From contig NC_059351.1 of the NCBI RefSeq assembly GCF_019703515.2, forward strand, positions 21,405,001-21,469,000: a stretch of 64,000 nucleotides of DNA. The letters run 5' to 3'. Both the position numbers and the translations under genes were made by a program. Shown here piece after piece: positions 1-64,000 of this stretch. This DNA is from Myxocyprinus asiaticus (Eukaryota > Chordata > Actinopteri > Cypriniformes > Catostomidae). Positions within the stretch are counted from its first letter, which is position 1, and each line of letters starts with the position of its first letter. A model generated the notes under the pieces. It was not told the origin of the DNA and made no database searches. It saw nothing but the letters and a program-made list of their open reading frames with translations.

Positions 1-872
1 TCCAGCAAGACGTCAGAATTGTCAAAATCTGGGAAAAGATTGTCTGGTATGTGCTGCTGAATGTTCAGCAGTTTGTTCCTGGTAAAACTGATTGGAAAAA
101 GATTACTAAATACAGGACAAACAAACAAAAACAACAAAAGAATTGGAGAACTCCACATCGTGGCTGCCATCCGAGGCACCACCTTGATCAAACAAGGTCA
201 AACAAGACTCAACAGTAGGGCTGAAATGATTAGTCGACATTATCGAAAACATCGACAATAAAAATTTGTCAACAAAAATTTTCGTTGCCAAATAATCATT
301 TGATCTCATTTAACCTAACACGAGATCACATTAAACTCCAATGATGACGCATGAGAGGAGCACTGCAGCTCTCGCCTGACTGAGGAGAAAACACAACTCA
401 CAGTTCAGATGCACTCCAAACAGCTTCAGGTGATGTAGATCGCAAAGTATGAGGAAATTATACAATAAGTGCATACAGAAGCACTCTCGTTGTGAAATAA
501 AGCAGAGCCGGAGATGCCGCTCTGCTTAAGCAACACTTGCATGTCAGAGCGTCTAAAAAGCAAATACCCCCGCATTATATGTATCCTTTATTAAAGTTCA
601 AAAAATAAGGAAGCAGGTCATATAAATAAGTACAACCTCCGAAACTGGCATTTCTATGTGCAGTCAGCGCCGCTTCTATGAGTTGCGTGAAGAAACCCGA
701 TCTAAGGTGGAGAGATTGGTACTGCATCTGGCTAAAGCACATAGCTGCGCTTGCTGCAGCTAGATTATAATGTGATGGCTCGTGACATATTGAATCGTAA
801 TATATTTGTCAAGGTGTGTATCTTATCGTAAAGAAAATCGGCAATACGCAGCTATATTAAGAAGAGAGTTTT

Positions 873-876
<4 letters not shown>

Positions 877-903
<27 letters not shown>

Positions 904-912
904 CTGTGTGTG
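877..912. repeat. (GT)n microsatellite
   Basis: An almost pure GT run, interrupted once by TC, inside the hAT element. Confidence 0.95.
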
Positions 913-1111
913 AGTTAAAAATGGATCATGGTGAACAAAATGGTGAGAGAGGGTAGTCTTCGCCCATTTTACACAGCAACATAATACATTTTTGATTTGT
1001 TTTTGTTTTGGCTTGTTTTCCAATATAAATATCTAAAACTCTTTTAGAACAAGTACATTTACTTTGGGAGAAAAATGTGTTATCTTAGAATGCTGAATAA
1101 AAAAATTATAA

Positions 1112-1379
1112 TATTTTTAAATATCTAAAAATCCTTAAAAAAAGATGCATTGACCTGAGAAGCAGCATATAAGATATTTAGACTTGCTTTCAGATAATAT
1201 ATCTTGAATATAAGTATATTTTGTCTTTACTGCACTCGCAGAAGTAAGAAAAAATACACTTATATACAAAATACACTTATATTCAAGATACATTTACTGA
1301 AAGCAATTCTTAACATCTTATATGTTGCTTCTAAAGTTAATGTATCATGTTTTAAGGATTTGTAGATATTTTTAAATGG
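1112..1379. repeat. Foldback MITE nested in the hAT element
   Basis: The arm at 1112-1224 is the imperfect reverse complement of 1266-1379. Both carry a conserved AAGCARCATATAAGAT core. The right side runs on to TTTTTTGCAGTG near 1430, a terminal motif of a common fish MITE. A related copy lies near 24.4-24.8 kb. Confidence 0.65.
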
Positions 1380-1697
1380 AAAATAAGACAAAACACTTGA
1401 TAACAAACAATATGATTTTTTGCAGTGAATTTTTACTGAATTAAACTTGATGAAAAGTATTTTTCCCTTTAATTCAGTGAATGTCATTTAGAGGTATTTT
1501 TAAAAGATTATTTGTCCTCTTTATTGTTAGTAAGCATGTTTAATACAACCTTTTAACTCAAAACACAAACTGAATAATCGGTTGAAATCTAATGATTAAT
1601 CATTGCAATAATTGCCCGAATAGTCGAATAATCGTTCTAATAATCGTTAGATTAGTTGATTATCAAAATAATCGTTAGTTGCAGCCCTACTCGACAG

Positions 1698-2346
1698 CAC
1701 TGATTTTTGACATAAAATCACATGATTTGATACTTACATTGGCCTTGAGGCAGGTAGCATTTGCTGCGGTACAGCTTTACAGACAGGGCATGCCACCAGA
1801 GCTTCTACTATCCCTCGGGACAACCAGAGGAGAGATACGTGTACTAACACACAAGGCATCGCTAATTGATGTAAACAAAGTAATGCTGAGTCAGCTGTTT
1901 TTAGTATAAGGGTCTCATGACGCTGTGCATGTAATGAGGTGTCTGAGTTTGTGTGTGTTTTGTTCTTGAATCTCATGGGCAGGTTTCTTGAATTAATGTC
2001 AACTTTTTCCTCAACCTCTATTTTTACATTTGCTAATGAGACATGAGACTGGAGAAATGTAATTGGAATATTCAAATCAATTAGGCCACGTTACTTCTAT
2101 CACATCAAAGCCCTATACAGATTTTAATTATTTTATAACACATGTGCTGCATGAACGCCACCCCTCCTTCCTTTTATATTTCCAAATCACATTTTCCTTA
2201 ATGATTGTAGCGCATAAAATGTTACAACCACTCGTATTATCTTTACAGCAGCTGTAATATTCTTCAACGTGTTGTGAAACAAAATTTGTCTGAGAACTAA
2301 TTTTGTAAAATATATTCAGAATTTAGTTTGAGGCACTTGGGAACAA
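1698..2346. other. Intergenic, no gene recognised
   Basis: About 650 bases, partly more GC-rich than the surroundings (1740-1890). Short open frames on both strands show no recognisable domain. Confidence 0.5.
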
Positions 2347-2350
2347 TTAA

Positions 2351-2760
2351 AGGGATAGTTCACTCAAAAATGAAAATTCTCTCATCCTTAACTCACCCTC
2401 ATGCCATCCCAGATGTGTATGACTTTCTTTCTTCTACTGAAAACAAACAAGGATTTTTAGAGTAAAAAAGGACTTAAATATTGTTCTGTTTCTCACCTAT
2501 TATATCGCTTTTGAAGACATGGATTTAAACACTGGTGTTTGTGGTGCATTTGGATTACTTTTATGTTCACTCTATGTGATTTTGGAGCTACAAAGGTCTG
2601 ATCACCATTCACTTGCATTGTATGGACCTACAGAGCTGAGATATTCTTCAAAAAATCATCATTTGTGCTCTGCTGAAGAAAGAAAGTCATACACATCTGG
2701 GGTGGCATAAGAGGGTGAGTAAATGATGAGATAATTTCCATTTTTGGATGAACTATCCCT
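2351..2760. mobile_element. TTAA-flanked MITE, family A, copy 1
   Basis: The ends AGGGATAGTTCA and TGAACTATCCCT are inverted and lie between TTAA at 2347-2350 and TTAA at 2761-2764. The subterminal parts (CTCACCCTCATGCCATCCCA on the left, its counterpart on the right) are also inverted. TTAA targeting is known for piggyBac and Kolobok; the family is not settled here. Other copies lie at 37.8 kb and, partially, at 25.9 kb. Confidence 0.8.
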
Positions 2761-2835
2761 TTAAACGAGATATCAATGAGCAGAACTTTTAACATTCTAA
2801 CCATTTTTAACAACTTGTAATAATTTGAACAACAG

Positions 2836-3197
2836 TGATAAGATATCTTACGACTTGGCTTGTACGAAAAGGTACTACTTTAATTTGCATATAGACTGAC
2901 CAATCAACAAGGAGAATTACAAATTGAAACAATACAGGCATCAGATTTTCGCTAACCTTCTATCCAGCACTTTATTTTAAGGAAGGAAACGTCAGTGAAC
3001 AAATGTGATTACTCATTTTGTATTTATTTATGCAATACAAATGACTGATATATGTCAATAACCTGTAATACTCTTGAACGCTTCCCTCATCTCGTTCCAA
3101 ACCCTGATGTTTTTTTTTTTTTCTGTCATACACAAAAATTATTTTCCTATTAAAATCATGGTTAAGTTTAGGTTAGGGGTTAGGTTAGGTTAAACTT
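2836..3197. repeat. Dispersed repeat X, copy 1
   Basis: It aligns by eye with 19425-19740 over most of its length. Shared blocks are a GTACGAAAAGGTA-like motif, CCAATCAACAA, CACTTTATTT and ACGTCAGTGAACAAA. It ends in TTAGGTTAGG-like runs. The family is not identified. Confidence 0.6.
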
Positions 3198-3231
<34 letters not shown>

Positions 3232-3232
3232 A
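3198..3232. repeat. (TA)n microsatellite
   Basis: A TA run with one phase change. Confidence 0.9.
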
Positions 3233-4376
3233 TACGGCTCTTTTGCAGCGCTTTGTTTGCCGTGATTCTCTGATTGGTAAATTGTTTCACTTCAGGATCA
3301 TGGGTAGTGTTATTAGAAATTCTGCTATTAAACACGATTTTTTTAAATTAAGTTGAAATAACGTGGACTGATGACTTCAACAGAAGCATATGCCACCGAT
3401 TAACATCCTCAGAGCTCACGGTAGGTCTGTTTTTAAAGGTTTATAAGTTATCATTCATTATTAATTTGCATATGGAGAAAATGTATGTGATTATTATTTT
3501 TACAACCAAACTTTTGCGCTCTATTGGCATGTAAAAACAACATGAATAGGTTGTGACTGGCTGCCATTCTTTCCTATGTTGGTGGTTCTTGGCCAAAATA
3601 AGCTGCAAACTGGAGCAGACTTTTTGGCAATAGACAAAGTCTGGCTAAAGTCGAGAAAACTTTAAAACTATCCAAACGCTGCTCCTGCTAACAACTTGGA
3701 CTCATTTCTTCCTGTAGTATAAATGTGGTATTGAGGGTCATTTACTTATTCTCTTCCATTCCCAACGGGCTGACCTCACTTACACATGCATTGGATATCA
3801 ATGCGGTTAGATTCTCAAATCTAAAGGGAAGGACTTTGGATAATTGGTCTGGGAATAACAGGGAAACAGCCTCCACATCTTCTCCTTGACTGTGACAGTG
3901 CTGTCAATGAGTGCTGGTAGGATTCACTGCCTGTTTGACAGCAAACATGAAATGTTTTATTGTAAGAGCTGGTTTCATTGGCAAATATTACAAGGCTTGG
4001 ACTACAGTGAACTACATTAAACAGTCTGTCGAAAGGCTTATGCTTATTCCAACAAGTGTCCGGCTTACATGCGAATCCCTTCAATACTGTTTAGAAAGCA
4101 TCTCATGATGCACCTCTTGGAGATGCTTGAGCTCTGATGTACCATCATAAGTGTGCATGTGCATGCTTATACAAACTAGTGTTAAAGTCTTTGCAAGCTT
4201 TGCTGACACATCCGTAGAGTTACCGATGACCTTGCACAGAGCATAGTGATACATTACCTCTATTTGTGCTAAGATATCTCAAGAAGACTTTGGCTAACTT
4301 CAAGTGATCCTTCCATCTCGACAGTTGTGCTTCCTGCAGTATTGGTTCTGGATGACTGCCTAGATAACATATATTA
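3233..4376. other. Non-coding, no feature recognised
   Basis: Unique-looking AT-rich sequence. The short frames near 3820-4108 overlap on both strands and show no domain. Confidence 0.5.
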
Positions 4377-4400
4377 GCAGAGAGAACTGCTCGGAGGGAT

Positions 4401-6243
4401 TTGCTTGAGGAAGTTTATCATCAAACACCATTTGTTCAGATTCAGCACTGTACAGATAAACTAAAAGCTGCCAGGCCAGCATATTTTAGCAAACTCATAG
4501 AAAATAACCACAACAATCCTAGGTGTTTATTCAGTACTGTGGCTAAATTGGTTAGGAATAAAGCATCGACTGAACCGGATATTCCGTCACAGCACAATAG
4601 TAATGATTTCATGAATTTCTTTACTGATAAAATTGAAATAATCAGAAATAAAATTGGAACTATGCAATCAACTGTCACAGCACCTCAGGAAACAGTGTCT
4701 CATAATTTTGCTCACGAGCAACTTCAATCCTTCGCTGTCATATGTCATGAAGAGCTAACAAAACTTATCAAAAAATCAAAAGCCACAACATGTATGTTAG
4801 ATCCAATACCAACTAAGCTCTTAAAAGAAGTATTCCCAGTAATCTCAGAACCTCTTCTTAATATTATTAACTCCTCGCTATCCTTAGGACATGTCCCAAG
4901 AAACTTTAAAATGGCAGTTATCAAACTGCTTATTAAGAAGCCACAGCTTGATCCTAGAAAATTGGCTAGTTACAGACCAATTTCAAATCTACCATTTATG
5001 TGGATACTAGAAAAGGTAGTGTCCTCCCAACTATGTTAACTTCTACAGAGAAATGGAATATATGAACAATTTCAGTCAGGATTTAGGCCCCATCACTGTC
5101 CAGAGACTGCATTATCAGAGTTACAAATGACTTGCTCTTATCATCTGATCACAGCTGCATTTCACTTCTAGTGCTTTTAGATCTTAGTGCTGCCTTCGAC
5201 ACGATAGATCACGACATTCTCTTGAATAGGCTGGAGAATTATGTTGGCATTAGTGGACTTGCATTAGCATGGTTTAGGTCCTATATATCAGACCGCTACC
5301 ACTTTGTATGTGTAAACGAGGAATTGTCAAATCAAACAAAATTTAAGTATGGAGTACCACAGGGATCAGTTTTAGGACCTCTGCTTTTCTCCTTATGCTT
5401 CCCATGGGAGATATTATCAGGAATCATGGAATAAGTTTCCACTGTTATGCCAACGATACCCAACTTTATATTTCTTCTAAACCCAACGGAAATTAACAAT
5501 TCTCCAAATTAGCAGAGTGTATCAATGAAATCAAAGACTGGATGGCCAGAAATGTCCTTTTACTTAATTCCGAAAAAACAGAGGTACTAATGATTGGACC
5601 ACAAACCTCTAAAAATAAGCCGCTAAAATATAATTTGACTCTCAATGGATGTACTGTTACGTGGACTTCTTCTACAAAGAACTTAGGTGTTATATTTGAT
5701 ACCAATCTGCCCACCTGAGAAATATTGCTAAATTACAACACATGCTCTCTGTTGCTGATGCCGAAAAATTATTCATGCGTTCATGACCTCAAGACTAGAT
5801 TACTGTAATGTATTACTGGGAGGATGTCCAGCAAGTTCAATAAATAAACTTCAATTGGTTCAAAATGCAGCTGACAGAGTGCTGACTAGAACCAAGAAAT
5901 ATGATCATATTAGCCCAATTTTATTGTCATTACATTGGCTACCTGTTAAATTTCATATTAATTAAAAAATTCTGTTAACTACATGCAAAGCTTTGAATGG
6001 TCTAGCTCCACAGTACTTAAGTGACCTTCTAACACGCCATATTCCATCACGTTCATTACAATCACAAAATTCTGGCTTGTTAATAATTCCAAGAATATCA
6101 TAATCCACAAAAGGAGGTAGATCCTTTTCATTTTTGGCCCCTAAACTATGGAATAGTCTCCCTAACAGTGTTCGGGATGCAGACACACTCACTCAGTTTA
6201 ATTCTACACTAAAGACTCATCTACTTAGCCAGGCATACACCTA
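4401..6243 (+). pseudogene. Decayed L2 reverse transcriptase
   Basis: The enzyme would copy the LINE RNA at a nicked genomic site. The first segment (4401-5039) ends with the RT entry block SYRPISNLP. After a stop at 5037-5039 and a frameshift near 5117 comes LLVLLDLSAAFDTIDHDIL and then [15 protein letters not shown] second frameshift falls near 5397. The catalytic box then reads CYANDTQLY where active RTs have YADD, so the first aspartate is lost. The frame resumes after a stop, and a segment is missing near 5715. The C-terminal part from 5783 shows SRLDYCN and LQLVQNAA, typical of the L2/CR1 group. At least five disabling lesions make it non-functional. Confidence 0.85.
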
Positions 6244-6714
6244 ATTTATCCATCAACTCACAATTAGGCTGCTTTAGTTAGGTCTGTCAGAACCAGAAAC
6301 ATCCATCATGTTCTATAACTCTGCATAAAATGTATTGGCATCTATGCTAATATTATTCTTTTTGTTTCCATGTTGATTCATATCCCGAGGTTACCAGAGC
6401 CTGCCAGATCCAGCTCCATTCCTACTTGGTGTCGGACTTCACTGCTACGTGTCGCTGAGATGACGACAAACTACAGCCGGTGCTAGCCAGACATCACTTC
6501 CATTTTTTGATTTCAGAGGATGAACTGATGCCAACTCCAACTGTAAGACATCGGATACTTCATATGCCACTGCATGGACCTTGGACTTAGGATGGACCCC
6601 ACCGAACCTCACCGAAATGCCCTGCAGGTTGAACTGCAATGCACCTCATCATTTATCTCTGCCTGCATAACCTTTGTCTATTGATGGACTACACTCTTGA
6701 AATGGAAAACATAG

Positions 6715-6974
6715 GCGGGGGCAGTGGTAGCTCAGCGGTTAAGGCTGTGGGTTACTGATCACAAGGTCTGGTGTTCAAGTCCCAGCACCACCAAGATGCC
6801 ACTGTTGGGCCCTTGAGCAAGGCCCTTGACCCTATCTGCTCCAGGGGCGCTGTATCATGGCTGACCCTGCACTCTGACACCAGCCTAGCTGGGATATGTG
6901 AAAAGAAGAATTTCACTCTATATGTATAATGTGTGATAAATAAAGAAAATTATAATTAATTAATTATTATAATT
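6715..6974 (+). mobile_element. tRNA-derived SINE in the LINE 3' UTR
   Basis: The head carries a pol III A box (GTGGTAGCTCAGCGGTTAAG) and B box (GTTCAAGTCCC). A body with CCCTTGAGCAAGGCCCTTGA and an AT-rich tail follow, resembling the V-SINE group. ACATAG occurs at 6709-6714 and again at 6975-6980, a short probable target duplication. The LINE 3' UTR continues on the far side. Confidence 0.8.
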
Positions 6975-7108
6975 ACATAGACTATCATTTAATTGCCAAC
7001 AAAAGCCTTCATCAGCCAACTAACAAAGGACAATGCATCTATGTGAACTTCTGCAGTTAATCCAGGATGGACTTCAAAGACATTAGTCATTAATATTAAA
7101 GTTCATAA

Positions 7109-7114
7109 TATATA

Positions 7115-7168
<54 letters not shown>
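7109..7168. repeat. (TA)n microsatellite
   Basis: A long TA run between the LINE tail and the Tc1 element. Confidence 0.95.
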
Positions 7169-7169
<1 letters not shown>

Positions 7170-8801
7170 CAGTTGTGCTCAAAAGTTTGCATACCCTGGC
7201 AGAAATTGTGAAATTTTGGCATTGATTTTGAAAATATGATTGATCATGCAAAAATACTGTCTTTTATTTAAGGATAGTGATCATATGAAGCCATTTATTA
7301 TCACATAGTTGTTTGGCTCCTTTTAAAATCATAATGATAACAGAAATCACCCAAATGGCCCTGATCAAAAGTTTACATACCCTTGAATGTTTGGCCTTGT
7401 TACAGACACACAAGGTGACAGACACAGGTTTAAATGGCAATTAAAGGTTAACTTCCCACACCTGTGGCTTTTAAAATTGCAGTTAGTGTCTGTGTATAAA
7501 TAGTCAATGAGTTTGTTATCTCTCACATGGATGCACTGAGCAGGCTAGATACTGAGCCATGGGGAGCAGAAAAGAACTGTCAAAAGACCTGCGTAACAAG
7601 GTAATGAAACTTTATAAAGATGGAAAAGGATATAAAAAGATATCCAAAGCCTTGAAAATGTCAGTCAGTACTGTTCAATCACTTATTAAGAAGTGGAAAA
7701 TTCGGGGATCTCTTGATACCAAGCCAAGATCAGGTAGACCAAGAAAGATTTCAGCCACAACTGCCAGAAGAATTGTTCGGGATACAAAGAAAAACCCACA
7801 GGTAACCTCAGGAGAAATACAGGCTGCTCTGGAAAAAGACGGTATGGTTGTTTCAAGGAGCACAATACAACGATTCTTGAACAAAAATGAGCTGCATGGT
7901 CGAGTTGCCAGAAAGAAGCCTTTACTGCGCCAATGCCACAAAAAAGCCTGGTTACAATATGCCCAACAACACCTTGACATGCCTCACAGCTTCTGGCACA
8001 CTGTAATTTGGATTGACAAGACCAAAATAGAGTTTTATGGTCATAACCACAAGCGCTATGTTTGGAGAGAGGTCAACAAGGCCTATAGTGAAAAGAATAC
8101 CATCCTCACTGTGAAGCATGGTGGTGGCTCACTGATGTTTTGGGGGTGTGTGAGCTCTAAAGGCACGGGGAATTCTGTGAAAATTGATGGCAAGATGAAT
8201 GCAGCATGTTATCAGAAAATACTGGCAGACAATTTGCATTCTTCTGCACGAAAGCTGTGCATGGGATGCTCTTGGACTTTCCAGCATGACAATGACCCTA
8301 AGCACAAGGCCAAGTGGACCCTTCAGTGGTAACAGCAGAAAAAGCTGAAGGTTCTGGAGTGGCCATTACAGTCTCCTGGCCTTAATATATTCGAGCCACT
8401 CTGGGGAGATCTCAAACGTGCGGTTCATGCAAGACTACCAAAGACTTTGCATGACCTGGAGGCATTTTGCCAAGACGAATGGGCAGCTATACCACCTGCA
8501 AGAATTTGGGGCCTCATAGACAACTATTACAAAAGACTGCACGCTGTCATTGATGCTAAAGGGGGCAATACACAGTATTAAGAACTAACGGTATGCAGAC
8601 TTTTGAACAGGGGTCATTAAATTTTTTTCTTTGTTGCCATGTTTTGTTTTATGATTGTGCCATTCTGTTATAACCTACAGTTGAATATGAATCCCATAAG
8701 AAATAAAAGAAATGTGTTTTGCCTGCTCACTCATGTTTTCTTTAAAAATGGTGCATATATTACCAGTTCTCCAAGGGTATGCAAACTTTTGAGCACAACT
8801 A
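7170..8801 (+). mobile_element. Tc1 element with IR/DR-type ends
   Basis: The outer end CAGTTGTGCTCAAAAGTTTG is inverted at 8771-8801. A second, inner repeat (ATCAAAAGTTTACATACCC near 7357, counterpart GGTATGCAGACTTTTGAACA near 8591) gives two repeats per end, the IR/DR layout of Sleeping Beauty-like elements. TA precedes the left end at 7168-7169; the right edge has drifted by a base or two. It is 1.63 kb long, the usual Tc1 size. Confidence 0.9.
7559..8581 (+). pseudogene. Tc1 transposase with one nonsense codon
   Basis: A cut-and-paste DDE transposase. The frame runs 340 codons from ATG to the terminal TAA and is broken only by TAA at 8330-8332. The N-terminal half holds two helix-turn-helix regions joined by a GRPRK motif near residue 60, for binding the terminal repeats. 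Catalytic residues are D153 (VIWIDKTK), D244 (FQHDNDPKH) and E279 (IFEPLW). The last two are separated by 34 residues, so it is DD34E. The usual SPDLNP box reads SPGLNI. The internal stop falls between D244 and E279, so the truncated product would lack the third catalytic residue. The stop probably replaced a leucine TTA by one change. Confidence 0.92.
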
Positions 8802-9002
8802 TGTACAAGTATATAATTTTAGCTGTGAGTTTTTAACTGAACTCTTTTTAACGTAATCTCAGTGAGTATAAAGTGCAGCATTAAAAAAGGCTGTTTGACA
8901 ATTATATTTTTGCTGGTTTCATGCACGCTCAACGTCTGCCCACACCATCTTCGCCGATGGAATTTCATCATGAGAATGTATGTGTGGCCGTGCCTTTAAC
9001 AT

Positions 9003-9480
9003 GAACTTACAATGGACAATACTTTTACAGCATTTATTAATCTAAGTTAATGTTAATTTCAATATATACAATATATATATATACATATTTTTTATTAAAA
9101 GTTATATTTGTTAACATTAGTTATTGCACCATGAACTTACATGAACTAACAATGAACAGTTTTATTTTTGTTAACTAACAATATCAAAGATTAATAAATG
9201 CTGTAAAAAAGATATTGTTTATTGTTTGTTCTTGATACCTAATGCATTAACTAATGTTAACGAATGGAACTTTATTGTAAAGTGTTACCATTATTTATGT
9301 TACCATTATTTACCATTATTTTGTGCTAGCTCAAGTTAGTTCATAACGCATTAACTGTTAACATGATGTAGTAGTATATGTTGAAATTAACATTAACCAA
9401 GATTATGCTAGACTATGTTGTGTTATTACATTAGATGAATAAGTACTGTAAGTATTGTCCATTATTAGTTCTTGTTAAAA
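9003..9480. repeat. Foldback AT-rich MITE
   Basis: Left arm (CAATGGACAATACTTTTACA, then GTTAATGTTAATTTCAATA) and right arm (TGTTGAAATTAACATTAACC, then AAGTATTGTCCATTA) are reverse complements. The middle contains further TTAACATTAGTTA motifs common in fish repeats. No clear duplication at the ends. Confidence 0.65.
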
Positions 9481-9530
9481 TTTTACCATGAATTGAATAG
9501 CAATTCTACATATTATATCAAAACTATGAC

Positions 9531-9868
9531 CAGTGTTGGGTAATATACTCAAAAAACTACTCCACTACAAATCACTAATTATTTATCTAAAACTGCATTC
9601 AGAACACTTTATTCATTACTTAATTGGAAAAGTAATCAGATTACTAATTATTTTACCTTTACCAAAGTTACTTTCTAAAACACTTTTTACAGAAATGTTT
9701 TTACATGCTAAACAAATTCAAAATAACATCACAGAAACACAAACAGAGGTACATTTAACTGTAATCTGATTACAATAATATAAAATGTAATTCGTGACAC
9801 TACTTTTAACTTAAAAAGTAATTAAATTACACTTTTTATACTTTGTAATCAGATTACACCCAACACTA
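9531..9868. mobile_element. hAT-like MITE with CAGTGTTGGG ends
   Basis: The ends CAGTGTTGGG and CCCAACACTA are inverted. Flanks ACTATGAC (9523-9530) and ATTATGAC (9869-9876) match 7 of 8, a hAT-length duplication. The body is rich in TAATCAGATTAC-like inverted motifs and has no ORF. Size 338 bp. Confidence 0.8.
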
Positions 9869-9876
9869 ATTATGAC

Positions 9877-11204
9877 AGTGTTGATAATGATTTTAATTGT
9901 TGGATTGACTGGAAAAGTCAAGATCTCTGAGGTGGGACAGGCCAAAACCCCCATTTTAACCAACACTTGATATGCTTAAAACTACTTACTTTTCATGGGT
10001 TCATTTTATGCTTGTTAATTTAAACTTTAATTTAAAAAGTAAAGGGTAACCTATATGTGGAAAATGTCAGAATATGCATTTCTAAATATAACAATGCATC
10101 TATGCACAGAAAAACAGACGTGAATAAGTATAGTCTCAGCAGATTATTGAAAATCTTTCTTTTCAAATCGGGTCCACATTAGTTTTACTAGACATTCGAG
10201 GCAGACTTTCTCTGTCCTCACCGCCGAACCTCATGGTTCATTTAACACTGTAAGTCTTATTTTGCCTGTAGCTATTATATCCAGTGATGTCTATATACTC
10301 AGAACTAAATGACAGACTGCCAGTTAGGACTTCATAATTTATGCTCCATTGTTCAAATTCTTCATTCTAACAATGATGCTGTGGTTGATTATCAATTGAT
10401 ACTCATCTTTAGTCTGTGGTGCACAAATGTTAGTCTGATGCTAACATCATAATATCATCGCTCAGAGATAAAGAGCCTCTTGAACAAGCAAGTCACACAT
10501 TTCACATCCAACGCAGATTAAATTAACATTTTAACACTGATTGAGGGCAGAGAACAAAGCGTATAAAAATGTTATCATTCTTTTTCTAGTCATTGTAAGC
10601 TGGTGAAGTGGGAGAAGGAAAATTTGCTACATTAAGATTCCCAAATATGCCTCAGGGACATTGAAGGCCCCTTTAGTGATATTTAACATTAAAAAAGTTT
10701 TACCCCGAATGAAATGAGTAGTAAAAGTCGGGTTCAGTGTAAAAGTTGACATTAAATCAAAATAGTCCCTTTTGACTTTCATAATACACATTTCTGCCTT
10801 TATTGTGCTCAATTTATCAGTGCACATTATTCTTATGAAGACAAAACAAAACAAAACACACATCAGTTATGTAGAGACCACTTTTAATGATCCAAATTAA
10901 ATCAATTCCCACCCTACATTTCTTGTTGAATACCATTTTTCACTTCCAACATCATGTCGTATCAGCTGGTGAAACATGAACAAAAATGATATTTTTTTTT
11001 TAATTTTTAACCAAGATTTTCTTAACAACAGAGAAGCGCCATTTTCAAACAGTTCTTTCACACTTTCAGAAAACAGAATTTATGGTTTTTTAAATAAATA
11101 TTTATTTGAAGTCAGAGTATGATCTCTAATATTTTGGGTGGGCCTGGGTCTAATTTAGGTGGGCCCAGGCCCATCCCTGCCCACCCATGGCTACATCACT
11201 GATT
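9877..11204. other. Non-coding, no feature recognised
   Basis: AT-rich unique-looking DNA. A GGGCCTGGGT / GGGCCCAGGCCC patch at 11140-11180 may be the end of an unidentified repeat. No coding signal. Confidence 0.5.
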
Positions 11205-11217
11205 TAAGGTAACACTG

Positions 11218-11527
11218 GGGAGTGTGGCCGGGCTGTGTGGATGGATGCCTGGCGCTGAATTACCCCAGTCAGCAGGGAGAGGGATAAAGAGGAGCCAGTT
11301 CGAGAGAGAGAGAGTTGCACACAGCTCGCAAACGTGTGCATTCTGCGTTGGGCCGTGAAGATCAACAGTGTGAGCGTCACACGGAGCTGTGTGTGTGTCT
11401 ACTGGTGCGTGTGTGCTAAATAGTACTTTGTATGAACTGTTGAGTGAACTGTTTGTAATTAAAGTCTATGTGCATTGTGCACCCGGCGCCCACTTCCTCC
11501 TTCGTAGGGAAGGCAGTGAGTTCTGCC
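11218..11527 (+). mobile_element. Probable solo LTR
   Basis: It starts TGTGGCCGGG and ends TGCCACA. The interior has the same arrangement as the LTRs at 15.6, 43.4 and 51.5 kb: CAGTCAGCAGGGAGAGGGAT, AAAGAGGAGCCAGTTCGAGA, then a TTAATTAAAGTCT-like polyadenylation region. Its 3' part differs, so it is a relative. No clear target duplication; borders are tentative. Confidence 0.55.
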
Positions 11528-11547
11528 ACACACATTATAACAACTAC

Positions 11548-12212
11548 ATGGTATAAAGTATTCATTAGTTTTTATTAAATTCATTAGTTTTAAATTATTG
11601 ATCCTACATTGTTAATGCATTTATAGGGTATATACTAATATTTTTTTCATTAATATTAACTGTATTAACTTTAAGAAGTTCATATATAAACAGTTTGATG
11701 TTTTTTTCATACATTTCAAACAAGTTGTAAAGAAGTGTTTATAAGAACATTAAGCAGGAACAAATCTATAACTAATATATATTTTTTTAATACATTTACA
11801 TATGTATCAAATTAATTAATACTTAATCTGTTTACAACTGTCTTAGGAACACTAACTATTAAAACAATTAAAGTCTGATAAATGTCATAATAAAGCACTG
11901 ACTAATTACTAGCTACTGTAAGTATTTTGCGTTATCTAATCTAATGTGAAAACTATGTATATGCCTTATTAACCATTTATTAATGATCCATTACTCTAAC
12001 AAGTTGGCCATGAGTTAAGCTAACAAGTTATTTACTAAGGATGAAAAAACCTTATCAAACTGCTTATATATGAGCTGATTAAACAATAAAAACTGTTTGC
12101 TTCAGTGAATATAAATAAGAAAAATACTATATGTATGTCTCCTATTAATGCATTAATAATGTAGGAACAATAATAAATAAATGACCAATTAACTATAAAC
12201 TAATGCTTTATT
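11548..12212. repeat. Foldback AT-rich MITE
   Basis: The left part (TTGATCCTACATTGTTAATG) is the imperfect reverse complement of the right part (CATTAATAATGTAGGAACAA). Outer CATTAGTTT and AAACTAATG motifs are also inverted. No ORF. Confidence 0.6.
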
Positions 12213-12222
12213 AATACATTAA

Positions 12223-12806
12223 AGGAGCAATATGTAACATTGACATCAAGCGTTTAAAATGGGTACTGCAGTCCAAATTCAAAATATTGGACAGAGTTGT
12301 CTCCCCCGCCCCCTCCTCCCCAGACTTGAAGCTCACGCGAGTTGCCAGGTTGTGGACATGCAACAGGAACGAGCAAACTGACAATGGCAAGCGACGAGCC
12401 TTACACTGTAAGTTGATCAGCTAATGTATACGTTTGCAATGTTTTTATTGTTTGCAAATTATAAACCAGCTCATGTGAATTTTTTATAACTCTGTCAGTG
12501 TTAGCTAGATGTATTGCTGGCTTCCATTGCTGCAGCACACCGTGTTTGCCTGCTAACTTGTTTCAAATCTGGCAACCCAGGGTGTCGAAATACTATTGGG
12601 GAATGGGCAGTGGGCGCTGTGATCACACAGGCCAAAACACAAACAGAAATTCCGGCCCAGAATGGACATTTCAAAGGAGAATATACTGGCTGTAGCATTG
12701 TTTTCAGAGAAGACAGTATTTCAACTTAGCATATTTCCTAAATCTCTGATAACATATTTTGATAATTTTATGCTTTAGTACGGTAAATATATTACATATT
12801 GCACCT
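12223..12806 (+). mobile_element. TTAA-flanked element D with promoter-like interior
   Basis: The ends AGGAGCAATATGTAA and TTACATATTGCACCT are inverted, flanked by TTAA at 12219-12222 and 12807-12810. The interior is unusually GC-rich: an Sp1-like CCCCGCCCCC at 12304-12313, then ATG at 12384 with eight open codons, and GTAAGT at 12408-12413, a consensus splice donor. No transposase. The promoter/exon reading is inference; the transposon structure is seen directly. Confidence 0.75.
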
Positions 12807-12911
12807 TTAAACATTGTAGCTATTAAAAAATGTTACCATGTTGAACACTCTTTTACATTTAGTACAATTTTGGTATTTGTATCTAGTATATTAGAAATGA
12901 CTTTATATTTA

Positions 12912-14495
12912 CAGGTGCATCTCAATAAATTAGAATGTCGTGGAAAAGTTCATTTATTTCAGTAATTCAACTCAAATTGTGAAACTCGTGTATTAAATAA
13001 ATTCAATGCACACAGACTGAAGTAGTTTAAGTCTTTGGTTCTTTTAATTGTGATGATTTTGGCTCACATTTAACAAAAACCCACCAATTCACTATCTCAA
13101 AAAATTTGAATACATCATTAGACCAATAAAAAAAACATTTTTAGTGAATTGTTGGCCTTCTGGAAAGTATGTTCATTTACTGTATATGTACTCAATACTT
13201 GGTAGGGGCTCCTTTTGCTTTAATTACTGCCTCAATTCGGCGTGGCATGGAGGTGATCAGTTTGTGGCACTGCTGAGGTGGTATGGAAGCCCAGGTTTCT
13301 TTGACAGTGGCCTTCAGTTCGTCTGCATTTTTTGGTCTCTTGTTTCTCATTTTCCTCTTGACAATACCCCATAGATTCTCTATGGGGTTCAGGTCTGGTG
13401 AGTTTGCTGGCCAGTCAAGCACACCAACACCATGGTCATTTAACCAACTTTTGGTGCTTTTGGCAGTGTGGGCAGGTGCCAAATCCTGCTGGAAAATTAA
13501 ATCAGCATCTTTAAAAAGCTGGTCAGCAGAAGGAAGGATGAAGTGCTCCAAAATTTCTTGGTAAACGGGTGCAGTGACTTTGGTTTTCAAAAAACACAAT
13601 GGACCAACACCAGCAGATGACATTGCATCCCAAATCATCACAGACTGTGGAAACTTAACACTGGACTTCAAGCAACTTGGGCTAAGAGCTTTTCCACCCT
13701 TCCTCCAGAGTCTAGGACCTTGGTTTCCAAATGAAATACAAAACTTGCTCTCATCTGAAAAGAGGACTTTGGACCACTGGGCAACAGTCCAGTTCTTCTT
13801 CTCCTTAGCCCAGGTAAAACGCCTCTGACGTTGTCTGTGGTTCAGGAGTGGCTTAACAAGAGGAATACGACAACTGTAGCCAAATTCCTTGACACGTCAG
13901 TGTGTGGTGGCTCTTGATGCCTTGACCCCAGCCTCAGTCCATTCCTTGTGAAGTTCACCCAAATTCTTGAACCGATTTTGCTTGACAATCCTCATAAGGC
14001 TGTGGTTCTCTCAGTTGGTTGTGCATCTTTTTCTTCCACACTTTTTCCTTCCACTCAACTTTCTGTTAACATGCTTGGATACAGCACTCTGTGAACAGCC
14101 AGCTTCTTTGGCAATGAATGTTTGTGGCTTACCCTCCTTGTGAAGGGTGTCAATGATTGTCTTCTGGACAACTGTCAGATCAGCAGTCTTCCCCATGATT
14201 GTGTAGCCTAGTGAACCAAACTGAGAGACCATTTTGAAGGCTCAAGAAACCTTGGCAGGTGTTTTGAGTCGATTAGCTGATTGGCATGTCACCATATTCT
14301 AATTTTTTGAGATGGTGAATTGGTGGGTTTTTGTTAAATGTGAGCCAAAATCATCACAATTAAAAGAACCAAAGACTTAAACTACTTCAGTCTGTGTGCA
14401 TTGAATTTATTTAATACACAAGTTTCACAATTTGAGTTGAATTACTGAAATAAATGAACTTTTCCACGACATTCTAATTTATTGAGATGCACCTG
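12912..14495 (-). mobile_element. Tc1 element with 200-bp inverted repeats
   Basis: Left repeat 12912-13112 and right repeat 14295-14495 are nearly identical reverse complements beginning CAGGTGCATCTCAATAAATT. TA duplications flank it at 12910-12911 and 14496-14497. The transposase lies on the minus strand. The near-identity of the long repeats suggests a fairly recent insertion. Confidence 0.95.
13192..14196 (-). pseudogene. Tc1 transposase with two CpG-decay stops
   Basis: One continuous minus-strand frame of 335 codons including the terminal stop, from ATG at 14194-14196; an in-frame ATG at 14232 is less likely because Tc1 proteins start near the MGKT-like motif. The N-terminal helix-turn-helix includes AGCSQSAVSKHV, followed by basic GRKKCGRKR. 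The catalytic core keeps LFSDESKF, FQQDLAPAHTAK and SPDLNPIENLWG; the last D and E are 34 residues apart (DD34E). The only breaks are TGA at 14011-14013 and TGA at 13897-13899, both where family members commonly have CGA arginine. Both fit C-to-T decay at CpG. No frameshift was seen. Confidence 0.92.
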
Positions 14496-14898
14496 TAAAG
14501 CCAAAATTCAGCAAATGCTAATTTTAAGATTAATTGTTTTAAGCAATAGATACATTTTAGTCTTTTACAATGTGTTACAAAATCAGCATTTCATTCTAAA
14601 TTGCAAAATTGTAGTGATATAGTGCCTGTACATCCACTCAACTCATGGTTTGTATTAATTTCTTCAGATAACTGACAATCAAACTACAAAGATGGAGCTT
14701 TATCAAGATTTTATATGACAAGTGATGGATGATTTAAGACAGCTGCCCTTCCTCAGTATTGTATTATCATCTTGGCAAGGTCATAGCTCCGTACCACTGA
14801 TTACACAGAAAGAACTCCTTTCCACAGGAAGATGTTTTAAAAATGATGAAACCTTTGGAAATTCAATGTGTGTGTGTGTGTGTACAGAATATATATAT

Positions 14899-15561
14899 AT
14901 TGTGTAGGTCCCCCTCGTGCCGCCAAAACAGCGCCAACCCGCATCTCAGAATAGCATTCTGTGATGATATTCTTCTCACCACAATTGTACAGTGTGGTTA
15001 TCTGAGTTACTGTAGACTTTGTCAGTTCAAACCAGTCTGGTCCTTCTCTGTTGACTTCTCTCATCAACAAGGCATTTCCGTCCACAGAACTGTCCCTCAC
15101 TGGATGTTTTTGGTTTTTGGCACCATTCTGAGTAAATTCTAGAGACTGTTGTCTCTAGAGATGTGCATGAAAATCCCAGGAGATCAGCCATTACAGAAAT
15201 ATTAAAACCAGCCCATCTGGCACCAACAATCATGCCACGGTCCAAATCACTGAGATCACATTTTTTCCCCATTCTGATGTTTGATGTGAACATTAACATT
15301 TTGGTGCCAAAAACAAAAAACATCCAGTGAGCGACAGTTCCGCAGATGGAAACACCTTGTTGATGAGAGAGATCAACAGAGAATGGCCAGACTGGTTCGA
15401 ACTGACAAAGTCTACGGTAACTCAGATAACCACTCTGTACAGTTGTGGTGAGAAGAATAGCATCTTAGAATGTGAGATGCGGGTTGGCGCAGTTTTGGTG
15501 GCATGAGGGGGACCTACACAATATTAGGCACGTAGTTTTATTGTTGTGGCTGATTGGTGTA
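14899..15561. mobile_element. Foldback Tc1 derivative
   Basis: Arms 14899-15123 and 15302-15531 are long reverse complements; the left begins TGTGTAGGTCCCCC and the right ends GGGGGACCTACACA. The right side continues into a Tc1 end, TTGTTGTGGCTGATTGGTGT. The left outer end is replaced by GT and TA microsatellite. The arms themselves come from transposase-coding DNA, so the palindrome arose by inverted duplication of a 5' portion. Confidence 0.75.
15027..15272 (-). pseudogene. Tc1 transposase N-terminus (fragment)
   Basis: From ATG at 15270-15272 it reads MGKKCDLSDLDRGMIVGAR, then a helix-turn-helix ADLLGFS and basic CGRKCLVDERSQQRR, recognisable as the DNA-binding half of a Tc1 transposase. 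It ends at a stop and there is no catalytic domain. The inverted arm at 15302-15531 repeats the downstream part on the other strand. Confidence 0.75.
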
Positions 15562-15605
15562 TATATATATATTATATATTGTATATACAGTATATACTGT
15601 ATATC

Positions 15606-15797
15606 TGTAACAGAGGGATTAAAATGGGAAAGGAGGAGGCGGGAACCGGATGAACCATCAAAGTAATATTTAATGAAAACTTAAACAAATAGACACAAAC
15701 ATAAACACAAGCATGGGAGCTGCATGTGGCTCTCTCTCTCCCGAACTGCTGCATCTGGCTCGTCTTTATCCCTCTCCTCAGCTGATTAGCGCAAATA
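15606..15797 (-). mobile_element. Truncated LTR, same family as the 43.4-kb solo LTR
   Basis: On the plus strand it begins TGTAACAG and continues through GGAGGAGGCGGGAACCGGAT, CATCAAAGTAATATTTAATG and CTCAGCTGATTAGCGC, matching the LTR at 43373-44051. It then stops matching near 15797, so the LTR 5' end is missing. Confidence 0.75.
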
Positions 15798-16077
15798 TCT
15801 GGACACTTACATATATGGCCCCAAATGTATTCGGACTCTATAAAGGTCATTAACAAAATATCAAAGCAAGTACATCCAATAAACATCACCTTCTTACCAG
15901 CTGGTTAGAAATAGTCAGAAAAATGGCTTAGGAAAATTAAATTAATTCAGTTTAAATTGTGGAGTGCAATATTATGTGGTCATTATGGTTTTACTTCAAA
16001 ATATGTACTGCATATGCTATATGTACAGTACCTGTATATAACTGCATGAGTGTCATTTGAACTGATCATTTGAAAAA

Positions 16078-16552
16078 GAAAGCCACTCCATTATTGGCAA
16101 ACCCATCGGCAGAGGTGTGATTCGTCATTGTGTGGATCCCGTGATGCTCCAAGTCGGGTGCCTGCACCACAAAACCATCACCCTTCTGGTTTTGGAGAAC
16201 TCCACTGCTGACATCGTGTTGGGATGCCCATGGCTCGAACTGCATTCCCCAATCATTTCCTGGTTTTCCGGCAAAGTCTTGAAGTGGGGCTCCCAATGCT
16301 TTCCTACCTGTTTCCCCAATCTTCCCATTCCAAGGCCCTCGACTATCACCAAGAAATCTCCTCCTCTCTGCTCAACTCCACATCCATCGAGAGTCCTATC
16401 CGCTCTACCTCTGTGGAAATCCCATCCTGTTACTCCCACTTCCAGGACGTCTTCTGCCCACTCCACGCCTCACAACTTCCTCTTCACCGACCTTGGGACT
16501 GTGCGATAGACCTTCTCCCCAGTGAGCCAGTGCCCCCAGGCAAAATATATAA
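16078..16552 (+). pseudogene. Ty3/gypsy pol fragment (protease to RT linker)
   Basis: The frame from 16078 shows PIIGKPIGRGVI and then STADIVLGCPWLELHSPIIS, the C-terminal part of a gypsy aspartic protease, followed by VLKWGSQCF. After a frameshift near 16330-16390 it reads FQDVFCP and HRPWDCAIDLLPSEP, the linker before the reverse transcriptase. Similarity stops abruptly at about 16552, where sequence of another element begins in the opposite direction. Neither LTR is nearby. It is a dead fragment. The active-site DTG motif is not present, so the start is truncated too. Confidence 0.75.
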
Positions 16553-18250
16553 CGGTAAAGCACCTTCCTGTCGATCATCACGCTGGTAAGGACCCAGTTT
16601 TTTATGTGTTTGTCCCCTATGTTAATACCCGGCCCATCACCCAAAATACAAAGTCTGGGGCAGAATAAAATCTGAGTGCTCAAGACCTCACAGACATAAC
16701 TCTGAACCCTCGACCAAAACTCTTGAATCTTAGTACAGAATCAAAAAACGTGGGCTATGTCACCATCCTCCAACTGGCATCACTGGCAAGTAGGTGTGTC
16801 TTTAAGGCCAAGCCTATACAATCTAGAGGGAGTCCAATAAAAATGATGCAGAATCTTAAATTGAATGAGGCGCACCCTTGCATCCCTAGAAATAGACTAG
16901 ACATTTTTAAAAATCCTACCCCATTCCTCATCCTCCAGTACTATATTCAAGTCTCTCTCCCATAACTTCTTAAGAGATGATAAAATCCCATCCCCTAGTC
17001 TCTGAATTAGCCAGGAATAGTACGCTGAAGCCTCGTGACCCTTTCCAAAAGCAGTAAGCACCATCTCAATAGGGTCTGCCACTTTGGGGGCTGCATACTA
17101 CACCCAAAGGTGATACAAAGTAGATGGCGTAGCTGTAAGTACCTGAAGAATTGAGATCTGGGAATCCCAAACTGCTGTATAATATTTTCAAAAGATCTCA
17201 ATGCTCCATTTTCATACAGGTCACCCAGCGTAGTAACACCCTTCTCAATCCATTCTGTCCAGCAGAAAAGGGACTCGTTAATGCACAATTTAGGGTTTAA
17301 CCAAATACTTGTGGCAACGTTCAGGTAAATGTTCGAATTGAACACGTGGGAAACTTTTGTCGACACTAAATGTATGTGCGAGACAATAGGATGTGTCTTT
17401 ACATCTCTGGGCACCTTAGTAGAAAGACTTTGCAATGGCAAGATAGGGGCAAGGACCTCTTGTTCAGTAAAGAGATAGGGAGGGGCTCTCTCAGGTGGAA
17501 GTGACCAATGCGCCAAATGTCTGAGACCAAAAGCATAATAGTAAAACAAAATCTTGGGGAGACCTAACCCACCTTTGTCAATTGGCCTGTGTAACTTATT
17601 AAAATGCATCCGAGGATGTTTACCATTCCAGATAAAATTTGTTTAAATTGTTTAAAATAAAAGAGGGGAACTTCAATGGGGAGAGACTGTAGTAGGTAAT
17701 TGAATTTTGGAATACAATTCATTTTTATAACATTAACTTTCCCAGTCATAGATAAATGTAGTGAAGCCCACCTATCCACATCGCTCGAAAACCTTTTTAT
17801 TAAAGGGTCAAAATTAACTCACACAAATTTGCTAGGAAACAAATACCCAAATACTTAATGCCCTGTTTGGGCCACTGAAAAGCTCCCGGCTGAAAAGCCG
17901 TTACTGGGCAGTATGCTGTCAGAGCCAAAGCTTTGGATTTAGACAAATTAACTCTGTATCCCAAGAACTTAGTAAAGGAATTAATAATTCTGTGGAGGCA
18001 AGGCATAGATCTAGTAGGGTCGGAGACGAATAATAATATATCATCTGTGTAAAGCAAAAGCTTATGCGCCACCACTCCTGCCATCATCCCTGCAAAATCA
18101 TCTTCCTTTCTTATTGCAGCTGCTAATGGTTCCAAGGTAAGACAGAACAATAATGGAGAAAGAGGGCAACCCTGCCGTGTGCCCCTATCCAGAGTAAAAT
18201 AATCTGAAAATAATCAATTTGTTTGTACGGCCCATACCGGGTGTCTATAA
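16553..18250 (-). pseudogene. L1/Tx1-type LINE pol fragment
   Basis: Read right to left: near 18190-18120 the RT block GTRQGCPLSPLLF, followed by LTLEPLAAAIR. The catalytic box is LLYTDDILLF (YTDD instead of YADD) near 18050, followed by NLSKSKALAL. Further on are GGLGLP (near 17570) and the C-terminal RTase-associated region with HVFWFC near 16750 and KNWVLTSVMIDRKVLYR near 16580. At least two frameshifts separate the segments. Endonuclease and N-terminal RT are absent. The coding similarity runs into the junction with the gypsy fragment, so the 3' UTR and A tail are missing as well. Confidence 0.8.
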
Positions 18251-19424
18251 AGTAAATTAATCCGTCAAATCTCACTGGTTTATGACACAAATAGTAATAA
18301 AACTAGCAAAGTGCGCAGAGCTTGTCGTTATGTGACCACATTTTTAATTGTTAAAAGTCCTCAAGATCACTTTCCATCATGTTAAGTCTTTTAGTTCCTT
18401 TAACTAAAAAAAGCTTCCCTAACAACATCAGTAAATATTAGTTATGGATTTGCTATTTTCGTTAATGTCTTCCTTAAATTACAACACAAGCGTATTCATT
18501 TTTAAAAGTTACAGTGTTCAAAGATACTGCATATAACAGAAAACCTATTATCTGCTGTATTCACACAGCACTGTAAGAAATTCACATCAAAAGGGAAGTG
18601 CAGTAGAGACTTTAATCAGGCTAAATTATTGAAAGCCTTCAACAGCGATGGTGCATTTCGAAAAGCTTGAGTCAATCAGTAAGTAAAGAACAGGGCAGAA
18701 GAGAATGCAGAAGAAGAAATCACTCTCATATAGCGCTCAGAAGTTCTTTCAGAGCTGATAAGTTGACTGAACCAGAGGACTGAAATAAAAACGAGAGGTT
18801 GCAGGAATTTAGATATAATTAGCTGAGAATTACAGTCCATCCATAATATTCTAAAGCACTGATCTACGTCTGAATATCCACCTGTCAGGCACCACAGCTT
18901 GAGAAAGACCTCAATTAGATCTGTCGAAGGTGCTGATGTTCTTCAAGGAGACAATGATCCATTGATTACAGAGGCAGAATGGATGGTTTTCCTCCTAATT
19001 ATCCATCAGAAATATCTGAAGACAGGACTTTGAGTATTTATCAATGTAATGAGGCGGCTTTGGGGGTAACATTGGGTAATGAGAGTATATTTCTGTATAA
19101 ATTTATATTACACTTGAGTTTGAATATGAATGGGTTTTAATGGCTCCATGCATCTTCTAATATTTACTTTGCTAGCCGATACTTTCCTACCAAAGCATAT
19201 GAAAACAAAGTGCATTCATTTGTCATAATTGTTTATTTCGATCCCTGCATTTACATAGTGTAGAGAAATACTTCATCCAAAAATTTTAATTCTTTCTTAA
19301 TTTAATCACCCTCATTGTCATTTCAAACTTATTTAATTTGATTTCTTTATGCATCTTTACACAGCTTTTATGGTGCTATTATAAATTCTTTTCAACACAG
19401 TTTCATGACAACTCGAAATAATTT
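18251..19424. other. Unique non-coding DNA, possible conserved block
   Basis: No ORF of note. 18310-18560 resembles 35035-35640 at low identity (see findings). 18600-19070 is a non-repetitive stretch with homeodomain-like TAATTA motifs near 18995 and no transposon signature; it could be regulatory, but conservation cannot be judged from one sequence. Confidence 0.4.
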
Positions 19425-19740
19425 GTACAAGATGGCAAAATTGTAAGATATAGTATGATTTGGTTTGTGCGAAAAGGTATGACTTTTATTCCCATAGAGA
19501 TCAACCAATCAACAAATACAATTTAGGCATCAAATTTTAGCTAGCCTCCCATCCAACACTTTATTTGAAAAATGTTTACGTCAGTGAACAAATTTTGTTC
19601 CTGTTCATGCTTTCTTTTGTGGTACACTAGTTATTTTTTCCATTATAATCATGGTAAACCGTAGGTTTTTATGGTTTAGGTAAGAGGTTAGTTTCATGTT
19701 TGGTGTTAATCTTTATAACATTGTTCGTTGGGTCAATAAT
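19425..19740. repeat. Dispersed repeat X, copy 2
   Basis: Second copy of the repeat at 2836-3197, with GCGAAAAGGTATGACTTTTA, AACCAATCAACAAATACAAT and ACGTCAGTGAACAAATTTTG in the same order. Confidence 0.6.
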
Positions 19741-20625
19741 TTTTCTCTATGAGAGCAAAAATCTTAAGTGTTTTGTTTCTTGGTCCTTTTTGGATTTTTT
19801 TGGATGAATGATTCCTTCCTGCCACACTCAAGCACATAGTAGTAGTCGTATAAGGATTGAGAACTTTGAAAACAGCAATCTTTCTTGACTTTGACTTTGA
19901 GGCTTCCCTTACTGCTCTTGGCGAAATTCATACCGAACGAACTACTGTAATCCCCAAAAAAGCAATGAAAGCTATCTAGTTCACTACCGTTAAAAAGCAA
20001 TGATACATAAAGCCACTGTAATACCAACCATTCTTCTGCCTCGGGTGGAAAAACCGAAGTCGACTGGATTAGATTAGGTGTCTCACCTCCAGACTACCGC
20101 AGGCGGTGGGAGCTAAGACTTAGTTTGCGCGACTGATCCCCCCAGTGAGATCTTTGATTCTCTCTGTGTCACTATACTATCGCCTCATGCCTTCCGTGGG
20201 GACCGCCAGCGCCATACGATGGGGGAATAAACGGATCAGACTTTCTCTGATTAGATAAATGATTGAACTAGCAGACAACTTGAGAGCAGATTATGAAATG
20301 CAATGAGCTTCCTGGGTACCATGTTACATGTGCTAGAGGAATGTATGTATGCTTGAGGAAATTGGTATTGGTCGATGTAGGAGAGAGAGAGAGCGAGGGA
20401 GAGAGAGCTTAGCTATGAGTAATGAATGGCTTTGCTAGTATATGGGTGGAATGCTAAGAGCTGCAGTTTAGTGCTAATGCAGTTTTCTGCAGATTTGATA
20501 TGACAGAGTGTTGGGATGAAAGGATGATATCTTTCTCTCTGCCCCTCATCTTCTATTGGTCTGACAAACAGGTAATTCCACCCCAATTTCACGCCATTGG
20601 TTAAGCCAGATGTTTACAATCAGAA
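19741..20625. other. Non-coding, GC-richer block at 20040-20230
   Basis: A minus-strand frame of about 85 codons (19764-20027) has no recognisable domain and lacks an ATG start. The 20040-20230 block is GC-rich and unlike its neighbours, but I could not match it to a gene or small RNA. A GA-rich run lies at 20380-20410. Confidence 0.4.
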
Positions 20626-21113
20626 TATTCCAGGTTCACAACAAGTTAAACTCAATCGACAATATTTGTGGCATGATACTAATTACCACAAAAAAATAAT
20701 TTCGACTCATTCATACTTTTCTTTAAAAAAAAAAGCAAAAATTAAGGTTACAAAGAGGCACTTACAATGGAAGTGAATGGGGCCAATTTTAGGAGGGTTT
20801 AAAGGTAGAAATGTGAAGCTTTTAACTTTATAAAATCACTTACATTAATTCTTCTGTTAAAACTCGTGTATTATTTGAACTGTACATTTGTATTAATAAC
20901 TGTCTTTACGTTCATTTTTGGGTTTAGGGTGTTACGTCGTCATGGCAACTTAACACAGATAAGGTTAGTAAGCGATTTTATCACACTAAAATCATTTTAC
21001 CATGCATATTGTTTATGTCTTGTGGCTGTACTTTTTAAACAGTGAGTATTTTAATGTTTACGAATTGGCTCCATTCACTTCAATTGTAAATGCCTTACAA
21101 TGTTCCTTAAGTT
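20626..21113. mobile_element. TTAA MITE family B, copy 1 (right-truncated)
   Basis: It starts AATATTCCAGGTTCA and contains CACTTACAATGGAAGTGAAT, then a body matching the intact copy at 61963-62581. It fades out after CTTCAATTGTAAATGCC. Confidence 0.75.
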
Positions 21114-23599
21114 GTGTTAGCGTGCTCAAAAAAGTAATTTTAAGATTTATGCATTTTAATCTAATGTTTAAGGTAGTGTTTTTTATTAATTTAATGTATC
21201 CAAGGTGAAGAAAAGCATCAATATCTTTCAAGAACAAAAATATCTTAGTGTTTTCAAACTTTTGAGGTATAGTGTTCTGTATGCCTTCAGAAGACTTAAT
21301 GAGCTACTTTTAACATACTGTTGGGTCATTTGTTTTTTTAACTTTAAAGTGATTTCTAGAGAACAAAATGTAAAATAAATCACATGGATGAGATCTGAAG
21401 GACATACTTTTATACTATTGTACATTTACAAAGTAAAATGTCTCCGTTGGCATCATCTTTTTCTTTGAGGACTGGCAAAACATATCATTACCAGAAGAGC
21501 ACTTGAGCCATTGCGGCTGAGTGTGTTCTCGCCAAACACAAATAATCCAACATTGTAATGACTTGTTGTCTATCAACATGGATTGTTGAAGCCATTTGCA
21601 AAGACTTGCATGGCCTGTTCAATGCCTGACTGCAGCCTCCATTCCAAACCAAACTTACAGATAAACCTTCAGGTATTTAAAGAGACGAGATAATAAAACG
21701 TTTGTCCCATCCCACAAGACTTTACCTGCATTTCACAACACTTCAATCAGTGTCACACACACACAGCGTGAAGGTATTAATATAGAGCCGCAGATTCTCT
21801 CCAACCGGGTGCAAGCTGTGTCGTATTCATCCAAAGCAAATCTCAATTAAATTAGTTTGAATAAGCTCACACGGCCATGAAAGAATGACAATTCAGTTTC
21901 CTGTCTTTTATTTGGAGGAGTATGTCGGCTGTGCCATTACGGATTGGACTCCTGGAGGTGCGGCGTTTGCATGGAGCTTTAGGGAATTTTGACACCCAAA
22001 TGTAATAAACTAGAAGCACATTTAATTTACACCTACACAAGTGAATTAAGGCCAAGCAGCATATGCACAAAAGAGGAACATGATAATGGTAGAGTGAAAA
22101 AAAAAAAAAAAATTTAAGAGATGATTGTCCGAGTAATTCGATTCATAAACTTTATCAGAGCGTACAGGCTGACACCATAAAATTGTAAGACAATTATGGG
22201 CACAGACCTTTTTTTAAAGCTTAATAAAGCACACACAAAAAACAGCTTCACAAATTGCCAAAGAAAGGCAGGGCAAGGATTTAAGAAAATAATAATAATA
22301 ATAAAATAATAATAATAATAATAATAATAATAATTATATATGTTTTTTTTTATAAAGTTTTGGCCAGTGACAAAAGTGGAAAGTTTCAATAATCCTCCAA
22401 TTTGGTCAGTTGCAAGAAACAGTGATGTCACATGTAAAGTCTCATCAGAGTATTCACCTATCTATTTAAACTAGATTATAAGACATCTAAATGATCAGTT
22501 CATTAAATGTCTATTGAAGTGGTTCCAGATTGATGACTACTGCCATTAATGTCTATTGACCCAGACTGGACAACAAATGGCAATCCAACACACTGTCAAA
22601 GTTGTTTATCATAGAAAGTAGACAATGAAATGTATTAATATTACCTTGCACTGCATAGGCCCAACGATATGCATAATTATTAACATCACATAGGGTATAT
22701 TTATGAAAACAGCTAAATTTGATAGTTTCATGCTCTAAGCAACCAATAATTCAAACATTTTTTTTTTTTTTTTTTATCACTGTTGCAAGTAAACCCTTAT
22801 TTAATGTATTCTAAGCCTTATTTTCTTCTATTTTGCGTAGTTTCATTCATGCTTTTTGAGAGTTAAAGAGTTTTAATGGACACACAACCTTTGATGTCAA
22901 CAACAAGAGATATGGGAAGCCTTTTTGTCTCTTCATTTCGGAAGCGTTTCATCACAGGACTTCCGCCAAATTCCTCCCCAACAGCAATGTCAATGCAAAG
23001 GCAGGAGATCCGGGAGATCAGGGTTAGGACATCCAAGACAAATGACAAGGGTTAGGAGGTACACGCAGCATCTTTCATTGTATCCCAGTGTCCTTCTATG
23101 AGGCAGGTGGCCGAGCCGGGCCCTCATTGAAAGCAGAGATGAGAGAGAGAAGAGAAATTGAACGTATTGTTGGTGCACACAATACGTTTGCTTTAGACAG
23201 GAAAGCAATATGCACTTTTACATTTGATGAATGACTCTGCTGTGATATCTAATCCTGTTCCTTCATTACCTTTCTGGAAAAACAGATTAGCACAGGCTTA
23301 TTTTAGAATCCAACATACTTAGGCAACATCTACCTAATCCATGCAAAGGATATGGGAATTAATAGTACATTGCAGTATTGGATTTTTTATAAAATTATAT
23401 TCTTTCATGTTAGCAAGACAAGCATCTTTTAAAATTCCAGTGTCTCATTCCAACAGCTAACATAAAACGGGGATCTTTAATTTGGTTGCCAAACTACACT
23501 ACCTGTACGATCTCATTCAAATTAAACTGAAAAACTCAAGGCCTTCTTTAATTAGTACTTTTGTTTTACTTGACGAAAAAACAAATAACAGAATGACAT
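21114..23599. other. Unique non-coding DNA with simple repeats
   Basis: Holds an (ATT)n-like run at 22283-22335 and T-runs at 22750-22776. Stretches 21480-21990 and 22860-23215 look like unique sequence without transposon marks. The small frames there have no domain. Confidence 0.4.
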
Positions 23600-23790
23600 A
23601 AGATATCTAAATTCTTGTTATAAAATATAAAAGTATAAAAGTCTTGTTTTAAGAGAAATGTAACAACAGTTTGTGGGGTTTATGCTTAAAACAAGAAACA
23701 AACTATTTGCCAATGGGGTAAGAAATAGATAAAGTAAATTTATCTTGTTTTAAGGATATTGTTATATTTGTACGGGAAAACAATATTTCA
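23600..23790. repeat. Fragment of a TTTGCCAATGGGGTAAG repeat
   Basis: Contains GCTTAAAACAAGAAACAAAC, TATTTGCCAATGGGGTAAGA and ATCTTGTTTTAAGGATATTG. The same motifs recur at 24440-24560. Confidence 0.6.
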
Positions 23791-24439
23791 ACATTTAATA
23801 AGAAAACTCCCCCCCCCCCTATACACATGACAAATGTGGTTCTATAAGTTTTATAAATAATTTTAATCTACTGACACACAAATCATGGCTAGTATTAACA
23901 GTGATTGTATCGGCACACACTTCACTGCTACTGGTCGATGTTGATTTTGAAAAATTTAGTTCTTGTATTGAAATACAAAAAAAATGTATCCCAAAATATT
24001 TCAAAATTCAAATTACACTTCAGACGAAAGGACTTAATAATTACTACGACAACAGTTGGAAAAATACCGATACAAATTAGATAATAAATACAACTGTAAA
24101 TATAAACATAATATTAATAATTGAAATTATAAATAGTTTAACATAAATCTCATACATTTTAGTTTCATATAACAAATGTACTTCTGTAACGTCTTAGCTA
24201 TATGACTAATTTGTCAGGAAAATAGCAAATTTCACTTTGCATCACTTCATTAACATACAATACACCCACAGTTTGACTGAATACACCACAGATAGCGCAA
24301 ACACTCCCACCCAAGCCCATTTGCGATTTGTGCTAGCACGAAAATTGTACTTAGAATTAGCGCTTTCTTGAAAAATATATAAGACTTAGCGCTGCACTTT
24401 GCATGCTCACGAAAATAGAGCCCTAATTATTGTTTTCAG

Positions 24440-24733
24440 AGATTAATTTAAAGTTAATGCTTAAAGCAAGTAAAAAAAACTATTTGCCAATGGGTAAGAA
24501 AAATAAATAAGTTTTACTTTGGAATCAAGTTTTTTTCTCTTACTCAATTGGCAAATATTTTTCAAATATATGACAAATTTTTCTTTTGTTATAGGCATAA
24601 ACATTACTAAACTTTGTTAGATTTATCTGAAAACAGAATACTTTGTCATTTTGCTTCTCAATTAAATGTATCATGTTTTATTATCATTTAGATATTTTTA
24701 CTTAATAAAAAGATGAAAATATTCTGTAAGAAA

Positions 24734-24772
<39 letters not shown>

Positions 24773-24790
24773 TTTTTGCAGTGACAATCT
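24440..24790. repeat. Foldback MITE with TTTGCCAATGGG core
   Basis: TATTTGCCAATGGGTAAG near 24480 is inverted as CTTACTCAATTGGCAAATA near 24540. The right part (AAATGTATCATGTTTTATTA, ending TTTTTTTGCAGTG) matches the foldback MITE in the hAT element at 1.1-1.4 kb. An (ATT)n run lies at 24735-24772. Confidence 0.6.
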
Positions 24791-25924
24791 TCTCTCAAAG
24801 CACTAATGAATGGTAGTCAAGCTTTTCACTGAAAAATGACTTAAATTTCAGGTTGTTTTCAGCAAAACCTATAGTTTGCTGTCAGAACTCTTGGAATATG
24901 ATGCACAAGTCGTATTGACTACTTTTATGATACTTTTGGGTCCTTTTTTGGGCTGAACAGTAAGTCACATTCTACTGCCATTGTATTGAAAAGATGGATC
25001 AAAATATTCATTAAAACATCTTTTGTGTTCCGCATAAGAAAGCTTTCATTTCAATTACATTTTTGTCCAATTATTCCATTTAATAAAAGTAGTTTGATAA
25101 TAAGTTAAATGTAAAAAACATTTTATGTTTTTTCAAATAATATGTTAAACAGCAACAATCACCCATTTTATCCTAGGAAACTGCAAAAACTTGGTATCGA
25201 TATCTACGATATTGGCTTTGATAGTAATTGGTGTCAGATTGAAAAGACACTTAAGTGCATGTGCCTAGGAGCTAGTTTGATGGTTAAGCTAGTGGAGCTG
25301 CTGGGAGTCTAAGCTGCTGTATCATGGAAGGGTGAATCCAGAGTCAAGGATGTCGACATCACCCACTGACGTTCGATCCACCGCTCAATAACGGATTACT
25401 GGAATGAAGAACGAGAGGTCATGTGCAATTACTCTAATACAGCTCTGCAAACTACACTGTATAAAACAGCATTTCCTCATCCAAAAGTATGACTGAAAAA
25501 TCCAATTTGGAATACATCAAAGCATCACATCTTTGTTAACATTTAATATGTCATAAATTAAGGGGATTTGGGATTCAAAGGTTGCCAGTTTGATTTGAAA
25601 TAAGTGTAATAAATAAAAGTGTTTTTGACCATACTATTAAAACAAATAGAAATTGTTTATTATCTATATCAGTGTTAAAAAATTTGCCCTTATGGTCGTA
25701 ACACTGTACAATGTATTAGACATGCACTGGATTATTAACTGATTAGCCAATATCAGGATTAGTAAAGCTGAGGCAATTGTAATGTATTTATTAAACAAAG
25801 CTGTACAGGGTTTTGTTCAGCATTTAGCTTTGTGTGATAAACAGATTGAAATGTATTCATTTTTTCATAAAATCTGGCACAACATGACTTAGCGGCAGAG
25901 GGCAAGGTTTTAAGCGAAAAACAT
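24791..25924. other. Non-coding, no feature recognised
   Basis: AT-rich. 24840-25060 has fragments resembling the interior of family A MITEs, too diverged for firm borders. Confidence 0.4.
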
Positions 25925-26190
25925 TTATAGTGATACTTTGTATTGGGACGAATTTTGATGTTGCTTTGTGGCTTCGTAAGACTTGGAATATTTTGCACAA
26001 GTCATATAAACAACTTTTATAATGTTTTTATTTTTTATTTTTATGGCTTGACATTACGTGTCCCCAGTCATTTTTTATTGCAAAAAAAAAAAAAAAAAAT
26101 TTCCCACAAAAGAAAGAAGGTCATACAGGTTTTGGAATGACATGAGTTTGAGTAAATGATGACACATTTTCTGCCTTCATTTTTATTTTA
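25925..26190. mobile_element. TTAA MITE family A, partial copy
   Basis: The right part AGAAAGAAGGTCATACAGGT, then GAATGACATGAGTTTGAGTA and AATGATGACACATTT, matches the right half of family A. A long A-run interrupts it at 26082-26099. The terminal CCCTTTAA is gone. Confidence 0.55.
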
Positions 26191-26459
26191 ATTTAAATAA
26201 TTATGTTTAGATACAGTAAAAACAGTGAGACAAAGATGTCTGTCAAGCACGTTTACATAGAAAAACAATTAAAAACATCACAGATGGTAACAAAAAGGTG
26301 TTCTGTGGGAACGGCCCCTAAGAAATGTGTTCAAGAGTTCTATGGGCAAAATGTTATTCAATACTGAATTATAAGTCAGCAATAATAATGATAATTGCAG
26401 CATGTGACAATACTGATAAAGTAATATATTGAAGCAGAGACTATTTATTTAGGAGATTA

Positions 26460-26910
26460 TTTAAATGAATGGGAGAAATTGGAATGCCCAACCAAGAAGC
26501 TCTAAGCGCCCAACGGTCAATGGATGTAGAAAGGAAGTCCCGCCTTACAGGTAAAAAGCCAATCACCTTTTAGATACAGAAATTGCCTGTCAATCATCTC
26601 GAGAACGCGCATGCGCATTAGCTATACAAGCCGAGAAAATTATGTTTTTTAGCGTAATCTGAGGTAAAAAAGCACAATTTATGATACCAGTGTTGTGAGA
26701 TTTTACTGCTGATATCTTTGATCGTAATCTTGATCTTAACAGTTTTTGAGATTTCGGTGTTCCTCCATTGGCATGACTGGAAAAGCCTCCCGGGAGCGTT
26801 CCAAAGATGGCCGCCAGTGGACTGACTTGCTAGAAAGACTTTGATTGAAGTTATCCAAAAATAATTTTTATATCTATCATTCAATTACACTTTGCACCGT
26901 TGGAGCTTAA
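26460..26910. other. Promoter-like block, possibly a decayed mobile element
   Basis: It contains the palindrome GCGCATGCGC (26607-26616, an NRF1-type site) and AAAGATGGCCGCC (26803-26815, a YY1-type site). The edges carry a short inverted similarity: GCTC...CAACGGT on the left and ACCGTTGGAGCTTAA on the right. No ORF follows. The function is inferred only. Confidence 0.4.
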
Positions 26911-27169
26911 TAACAGTGGATTTTGGGGCTCAAGGGCCATATTAGCAAGAATCAGCTGACACGAATCAATACCTAATCTGATTCTTCAACCATTTAATTT
27001 TTTTTTTTTTAAACATTGTTGTTGGGCCTCATGTATTCAGATAGAAGACAAAGGCAGGCCTAACACAGTCGTAAAACCTAACTCAGGCCCCCACATACCA
27101 GGTCATAAATTATACTGATATAAATCGCACCAAAATCAAACAAAGGTAGTACAAAACAGACTACAAATC

Positions 27170-28042
27170 CCATGAAGCCTTGCTCACTAAAGGATCGAAC
27201 TCTCAACTCCTATTGGATGAGGCACACGACAGAACGCACCTCAACCATGACATCATCAGGAGTAGAAATACCTCTGAAATGCTTCCGGGATTTGCTTCCA
27301 GCAACTTTGCTCGCCGTGTGTAGACGCAGCTCATCGCTGCTCTCAGGGGTAGCCTCGTGGCACAAGGAAGTAACGTCAGACTTGAAACTGTGGCCATACA
27401 ATCTCCATCTCGTTGGACGAGTTGAGATTACTCTGTGTTCCACTAAACACTCTAACGAATCCGAAGGAGACTGCCGAGCAATCCGCATCTTCATCCGTTT
27501 GCCTGCAGAAGTGAAGAGATAAAAGATTTCTCTTCCATCTTCAATCAAGTCGACATCGCTGATTTCTCTGCCAGCCCGCTGAGAATCAGCAGCTGTACCG
27601 CCCGCCGACAGAGCGAGGAAATGGCCTCCCGTCATCACCCGAGCCTCGAGGAACCGAGTCTGAGTTAAAGGACGGATGAACACACATTCTGCATCCTCAT
27701 GCGATTCAAGTAAGAGGTTTACGTCTGGGCAGAGATAGAATATTATAGTGTGTTATTCTTGTGTACCAAGGTTTTTGCTTGTACAGTTTACGGACCACCG
27801 TGTCCGCTCATTATTAATACTCAGGGTATTAATTATCACGAATTTGATTTGCTGTATTGTGGTCCAACCACATTGGGCTGTTGTGCATTTCCGCCATCGC
27901 GGGTGAGACCGGCAAACTGAATTTATCCATTAAAGAATCAAAGAATGCGGGACGGTTTACGAGCCGTCCACCGCGTCTCTGAGTGATAAACACAGCTGCT
28001 TTCTCTCCCACGATCGCGAAATCGGCTTTGGGGCCGTCACTT

Positions 28043-28083
<41 letters not shown>

Positions 28084-28430
28084 TAACCACACACACACAC
28101 ACACACACGCGCGCACGCACACGATCCCTCACAAACATTCTCGGACACATTTTTGGCTAGTAGATAGCTTCGTGGTAAAGCTCAGCTTTGTCCCTAAGCT
28201 ATCGTACAAGCGGATACACGCGGTAACTGGTAGACGCCATTGACTGGTTTCTCTCCGCCCACATTTGCGGCCATATTCCCTGGCCGGAAGTCTCGCGTGA
28301 CATACTCACCACGAGAGTCACGTCCGCAATTTTATGCGCGTCCCTCCTTACACACACACACACACACACACTCGCTCTCACACACACACACACCCCCTCA
28401 TGTGTTTGATTTCCATATCTAATCATATCA
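27170..28430. other. GC-rich, CpG-containing block of unknown nature
   Basis: It has many more CpGs than its neighbours. A minus-strand frame of 157 codons (27210-27683) and a plus frame of 116 (27172-27522) overlap in antisense; neither has a recognisable domain. A (CT)n run at 28047-28080 and (CA)n runs near 28088-28110 and 28350-28395 lie inside. It could be the end of an uncharacterised retroelement or a CpG island. Confidence 0.4.
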
Positions 28431-28723
28431 CTGTTTAGTTTGTAGTTGTAAGTCGGAAGTTTATTGACTGCATTGTATTAATTATTAATTGATATTACTG
28501 CATAATTAAACTTTGTTATATTACAAAGGGAAGTGTTTTGGTTTGTTTTGCATACACCTGTGTCATGCTGACGGGATGTCAGTGCTCGGATTCAAGCCTT
28601 CATTCATTGTTTTTTTTCCCGAAAATCGATATTCTTCGGATGTATATTTTCCTAAGAAAACAATCTAATATTGAGACTGTTATACTATCTGGTTATTAGT
28701 CCCTGATTCCAGGGTGGTGCCCC

Positions 28724-28980
28724 GTCAATGTTAATCCTAATTAATATTCTATTGATTTTTGATAATTGATAATTATCTTTGATGATTGTTGAATTTGAAT
28801 GATCAATAAGCTAGTGTTAATTTTAATTAATGTTTCATCGATGTTAATGATTAGTGATTATCTTTGATAATTGTTGATTTAAAGGATTAAACAAAGCTAA
28901 CACTGATTCTCATCAATGTTCTATTGATTTCAATAATTAATAATTACCTTTGATAATTATTAATTATTGCTAATAACCAA
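28724..28980. repeat. Three imperfect tandem units, AT-rich
   Basis: Units of roughly 75-95 bp, each containing a TTCTATTGATTT-like start and TTATCTTTGATAATTGTTGA. The preceding sequence has TGGTGCCCCGTCA at 28715-28727. Confidence 0.6.
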
Positions 28981-29539
28981 ACCCGTTCCTAAACGTAGCG
29001 CACTACATTTACTGGAGCCCCATATGAGGTTTTAATGAGTTAGATTCAATTAATTAATTTAAATATTAATTAATAACTAAATAAATAATTATTAATTATT
29101 TCTGATAGTAACACTGATCTAAACAACCAGTAAAGCCCTACAATGTCCTATTAATTTTTGTTCATATAAAAGCCATTTTTCAGGACAAGAGTGGGACTAT
29201 AGCTTCTGAGAGGCAAGGCAAGAGGCAATCCAATATTCATCAAGTTCTTCCTCATATGAGATGTTTTTCAGTTGATGACATGAAATCATTTCGCGCCCCT
29301 TCCTTGGATTCAGAGGGACACATTTTTGGTTTTAGACTGAAGTCTTGTGCACCGGACAAATTAAATTCTGGGCTGCTCTGCTAAAATGGAAAGTTGCAAA
29401 GCACATTTTGATGGCAAGGTTGCCGTGTTGACCTATTCAAATCATCAATCAGTCTGGAACACTTTAATAAGAAAGCTGGATTTTGATATTTTCTGAGAGT
29501 GAGAGTGGTGTTTGCCTAGCAAAAGTGCCACTACAATGA
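28981..29539. other. Non-coding, no feature recognised
   Basis: AT-rich. TGGAGCCCCA at 29013-29022 resembles the motif at 28715. Nothing else recognised. Confidence 0.4.
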
Positions 29540-30345
29540 TATAGTAGTGGGTGGTTGCTAGGACATTGCTATGTAGTTGCTAGGGTGTTCTGAGTGATTT
29601 ATTTGCACATATTTGTTTTCTAGGGTGTTCTGAGTGGTTTTTAGTTTGTTGCTATGCAGTTGTTAAGGTGTTCTGTGTGATGTGTAGCGCATGTGTGGTT
29701 TCTAGGGTGCTCCGATGTTTTTTTTTAGTCTGTTGCTATGCAGCTGCTAAGGTGTTCTGAGGGACTTTTAGCATATGTGTGGTTTCTATGGTGTTCTGAG
29801 TGGTTTTAGTCTGTTGCTATGCAGTTGCTAAGATGTTCTGAGTGATTTTAAACACATGCGTAGTTTAGTCTGTTGCTATACGGTTGCTAAGGTGTTCTGA
29901 GTGATCTTAAGCACATATGTGGTTCCTAGAGTTTTCTAAGTGGTTTGTAGTCTGTTGCTATGCAGTTGCTAAGGTGTTCTGAGGGATTTTTTTTTAACGC
30001 ATGTGTAGTTTCTAGGTTGTTCCGAGATTTTTTTTTTTAGTCTGTTGCTCTGCAGTTGTTAATGTGTTCTGAGTGACTTTTAGCACATGTGTGGTTTCTG
30101 GGGTGTTCTGAGTGGTTTTTAGTCTGTTGCTATGCAGTTGCTAAGGTGTTCTGAGGGATTTTTTTTTAACGCATGTGTAGTTTCTAGGTTGTTCCGAGAT
30201 TTTTTTTTTTAGTCTGTTGCTCTGCAGTTGTTAATGTGTTCTGAGTGACTTTTAGCACATGTGTGGTTTCTGGGGTGTTCTGAGTGGTTTTTAGTCTGTT
30301 GCTATGCAGTTGTTAAGGTGTTCTGAATGATCTTAATCACATACT
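29540..30345. repeat. Minisatellite, TTGCTATGCAGTTGCTAAGG units
   Basis: About nine units of roughly 85-95 bp, each with TTGCTATGCAGTTGCTAAGG and GGTGTTCTGAGTG-type cores. Within it a block of about 172 bp starting near 29948 is repeated almost exactly from near 30120. One isolated related unit lies at 36220-36270. Confidence 0.85.
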
Positions 30346-30549
30346 GCAGGGTTCCTCAATAGGCGCCCGCAGGCCGAGAGACAAATGTTTGGTCCGCTCT
30401 AAAGGCCTGTTCACACCAAATCCGTGACGATTTTGCGAGACAAACTTCAGACGAAAGGTCTATACACACAGAGTCTGTAAAAAAATAAAAATGAAAAATC
30501 TCAGATCCCTATGCTTGCCCATTTTTCCTGCTTCCAACACATGTAATTC

Positions 30550-30665
30550 AAGAACGGACTGTTCACTTGCTGCCTAATATATCCCACCCCTTGACAGGTG
30601 CCATTGTAATGAGATAATCAATGTTATTCACTTCACCTGTCAGTGGTTTTAATGTTGTGGCTGAT

Positions 30666-30690
<25 letters not shown>
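30550..30690. mobile_element. Tc1 terminal fragment
   Basis: TCACCTGTCAGTGGTTTTAA followed by TGTTGTGGCTGATCAGTGTG is the same type of Tc1 end as at 15530-15561. It runs into a TG/TA microsatellite. Confidence 0.65.
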
Positions 30691-30704
<14 letters not shown>

Positions 30705-30844
30705 CAGTATGTAGCCGGTGTGCTGCAAAAACCACACTGGACACAAAACTATTTTTGGGGGGATTTTATCTGACAGCTGTTGAAAAAAAGAGGAAACAAC
30801 TGTGGTCGATGGGGTCGTATAGATAAAGAGAATATGTATATGTA

Positions 30845-31366
30845 CACTACCGGTCAAAATTTTGAAACACTTACTCATTCTTTATTATAATTTTTTTTTT
30901 CCTTCACATTTTAGAATAATAGTAAAGTCATCAAAACTATGGAATAGCATAAATGGAACTATGGGAATTATGTTGTGACTAAACAAAATCCAAATAAATC
31001 AAAACTGTGTTATATTTTAGCATCTTCAAAGTAGTCAACATTTGCCTAGAATTTGCAGACATGTACTCTTGATATTTTCTCAACCGACTTCTTGAGGTAT
31101 CAGCCTGGGATGCTTTTTAAACAGTATTGAAGGAGTTTCCATCTATGTTGGGCACTTATTGGCTGCTTTTCTTTATTATTTGGTCCAAGTCATCAATTTC
31201 AAAAACTTTTTTTTTTTAATTAAATTTTAGTTTTATAATGAAATAAATGAATATGGTGGCACAATTATATTTTCGTCTACAAAACGAATTTCAAACATTT
31301 AAGCATACGCCTTCAGATCATGAGAAACATTTCAGTCAAGTGTTTCAAAACTTTTGACCAGTAGTG
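30845..31366. mobile_element. Non-autonomous Tc1 MITE, copy 1
   Basis: The ends CACTACCGGTCAAAATTTTG and CAAAACTTTTGACCAGTAGTG are inverted, with TA on both sides (30843-30844, 31367-31368). It has no transposase frame. A second copy in reverse orientation lies at 45426-45930. Confidence 0.85.
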
Positions 31367-31382
31367 TATATATATACATATA

Positions 31383-31415
<33 letters not shown>

Positions 31416-31766
31416 GTAAGGCACCGTCCTTCGGATGAAACGTTAAACCGAGGTCCTGACTTTCTGTGGTCATTAAAAATCCCACTTCTGAAAAGAGTAG
31501 GGGTGTAACCCTGGTGTCCTGGACAAATTCCCCCCATTGGCCCTTATCAGTCATGGCCTCCTAATAATCCTCATACATGAATTGGCTCTATCACTCCACT
31601 CTCTCCTCTCCACCAATAGCTGGTGTGTCGTGAGCGTACTATGGCTGCCGTCACAACATTCAGGTGGAATGCTGCACACTGGTGGTGGTTGAGAGGAGTC
31701 TCCTGTTCACTGTGTAATGCGCTTTGAGTGTAGTGTCAGAAAAAGCGATATATAAATGTAACATTC
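31416..31766 (+). mobile_element. SINE/LINE 3' tail fragment
   Basis: Begins GGCACCGTCCTTCGGATGAA and ends AGCGATATATAAATGTAACA with CATTCATTTATTCA, a tail typical of fish SINEs mobilised by L2/CR1-type LINEs. No tRNA head is visible; 5' truncated. Confidence 0.55.
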
Positions 31767-32399
31767 ATTTATTCAAACTTTTTAAATTAATCACATTTAA
31801 TCCAGTAATCTTTCAGAAATGGAGTGTTACAACCACATAAACAGCACTTTCGGTGCTGCTGTCATGGAGCGTTTGTTTGTAAACAGTAACTTCATCTATT
31901 GTTAGAAGTATGACAATGTGAGACTATCCAATAATGATAGACATTAGTATAACGTAAATGCACTATGTGGAGGCAAAGGTAACTTAAAAATAACATGCAT
32001 TAAAAAGAAGTAATCTAAAAGCATTTGTGGTCTTTTATTTTTTCGGGGTTGGCCAGGAACAGTACAGTCTCCTTCGAGATTTCTCCAGCTCTGTGAGAGG
32101 ACCTGCCACACTCTGTTTGGGCATCTGCCTTTGAAGAGCACTTGTGTTTGTTTACTCTGAGGACTTAAATTGCCCATGATGCTTGGTAAGATTTCCATCA
32201 GGAGCTCACTTGAGGTCACAGTCAAAGGTTGACTTTAGGTCTGTAAAGCTGCGGTCAGTGTGGCCACAGAATTCAGTATCGGCAGGAGAAATCTGACCCG
32301 GGATAAGCAGTCTTATAAATGTAACATGGATCAGTCCTGTTATGCAGTAGATTCTCATGCCCCCATCATATTATATCACAATGTATTGGATATAATGTG
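31767..32399. other. Non-coding, no feature recognised
   Basis: A minus frame of 93 codons (31944-32225) shows no domain. Confidence 0.4.
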
Positions 32400-32769
32400 A
32401 AATATGGGTTCAATACAAGTTCAGCTCAATCAACAGCATTTGTGGCATAATGTTGATTACCGCAAAAAAATCATTTCAACTCGTCACTTTATTCTTTGAA
32501 AAAAGCAAAAATTGTGGTTACAGTGAGGCACTTACAATGGAAGTGAACAGGGCCAATTTATTTGAGGGTTTAAAGGCAGAAATGTGAAGCTAATACTGTA
32601 ATTTTATAAAAGCACTTACATGAATTATTCTGTTAAAACTTGAGTATTATTTGAGCTTTCAAGTTGTTTAAATTGTCGTTTTTATAGGATAACAGGATTT
32701 ATGACTTTACATCGTGATGGCAACAAAGTTGTAAAATTGGATACAACTTTACACAGAAAAGGTTAGTAA

Positions 32770-32900
32770 AGCTGGCACCACTCGCAGAAACAAAACAACT
32801 ACATTTTTTGATGAGATCTTGCTCTCTTCAGTCGGAGGTATGACACACTTGCTGATTAAGAATGGTGGAGGGGTGACAAACATGCTGACTTCCTCACTGC

Positions 32901-32937
<37 letters not shown>

Positions 32938-33333
32938 TCCCTGTCACGTGGAGCTAAAAAAAATAAAAATAAAATAAAACGCAGGAAAAACGCATAGTAA
33001 CAGAATCACTATGGATTACAATCAGCGTTTGTGATGAAATGCAGCTGAGTGCGATGAAAACGTTCAGATCAGCTTTATGTCTTGTCAGTTCTTCAGTAAA
33101 TGAAGAAGCTCATTGGTCACTTGATGAGAACAACAGAAATATATATATATTTTTTTGAGCAAGCCTAATGTGCTTTTTCAGTTTTTGAAGCTATTAACTC
33201 AGCAGGGAGTCCCAATTAATGACTAACGACCTCACGCTGGCAGACGCTAATGCGCACTTCGTCTCTCTCCGTCTGGCCGGCAATTATGTTAACGAAGCTC
33301 ACACCTGAAAATCATTGGAAAAATCGGCTAGTG
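32770..33333. mobile_element. Unidentified insertion in MITE B
   Basis: The MITE sequence stops after AAAAGGTTAGTAAA and resumes at GATTTTATCACA. Between them is 560 bp with a (CT)n run at 32908-32936, CpG-containing sequence and no ORF. The ends GGCACCACT and AGTGTGGTG are weakly inverted. No clear duplication. Confidence 0.45.
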
Positions 33334-33403
33334 TGGTGATTTTATCACAGTAGTAGTAGTGATTTTATTACACTAAAATCATGTTAACATGCATATTGTT
33401 TAA

Positions 33404-34087
33404 AGCTAGGGTGTGCAATCTTTTCCAGAAACATTTTTTGTTATACTGGTTGAAAGTCTCTTCACGTCCTGATAGCAATCAATAATTTAAGTGGTCTAAA
33501 TGTAAAAAAAAAAAATATATATATATCTTCTGTGGAAGGGACAGGACTAAAAAATGATCGACCAATCATTGCATTCGGTCCGAATGTAATGATAAGATGT
33601 CCTTCCTGTCTGTCCATCTATATTTGCATACCGCCGTGCATCTTGTTCGCGCAGACAATCACACGCCATCAACGCGGGTTCTTTGATGCTGTGCAGAGCG
33701 AGCGCGAGAATGGAAGATGAACCGCAGCTACCTTATGTTCCTCCTGAACCACCAGTAAAAGGAAACAAGAAAAGAAAGACCGTGTTAGAAACTTCTACAA
33801 CGAAACAACGTCTGGATCAAGATTGTGCTAAAAGCAGAATTAACATTGGCGTTGCTTTTCCACGCTGGAGGCAACTACGGGACTCAAAGGGTCTGAAAAA
33901 TGACACCATGGTTGCTGTTTTTCTTTTGGAGAGGTAATTACATGGTTTGATTTGTTTTTGATATATTTTGTTAATGAAGTATTTAGAGGAGACGTGGCTT
34001 TGGAGACACCTCTGAAGCGAGGGCGGGCTCTATGCTTTCAAAGCTAGCTTGCTAACTGCTAGCCTCTCTGGATTACACACCCTAGCT
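33404..34087 (+). mobile_element. TTAA element C carrying a short coding exon
   Basis: The ends AGCTAGGGTGTGCAATC and GATTACACACCCTAGCT are near-perfect inverted repeats, with TTAA at 33400-33403 and 34088-34091. It lies inside MITE B copy 2, whose uninterrupted relatives read GTTTATGTCTTG at this point, so the empty site is known. Size 684 bp. The interior carries an ATG-started ORF ending at a splice donor. No transposase is present. Confidence 0.85.
33710..33937 (+). CDS. 75-residue ORF in TTAA element C, possible first exon
   Basis: I do not recognise a named gene. The ATG at 33710 is preceded by a CpG-rich leader. The product is acidic and proline-rich at the start (MEDEPQLPYVPPEPP), then basic (KGNKKRKT, a possible nuclear signal, near residues 18-25). 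It ends with an ordered segment containing NIGVAFPRWRQLRDSKGLK and VAVFLLER. The stop TAA overlaps a good splice donor, AG|GTAATT with GT at 33934-33935, so the frame probably continues in a downstream exon. A longer in-frame start at 33683 is possible. Single lesion-free frame in an otherwise decayed region. It may be a captured host exon or the first exon of the parent transposon's own protein. Confidence 0.5.
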   Translation: MEDEPQLPYVPPEPPVKGNKKRKTVLETSTTKQRLDQDCAKSRINIGVAFPRWRQLRDSKGLKNDTMVAVFLLER

Positions 34088-34111
34088 TTAAGTCTTGAGG
34101 ATTTACTTTTT

Positions 34112-34386
34112 TTAAATTAATTCCCCTTTTCTCCCCAATTGGGAATTCCCAATGCACTTGAAGTCCTCATGGTGGTGTAGTGACTCGCCTCATTCCGGGT
34201 GGCGGAGGACGAATCTCAGTTGCCTCCACATCTGAGACCGTCAACCCGCGCATCTTATCACGTGGAGGTTACCCCATGTGACTCTACCCTCCCTAGCAAC
34301 CGGGCCAATTTGGTTGCTTAGGAGACCTGGCTGGAGTCACTCAGCACGACCTGGATTCGAACTCACGACCCCAGGGGTGGTAGTTG
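34112..34386 (-). mobile_element. tRNA-derived SINE, internally deleted copy
   Basis: Same family as the SINEs at 41346 and 43434. On the minus strand the head has a B box GTTCGAATCCAGG-like motif, followed by GTGACTCCAGCCAGGTCTCC. It lacks about 130 bp between CTTATCACG and AGGTTAC that the 43434 copy has. Flanks AGGATTTACTTTT and AGGAGATACTTTT form an imperfect duplication. Confidence 0.75.
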
Positions 34387-34659
34387 AGGAGATACTTTTG
34401 AAACGGTGAGTATTTTAACTTTTACGGATAGCCCCATTCACTTCCTTGTGCTTTACTATAACCCGTCTTTGAGTGTTTTTTAACGCAGAGGGTGGTAATC
34501 AACATTATATTACAAATGCTGTTGATTGAGCTTATCTTGTATTGATATTCCATTAAGAAATATTCCACGTGTTTCTTAATTTTTTCCCTCACCTAAATGA
34601 AATATTTAAAAGTTTTTTTTTCAACCCACTTTCACAGTGAAATCGTCAGGATTCATACA

Positions 34660-35030
34660 AATTTTCTACATTTGGCTAATTCATATGATATCATGCAACT
34701 GCACTCATTTTAATTCCTACGACTTTCACTACAGCCAATGATGTCGCTGGACATCGTTTCCATCTAATTACTTGCTTCTGTCACACACAACAGCTTCCTA
34801 TAATGTTTACACACTCTACTGATTGGTTAAGTTTAGATAAGGGGTTTGGGTAAGGGCATAATATTAATAAGTTTGTCCTTAACGCCTCGTGTGCAGAACT
34901 CGCGCTTACTTCCGCATTTGACATCCAGGAATTTGCACATGATGAAGTCGTACGAGTTTATGCGAACAACATCATGCGAGACCATACGAAATAGCCAACT
35001 CGTAAATTATGTACGAATTTTCATGAGATT
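34660..35030. repeat. Dispersed repeat with TACGAATT motifs
   Basis: Left ATTTGGCTAATTCATATGAT and right CATACGAAATAGCCAACTCG plus TACGAATTTTCATGAGATTC are roughly inverted, typical of a common cyprinid foldback repeat. A 120-codon frame across 34846-35208 is not supported as a gene. Confidence 0.5.
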
Positions 35031-35034
35031 CGTT

Positions 35035-35640
35035 GAAAATATTTTATTAATTCATAATCACTTCATGTTTTTTTTCTATGTCCTCAATATCACTTTCCAT
35101 CCTGTTAGTTTTCATAATATTACTTTAAGTAGCAAAAGTCAGTTTCTTAATGACATCATCCACCTGGAAGTAACATCATACACAAACAACAGCACACATA
35201 TCAGTTAGTATTAGCAATGGATTTGATGAATTCTGTGATGTTTTGTGGTATTAGTTGGTTTGTTTCACTCTAAAATGTTCCATCCTGCTTGATAAAACTA
35301 CAGAAATAAGCATTATAATGTCAAAAATAAATAAATAAATAAATGTAAACAATTATCCAAATAAACTTCAAGTTGACACCCTAAAGTTCGTTAACTGTCA
35401 ATCCCTCACTGAGTAATAGCTAACTTCAGCTTTTTTTTTTTAAATCCTGTTAATTTTTTTACCATTGGGTAATCAATCAAGTTTTAATTAATAAAGTTTA
35501 AGTGTCTGAGCTTGACCAGAGAATATTTCTGAAAGTCTGGCGAAAACGTTTATAGAAATATTTCCTTAAAGTAAAAAGCAAGCATATTAATTTTTCGAAA
35601 GCTCGAAAGGTACTGCATAAAAGGACTGACCTACAAAGAC
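35035..35640. repeat. Diverged partner of 18310-18560
   Basis: Shares in order GTCCTCAA-ATCACTTTCCATC, TAGTATTAGCAATGGATTTG-like and CAAGCATATTAATTTTT with 18310-18560, with larger gaps here. Low identity; family unknown. Confidence 0.35.
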
Positions 35641-35652
35641 CTAGTATAGTCT

Positions 35653-35903
35653 AAGGGGCCGTTCACACCGAACACAGTTTTGCATCTGTCTGCTGCATTT
35701 TTCAATTGTTTTTCTATGTAAATATGCGCTAGATGGATGTCTCGGCATCTCATGCAGGAGCGCCGCATTTTAAGATGGTGTGCTAGGTTAAAAAATGTCA
35801 ACTTTAAAAAAAGACGTTTGTAGTCTCGAGACATCTGCGTTCTGTTCTTGTTGTGATGGGTCTAGCTTTTTTAGCACTAGAATATTTTTGGTCTGAACGG
35901 CAT
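35653..35903. mobile_element. MITE with GGGGCCGTTCACACCGAA end
   Basis: The left GGGGCCGTTCACACCGAAC is inverted by the right TTTTTGGTCTGAACGGC. A similar GGCCTGTTCACACCAAAT fragment lies at 30403. No ORF. No clear duplication. Confidence 0.55.
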
Positions 35904-37822
35904 GAATGCCCAGCTCAGAGCATTTGGGATTTTATTTCTGTTATTGCTGTTTGTGGATCTATGCTGCTTTTTAGTGTAAAGTTACTGAATTAAAAATGTA
36001 TTATGTTATCTGATCCTATAAATCCGTTCTCATACACAAACAAAGTACAATGACACACTGTCGTTTTCAGGTCCCAGGATACCTTTACCATACAATACTT
36101 TAAAAGACAATGGAAAACACAGCAACAATGACAGTATCATGTTTAACTTGATTTTTATATTTCCTTGAGAGAACACAAGTGCTGCTTACTCTTACAAAAG
36201 TCGCTGTCATGATGCGAGGGTGTTGCGGAGGTTTCTTGGGCATTGCTATGCGGTTGCTAGGGTGGTTGCTTATTGGCCCAATTCCTTTTTTTTTTTGCCT
36301 CATGCAAGTGTTTAAATGGCTCTCCCTGTTGTATAATGCTTATACAAGCAAAAGGAAAGGTCTGACCATCTAAAGGTCCTTGGATCTTTAACTCTGGATG
36401 AAGAATGAAACTTTGTGCTTTGATGATAAAGCTTTCCAATACCCGGAGCAAAGGTTTGTCAGGAAAAAAAGCTGTGATAGAGAGCTATTACTAGCAGAAA
36501 ACATCAGTGAGTATGTCACTGGCTTTTCCGGTCATGTTTGCCTCAAAAATCCCTTTGAGGCTGACTCATGCGAACCCTGTTGACATATTTGTAAGGTGAG
36601 ACACGACTGTATCACGAGTAATGGAGATTAACATGATGGAAAGACAGGAAACTCTTCTATTCTTCTCATAAACTAGGTGTTTATTGAAGGTATTTAAAAA
36701 AAATTTTTTATCTGTTTTTAGTTCACAAACACGACCCCACCTTAACTTTTTCTCTTGATCATAGATGGCACTAAATATCATCTCAACATCTTTATTGAAT
36801 GCTTGTGCTTCTCTTAATCTTGATATTTCATCTGAATATCAACATTTGTGAGATTTATTCCATCCAAACAGTTTAGAGGTTAAATTAACTATTTTATTGT
36901 TTTATTTTTTGTCATTGGAAAATAGTGATCTGTGACATTCTATTATATTTGATATTAAAAGTTTTTATGTCTATTTGTTAATGGGGGGGATTCCATGCAT
37001 TAGATGTACATTTCAAACATCTCTGTTCCTTATAACCTAATAGGCTAATTGAGTGTAATTCAATCAATATTACTGCAATTATGACATGCCTTCAGTTAAA
37101 AAAATGGGTGTCTTTATATGTATACAGTATATTCATTGGCTTGCACAGTATATAATTAATAGAATAAGTTTACCCTTCAGATAAATCTCTTTGACTGGGA
37201 TTCTGTTATTTGATTTGCCTGATATTGTTTAGTTATTTAATTATTCAACTAAACTATGAAAATAAATGCTAAATACATGCTAAAAGTTTATTTCTATGTG
37301 TTAAAATTTTAAAGAAAATGAACATTGTTTTTAAGGGGGGTATCTTACCCAATCTGAACCTACTTTAATTTCCAATATTTTTTGTGATACAGTATATAAA
37401 CAAGGCTATATTTATATTTTGAAAATATGGTAAATCTACAAGGTTGTATTCATTAACATTAGTTAACCACATTAGTTACTGGTATTTTTCAATAAATCAA
37501 TATTTTGACATTATGGTTTTATGTGAACAAAATAAGGTACATTTCTAGTTTCAACATTATTTGTACTTCAGACCTTTGTTTTATTGGACTTAATTTATTT
37601 GAATATTAAATCAATATTGTGACATTATGGGTTTTATGTGAATAAATTTAGGTACATTTCTAGTTTCAACATTATTTGTACTTCAGAACTTTCTTTTATT
37701 GGACAAGAAAATCTAGCTACGTACCACGTGACCCACATTTGGTTTTCGACCATTAAAAATACATAAAATATAGAAATGTTTGGATGGAGCCCCATAACTC
37801 TGGAATTTAACCACAGAGGGCC
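35904..37822. other. Non-coding, AT-rich
   Basis: A tandem pair lies at 37495-37570 and 37607-37690 (CAATATT-GTGACATTATGG, GTACATTTCTAGTTTCAACA), two copies about 115 bp apart. No gene recognised. Confidence 0.5.
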
Positions 37823-37826
37823 TTAA

Positions 37827-38105
37827 AGATAGTTCACCAAAAAATGAAAATTTCATCATCATTTACTCACCCTCATGCCATCCCAGATGTGTGTGACTTT
37901 CTTTCATCTGCAGAACACAAATTATGATTTTTAGAAAAATATTTCTGCTCTGTAGGTCCACACAATGCAAGTGAATGGGTGCCAAAATTTCACACTCCAA
38001 AAACCACATAAAGGCATCATAAAAGTAATCCATATGAATCCAGTAGATCCATATTTTCAGAAGTGATATGAGTGGGTGAGAAACAGATCAATATTTAAGA
38101 CAGAT

Positions 38106-38198
<93 letters not shown>

Positions 38199-38373
38199 TG
38201 CTTAAAATTCTTCTTCCTGCCCAGTAGGGGGTGGTATGCATGAAGAATGTGAATCACCAAAAACACAAGAAGAATGTGAAAGTGATCCGTTTTTCACCCA
38301 CACCTGTCATATCACTTTTGAAGACTTGATTTAACCACTGGAGTATTATGGATTAATTTTATGCTGAATTTTG

Positions 38374-38404
<31 letters not shown>

Positions 38405-38578
38405 GAGCTTCCAAATTTGGGCACCTCTTCACTTGCATTGTATGGACCAAAAGAGCTGAAGTATTCTTCTAAAAATCTACATTTGAGTTCAGTAGATGAA
38501 AGAAAGGCATACACATCTGGGATGGCAAATGGGTTAGTAAATGATGAGAGAATTTTCATGTTTGGGTGAACTATTCCT
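37827..38578. mobile_element. TTAA MITE family A, copy 2, with microsatellite growth
   Basis: Starts AGATAGTTCACC after TTAA at 37823-37826 and ends GGTGAACTATTCCT. A (TA)n run at 38109-38180, a T-run at 38181-38199 and another at 38379-38404 have expanded its interior. Confidence 0.75.
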
Positions 38579-38582
38579 TTAT

Positions 38583-40601
38583 GAATGGATAAACAAAAAG
38601 GAAAGTTTGTTCTAAAGCTAAATCTAAATGGAAATTACGATATATTTAATACTTCTGGAGTTATAGGCACTGCAACTTTGAAAAAAGAAAAAAAAAAAGA
38701 AGGCATTTATGACATGTAATGCAACAAGGCGTGCTGAAGTCACCTGATTTTAGTATTAGACCAACCTTTCTCTGTGTAAAAAATAAAATCATGACACTAA
38801 CACCTTGCTAAGGTTATTTTTTGACCTGTAGTTTTGCTCCAAAATCATAGGCAAAACCTCCCATTTTGCCCCACTAAAAAAGACAAAATTTTGAGCCGGG
38901 GACCTCTGGCTGAGTTAACATGAAATGACTCAACACAGTCAAGTGCATGTTTACATAGAAAAACAAGTAAAAGACAGGACAGACAGATACAAAAACACTA
39001 TCTGTGTTAACGACCCCTTATACTGCAAATGTTCTTAATATTTAAGTCTCCCATCACTACAGATCTCACGTTACATCTAAAAAAGCTTTTATGTTCGCTA
39101 AATTGGACAAACATTTAAATTGCAGCGTGTTCTGCTTGGAAAACTTGAGTGCAATATGTGCTTGGCGATACCAACAATCTGCAAATATTCCTTTAAGGTT
39201 TTTATCTTGACTCTGTCTTGGACTGCTGCAGTTCAATGGACTGGTTTAAATGTGATTTTCCCCATATATTCTCCAGTCGTGCTGCGTTATCTCATCAAGA
39301 GGCAAACAGCGAATCTTGTGCATCAGATCAACTTTCCGCAAGTCGCTTCGCAAACAGGCCCAGATTCACAGCAGGGATGCAAATCCTTCCTAATCCAAAT
39401 GATCCCCTCCAAGTCAAATAAACCAGTCTGCCACACTCTGGGTCATTCCCTTTTGTTTTCTGTCTATGGTCGTGGCAGATGGCATTCGAAGGTTAGGCTC
39501 ACAAGAGCTGTATATTAAAAAACAGAAAACAAATTTGTGACTGTGTTTGCTCATGATATACAGGAACATAAAACGTACATAACTACAGCTGCAAAATGAT
39601 TTTCACTGAAATATGGAGACAATAAGTTAGATTATATCAGAGTAATATGGTATTGCTCTGGTATTTTATAAGATGTTTCTCCCTTAAAATTCCTTAGTAT
39701 AAATTAAAATTGACACAAATGTGACAATCGTTGACATACAGTAAGAATATAGAGCTATAAAACTATTGTGGATAGCATAACTCAGATAATTTGCTTGTGG
39801 GAGAATTTGATGAGAAATGTTTGAGTTCTTGTGAATTATTGAGAACTTTTTTTCTCCCTGGCTTTAACCAACCTTAGAAGTTGTATATTGCATTTGTGTC
39901 TTTTAATTCATATTTTATTGTATGTTTCTCTTTGTATTAATCGGCTGCTGTACAGCACATTGGTCAACTCTTGATGTTTTACTGGGCTTTATGAATAAAT
40001 TTGAATTACATTAAATTTGAATTGAACTTTGACTTTTTATTACAGACTTTGGTACCTTGACAAATCTGGGCACATTTGAGACAGTTAAGATCTCTTCTGA
40101 AACTCTAGAGGAGACACATGTGAGATTATTGGAGTCTTTTTACTCAAATGAAACATCTGAGAAGTTGGAGACAAATTTCAAGTTTCAATCCCACATATGT
40201 AGATTAATTGCTTTATTCAAAATTATCTATTAAATAAAGGTCAATGAACTGAATTGAAATAAAGGATGCATTAAGTACAACATATTGAATGAGATTCATT
40301 AAAGGTATACTGACCTAGTGAAACATTGTACATCCTCATTAACATTACTTTAACCCTACATCATTTTATTGGCACCAACTTTAACTGGTATGTGGTTGAT
40401 GTAAAATTTTCGATGTTAAAATTCTTTCTTGTATGCCAGCTTAATATGCAAAGTCAACTATAAGTAAGCAATTTGTAGGTTGATTTAACAGGGCAGGACT
40501 CTCTATTTGACTCCTCCCCCCAAAATAAATAAATAACAAAAATAATAATAATTATACAGAAGAATTAATCTGTGACAAAACTATGAGCTTTGCATTTCTT
40601 C
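38583..40601. other. Non-coding; unique block at 39090-39520
   Basis: 39120-39518 is open for 132 codons but starts without a good ATG context and has no domain. The block is more GC-rich than its surroundings and lacks transposon marks, so a conserved non-coding element or an unrecognised exon is possible. Confidence 0.35.
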
Positions 40602-40602
40602 A

Positions 40603-40936
40603 TTTAAAGGAATGTTTTAAAAAAATGCAAAAATCGAGGGTACAGTTTGGCACTTAAAATGGAAGAGAATGGGGACAAAGAAAGTGAATGTGGCCAGTTT
40701 TTGGAGGGTTTAAACACAGAAATGTGAAGTTTATAATTCTATAAAATCACTTGCTTTAATTTTCTGTTAAAACTGTTACAATTGTTTAAATTGTAATTTT
40801 TACAGTCGTTTTAGGGTTTTAGGGTTTGTTGACATTACATCGTCATGGTAACAAAGTTGTAAAATTGTCTATAACTTTACACAGAAAAGGTTTTTAAGTG
40901 ATTTTATCACACTAAAATCATGTTTATACGCGTATC
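40603..40936. mobile_element. TTAA MITE family B, copy 3, left part
   Basis: Matches the intact copy at 61963-62581 up to ATTTTATCACACTAAAATCA. The first 60 bp are partly deleted. The right part is at 46507-46680, on the other side of the DIRS element. Confidence 0.75.
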
Positions 40937-41154
40937 GTCTCTGGATACGCATGTAACCTCGGTTCCCTGAGATGAACGGAACGAGACATTGCTATGGGCA
41001 AAGTACTTTCCTCAACGACCTAGTTGAAACCTTTGTACAATAATGGCAATCTTCTGAGTGGCAATGAAGTTTGAGCCCCACCCCTTTAGGCGTGCATTAG
41101 GTGTATATAAGCCGGCGCTCAAGCATCATTACTTCAGATTTTCTGGCATTCAAA

Positions 41155-41945
41155 CGGGGGGCTCGTGAGTGCCTTCAGCACTAGATTTAGGTCCCAAGTC
41201 AGTACCAAAGCAGGGTGAAGGTGTTCAGTCACCTCACTCCTCTAAGGAATTTTATGATCAGATCATGCCTGCCTATAGAGGAATCTGCCTCCGTAGCATG
41301 AAACGCTTAAATAGTCACTACATAAACCTTAAGAGTTGACAGGGTGGGGCCTGAGTAGCTCAGCAGGTATTGACACTGACTACCACCCCTGGAGTCACAA
41401 ATTCTAATCCAGGACAGGCTGAGTGACTCCAGCCAGGTCTCCTAAGCAACCAAATTGGCATGGTTGCTTGGGAGGGTAGTCACATGGGGTAACCTCCTCA
41501 CGGTCGCTATAATGTGGTTCTTGCTCTCGGTGGGGCACGTGGTGAGTTGTGCGTGGATGCCGCGGAGAATAGCATGAAGCCTCCACATGCGCTACATCTC
41601 CGCGGTAATGCGCTCAACAAGCCATGTGATAAGATGCGTGGATTGATGGTCAGACATGAAGGCAACTGAGATTCGTCCTCCGCCACCCGGATTGAGGTGA
41701 GTCACTATGCCACCATGGGGACTTAGAGTGGATTGGGAATTGGGCATTCCAAATTGGGGAGAAAGGGGAAGAAAAAAAAAGAGTTGACGGGGTAAGACCT
41801 GCATCTAATTGCTCTTGAAGGAATGTAAGAATCTCTGCTATGGAGCAATTCACTGAGTCTTCGCTATGTGATGAGCACCAATTTGCAAACACCTGCCATT
41901 TTAGTCCAAAGAGGTGTCTCATGGACAGTGCTCTAGCCTAAATGG
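41155..41945 (-). pseudogene. DIRS tyrosine recombinase, N-terminal remnant
   Basis: On minus, RHLFGLKWQVFANWCSSH, then CSIAEILTFLQEQLDAGL, is the core-binding part of the DIRS recombinase. A SINE (41346-41779) interrupts it after LTPSTL; on its far side come KVYV and HDLIIKFLRGV. It then reads into the terminal repeat, and the catalytic domain with the R-HxxR-Y residues is missing. This copy could not integrate by itself. Confidence 0.7.
41346..41779 (+). mobile_element. tRNA-derived SINE in the DIRS recombinase
   Basis: Starts GGGGCCTGAGTAGCTCAGCA (A box), has a B-box-like ATTCTAATCCAGG and ends GGGGAAG plus an A-run. Flanked by a 14-bp duplication, AGAGTTGACAGGGT (41332-41345) and AGAGTTGACGGGGT (41780-41793), one mismatch. 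Confidence 0.9.
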
Positions 41946-43372
41946 TGTTTATCACTGACTGAGCCAATTCCGGCTGGTTCGATGTGCTCCATTCAGAGGA
42001 CACACATGCCGGTTCACAGATACCATAATAACTCTATCATCTCTGGAAACCAGGACTGGTTGGCCCATTTAGGCACAATTAACAGAACCATTTCCTTGTC
42101 CTCTCAGACTTTGCTGATGACAGAGTGAAGGAGGCTTGCCGGAAGAAATGCATATTTGCATTTTGCAGGCCATTTGTGAGCCAATGTGTCCACCCCCAGC
42201 GGGGCTTGGGGCATGGGGTACCAGATGGGACAGTGGGCGTTCTCCACGGAGGCGAATAGGTCAACTTCTGCTCTGCCGAATATTTCCCAAATCCTCAGAA
42301 CTGTCTGAGGGTGAAGCCTCCACAGTTCCCTGGCGTGACAAAATATCCGCTTTGTAACTCAGGCGGCCCGGGACATGTCATGTATAGGGAGAGGATATAA
42401 TGCCCGCTCCATTGGAAGAGGCATTGTGTCATGCTCATAAGTTGTGGCGATCGGACTCCGCCCAGGCAATTTATATACGCCACTACTGTCGTGTTTTCAG
42501 AACAAATCAGAATGTGGTGATTCGCATTGTTGGACTGAAAAGCCTTCAAGACTAGAAAGACAGCCAATAGTTCTAGGCGGTTGATGTGCCACACTCGCTG
42601 AATACTTGGCCCTGCATAACACCTTGCTGATAGAAGGCTGGAGCCGTCCAAGGTGCTAAAGCATCCAGACAGTGGCGAGTTACCCGAATGTGCATGCGCC
42701 CGTGGCACCAGATGTGCTATGGTACATGATGTTTGAGACAATACTGGAGAGGTCTCATGTGTTACAGACATAACTGTATGGTGGCAGATGCTGCCGCCAT
42801 AAAACCCAGTATTTTCTGAAAAGACTTCAGTGGACATGTTCTCCCCAGTTTGAACTGAGACATGTTCTCCCCAGTTTGAACTGAGACAGACACTGAAGAT
42901 TGGCCTGAACGTGCTTGCTCATGAAGTGCGCACACATGCTCACGGAGTTGAGTTGAAGCCCTAAAAAGGAGATTTGTTGGCTGGGGGAAAATGTGCTTTT
43001 TTCCCAGTTCACATTCAGTCCCAGGCTTTTTAGATGGCAAAGCAATCTCTGTGTTCGCTCAGCAAAGCCTCTGATTGGGCTAGTAAAAGCCAGTCATCGA
43101 GGTAATTCAAAACATGCACACCGTTCATTTTCAGTCGGGCTAGAGCCGCATTAATACATTTTGTGAATGTGCGGGGAGCCAGAGACAGACCAAAAGGACT
43201 TTGAATTGATATGCAGTTCCCTCTAATGTGAATCTGAAAAACCGCATGTGATGTGGCGCAATTGGTAAATGAAAGTATGCGTCCTTCAGGTCTATTGACA
43301 CAAACCTGTCCTGTGGACAGATAATATCCGTTTCTGAGTTATAATTTTGAATGGGCACTTTGTGAATGCACG

Positions 43373-44051
43373 TGTAACAGGGTTAAAAATGGGCAAGGAG
43401 GAGGCGGGAACCGGACGAAGCATCAAAGTAATACGATTTTTTCACCCAATTTGGAATGCCCAATTCCCAGTGCGCTTTTTAAGTCCTCATGGTTGCATAG
43501 TGATTCGCCTCAATCTGGGTGGCAAAGGATGAATCCCAGTTACCTCCGTGTCTGAGACCATCAACCCACGCATCTTATCACGAGTCTTGTTGAGCACGTT
43601 GCCACAGAGACATAGAGCGTCTGGAGGCTTCACGCCACCCACCGCGGCATCCATGCCCAACTGACCACACGCCCCACCGAGAACGAACCACATTATAGCG
43701 ACCACTAGGAGGTTACACCATGTGACTCTAACCTTCCTAGCAACTGGGCCAATTTGGTTGCTTAGGAGACCTGGCTGGAGTCACTCAGCATGCCCTGGGA
43801 TTCGAACTAGCGAACTCCAATGGTGGTAGCCAGTGTCTTTTAACACTGAGCTACCTAGGCCCCCCTCAAAGTAATATTTGAATGAAAACAAACAAAAGAC
43901 ACAAACATAAACACACACACACGGCAGCTGCGTGTGGCTCTCTCCCGAACTGCTGCACCCAGCTGCCCTTATCACTCTCCTCGGCTGATTAGCCCAGTTG
44001 AGGGCCGGGCATGTGTAGTCACAGCCCCACCCTTCCCTCCTCCTCGTCACA
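43373..44051 (-). mobile_element. Solo LTR inserted in the DIRS RT
   Basis: On the minus strand it runs TGTGACGAGGAGGAGG to CCCTGTTACA. A perfect 5-bp duplication GCACG lies at 43368-43372 and 44052-44056. A pol II polyadenylation/terminal region CATTCAAATATTACTTTG is present. No internal region is left, so it formed by LTR-LTR recombination. A SINE is nested inside. Confidence 0.92.
43434..43865 (-). mobile_element. SINE nested in the solo LTR
   Basis: Same family as 41346-41779 but reversed; the head (CCTAGGTAGCTCAGTGTTAA on minus) is at 43865 and the short T-run tail at 43436. A perfect 11-bp duplication TCAAAGTAATA lies at 43423-43433 and 43866-43876. Confidence 0.95.
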
Positions 44052-44641
44052 GCACGATTCAAGCGTCTCAGATCTAGAATGGGCCAGAGCCTGCCACCTT
44101 TCTTTGGAACGAGAAAATAGTGGCTGTAAACCCCACTATGTGCATTGTAGCCCGGGACAGTCTCTGTTGCGTTCTTCGGCAGGAGATTGTGAATTTCTGC
44201 GTGCAATACCAGCGAGACCACAGATTGCAAAACGGCAATAAAGCGAGGTGGCCGGCGTATGAACTGAATCGTGTAGCTGTGTTCTTTTGTGTTCAACACC
44301 CATTTTGACATGCCCGTGTGGGCTCGCCACACATCCACGCAGCGAGACAGAAGGCTTATTGATTTGCTCACTACAGAACACGGGGCTCCGCTAGCCATAG
44401 GGAAGTGGTTGGCCATGGTGTTTGGGATGTGATAAACAGACATGCCCGTGAGGGATCTCCACGCATCTGTGCAGCAAGGGAAGTGGTTCATCATAGTGTG
44501 TGTGTGAGAGACGTGAAGAGGAAAATACCCTTTTATTGAGTGTGTGAGCATCCTGTGTTTTTACGTGTACTTTTCTCTCTTTTATGAGAACATTCTTTAT
44601 TTGAGCAGTACACACAAGCATTATTCAAAACATTATCCTGT

Positions 44642-45420
44642 TCCCGACGAACTGTGGTGGTGAAGAGGGGAGAAACACTGTGTGTCTCGACTCGAGCCTT
44701 CTTTGGCTCTGGGCCGAGAAGAATGGCAGGCTCTGGGCTCCTCTTTACGGGGCTGGACCTGTCAGGAACACTTCCACTGTCTCTGGGGGATTTTCCCTTG
44801 GCGCGAGGTTCATGCTGGAATGGCGGATGCCTTCGCTTGGGCCACAGTTTCTGCGGTTTTACTGCTGGCACTGTGGCGGCGCTTGGCAGCGCTTGGGCAG
44901 CAAAAGTGGGGGTTTTTGTCGGCCACAGACTGGAGGTAGAGCGGGAGTGGGCCGGGTAAGAGGCAGCACTGTTCCACTTAGGTAGAAAATGCCTCATTGC
45001 CTGTGACTGTTTTTGAGTGGCCACATAGCGCTCTGAAAAAACCATCAGAGGCCATCAGGCGACGCTGGAGTGTGGAGGGGGGCGGCTTTCTCCGCATCAC
45101 GCATATCTGATAAAATCAGCCAGATGTGCCGATCCAGGACCACCAAGTTGCTCATCGCATTCCCGATGGCCTGAGCGGTGGCCTTCATGGCTCGCAGTGT
45201 CAAGTCTGTCGCGGTGTGAAGCTCTTTAAAATATTCTAGATCGGGGCCTTGCTCATCCATATTTTTGAGGAGCTTGGCTTGAAAAACCTGGAGCACCGCC
45301 ATGCTGTAGAGTGCTGATCCAGCTTGGCCCGCCATTGTGTACCCTCTTCCAGCCAGTGCAGATGTCAGTTGACACAGCTTGGAAGGATGTGCGGGATTTT
45401 TATAATTGTTTTATATATAT
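44642..45420 (-). pseudogene. DIRS gag-like ORF (broken)
   Basis: Read on the minus strand, ALAGRGYTMAGQAGSALYSM begins near 45360 and continues with LQVFQAKLL and TDLTLRAMKATAQAIG, the helical gag region of fish DIRS elements. A stop and small deletion near 45045 separate it from QKQSQAMRHFLPK, followed by a proline/lysine-rich tail. The Tc1 MITE at 45426-45930 cuts off the N-terminus, which continues near 46000-46320. The product would coat element RNA in the cytoplasm; this copy cannot make it. Confidence 0.75.
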
Positions 45421-45425
45421 ATACA

Positions 45426-45927
45426 CACTACTGGTCAAAAGTTTTGAAACACATCTGGTGACCGAAATGTTTCCCATGATCTTAAAAATCTTTTGACATG
45501 AAGGCATATGCTTAAATGTTTAAAATTAGTTTTGTAGACAAAAATATAATTGTGCCACCATATTAATTAAATTATAAATCTAAAATTTAATAAAAAAAAA
45601 AAAAAAGTTTTTGAAATTGATGACTTGGACCAAATAATAAAGAAAGGCATCCAATAAGTGCCCAGCATATAGATGGTGATACTTCAAGAAGTTGGTTGAG
45701 AAAATGTCAAGAGTACATTTCTGAAAATACTAGGCAAAGGGTGACTACTTTGAAGATGCTCAAATATAACACAGTTTTGATTTATTTTTGATTTTTTTTT
45801 AGTCACAACATAATTCCCATAGTTCCATTTATGTTAAGCCATAGTTTTAATGACTTTATTATAATTTTTTTCACATTTTAGAATAATAGTAAAGAATGAG
45901 TAAGTGTTTCAAAACTTTTGACCGGTA

Positions 45928-45930
<3 letters not shown>
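45426..45930. mobile_element. Non-autonomous Tc1 MITE, copy 2 (in DIRS gag)
   Basis: The ends CACTACTGGTCAAAAGTTTTG and CAAAACTTTTGACCGGTAGTG are inverted; the body is the reverse complement of 30845-31366. TA microsatellites flank it. Confidence 0.85.

Positions 45931-45997
<67 letters not shown>
45931..45997. repeat. (TG)n(TA)n microsatellite
   Basis: A long TA run beside the Tc1 MITE. Confidence 0.95.
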
Positions 45998-45999
<2 letters not shown>

Positions 46000-46506
46000 T
46001 TATATTAAGGATATTACAAGGATACAGTTAACTCCTGCTGGAGCACTGTGGGAAGTGGGTAGGTGTCTTGCAATGTTCGACGGCGAGCCTCTGAAGTGAA
46101 AAACCCATTAAAGAGAGTGTCCTTGATGGTAAGGTGGAGAAAACTTCACCGGAACATGCAGCGGAGCAGTAAACCTTCTCTCTGTAGGCGCTAGTAGCAC
46201 AGGTGATGAGTCGTTCTGTTGGCGTCTCCCAGGGAAGAATCATCCCCTGAACTGTGTATCTCAACGGCGAAGCAGTACAGGGTTTCCTAGACGAAGTCGA
46301 ATGTTCATAGTCATGAAGGACGAAAATCTGAAGTAATGATGCTTGAGCGCCCGCTTATATAAACCTAATGCGTGCCTAAATGGACGGGGCTCAAACATCA
46401 TTGCCAATCAGAAGATGGCCGTTATTGTACAAGGGTTTCAATTAGGTAGTTGAGGAAAGTACTTTCCCCATAGCAGTGTTTAGTGGACTGAATCGAAAGG
46501 GAACCT

Positions 46507-46680
46507 TTATGTCTTGAGGCTATACTTTTGAAAGTATTTTAACATTAAAAAATTGGTCCCCATTCACTTCCATTATAAGTACCTCACTGTAACCCAGATT
46601 TTTGCTTTTTTTAAAGAAAAGGAGGAACATTATGCGGCAAATGCTGTCAATTGAGCTTAACTTGCACTGAACCTGGATCC
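46507..46680. mobile_element. TTAA MITE family B, copy 3, right part
   Basis: Resumes at TTTATGTCTTGAGGCTATAC and runs through CCATTCACTTCCATTATAAG to GAACCTGGATCC and TTAA, matching the right end of 61963-62581. Confidence 0.8.
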
Positions 46681-46694
46681 TTAAAATCCTCAAG

Positions 46695-47065
46695 AACAGC
46701 CTGATCTCAAGAAATTATATGGCTACCGAAATTTGATATGATGCAATATCGTGTGGTATCGTTGCTTGATCGCTGCAGTTCTGACTTAAAATGTCCACTG
46801 TGTTGCATGAAAAGCGATTTAATGTTCTTCCAAACAGATGAGTTTTTAAGGTAAATGCTCTATTGAGTTTTAGATCAACAAAACTGACCTCCCTACCCTA
46901 AACCTTAAACCTAAATGATGGTGTCATAAAAAGCAAATGTGAGACAAAAAACAGAACCATGTCATTTGTGTCATTTGCTCGACTTGCATGCCCTTCAGGA
47001 TTTGTATCCTGGTCCTTTACATCACAAGTGCAATGCTCTATCAGTTGAGCTACCGCGCAGTTTGA
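46695..47065 (-). mobile_element. tRNA-derived SINE
   Basis: On minus the head is tRNA-like: A box TAGCTCAACTGATAGAGCA (47034-47052) and B box GGATACAAATCCTG (46996-47010), then a body with TTAGGTTTAAGGTTTAGGG and TAATTTCTTGAGATC at its end. The acceptor and T stems do not pair well enough for a functional tRNA gene. Confidence 0.6.
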
Positions 47066-48690
47066 TCACACTCGAACAAGCTTGTAAAGGTAGTTGGTTA
47101 TGAAAAGCAAACAGTAAAATGTGTTGCCTAACAAGTCATGCACTATAGTAAAAGTGTTTAGATGTCATAAGATAGCACTGTGTGAGGAACAGGGTGAAAA
47201 GTGTTTATGAACTGATAATCTGACATTTTACTCGTGATTTGTGTGAAAGTGAATAAAAATAATTGTCGTTGTAGTGCCTCTAGTGTTCATTGCTCCATGA
47301 AACCACTGCGAGACGTAAGTCACATAAAAAATCATGAAAAATGTAGCTTTGGTAACGTGATTCTATAAGACCAGGTAGCTCGAGAATGTCTAGCCTAGAG
47401 TCTCATTGTAAAAGCATTTCTTTAAATATTATTTATAATTGCTTGTTTAAAAGAAGATATAGTAATCCTGGAATTTGCACTAATAAAAATATCCTGCATC
47501 TTAACAACCTTTATCTTAAGTTACTTTTAAATTTTGTGATAACACTTTTCGCAATGAGACTGCAAGTTCTGGTGTAAAAAATACAGTATGTGACATGTTT
47601 GCTTAGAACAGGCAGCACAATCCTTATTTTTGATTTGTCAAAAAAAGCACACACAGACAACCTTTGTTGTGACTGTCACTGGGAATTCTTAGTTGCCCTA
47701 CGTTCGGCATTGTTGACACTGCTCAACCTTACATGTATGGGTTGGACTCCTGTGGTGAGTGTTTTTCACATTATAGTTCAAACTCTTCCCCTCCGAGTCA
47801 GATAGCGTTACGGATCTCAAGCAAAGCTATCTGTCTGGACCTTCCCTTGTCACTTTCAATGAAAGTCTGAGTCTTCTATGGCTGTAAATGCAGGTTGTAT
47901 GCAGTGGTGCACCTCAGGCAAGACTTCATCATCTGGTGGACAATTTTGCCGGTTTCTCCTGAGGAAAAACCCCCAGTAATCTCACATGTGTCTCCTCTAG
48001 ATTTTAGAAGAGGTCTCAGCAATGTCTCAAACTGTGCTCAGATTTGCCAACACACCAAAGTCTGCAATCAAAATTATGAGATTTTAACATAAATCTCAAA
48101 TTCTTTCAAATGATGTGAGATACTGTATGCTATCCACAAATGTTGTCTTCATTATTTTACAGTATTTCAACAATAATCTAATTTCTTGCAGCATACAGCT
48201 TTTCATATATCTTTACATGTAGTGACAAAATTTAAACCATTAAAAAAATATACTGTACATTTTTAATGATAATTCATTCCTCGTAAAGTACAAACCTGTA
48301 ATCCAAATCTATTGGAGCTCAAGGCCAAGAATGAGTGTGATAAAAGACTATTTTATCTAATTTAAGAGGAAAGGTTACAAGCCACAAAACCTCACACTGA
48401 AAAAATCAAATTTGATTACATTTACAGGTTAAATTATAAGTTAAAAATCTTGTTTGGTTTCGTGTCAGCCTCGTGTCAGCCTTTTTCACAAGACACATGC
48501 TTGGAAAACGATGTCTCAAGCGATTAGCACTCCGTCAACGATTAGCAGCAAAAAAGCAACCAGCCGTCATTCATTTTCAATGATAGTTGACTATTTGAGG
48601 CAACATGAATGAAAGAGACCGTTAGCGATGCAACAAAAGGCTTGGAAACATTTACCTTTGCACTGCAAATATCCGTGGGAAATCCCTTAA
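47066..48690. other. Non-coding, no feature recognised
   Basis: AT-rich; a few short frames without domains. Nothing transposon-like with clear ends. Confidence 0.4.
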
Positions 48691-49050
48691 AGTGGTCATG
48701 ACATGAGGAATCAAATTTTCCTTGATCTTTTGTCAAATAAGAGGTCATTGTACTATAAAAGCTTACTGTAAGTTTCAGAACTCAAAACATCCTCCAAACT
48801 GCAAAAAGAGCATTTGTTGAAACCAAGCTGCGAAAATGATTAATTCTCTTCTTCTTCCACATTGTGATGTCACACTGTGGTAGACATTTTCATCTGACCA
48901 CCCCTACAACAACACAACAATGCCTACTTTACCTTATCACTTCTGTAGACCCGCCCAGCAGTGGTGAGCAGTGAGATGGCAGGTCAGTCAAGAGCAGAGA
49001 GCCAATTATAACAGTGAGTGTTTACTGTATAGTCTTAAAGGAGAAGCAGC
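48691..49050. mobile_element. TTAA MITE, left part only
   Basis: Starts AGTGGTCATGACATGAGG after TTAA (48687-48690), a common fish MITE end. The inverted right end is not found, so it is truncated. Confidence 0.5.
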
Positions 49051-49095
49051 ATCAAAACCAAGAGTTTCTAACAGAGGGTCAGAATTAGGGTGGAA

Positions 49096-49272
49096 AACTT
49101 GCCGCAAATTCGCCACTGATCATTTTCACATGCAATTGAGCTTTGCGAAAAACTTGCAACAAATAATCCATTGTTTCCAAAGGTTTGCTGCAAGTTCACC
49201 ACTACCTGCATTTGTGGTAAATCACAAGCTCATTTGCTTGTGAAAATAATGAGTGGCAAATTTATGGCAAGA
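49096..49272. repeat. Foldback repeat
   Basis: Arm 49096-49139 (CTTGCCGCAAATTCGCCACT start) is the imperfect reverse complement of 49228-49272 (ending GAGTGGCAAATTTATGGCAAG-like). Confidence 0.65.
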
Positions 49273-51380
49273 TTGCAGCTAGTTTGCCAGAACTTTAGAG
49301 TTTTTGTTGGGGCGATGTTTTGACTGTATGTTGTTAAAATTATGATGACAGGGCACTTCCAATTTATCAGCAAATTAAAAAGCACTTCTTAAGAGTTGGT
49401 CATATTGCCTATATGCATTGTAAAGTCCAGACACCCAAATTAAAACCCATTTTGTATTGGTCAAGTGAGTAGTTAGTTAATTTGATTTTTCTTTTCAAAG
49501 TATGTATTTATTATTATTTAAGTGACTCAAGAGAAAGCATACAGCATATGCCTTATTTGTTTACTTTCTGCATGGCTGGCAACATGTACATATAATGAAG
49601 AATATGTACCAAAATCTAAACAATGTAAACATGCTTTGATGAACTTGAATTACTGTACATGAATTACATTGATTTTGCTTAATTATGAAATAAAGGCATT
49701 TACTCTCAATACATTAGCATTTTGGCTTTGTACTCGCAGAACTATAAATGTAAACCACCGCGTGGATTCTGTGTGTAGGTTTAATAATGAAATATAAAAT
49801 GGCCTTTAGGCCAGATACATACTGTAGGCAAGCACAAACGCAGACGTGAATGCTTGACCAAAGCATTGCTAAATATTCTGTATCTTTAATATAATGCATC
49901 CCCTAAATATACTGTATTTGTCGATAGTTCAGATGGTTGTCTATCGACTCATTCCTCTGTGAAAAGTGGCATTTGGTTTGTCAGTGTTCAGAAAGGTTTT
50001 TTTTTTTTTCAGCCTGAGGGATGCAAAAATACACAAGGTTCCCAGAAAATAAAAGATTATTAGACAAGACAGTACAGGCAAATGTAAACAAAGAAACAGG
50101 CAAAAATAAACAAAGAAACAATGAAAGACTTGGAAATGTTGTGTCTTCATGGGACAGGATTGGATATTTAGGGCAAGCTGCCCCAGAACAGCTTCTGTTT
50201 GTTCAAGCTTCCATCGGTGCACAAAACAAGCACCAGTTACCTTTGTTATGAGCATTGCTGGGAATTCTGCCAGAGCAAACTACCTTCAGAGAGGACTCAG
50301 AGTTTGTCAGAACAGGACAAAGGAGGTAACCGTACTGAACCTGCTGCCCTCTGTCACACTCCAGAACGAAGCTATTCCGTGACCCACAAACTCGCCGTTC
50401 ATCCTCTAACAACTCTTTCCCTGAGCTTTGTCCATTTCTCAGAGTCAGGCCACCCACTCCTGCAGATAAGCGTTCTCAACGGTTGAGCTGCCTGCCAGGG
50501 GAGATTAATCATGCCACAATTGGCAGCATGTTAGCAACTTGAACGTGATTTTCAGAGAGCGGCGAAACTCAATCATTCTCCCTCACGACGTCTGCCAGAC
50601 TGCGGCATGCTATCCACACCTCACCTGTCAATTTCTGTCACGCCGATCATCAATGCTCCTCGTGGAGAGGGAAAGAACGCAAAAAAAAAAAAAAAAAATA
50701 CGGGAAGTGAATAAAGATTTTTTGGTAGCATATATAAATGGCATATGGAAGAGGGTAGTAAAATTAAGCTGATGCTAACATGGGCAGGTTGTGTGACATG
50801 CCCTCATCCTTAAAAGGCATAAACAGAACTACACAAGGTAAAAGAAAATATGACCCAGACCTGGGATATTCAAACATTTTGATACAAAGGAGCCCCAAAT
50901 ATTATAATACCCACTGCAAATGACCCCCTTCCTGAATTTTAATGGTTGTAAAATACAGTATGTTTAATGTGACCCATTTATACTGTTTGAGAAACAAAGC
51001 AAGTGCAATATTATAAAGACAATATGTTGCTTGCAAAAATAAATAATCAAAATATTATAATATATGCATAAATACTATATTTTTTAACTGCCAAAATAAA
51101 TAATTAAAACATAATATGGATAAATCTTTTTTCAACCCACTATTAGAGTAATGCTACATGTATAAACAATAATGTAATTTTTTTTTAATTCAATTTAAAT
51201 CTATTCATAGTCCTTAGAAAATTAAATGTCAGGTCAAGAGGCCCTATTTTTCCTGTCATTTCAGCTACTGTGTGAATCACTGAATTTTAATTGCATTGTT
51301 CATCTCTACACTCAAAGTTCAGCACATGTAGTGCAGTCATTTCACGGCACCCACTGGGAAGATGCAACTGTCATAATTAT
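49273..51380. other. Non-coding; GC-richer unique block 50130-50660
   Basis: 50130-50660 is GC-rich for this window and shows no transposon mark or convincing ORF; overlapping frames on both strands argue against coding. It could be a conserved non-coding element. The rest is AT-rich. Confidence 0.35.
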
Positions 51381-51392
51381 ATCAATCCAAAA

Positions 51393-52447
51393 TGGGTGGC
51401 TTATTGGCCCAGTGGTTAGCACGGTTGCCTCACAGCAAGAAGGTCCCAGGTTCAAGTCCTAACTCAACTGGGCCTTTCTGTGTGGAGTTCTCCTTGTGTT
51501 TGTGTGGGTTTCCTCCAGGTGCTCCAGTTTGATGAGGAGGAGGCTGTGAGGATGCACACCTGCCCCTGAATTGTCCTAATCAGCCAGGAAGGGTATAAAG
51601 ACAAGCTGGAGGTGCCAGTTCAAGAGAGAGACACACACTGTGTGTATGTGTATTTAAGTTGATTTATGTCATTAAAAGTTTCATTGACTGATCAGCCGGT
51701 TCCTGCCTCCTCCTTGCCCATCCTTACCCGTTACATTGGTGCTGAAATCAGGGAAGGAGGAGGGATGCGCTGTCGCAGAGTCCTCGCCGCTGACGTCTGC
51801 CATGGGAGGAGCCGAGGCTGTCCGCCAGGGGACGGAGGAGTCGCTGCCGGCCGCTGGGAGTCGGAGGAACCATTGCCGTCCGCCAGGAAGGGGAGGAGCT
51901 GTTCTGTCCCCCAGGAGTCGGAGGACTCGCTGCTGTCTGACAGGCAAGCGAGTCTCTCTCTCCTCTCTTTGTCTCTCCCATGGCTCCAGAGAAGCAGGGA
52001 AGACCTAATGGCTGTAGGATGGCCTGAAGGGCAACACCTCCCCTCCAGGAAGGGAAGGGAGTATGTCATGCCAGAGGTTTCCCCGGTGGTGCAGGAGTGT
52101 GATGAGGAGGAGGGCGTGGCCGAGCCGTGAGGCGCCAGTTCGACAGAGAGAGAGAGACACGTGGCTGCTGTGTGTGTGTAAGTTGATTTATGTCATTGAA
52201 AGTTTTGTTGACTGCTCAAGCGATTCCCGCCTCCTCCTTGCCCATCCAAACCTATTACATCTGTTTCCCCCACAAGTCCAAAAACATGCAGGTTAAGTGA
52301 ATTGGAGACTCTAAATTGCCCCGTAGGTGTGATTAAGAGTCCCCCAGCCTCTGGGGGTTGCATCAGGAAGGGCATCCGGCGTAAAACCTGTGCCAAGTCA
52401 GATATGCAGATCATGGATGGTCCGCTGCGGCGAAGAAAACATTTTTT
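51393..52447 (+). mobile_element. DANA-like SINE split by an LTR element
   Basis: Left part 51393-51529 has the tRNA-like head (CCCAGTGGTTAGCACGGTTG, GGTTCAAGTCC) and TTTCTGTGTGGAGTTC. Right part 52260-52447 has TTTCCCCCACAAGTCCAAAA and GGAAGGGCATCCGGCGTAAA and ends GCTGCGGCGAAGAAAAC. Duplications ATCAATCCAAAA (51381-51392) and ATCAATTCAAAA (52448-52459) flank the whole. Confidence 0.88.
51530..52259 (+). mobile_element. Miniature LTR retrotransposon (TRIM-like)
   Basis: Two direct repeats, 51530-51735 and about 52098-52259, both start TGATGAGGAGGAGG and end TTACA. Shared inner blocks are GTTGATTTATGTCATT, AAAGTTT and GCCTCCTCCTTGCCCATCC. A primer-site-like TGGTGCTGAAATCAGGGA follows the 5' LTR at 51737. 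Only about 360 bp lie between the LTRs, without gag or pol. Flanks CAGTT and CTGTT are a near duplication. Its LTRs belong to the family of the solo LTR at 43373. Confidence 0.82.
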
Positions 52448-52459
52448 ATCAATTCAAAA

Positions 52460-54599
52460 CTTTTAGTGATAGGGTTGAAATGATGCAGTGCCTAAGGGTT
52501 AGTGTAATAAATTAATTAAATGGTTTATATTTGTATATACAGTATAATATTTCCCCCTGAAGTGGGAAAATGGATCAGTTACACCACTGTGACAAAAAGA
52601 TGCCATGGAGCTAAATCTTAATTAGTTGAAATAATGACACAGATACAGAATCCAGTCCAATTACAAGAGTAAAGTCTCTTGAAGCGAGGCATCTATGAGG
52701 GTTACAATAAATGCAATGGAACAACATTATTTTCCTCTGAGAACAAAAACTAACAAGATATGAGGATGTTAGAGTTGCTTGTTGTTTTTGTCTACATTAA
52801 TGATAACGCAGAAAACATATTGCCAATTAAAAGAAAAACTCTTAAACCAAATAATTGAAGATGAAAATGTAACAATGCATGTCGTTGCCAAGACATACTG
52901 TATTTTTAATAGCACATTGATATGAACAATAACTAGTATATTTATAATAAAAACAATGCAAATACATTTTCATGGCAGGTGAGAAATGCAATGCTGTATG
53001 TATATATATATATATATTACTTTTGGCCGGTTAAATTCACACAGTACCTGCACGTGTGGCAAAAAGAATGGGGATAAATCAGTTTTCTTTTTCACAGGAT
53101 TTAAACACTTAATGTAGCATGTATGTGTATATTAGTTGGCCCATAAATGCATAGAAGAAAAAAAAAACATTAATTTCACAATTAAAATTTAGACATGAGG
53201 AACTAGAAGGAAACAACTGTTCTATAAGTACAGAACAGCTGTTATAACATTGTTTTTGCAGATAAAGCATACATTTAGGATGCAAATATATAATTTAGAC
53301 CAAAAGGTGAAACTTACTTGAAAAGCTTTTTCCATTCAATGAAGCCCTACGTTCAGAATGGATTTAGTATATCATGATAAAAACATGAAAAGGCATTCAC
53401 AACCCATTTTGCTTCCAAATTGTTATACATTTTATAGCAAAACGAAAGTTAAATGAGTAAAATGTAGGGTTGGACTAGATTATCCATCGGGAATTGATTG
53501 GTTTGAGAAAAGTGTTTCACGTACAGTATTTGCGATGGGGAAAAACATTTTGAGTTTGTCCTTGGCCAGCTAAAGGCTTCTTAGAACGTTTTGCTCCTGG
53601 GCTAAAATTAACATTGCCCATAAAAGCAATGGCGTGTGATAACACAAGCAAACAAAGGTCAAATAAATTAGAGATCAGGACGGCAATTGTGCGTGTAAAG
53701 ATGCTCAGGATGAAGTAAAAGCTTGGCCTGTACTGCAGTTGATGCAAAAGGTTAAACTGGGATATAGGACGTCAAATGTTGGATTACAGGCATACTATAA
53801 CTCTCGGAATGGAATACTAGCATACTGCAGAGAATACACTGAATACTGCATACTACTTTTTATTTTAAATGGTACTTAAAACAGCATGCATTATGCAATG
53901 ATAAAAGCTTTAAATGGTAGTAGTATTAGTAGGCCTAACAGTAATACATCAGTCTGAATAGCACCAATCATGAAATGCAGCTCTACATACACAACAGTAA
54001 AATGGAATAAAGCCACCATTTATATACTGCGTTGTTGTTTTTTTCAGAAGTGCTAAAAAAATAAAATTATGATCATTCACCAGAAAAAAACACTATGCCT
54101 GTGATAAGTACATAATACATACTGCTACAGTACCATTATATAATTGCTTTGTTTGATCTCAAGTCACATACAGACATAAATGAAAAATAATAATATTAAC
54201 AATGTTATTAATAGTAACAATTCTCCCTTCTTAACACTTAACATTAAAAGTAAAAAAGTGTCCCTTTGTGCCAACTGGCATTGTAAACGAGGCTCGCGTG
54301 TGACTTAAATGTACAATTTTAACGCAGCAGTACACGTGGCGGTATGGGTCATTTTGGTCTGGTACCTATTGTACGTATATGAAAGTAAAAGTATTAATAA
54401 AGTAATTGTATTAAAATAAACCAAATAAGTGTTATATAAGACAATAAAGTGTTAAAAGAAAAGATTATAAAATGAAATACAATTAAAAAAAAAGTGCATT
54501 AACACATACACATATAGAGTATATGTATTAATTAAACACTAATTATGTTGGTTTGACAAAGCCAGACTTTGTTTAGGTTTTTATTTTTTCAAAATCCCT
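52460..54599. other. Non-coding, AT-rich
   Basis: A (TA)n run at 52998-53018. No gene or clear element. Confidence 0.45.
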
Positions 54600-54880
54600 A
54601 AAATGAGACCAAAATTTCTAACACTAACTCCTCCTAGAGTTTTCAAACCACATCCACCAAACTCAGCACACACCTTCAGACTGTTCTGGAATAGTGTCAT
54701 ATCTCTTTTCTAACTGACTGAACTTGTGGTTTTTGTACAGCGGATGATGAAAAATCTGAAAAATCCCATAGACATACATGGACAGAAAGTTCAAACGGGC
54801 CAGTGGAATGCTCTTTAATTCAAACTCCAACTTTCCAAAAAAATATCAAATGTAAACAAACCCACAAAAGTCTTTAATCT
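54600..54880. repeat. Dispersed fish repeat
   Basis: Contains CAAACCACATCCACCAAACT, CAGCACACACCTTCAGACTG and CCATAGACATACATGGACAG, a widespread fish repeat. Only one copy here; borders unknown. Confidence 0.45.
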
Positions 54881-55131
54881 GTTTTAAGTTGCTCTCTCTC
54901 TCTCTCTCCATCCATCCATGTGACAGTCTGTCTGACTATCTATCTAGCTGGCTGTTTGTCTTGCTGTAATGCCTGCATAATTGTCACAGTCTGTCTTCCT
55001 CGTGTTTCATAGGACTCTTATTTTGAAGTGTTTCCCCCGGACTACGTTAATCAGCATGCACTGCCCTCATCACTGCCATCTGTTCCTGATTGTTCTCACC
55101 TTTTTTCCATTATCTCATTAGCTTTTGTTTG

Positions 55132-55173
55132 TACAAATACCCTTTAGTTTCTGCATTCCCTTGTCAGTTCTTG
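55132..55173 (+). promoter_or_regulatory. Predicted LTR promoter and transcript start
   Basis: TATA-like TACAAATA at 55132 is followed about 32 bp later by GTCAGTTCTT (55164-55173), where transcription should begin. The 3' LTR has a better TATAAATA at the same place. Confidence 0.6.
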
Positions 55174-55282
55174 TTTGTTGTTGTTTTGAGTTCCCGTTTG
55201 TTGTTTGACTGTCATCATTTTTATTAAAACCTGCACATAGATCCTACGTCTCCTGTCTCATCTCAGCAACCATTTGTTTCAG

Positions 55283-55292
55283 AAGAACTGAC
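55283..55292 (+). promoter_or_regulatory. Primer-binding region complementary to the LTR transcript start
   Basis: AAGAACTGAC, starting 2 bp after the 5' LTR, is the exact reverse complement of GTCAGTTCTT at 55164-55173. No TGG-type tRNA primer site is present. This is the arrangement of self-priming Tf1/sushi-type elements; function is inferred. Confidence 0.6.
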
Positions 55293-55297
55293 CCAAC

Positions 55298-56326
55298 ATG
55301 GATCTAGCGGCTGTCCGTATCCTGCTTCTCAAGCAAGGGGACCGTCCAGTTGAGGATCACGCCCATGAGTTCTTAGAATTAGCAAATTTAGTGCACTATC
55401 CAGACCGCTCTCTGGTGGTTTTCTTCCAGACCGGTCTGAATAGTGCACTGAAGGAACTGATGCCTCTGGCTGATCCTCACTGGACGCTCTGTGAATATGT
55501 TCAGAAGGCTCTGGAACTTTGCGGTTCCCCTTTCGCAGTAGATTATGGCGGGAACCCTCTGCCAAAACCTGCATCCACGGCTCCCTGCCCCACGCCAGCC
55601 ACAGCTCTTTGCCCCACGGCCAACGAGCCAGCGCCCATGCCTGCCACGGCCAATGAGCCAGCGCTCATGCCTGTAGCCCTGCCCGCTCCCGTAACTATGC
55701 TCCCAGCTGTCCGGAAAAGGACACCTTCTCCCCAGTCTCCGCCCATGCTCATGACCATGGAGGTCATTCCCCAGTCGCTGCCAGCTCTCATCAAGCCTCC
55801 TACATCTCAGCCTTCCATGGCTCTGACCCTCGAGCCTTCCATGGCTCCAACCCACGAGCCGCCCACGGCTCCACCTTCCATGGCTCCGCCCCTCGAGCCT
55901 TCCATGGCTCCAACCCACGAGCCGCCCACGGCTCCACCTGCCTTCGTCGAGCCTCTCCCAGCTCCGCCCTCAGAGTCTTCCACAGCTCCGCCCGCTCCCC
56001 CAGAGACTCCTTTTCCAGCGGTTCTGCCCGCTCCTCCAGAGACTTCTCCTCCAGCAGTTTTGGCCACCCTCCCAGTGACTCCTCTTACAGCGGCTCTGCC
56101 TGCCCCTCCTCCAGCGGCACTGCCTCCCGACCCAGTCCTGGCCCTGCAGCCACCTCCCAGGCCTCCCGACCCAGTCCCTGCCCTGAGGCCGCCTCCCAGA
56201 CCTCCCGACCCAATCCTTACCCTGGGGTCTCCTCCCTGGCCACCTTGTCATCTTCCGGGACCCCTTCCTCACCTGTATCTTCCTGCCCTCCTTAGCCATC
56301 TTTGGGGTGCCAGGAGTCGCCCTTAA
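55298..56326 (+). CDS. Gag-like protein with long proline-rich tail
   Basis: An intact ATG-to-TAA frame of 342 codons filling the whole internal region. Residues 1-85 resemble the C-terminal half of a Ty3/gypsy capsid (VEDHAHEFLELANLVHYPD, VVFFQTGL, ALELCGSPFAVDYG). From about residue 88 it is low-complexity proline/alanine/threonine sequence with tandem modules: a block with LEPSMAPTHEPPTAPP occurs twice (near residues 176-215), and RPPDPVPALRPPP-type units near 285-310. No zinc knuckle, protease or RT. The stop codon abuts the polypurine tract. It would act as a structural protein in particles made by a partner element, if expressed. No lesion is visible. Confidence 0.8.
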   Translation: MDLAAVRILLLKQGDRPVEDHAHEFLELANLVHYPDRSLVVFFQTGLNSALKELMPLADPHWTLCEYVQKALELCGSPFAVDYGGNPLPKPASTAPCPTPATALCPTANEPAPMPATANEPALMPVALPAPVTMLPAVRKRTPSPQSPPMLMTMEVIPQSLPALIKPPTSQPSMALTLEPSMAPTHEPPTAPPSMAPPLEPSMAPTHEPPTAPPAFVEPLPAPPSESSTAPPAPPETPFPAVLPAPPETSPPAVLATLPVTPLTAALPAPPPAALPPDPVLALQPPPRPPDPVPALRPPPRPPDPILTLGSPPWPPCHLPGPLPHLYLPALLSHLWGARSRP

Positions 56327-56638
56327 AGGGGGGGTTATGTCACAGTCTGTCTCCCTCGTTTTTCCTAAGACTCTTATTTTGAAGTGTTTCCCGTGGACTA
56401 CGTTACCCAGCATGCACTGCCTTCATCACTGCCATCTGTTCCTGATTGTTCTCACCTGTTTTCCATTCCCTCATTAGCTTTTGTTTGTATAAATACCCTT
56501 TAGTTTTTGCATTCCTAGTCAGTTTTTGTTTGTTGTTTTGAGTTCCCATTTGTTGTTTGACTGTCATCATTTTTATTAAAGCCTGCACATAGATCCTATG
56601 TCTCCTTTCTCATCTCAGCAACCATTCGTTACAATAAT

Positions 56639-57155
56639 CATCAAACTTAAAACTTTTAGAAATAGTTTAAACTTTTAGACAAGGCTTTGTCGAGCCAACA
56701 TCAAAGTTTGTCCTGACACACTTTAATTAGTATGATAACTTTATCTTAAAAGTATGATTCATTGTTGTCATTTGACCTTGTTGCACAACTAATTCACTTA
56801 AAGGTGTCCAGTTACCAACTAATGATTAAAAATGGTTATTTTGCATTTCTGATCCAACAGTCTGGTCAAAAACTGCATCAAAAAAGGATTATATAATTAA
56901 CAGCTAACATTAATTCCAGTTCATTTGTCACACTGGAAATAGCAGGTTAAGTTGAATGCACTGCATTCTGAGAAGCAGTATTCAGTGCAGTGTGAATACT
57001 GCACATTTATGCAGATTTAGAATTATGAGTAGTGTGGTAGTATGCTATTCCGAAAACAATATGGACATAACATCTTTCTAAGTTATGCGTTATGTTCTAA
57101 TGCTGAAATACTGTTTCCAAATCAATTTTTGACATAAAACAGCTCAAATAATATT
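56639..57155. other. Non-coding, no feature recognised
   Basis: AT-rich gap between the LTR element and the LINE tail. Confidence 0.5.
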
Positions 57156-57585
57156 TCAAATCAAATCACTTTTATTGTCACACAACCATATACACAAGTG
57201 CACTAGTGTATGAAATTCTTGGGTGCAGTTCAGAACAACATAGCAGTCATGACAGTGATGAGACATATACCAATTTACAATAAACTTCAGATTTACACAA
57301 CACAGTTTCAAATCTAATATACACATAATTACACACAACACAATATACAAATAATAACATACAATGTACAGTATACAATACACACAATATAGAATACACA
57401 TTATACAATAAAAAATAGTATATATAGTATATTTAAAATGTACAGTAGGTTGTATTGTACTGTACTGACATTCAGGCTGTCGGTTGATAGTCAGTTGCCA
57501 GTGTGTTGTTAAGAGAGAATATAATTTATGACAGTCCAGTATGAGATAATAAGATTAATAAAGTGCAGTGCTGATGTATATTGAT

Positions 57586-58898
57586 TGTGAGAGATCAAGA
57601 GTTCAAAAGTCTGATTGCTTGGGGGAAGAAGCTGTCATGAAGTTGGCTGGTGCGGGTCCTGATGCTTCGATACTGCCTGCCTGATGGTAGCAGTGAGAGC
57701 AGCCCATGGCTCGGGTGACTGGAGTCTCTGATGATCCTCTAAGCTTTTTTCACACACCGCCTGGTATATATGTCCTGGAGGGAGGGAAGCTCACCTCCGA
57801 TGATGTGTCTGGCAGTTTGCGGTACTATTGCCATACCAGGCGGAGATGCAGCCAGTCAGGATGCTCTCTACAGTGCTGGTGTAGAACCATGTGAAGATGT
57901 GGTGGTTCATTCCAAACTTCCTCAGCTGTCTCAGGAAGAAGAGGTGCTGATGAGCCTTCTTCACAATGGCCTTGGTGTGGACAGACCATGTGAGTTCCTC
58001 AGTGATGTGGACACCGAGGAACTTGAAGCTGCTGACTCTCTCCACTGGTGCTCCATTGATGGTGATGGGGCTGTATTCTCTTTCTCTTCTCCTGAAGTCC
58101 ACCACAAGCTCCTTTGTCTTGCTGACGTTGAGGGAGAGGTTGTGCTCCTGATACCAGCGTGTCAGAGTGCGCACCTCCTCTCTGTAGGCTGTTTCATCAT
58201 TGTCAGTGACCTACCACCATCGTATCATCAGCAAATTTAATGATGGCATTGGAGCTATGTGTTGCCACACAGTCATGTATGTACAGGGAATACAGGAGTG
58301 GGCTGAGAACACAGCCCTGTGGTGCTCCAGTGTTGAGGGTCAGTGATGAGGAGATGTTACTGCTCATTCTAACCACCTGGCATCTGCTTGACAGGAAGTC
58401 CAGGATCCAGCTGCACCGCGAGCTGTTTAAGCCTAGAGCCCGGAGATTCACATCAAGCTTGGAGGGCACTATGGTGTTGAATGCTGAGCTGTAGTCTACA
58501 AACAGCATTCTCACATAAGTGTTCCTTTTTTCCAGGTGGGAGAGAGCAGTGTGTAGTGTAGATGCAATGGCATCATCAGTGGAGTGGTTGTTGCAGTAAG
58601 CAAACTGCAATGGGTCCATTGAGGGAGACAGCACAGAGCAGATGTAATCTCTGATTAGTCTCTCAAAGCATTTGCTGATGATGGGGTCAGAGCAACAGGA
58701 CGCCAGTCATTTAAGCAAGTGCTTTGGTACAGGCACAATGGTGGACATTTTGAAGCATGTGGGGACCACAGACAAGGAGAGGGAAAGGTTGAAAATGTCC
58801 GTAAAAACACCAGCCAGCTGGTTCGCACACGCTCTGATGACGCGGCCCGGAATGCCGTCTGGACCTGCGGCTTTACGGATATTCACCCGTCGGAAGGA
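57586..58898 (-). pseudogene. LINE reverse transcriptase and C-terminal region
   Basis: On minus, KAAGPDGIP (near 58870), a frameshift near 58718, then PLQFAYCNNHSTDDAI, MLFVDYSSAFNTIVPSKL and GAPQGCVLSPLLYSLY. The catalytic box KFADDTMVVG (FADD intact) lies near 58230. After a frameshift near 58200 come LSLNVSKTKELVVDFRR and FKFLGVHI, the thumb region, then a C-terminal LLPSGRQ-like segment ending near 57600. Two frameshifts and one stop disable it. Confidence 0.8.
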
Positions 58899-60518
58899 TC
58901 AGATTACATCTGCTACAGAGATGGAGAGTGAACTAACCTCTGTAGCTTCGGCCGCGAGAGCTCTCTCTGCGAGGGCGGTGTTATTTCCCTCGAAACGAGC
59001 ATAAAAAGTATTTAGCTCATCCGGGAGAGAGGCAGCAGTGTTCACGGCGGAGTTTTTATTCCCTTTAAAGTCCGTGATGATATTAATTCCCTGCCACGTG
59101 CTTCTAGAGTTGGTGGTGTTAAACTGTCCCTCAATCTTGTTCCTGTACTGGCGTTTTGCTGCTCTGATAGTTTTGCGGAGGGCATAACTGGCTTGTTTAT
59201 GCTCCTCCGCGTTCCCGGAATTAAAAGCGGAGGTCCACGCATCAAGTGCAGCGTGAACGTCGCTATTAATCCAATGTTTCTGGTTGGGGGAGATCCGTAT
59301 TGTTTTGGTCAGAACAACATCCTCTACGCACTTTCTGATGAAACACATTACGCTATCAGCGTAAAGCTCGATGTCGTTATCAGAGGTGGAACGGAACATC
59401 TCCCAGTCCGTGTAATCAAAACAGTCTTGTAGCATAGAGTCTGATTGGTCCGACCAGCACTGGATTGTTCTGAGGGTGGGTGCTTCCTGTTTCAGTTTCT
59501 GCCTGTAAACGGGCAGAAGCAGAACAGAAGAGTGGTCCGATTTGTCAGATGGTGGGCGGGGGAGGGATTTGTAGCCATCCCGGAAGGGAGAGTAGCAATG
59601 GTCCAAAACCCGGTCCCCACGTGTGTTGAAACTGATGCGTTGGTAGTATTTTGGTGCTATTGACTTGAAGTTGGTTTTGTTAAAGTCCCAGATCACAATG
59701 AACGCAGCCTCAGGGTGCACGGTTTCCTGCTTGCTTATACTCCCATACAGTTCCTTGAGTGCCTGGTCTGTGTTGGCTTGTGGCGGGGTGTACACAGCAG
59801 TGATAATGACCGCTGTGAATTCCCTCGGTAGCCAGAATGGTCGACACAGAAGCATGAGAAATTCCAGATCAGAAGAGCAGAAAGACTTGACAGAATGTAT
59901 GTTCCTCTGATCACACCAGGATTTGTTGATCATAAAACATAAATCACCACCTCTGCTTTTACCTGAGAGGTCTTTCGCTCTGTCCGCTCAGTGCACGGAG
60001 AACCCCGCGGGTTCGATGGCTGAATCTGGAATCTCCTCAGACATCCAAGTTTCTGTAAGGCAGATAATGCAGCAGTCCCTTGTCTCTTGTTGGAAAGAGA
60101 TCCACGTTCTCAGCTCGCAGACCTTGTTGTCCAGAGACTGAAAATTTGCCAGTAGAATACTGGGTCGCAGGGGTCGATTTGCATGACGTCTTACTCCGAT
60201 GAGAATGCGGGCTCTAGTTCCCCTTTTCCTTCTGCGTTTAACGCGGCCAGGCTGCCCAGACAAAGGGCTCCGCTGGCGTGTTTGTAAACAGTGGGTCGGC
60301 ATTGAGGAATATGAAGTCCGGTTTACGGTGTGTAATTGCAGAACCAATGTCCAAAAGTGTTTGTCTGTCGTAGACAAAAAGGCAGACAACATCTGAAACA
60401 AAAAACATAAGAATTGTAAACAAAACAAACAAAAAACTACAATGTTGTGTCGGAGCTCGCAACGCCGCAGCCATACTCGGCACCATCTTGAGTTCTTCAT
60501 CCATGCCGTATGTGTCAC
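58899..60518 (-). pseudogene. LINE AP-type endonuclease domain
   Basis: The domain nicks target DNA to prime reverse transcription. The frame shows SILLANFQSL and CLTETWMSEEI (metal- and phosphate-binding start), then, after an in-frame TGA at 59988-59990, SGKSRGGDLCFMINKSW. Further on are IVIWDFNKTNF (usual GDFN, with G replaced by W), then SDKSDHSSVLLLP, the catalytic SDH motif. The TGA stands where CGA arginine is likely, another CpG-type change. A second TGA at 58899-58901 precedes [16 protein letters not shown], the RT entry region. The first frame starts with a frameshift near 60240. Confidence 0.8.
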
Positions 60519-60530
60519 AGAGGTTTATAT

Positions 60531-61465
60531 TTAAAAAAGTAATTTTTAAAGTGTTCTGTCATTTTTTCATCAATAAAACTTATTGACTTTTCTCTTACTG
60601 TCAGTATGACAGATAGCTTTCACACACACTTGCCTCATAAGAAAAAACCTTGTGGCAGGTTATTTACAGAGATCTTGAATAATAATAATAATAAAAAAGT
60701 TTTGAGATTTGATTTGAAAGATTGGAAATTATTCACATTGTTTCTAGCTAGACAAACAAAATTATTCTCATTGGTGTTAAGAAAAAAAAAATTGTCTTCT
60801 TACAGGTTGTACTGACAGCAGAGGATGCTTGGCATGATTGTGAACAATCAAACACTGTTTCCAGGGAGGTATGTAAGTACAACTTCAATGAGTACATCAT
60901 TTAGCAAACTTTCTTACTAACTAGCAGTGAAGATGTCCTGTTGACATGCATCATTAAACCATATCTCAAAACCAGAGGAGAAGCTGAAAGCATCACACTG
61001 CTCTCTAATGTTTCAACAGAACTTTCAAAATTACAAACAACAAAGTTTCCACACTTGTGTGATGTTGAATTGAGTGATGCCATCGTTCAGCACATTAAAT
61101 GAGCAGGATGATATGAAACCATGCCGTACTGTCAGAAATGAGTAACGGCCCTGTTAGATAATGCTCTCATGGGTTACACTGTAGACTGAATGCCAACCAT
61201 TTGTTCACAGAATATTATGACACAGATAACTTTGAGTAGGGGTTTTGTTAGATAAACACTTTGTATTACTGCATAGCCTAGGGCTGTTATTTGAATAAAA
61301 ATTATTAATTGTGATTGATTTGATACTTTTTTCAGTTTACTTACTAGGAATTGACATACATTTTCCTTTAAATAGCATAGATTTTTTCTTTTCATAATGA
61401 AGTGCATTCAGTTTTAATGCATTCTGTTCCTCTTTTAAGAAAACAAAAATGAACACTCACCAAGT
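60531..61465. other. Non-coding, no feature recognised
   Basis: AT-rich; no supported ORF. Confidence 0.45.
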
Positions 61466-61470
61466 GTTTA

Positions 61471-61936
61471 TGTCATGATCCTGCTACTTTGGTCTCGTTT
61501 TATTTTTGTTGTGGCAGGATTGTGACTGACTCCTCCGCCCATCAGGCTGTCCCATGTGCTTGTGTTTTTCTCTCTCTGTTTCTCACAGGTGCTGCTCAGC
61601 AGTGCAGTCAGCGTTGTCATGGCAGCGCTGATTCGCGCTGCTCACGGCAGCGCTGATTCGCGCTGCTCACGGCACCTGTCTTCAATGTACTTTTTTTAAA
61701 TTTAGCTTCTCATTTGTCTCATCTGCCCTGCCAGATCGTTGTTTTGTTTGTTTCTCTGTCTAGTCAGTCTGTTCCAATGAGTTACAGTTTATATTTGGTT
61801 TGGTATTGTTTATTTTTGTCTACCTTTTTGTTCTGTTCTCCCTCATGAGAGTTTTCTGTTTATATTTTGTTTTTCTTTGTTTACTAAAACATAAATTCAC
61901 CTCCTGCAATTAGGTCCTTCCTCCAAACCCATGACA
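61471..61936 (+). mobile_element. Solo LTR
   Basis: Runs TGTCATGATCC to AACCCATGACA with a perfect 5-bp duplication GTTTA at 61466-61470 and 61937-61941. It carries two identical adjacent 25-bp units (61621-61645, 61646-61670) with AGCGCTGATTCGCGCT. Not the same family as the other LTRs here. Confidence 0.92.
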
Positions 61937-61962
61937 GTTTATTGTTAGTTTATGATACTTAA

Positions 61963-62581
61963 AGGATATTCAGTGTTCAAAACAAGTTAAGCTCAATCGA
62001 CAGAATTTGTGGCATAATGCTGATTTTGACTCATCCCTCCTTTAAAAAAACAAAATGCAAAAATTGAGGTTACAGTGAGGCACTTACAATGGAAGTGAAT
62101 GGGGCCAATTTTGAAAGGTATAAAGGCAGAAATGCGAAGCTTATAATTTGATAAAAGCACTTACATTAATTTTTCTGTTAAACCTCATGTATTATTTGAG
62201 CTGTAAAGTTGTTTAATTTGTATTTTTTACAGTCATTTTAAGGCTTTAGGGTTTGTTGCATTACATCGTCATGGCAATGAAGTTGTAAAATTGGCTATAA
62301 TTTTACACAGAAAAGGTCAGTAAGTGATTTTATCACACTACAATCACATTTACAAGCATATTGTTTATGCTTGTGGCTAAACGTTTGAAAAAGTGAGTAT
62401 TTTAACGTTCAAAAATTCGCCCCCATTCACTTCCATTGTAAGTGCCTCACTGGAACCAAGATTTTTGCTTTTTGTTTTTAAAGAAAAGGAGGGCAAGTCA
62501 AAATAATTTTTTGTGGTAATCAATATTATGCCACAAATGCTGTCGATTGAGCTTAACTTATATTGAACCCGGAATATTCCT
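61963..62581. mobile_element. TTAA MITE family B, intact copy
   Basis: The ends AGGATATTC and GAATATTCCT are inverted and flanked by TTAA at 61959-61962 and 62582-62585. The subterminal arms (CACTTACAATGGAAGTGAAT on the left, CATTCACTTCCATTGTAAGT on the right) are long inverted repeats. It has no ORF. It is the reference for broken copies at 20.6, 32.4 and 40.6 kb. Confidence 0.88.
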
Positions 62582-62585
62582 TTAA

Positions 62586-63844
62586 TGCACTTACTAATGT
62601 CAAGAACCTTATTGTAAAGAGTTACAGAAAACATCTGTCGGAACTTGCACATCTATTAACAGCTTTAACTTTAATGGGAACTTGTCTATCAGAAGTTCAT
62701 CTAGGATGTCTTATGTTTTATATACGATGCTGTGAGTGACACTATGACCTGTGCTGTTTGTTACTAAATAAAAAAGTATAATATATATATATATATATAT
62801 TATTTTTTAAATCGTATATATTTTCTGGCTGGTTTGGCAAGGGGATCAGATTCCATGAGTATACATGCATGCTACTGTATGTCCCTTAGGTCATGCATGG
62901 AGAATCATTGCCCGACTACCGCTTACCCAACAACAGTCTGACTTAACACCTCTCGACAGACCTTCCTGTCGGCACAGACCTTCCCTCAGTGCATAACCTT
63001 TCACATTAGACTTCCTCTGTTTACCATCGGAGCTTAGAGTATGTGACTTTTAAGGGGACATACTCTACACTTTTGTACCATTTTTAATATTTTCCTTGAA
63101 GTCCACATGTAATGTTTGTCGAGGTTGGAATTTAGTTTTTCATGCATTTTTTTTTTCATGCAACCCATGAGAATTAACATGCTGTTTTTGTTACTGTACC
63201 TTTAAAAATTCAATATGTAAATGACTTCTGTTATGATTATCTTATCACTGTGCAGTGCATTGTTCAACAGGGCAGGCCAAGTCGCCGAATACTAAATATG
63301 CATATGTTATGTTACCTGATATAAGTCCAAGATCGAGGAAACCTGCCATATGTCTACATAGTGCAACAAACTCTTTCAGTATAGAAAGAAAAATCTCATT
63401 TTCCATAATATGGCTCCTTTATTAATTTATTTAATTCTACCACAAAAATAAAATCAAATAAAATATTAATTTCATACAAATCAAATCCAATATGAACTAT
63501 AAATGCAAAACTAATATGGAGTGTCTATTTGCACCCCGGTGTAAGTAGCATCTGCCACACAGTGCAGCTATTTGCACCCCAATAGTGTAGTGAAACCACA
63601 GAAATATACACTAAACCAAACAATAGATGTCACTGCAGTGGCAAGAGGAGTAAAGACAGTGTGCGATTGTGTACTGTTGTACTAGCGACAGCGGTTTGAA
63701 TCTGTGTTTTGTCCTACTCTTTTTCCCATCCAATTTCTTGATTCCACTCTTAATATTTTATTTAACACTACCTAAAATAATAGATAAAAATGAATATAAA
63801 TGTTGTCACGGCGATTTGGTCTCGATGAATGTCGAGTACAGTTA
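62586..63844. other. Non-coding; TA microsatellite and a small repeat
   Basis: (TA)n at 62781-62800. TATTTGCACCCC occurs at 63527 and 63570. No gene recognised. Confidence 0.45.
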
Positions 63845-64000
63845 CAGTTGAAGTCAGTTTACATACACCTTAACCAAATACATTTAAACTCAGTTTTTCA
63901 CAGTTCCTGACATTTAATCAAAGAAAACATTCACTATCTTAGGTCAGTTAGGATCACTACTTTATTTTAAGAATGTGAAATGTCAGAATAATAGTAGAGA
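63845..64000 (+). mobile_element. Sleeping Beauty-like Tc1 left end, cut by the window
   Basis: Starts CAGTTGAAGTCAGTTTACAT after TA (63843-63844) and continues with CAAATACATTTAAACTCAGT and GTCAGTTAGGATCACTACTT, typical of the Sleeping Beauty/salmonid-type Tc1 terminal repeat. The outer direct repeat is a few bases shorter than usual. The rest lies beyond the window. Confidence 0.88.

Follow-up and report, generated by a model that had tools for sequence, protein, structure and literature searches.

A small TTAA-flanked element with a coding exon

The window, a stretch of 64,000 nucleotides from the Myxocyprinus asiaticus genome, contains a 684-bp element on its forward strand (33404..34087) that we classify as a non-autonomous Kolobok-type element. 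It begins at 33404 with the terminal inverted repeat (TIR) AGCTAGGGTGTGCAATC (33404..33420, forward strand) and ends at 34087 with GATTACACACCCTAGCT, the matching repeat on the reverse strand (34071..34087). These inverted ends are 17 bp long with a single mismatch, and when the TTAA target-site copies at 33400..33403 and 34088..34091 (no strand assigned) are added, 21 nt are 95% complementary. The initial annotation had described near-perfect inverted ends and TTAA duplications, and both were borne out with exact coordinates. It had also proposed that uninterrupted MITE B relatives preserve the empty site. When the joined flanks were aligned with the relative at 20966..21036 (forward strand), 62/75 positions were identical across the junction, the gap corresponding to the second TTAA, and the empty site in this relative was ATTGTTTATGTC, one base away from TTAA. 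The second relative, at 62323-62376, extended only nine bases past the junction in one comparison and ended at the junction in another. No second copy of the element was found in a self-comparison of the window. It was noted that the right flank (34121-34385) looks like a repeat that is also present at 41379-41770 and 43462-43829, perhaps a tRNA-derived SINE as judged by eye. Long open frames occur elsewhere in the window at 7556-8332 (forward), 13192-13896 (reverse) and 58203-60524 (reverse), and, judged by eye, they resemble a transposase of the Tc1 type and a LINE reverse transcriptase.

Inside the element, a CpG-rich leader at 33600..33709 (forward strand) is a probable promoter and 5' UTR. 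The CpG observed/expected ratio was 1.22 at 33600-33720 compared to 0.49 for the whole window, in agreement with the leader described initially. The leader contains TATATTTGCAT (33619..33629, forward strand), which we take to be a TATA-like run overlapping a presumably octamer-like motif, ATTTGCAT; a role for either would be putative, and ATTTGCAT was retained in 36/40 of the family copies sampled below. An ATG frame at 33710-33934, starting 306 bp from the left end of the element, is open for 75 codons and encodes NKKRKT and RINIGVAFPRWRQLRDSKGLK, corresponding to the KKRK-type basic patch and ordered segment that had been pointed out earlier. The frame runs cleanly to AG|GTAATT as claimed, with the correction that the last base of exon 1 is 33933 and the donor GT occupies 33934-33935. 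Coding exon 1 (33710..33933, forward strand) thus comprises, when spliced, 74 complete codons and two further bases (phase 2), and is followed by the predicted splice donor GTAATT (33934..33939, forward strand), whose GT was retained in 36/40 copies. The 75th residue and the in-frame TAA that ends the 75-residue product (33935..33937, forward strand) are present only in unspliced RNA.

We sought relatives of this short product through several searches. A structure predicted for the 75 residues from 14 sequences contained three helices (25-42, 46-60, and 65-74) with a mean pLDDT of 77 and a pTM of 0.37, and a Foldseek search of this model against the PDB returned no match at E<=10. A Pfam search with the ORF gave no match and no THAP domain, on which ground a THAP identity for exon 1 was rejected. 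The PDB sequence search with the ORF returned one meaningless match (E 3.4), no relative was confirmed in scans of viral and prokaryote contigs, and the 75 residues alone, used as a protein query, gave no match among candidates that, for such a short query, were limited to proteins of about 41-131 residues. Without a Pfam match, the exon-1 segment may be an undescribed small piece of a transposase family; that it might bind DNA is conjecture, prompted by its basic patch.

Family copies, exon decay, and exon 2

The source fish's own genome (2.34 Gb, 345 contigs) was searched with the element as DNA, and 40 of the 522 first-look candidates were scored. These 40 copies are the best matches to the window copy, which is itself included, and form a sample biased toward similar copies. 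The 36 copies with both ends known span 552-1268 bp, TTAA was found at both sides in 30 of them, and a 17-bp TIR starting with AG was common to the sampled copies. The end sequence of the window's family, next to TTAA, was AGCTAGGGTGTG. The TTAA+TIR pattern had 610 genome matches at <=2 mismatches, with up to two matches per element, compared to 0 for the reversed control, and a 26-base core of exon 1 had 120 matches at <=3 mismatches and 0 in its control. Of the 100 exact TTAA+TIR matches listed (of the 610), at least 31 had the exon core no more than 3 kb away in the same orientation and 0 had it in the opposite one, the 31 being a lower bound since the pairing used 100 of the 120 exon-core places, on contigs C1-C22. 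Approximately one-third of the sampled ends belong to exon-keeping elements, and the remainder are shorter, diverged or unread. Because of the 610 versus 0 TTAA+TIR matches and protein matches down to E 1.9e-19, the carriage of a coding exon by a small element, as the initial annotation observed, is confirmed beyond chance.

Other open-frame copies, expected if the initial annotation were right, do exist: the frame was open in 15/40 copies including the window copy (in L027 only via compensating shifts), the donor GT was kept in 36/40, and both occurred together in 14/40. We assessed selection on the exon by scoring substitutions against the majority consensus of the 40 copies, with the expectation taken from their noncoding sequence. 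The exon contained 291 nonsynonymous changes, 108 synonymous changes and 14 stops, compared to an expected 229.6, 88.7 and 14.2, and selective maintenance of the exon-1 frame was rejected by this nonsynonymous to synonymous ratio. Among changes seen in a single copy, 113 were nonsynonymous and 43 synonymous (expected 88.2 and 32.5), and 27/36 exon indels shifted the frame. In a sample biased to window-like copies, this pattern agrees with a young family decaying neutrally and not with maintenance of the frame. The comparison of synonymous with nonsynonymous change that had been proposed for the ORF thus returned a neutral rate, and the exon is not specially kept.

Two structural variants were also noted. 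The copies L037 and L040 share an extra block in the left half of some 200 bp or more, possibly a nested insertion. At L065, a copy at 3192-4875 is split by about 960 bp at the start codon and has a match to exon 2; neither a right end nor a TTAA pair was found there within 8 kb.

A second exon was present between intron 1 and the right end in 12/40 sampled copies. Its acceptor AG, judged by eye, was kept in nine of the 12 and was missing from L016, L024 and L025. Exon 2 begins T-TAC-GAA, so that a serine codon is completed after the AG of exon 1. Seven of the 12 copies read YENTATSTPLVHGF in the frame shown (five of these preceded by S), and the other five were displayed in another frame, the display starting from the fuzzy match. 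The YENTATSTPLVHGF sequence resembles YEKTATSTPLVHGF of predicted cyprinid proteins, and a second donor, GTGAGT, lies 3' of exon 2 in L024, L025 and L037. The window copy is without exon 2: its internal deletion junction lies at 33980..33988 (forward strand), and it is between the junction and the right end that the 12 copies carry the exon. Deletion junctions differ among the relatives, and many adjoin a TG repeat.

Relatives of exon 1 in predicted proteins and transposase loci

The protein search with the ORF returned three of ten candidates with E<=1, and the search with the N-terminus of P0004 returned 19/124, P0004 itself counted. Protein identity to the ORF ends at the donor, and the proteins continue with YEKTATSTPLVHGF or similar. 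Two predicted proteins of the goby Mugilogobius, P0018 and P0019, carry the exon-1 N-terminus at about 40% identity. In P0018 this N-terminus is followed by a transposase-like region with D423, D491, DIWH at 515, and E634/E636; these D/D/DxxH/E residues were assigned by eye, and DIWH is the sole [CD]xxH in the protein. No transposase model and no THAP domain was matched by P0018 in Pfam and NCBIfam. In the predictions P0002 and P0003 the shared segment is preceded by a THAP domain, and P0016, predicted from Polymixia lowei, has the exon-1 segment ahead of C2H2 zinc fingers.

Eleven predicted proteins (P0004-P0014) belong to one locus, LOC143716740 of Siphateles boraxobius. Among these were six N-terminal sequences of five types, all exon-1 paralogues, and one junction to YEKTATSTPLVHGFT. 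At the junction stand S, C and F, each of which has codons whose last base is T or C. An acceptor shared in phase 2 and starting with one of these two bases would demand this; exon 2 in the window's family starts with T. The following exon in P0008-P0011 differs by one residue, a possible sign of two acceptor exons or of merged tandem copies. VKQEVPVQ is repeated at length in the proteins of this locus, whose C-terminal part matched no Pfam model.

When the Myxocyprinus genome was searched with P0018, 58 of the 2317 first-look candidates were scored and yielded 68 matching stretches, corresponding to approximately 23 transposase places and five places that match only the first 62 residues. The upstream sequence was read at 16 of the approximately 23 (those left aside being C2:44.66 Mb, C35, C39, C30, C27:0.13 Mb, C44 and C41). 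An exon-1 homologue was found upstream on the same strand at 11 of these 16 loci and was not detected upstream at C33, C20, C4:2.1 Mb, C27 and C31. The ORF itself matches at 10/11 positive loci, with 34-61% identity over the matched part, and L077, one of the 11, was a weak match obtained by P0004 only. The AG|GT falls at the same codon as in the window in nine of the ten printed exon ends, the tenth match having stopped earlier.

A TTAA+TIR pair was sought at 11 places, six of which were repeated with more sequence or a longer span. Among the four places of the window's family (L065-L068), pairs were found in L066 and L067 and none in L065 or L068. At the other seven, pairs were accepted at C45, C1:37 Mb and C31; those at C4:56 Mb and C27 were discarded because they bore no relation to the homology limits; C1:0.7 Mb had no pair, and the sequence of L046 was too short for the pair search. 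At C45, TTAA and ends matching at 13/16 bases enclose 5539 bp with exon 1 and transposase exons, and at C1:37 Mb, TTAA and ends matching at 13/16 enclose 4804 bp with the same content. The C31 element has ends matching at 14/16 and contains transposase exons within 3687 bp, exon 1 not being detected. The borders of all three coincide with homology limits between copies. Since unrelated sequence at C4:56 Mb also gives a 13/16 TTAA pair, the ends alone are no proof of borders and the homology limits are needed too. In the C45 element, exon 1 begins approximately 300 bp from the left end (ATG by eye), and the copy has lost the greater part of the first half of its catalytic region and is thus not an intact autonomous element. 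The TIR of the longer relatives was AGGTGCARTATGTAA, unlike that of the window's family, and no transposase-bearing copy with the family's own TIR was found in this genome.

Classification, alternative readings, and known systems

Kolobok elements are described in the accessible portion of PMC9587614 as having a TTAA target and 5'-RR..YY-3' ends, unlike piggyBac. Both traits were found here, as a 4-bp TTAA target-site duplication in 30/36 copies and as AG...CT termini. PiggyBac elements combine TTAA with CCY...RGG-type ends, and this superfamily was rejected on the AG...CT ends. The DDE transposase of Kolobok, with C/DxxH between the second D and E, is absent from the window copy, which has only exon 1 left; the motif, as assigned by eye, occurs in P0018, a protein with the exon-1 N-terminus, and the related TTAA elements contain transposase exons. 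The DxxH motif weakens the Kolobok assignment because it is common to four other superfamilies, hAT, P, MuDR and Dada (PMC9587614, accessible portion). A THAP domain is usual in Kolobok and not universal, according to the accessible part of PMC6004289; it was found in neither the ORF nor P0018, and in P0002 and P0003 it precedes the segment. We did not treat it as a defining trait, the term being absent from the text of PMC9587614. A MITE or other non-autonomous element is short, keeps its ends, lacks a transposase, and has many copies with target duplications, as was found here (552-1268 bp in the sampled copies with both ends, and 610 TTAA+TIR matches in the genome). This is a new family of non-autonomous Kolobok-type elements, within an element class that is itself known. 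We found no description of this exon or of Kolobok derivatives with a first exon alone in the literature covered, a weak negative since most subscription papers and Repbase Reports lie outside that coverage.

We consider it highly probable that the element is an internal-deletion, non-autonomous derivative of the Kolobok superfamily that retains the leader, first exon and donor of a transposase-type gene. The TIR pair of chance quality at C4:56 Mb and the weak match at L077 take a little off this confidence. The parent gene, lost and presumably with the same transposase as the longer TTAA elements, would start approximately 300 bp inside the left end and would comprise exon 1 (with the basic patch and the three-helix segment), a phase-2 intron 1, exon 2, and DDE transposase exons. 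The middle would then have been deleted, with the window copy additionally losing exon 2 and keeping the leader, exon 1, the donor, and about 100 bp of the right end. Its ends having been kept, the element would have been moved by a transposase made elsewhere and would have landed at a TTAA in a MITE, with copies decaying neutrally after insertion. No special pleading would then be needed for an element of MITE size that holds an intact coding exon, since this exon is the part of a transposase-type gene that the deletions left. The initial annotation had named the possibility that the ORF is only exon 1 of an ordinary transposase as one that would count against it, and this is largely what was found, with exon 2 in 12/40 copies and exon-1 homologues before transposase exons. 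Its portrayal of a mobile first exon stands insofar as there is a mobile element with a real first coding exon, a leader, and a donor, and is weakened as regards a specially kept cargo. The splicing into whatever lies downstream that it envisaged would be conjectural for the window copy, with hints at the level of the class in predicted proteins only.

An intriguing question is whether the exon does more than persist. In one alternative, the copies would act as a portable promoter, coding exon and donor, splicing to downstream acceptors and providing new N-termini for host or transposon-derived genes. The eleven Siphateles predictions, with five exon types at one phase-2-compatible junction, point in this direction, as do the Polymixia prediction that joins the exon to C2H2 zinc fingers, the exon core at 120 places, the donor GT kept in 36/40 copies, and the window copy itself, which is without exon 2 so that its donor, if used, needs an acceptor elsewhere. 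However, the Siphateles and Polymixia cases are predicted proteins, the Siphateles exon 2 is transposon-like so that merged tandem transposon copies fit equally well, and no selection on the exon was detected among the copies; we judge this reading unlikely. A broader form of it, more doubtful again, is that a TTAA lineage in cyprinid-type fish spreads interchangeable first exons, each with a leader and a phase-2 donor, that join to acceptors of one common kind and equip genes like LOC143716740 with several alternative N-terminal domains, the exon-1-only elements being the dispersal form. With 120 places matching the exon core, the GT retained in 36/40 copies and several such exons predicted at one cyprinid locus, the family offers a concrete setting in which transposon first exons can be tested as portable N-termini.

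The in-frame TAA at 33935-33937 would also permit a repressor similar to KP, in which unspliced RNA gives a 75-residue N-terminal and possibly DNA-binding protein that interferes with the full transposase. The basic patch and the three predicted helices (mean pLDDT 77) are consistent with such a product, but purifying selection was not seen among the 40 copies, 25 of the frames are closed, the model had no PDB match, and DNA binding is putative, which together make a repressor very improbable. We regard as slightly less probable still the capture of a piece of a host gene by a MITE, as in Pack-type elements. While the THAP-containing and zinc-finger predicted proteins do share the segment, the homologous exon 1 with the same donor lies before transposase exons, in two cases within TTAA-flanked elements, the exon-1 N-terminus is found in a transposase-like goby protein, and exon 2 was carried along too.

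P-element KP and Ds-type derivatives have lost internal sequence and kept both termini together with the beginning of their transposase gene. The present element shares this pattern, whereas it is not known to act as a repressor and its retained frame is without a sign of selection. Host-transposase fusion genes arise by exon capture, in which a transposon exon with splice signals is joined to other coding exons. A comparable case here would come from predicted cyprinid and Polymixia proteins alone, and the exon would be the first, with its own leader. The family resembles Kolobok transposons, as described in the accessible parts of PMC9587614 and PMC6004289, in its TTAA duplication, its AG...CT ends, and the D/D/DxxH/E transposase-like protein of its relatives. 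One Xenopus Kolobok group likewise starts AGCGATT. It differs from Kolobok in that the window copy is without a transposase and the exon-1 segment is without a Pfam match or a THAP domain. The T2-MITEs of Xenopus are short non-autonomous TTAA elements that are presumed to be Kolobok and have a terminal AGGRR motif (PMC6004289, accessible part), whereas the window element has AGCTA and has kept a coding exon.
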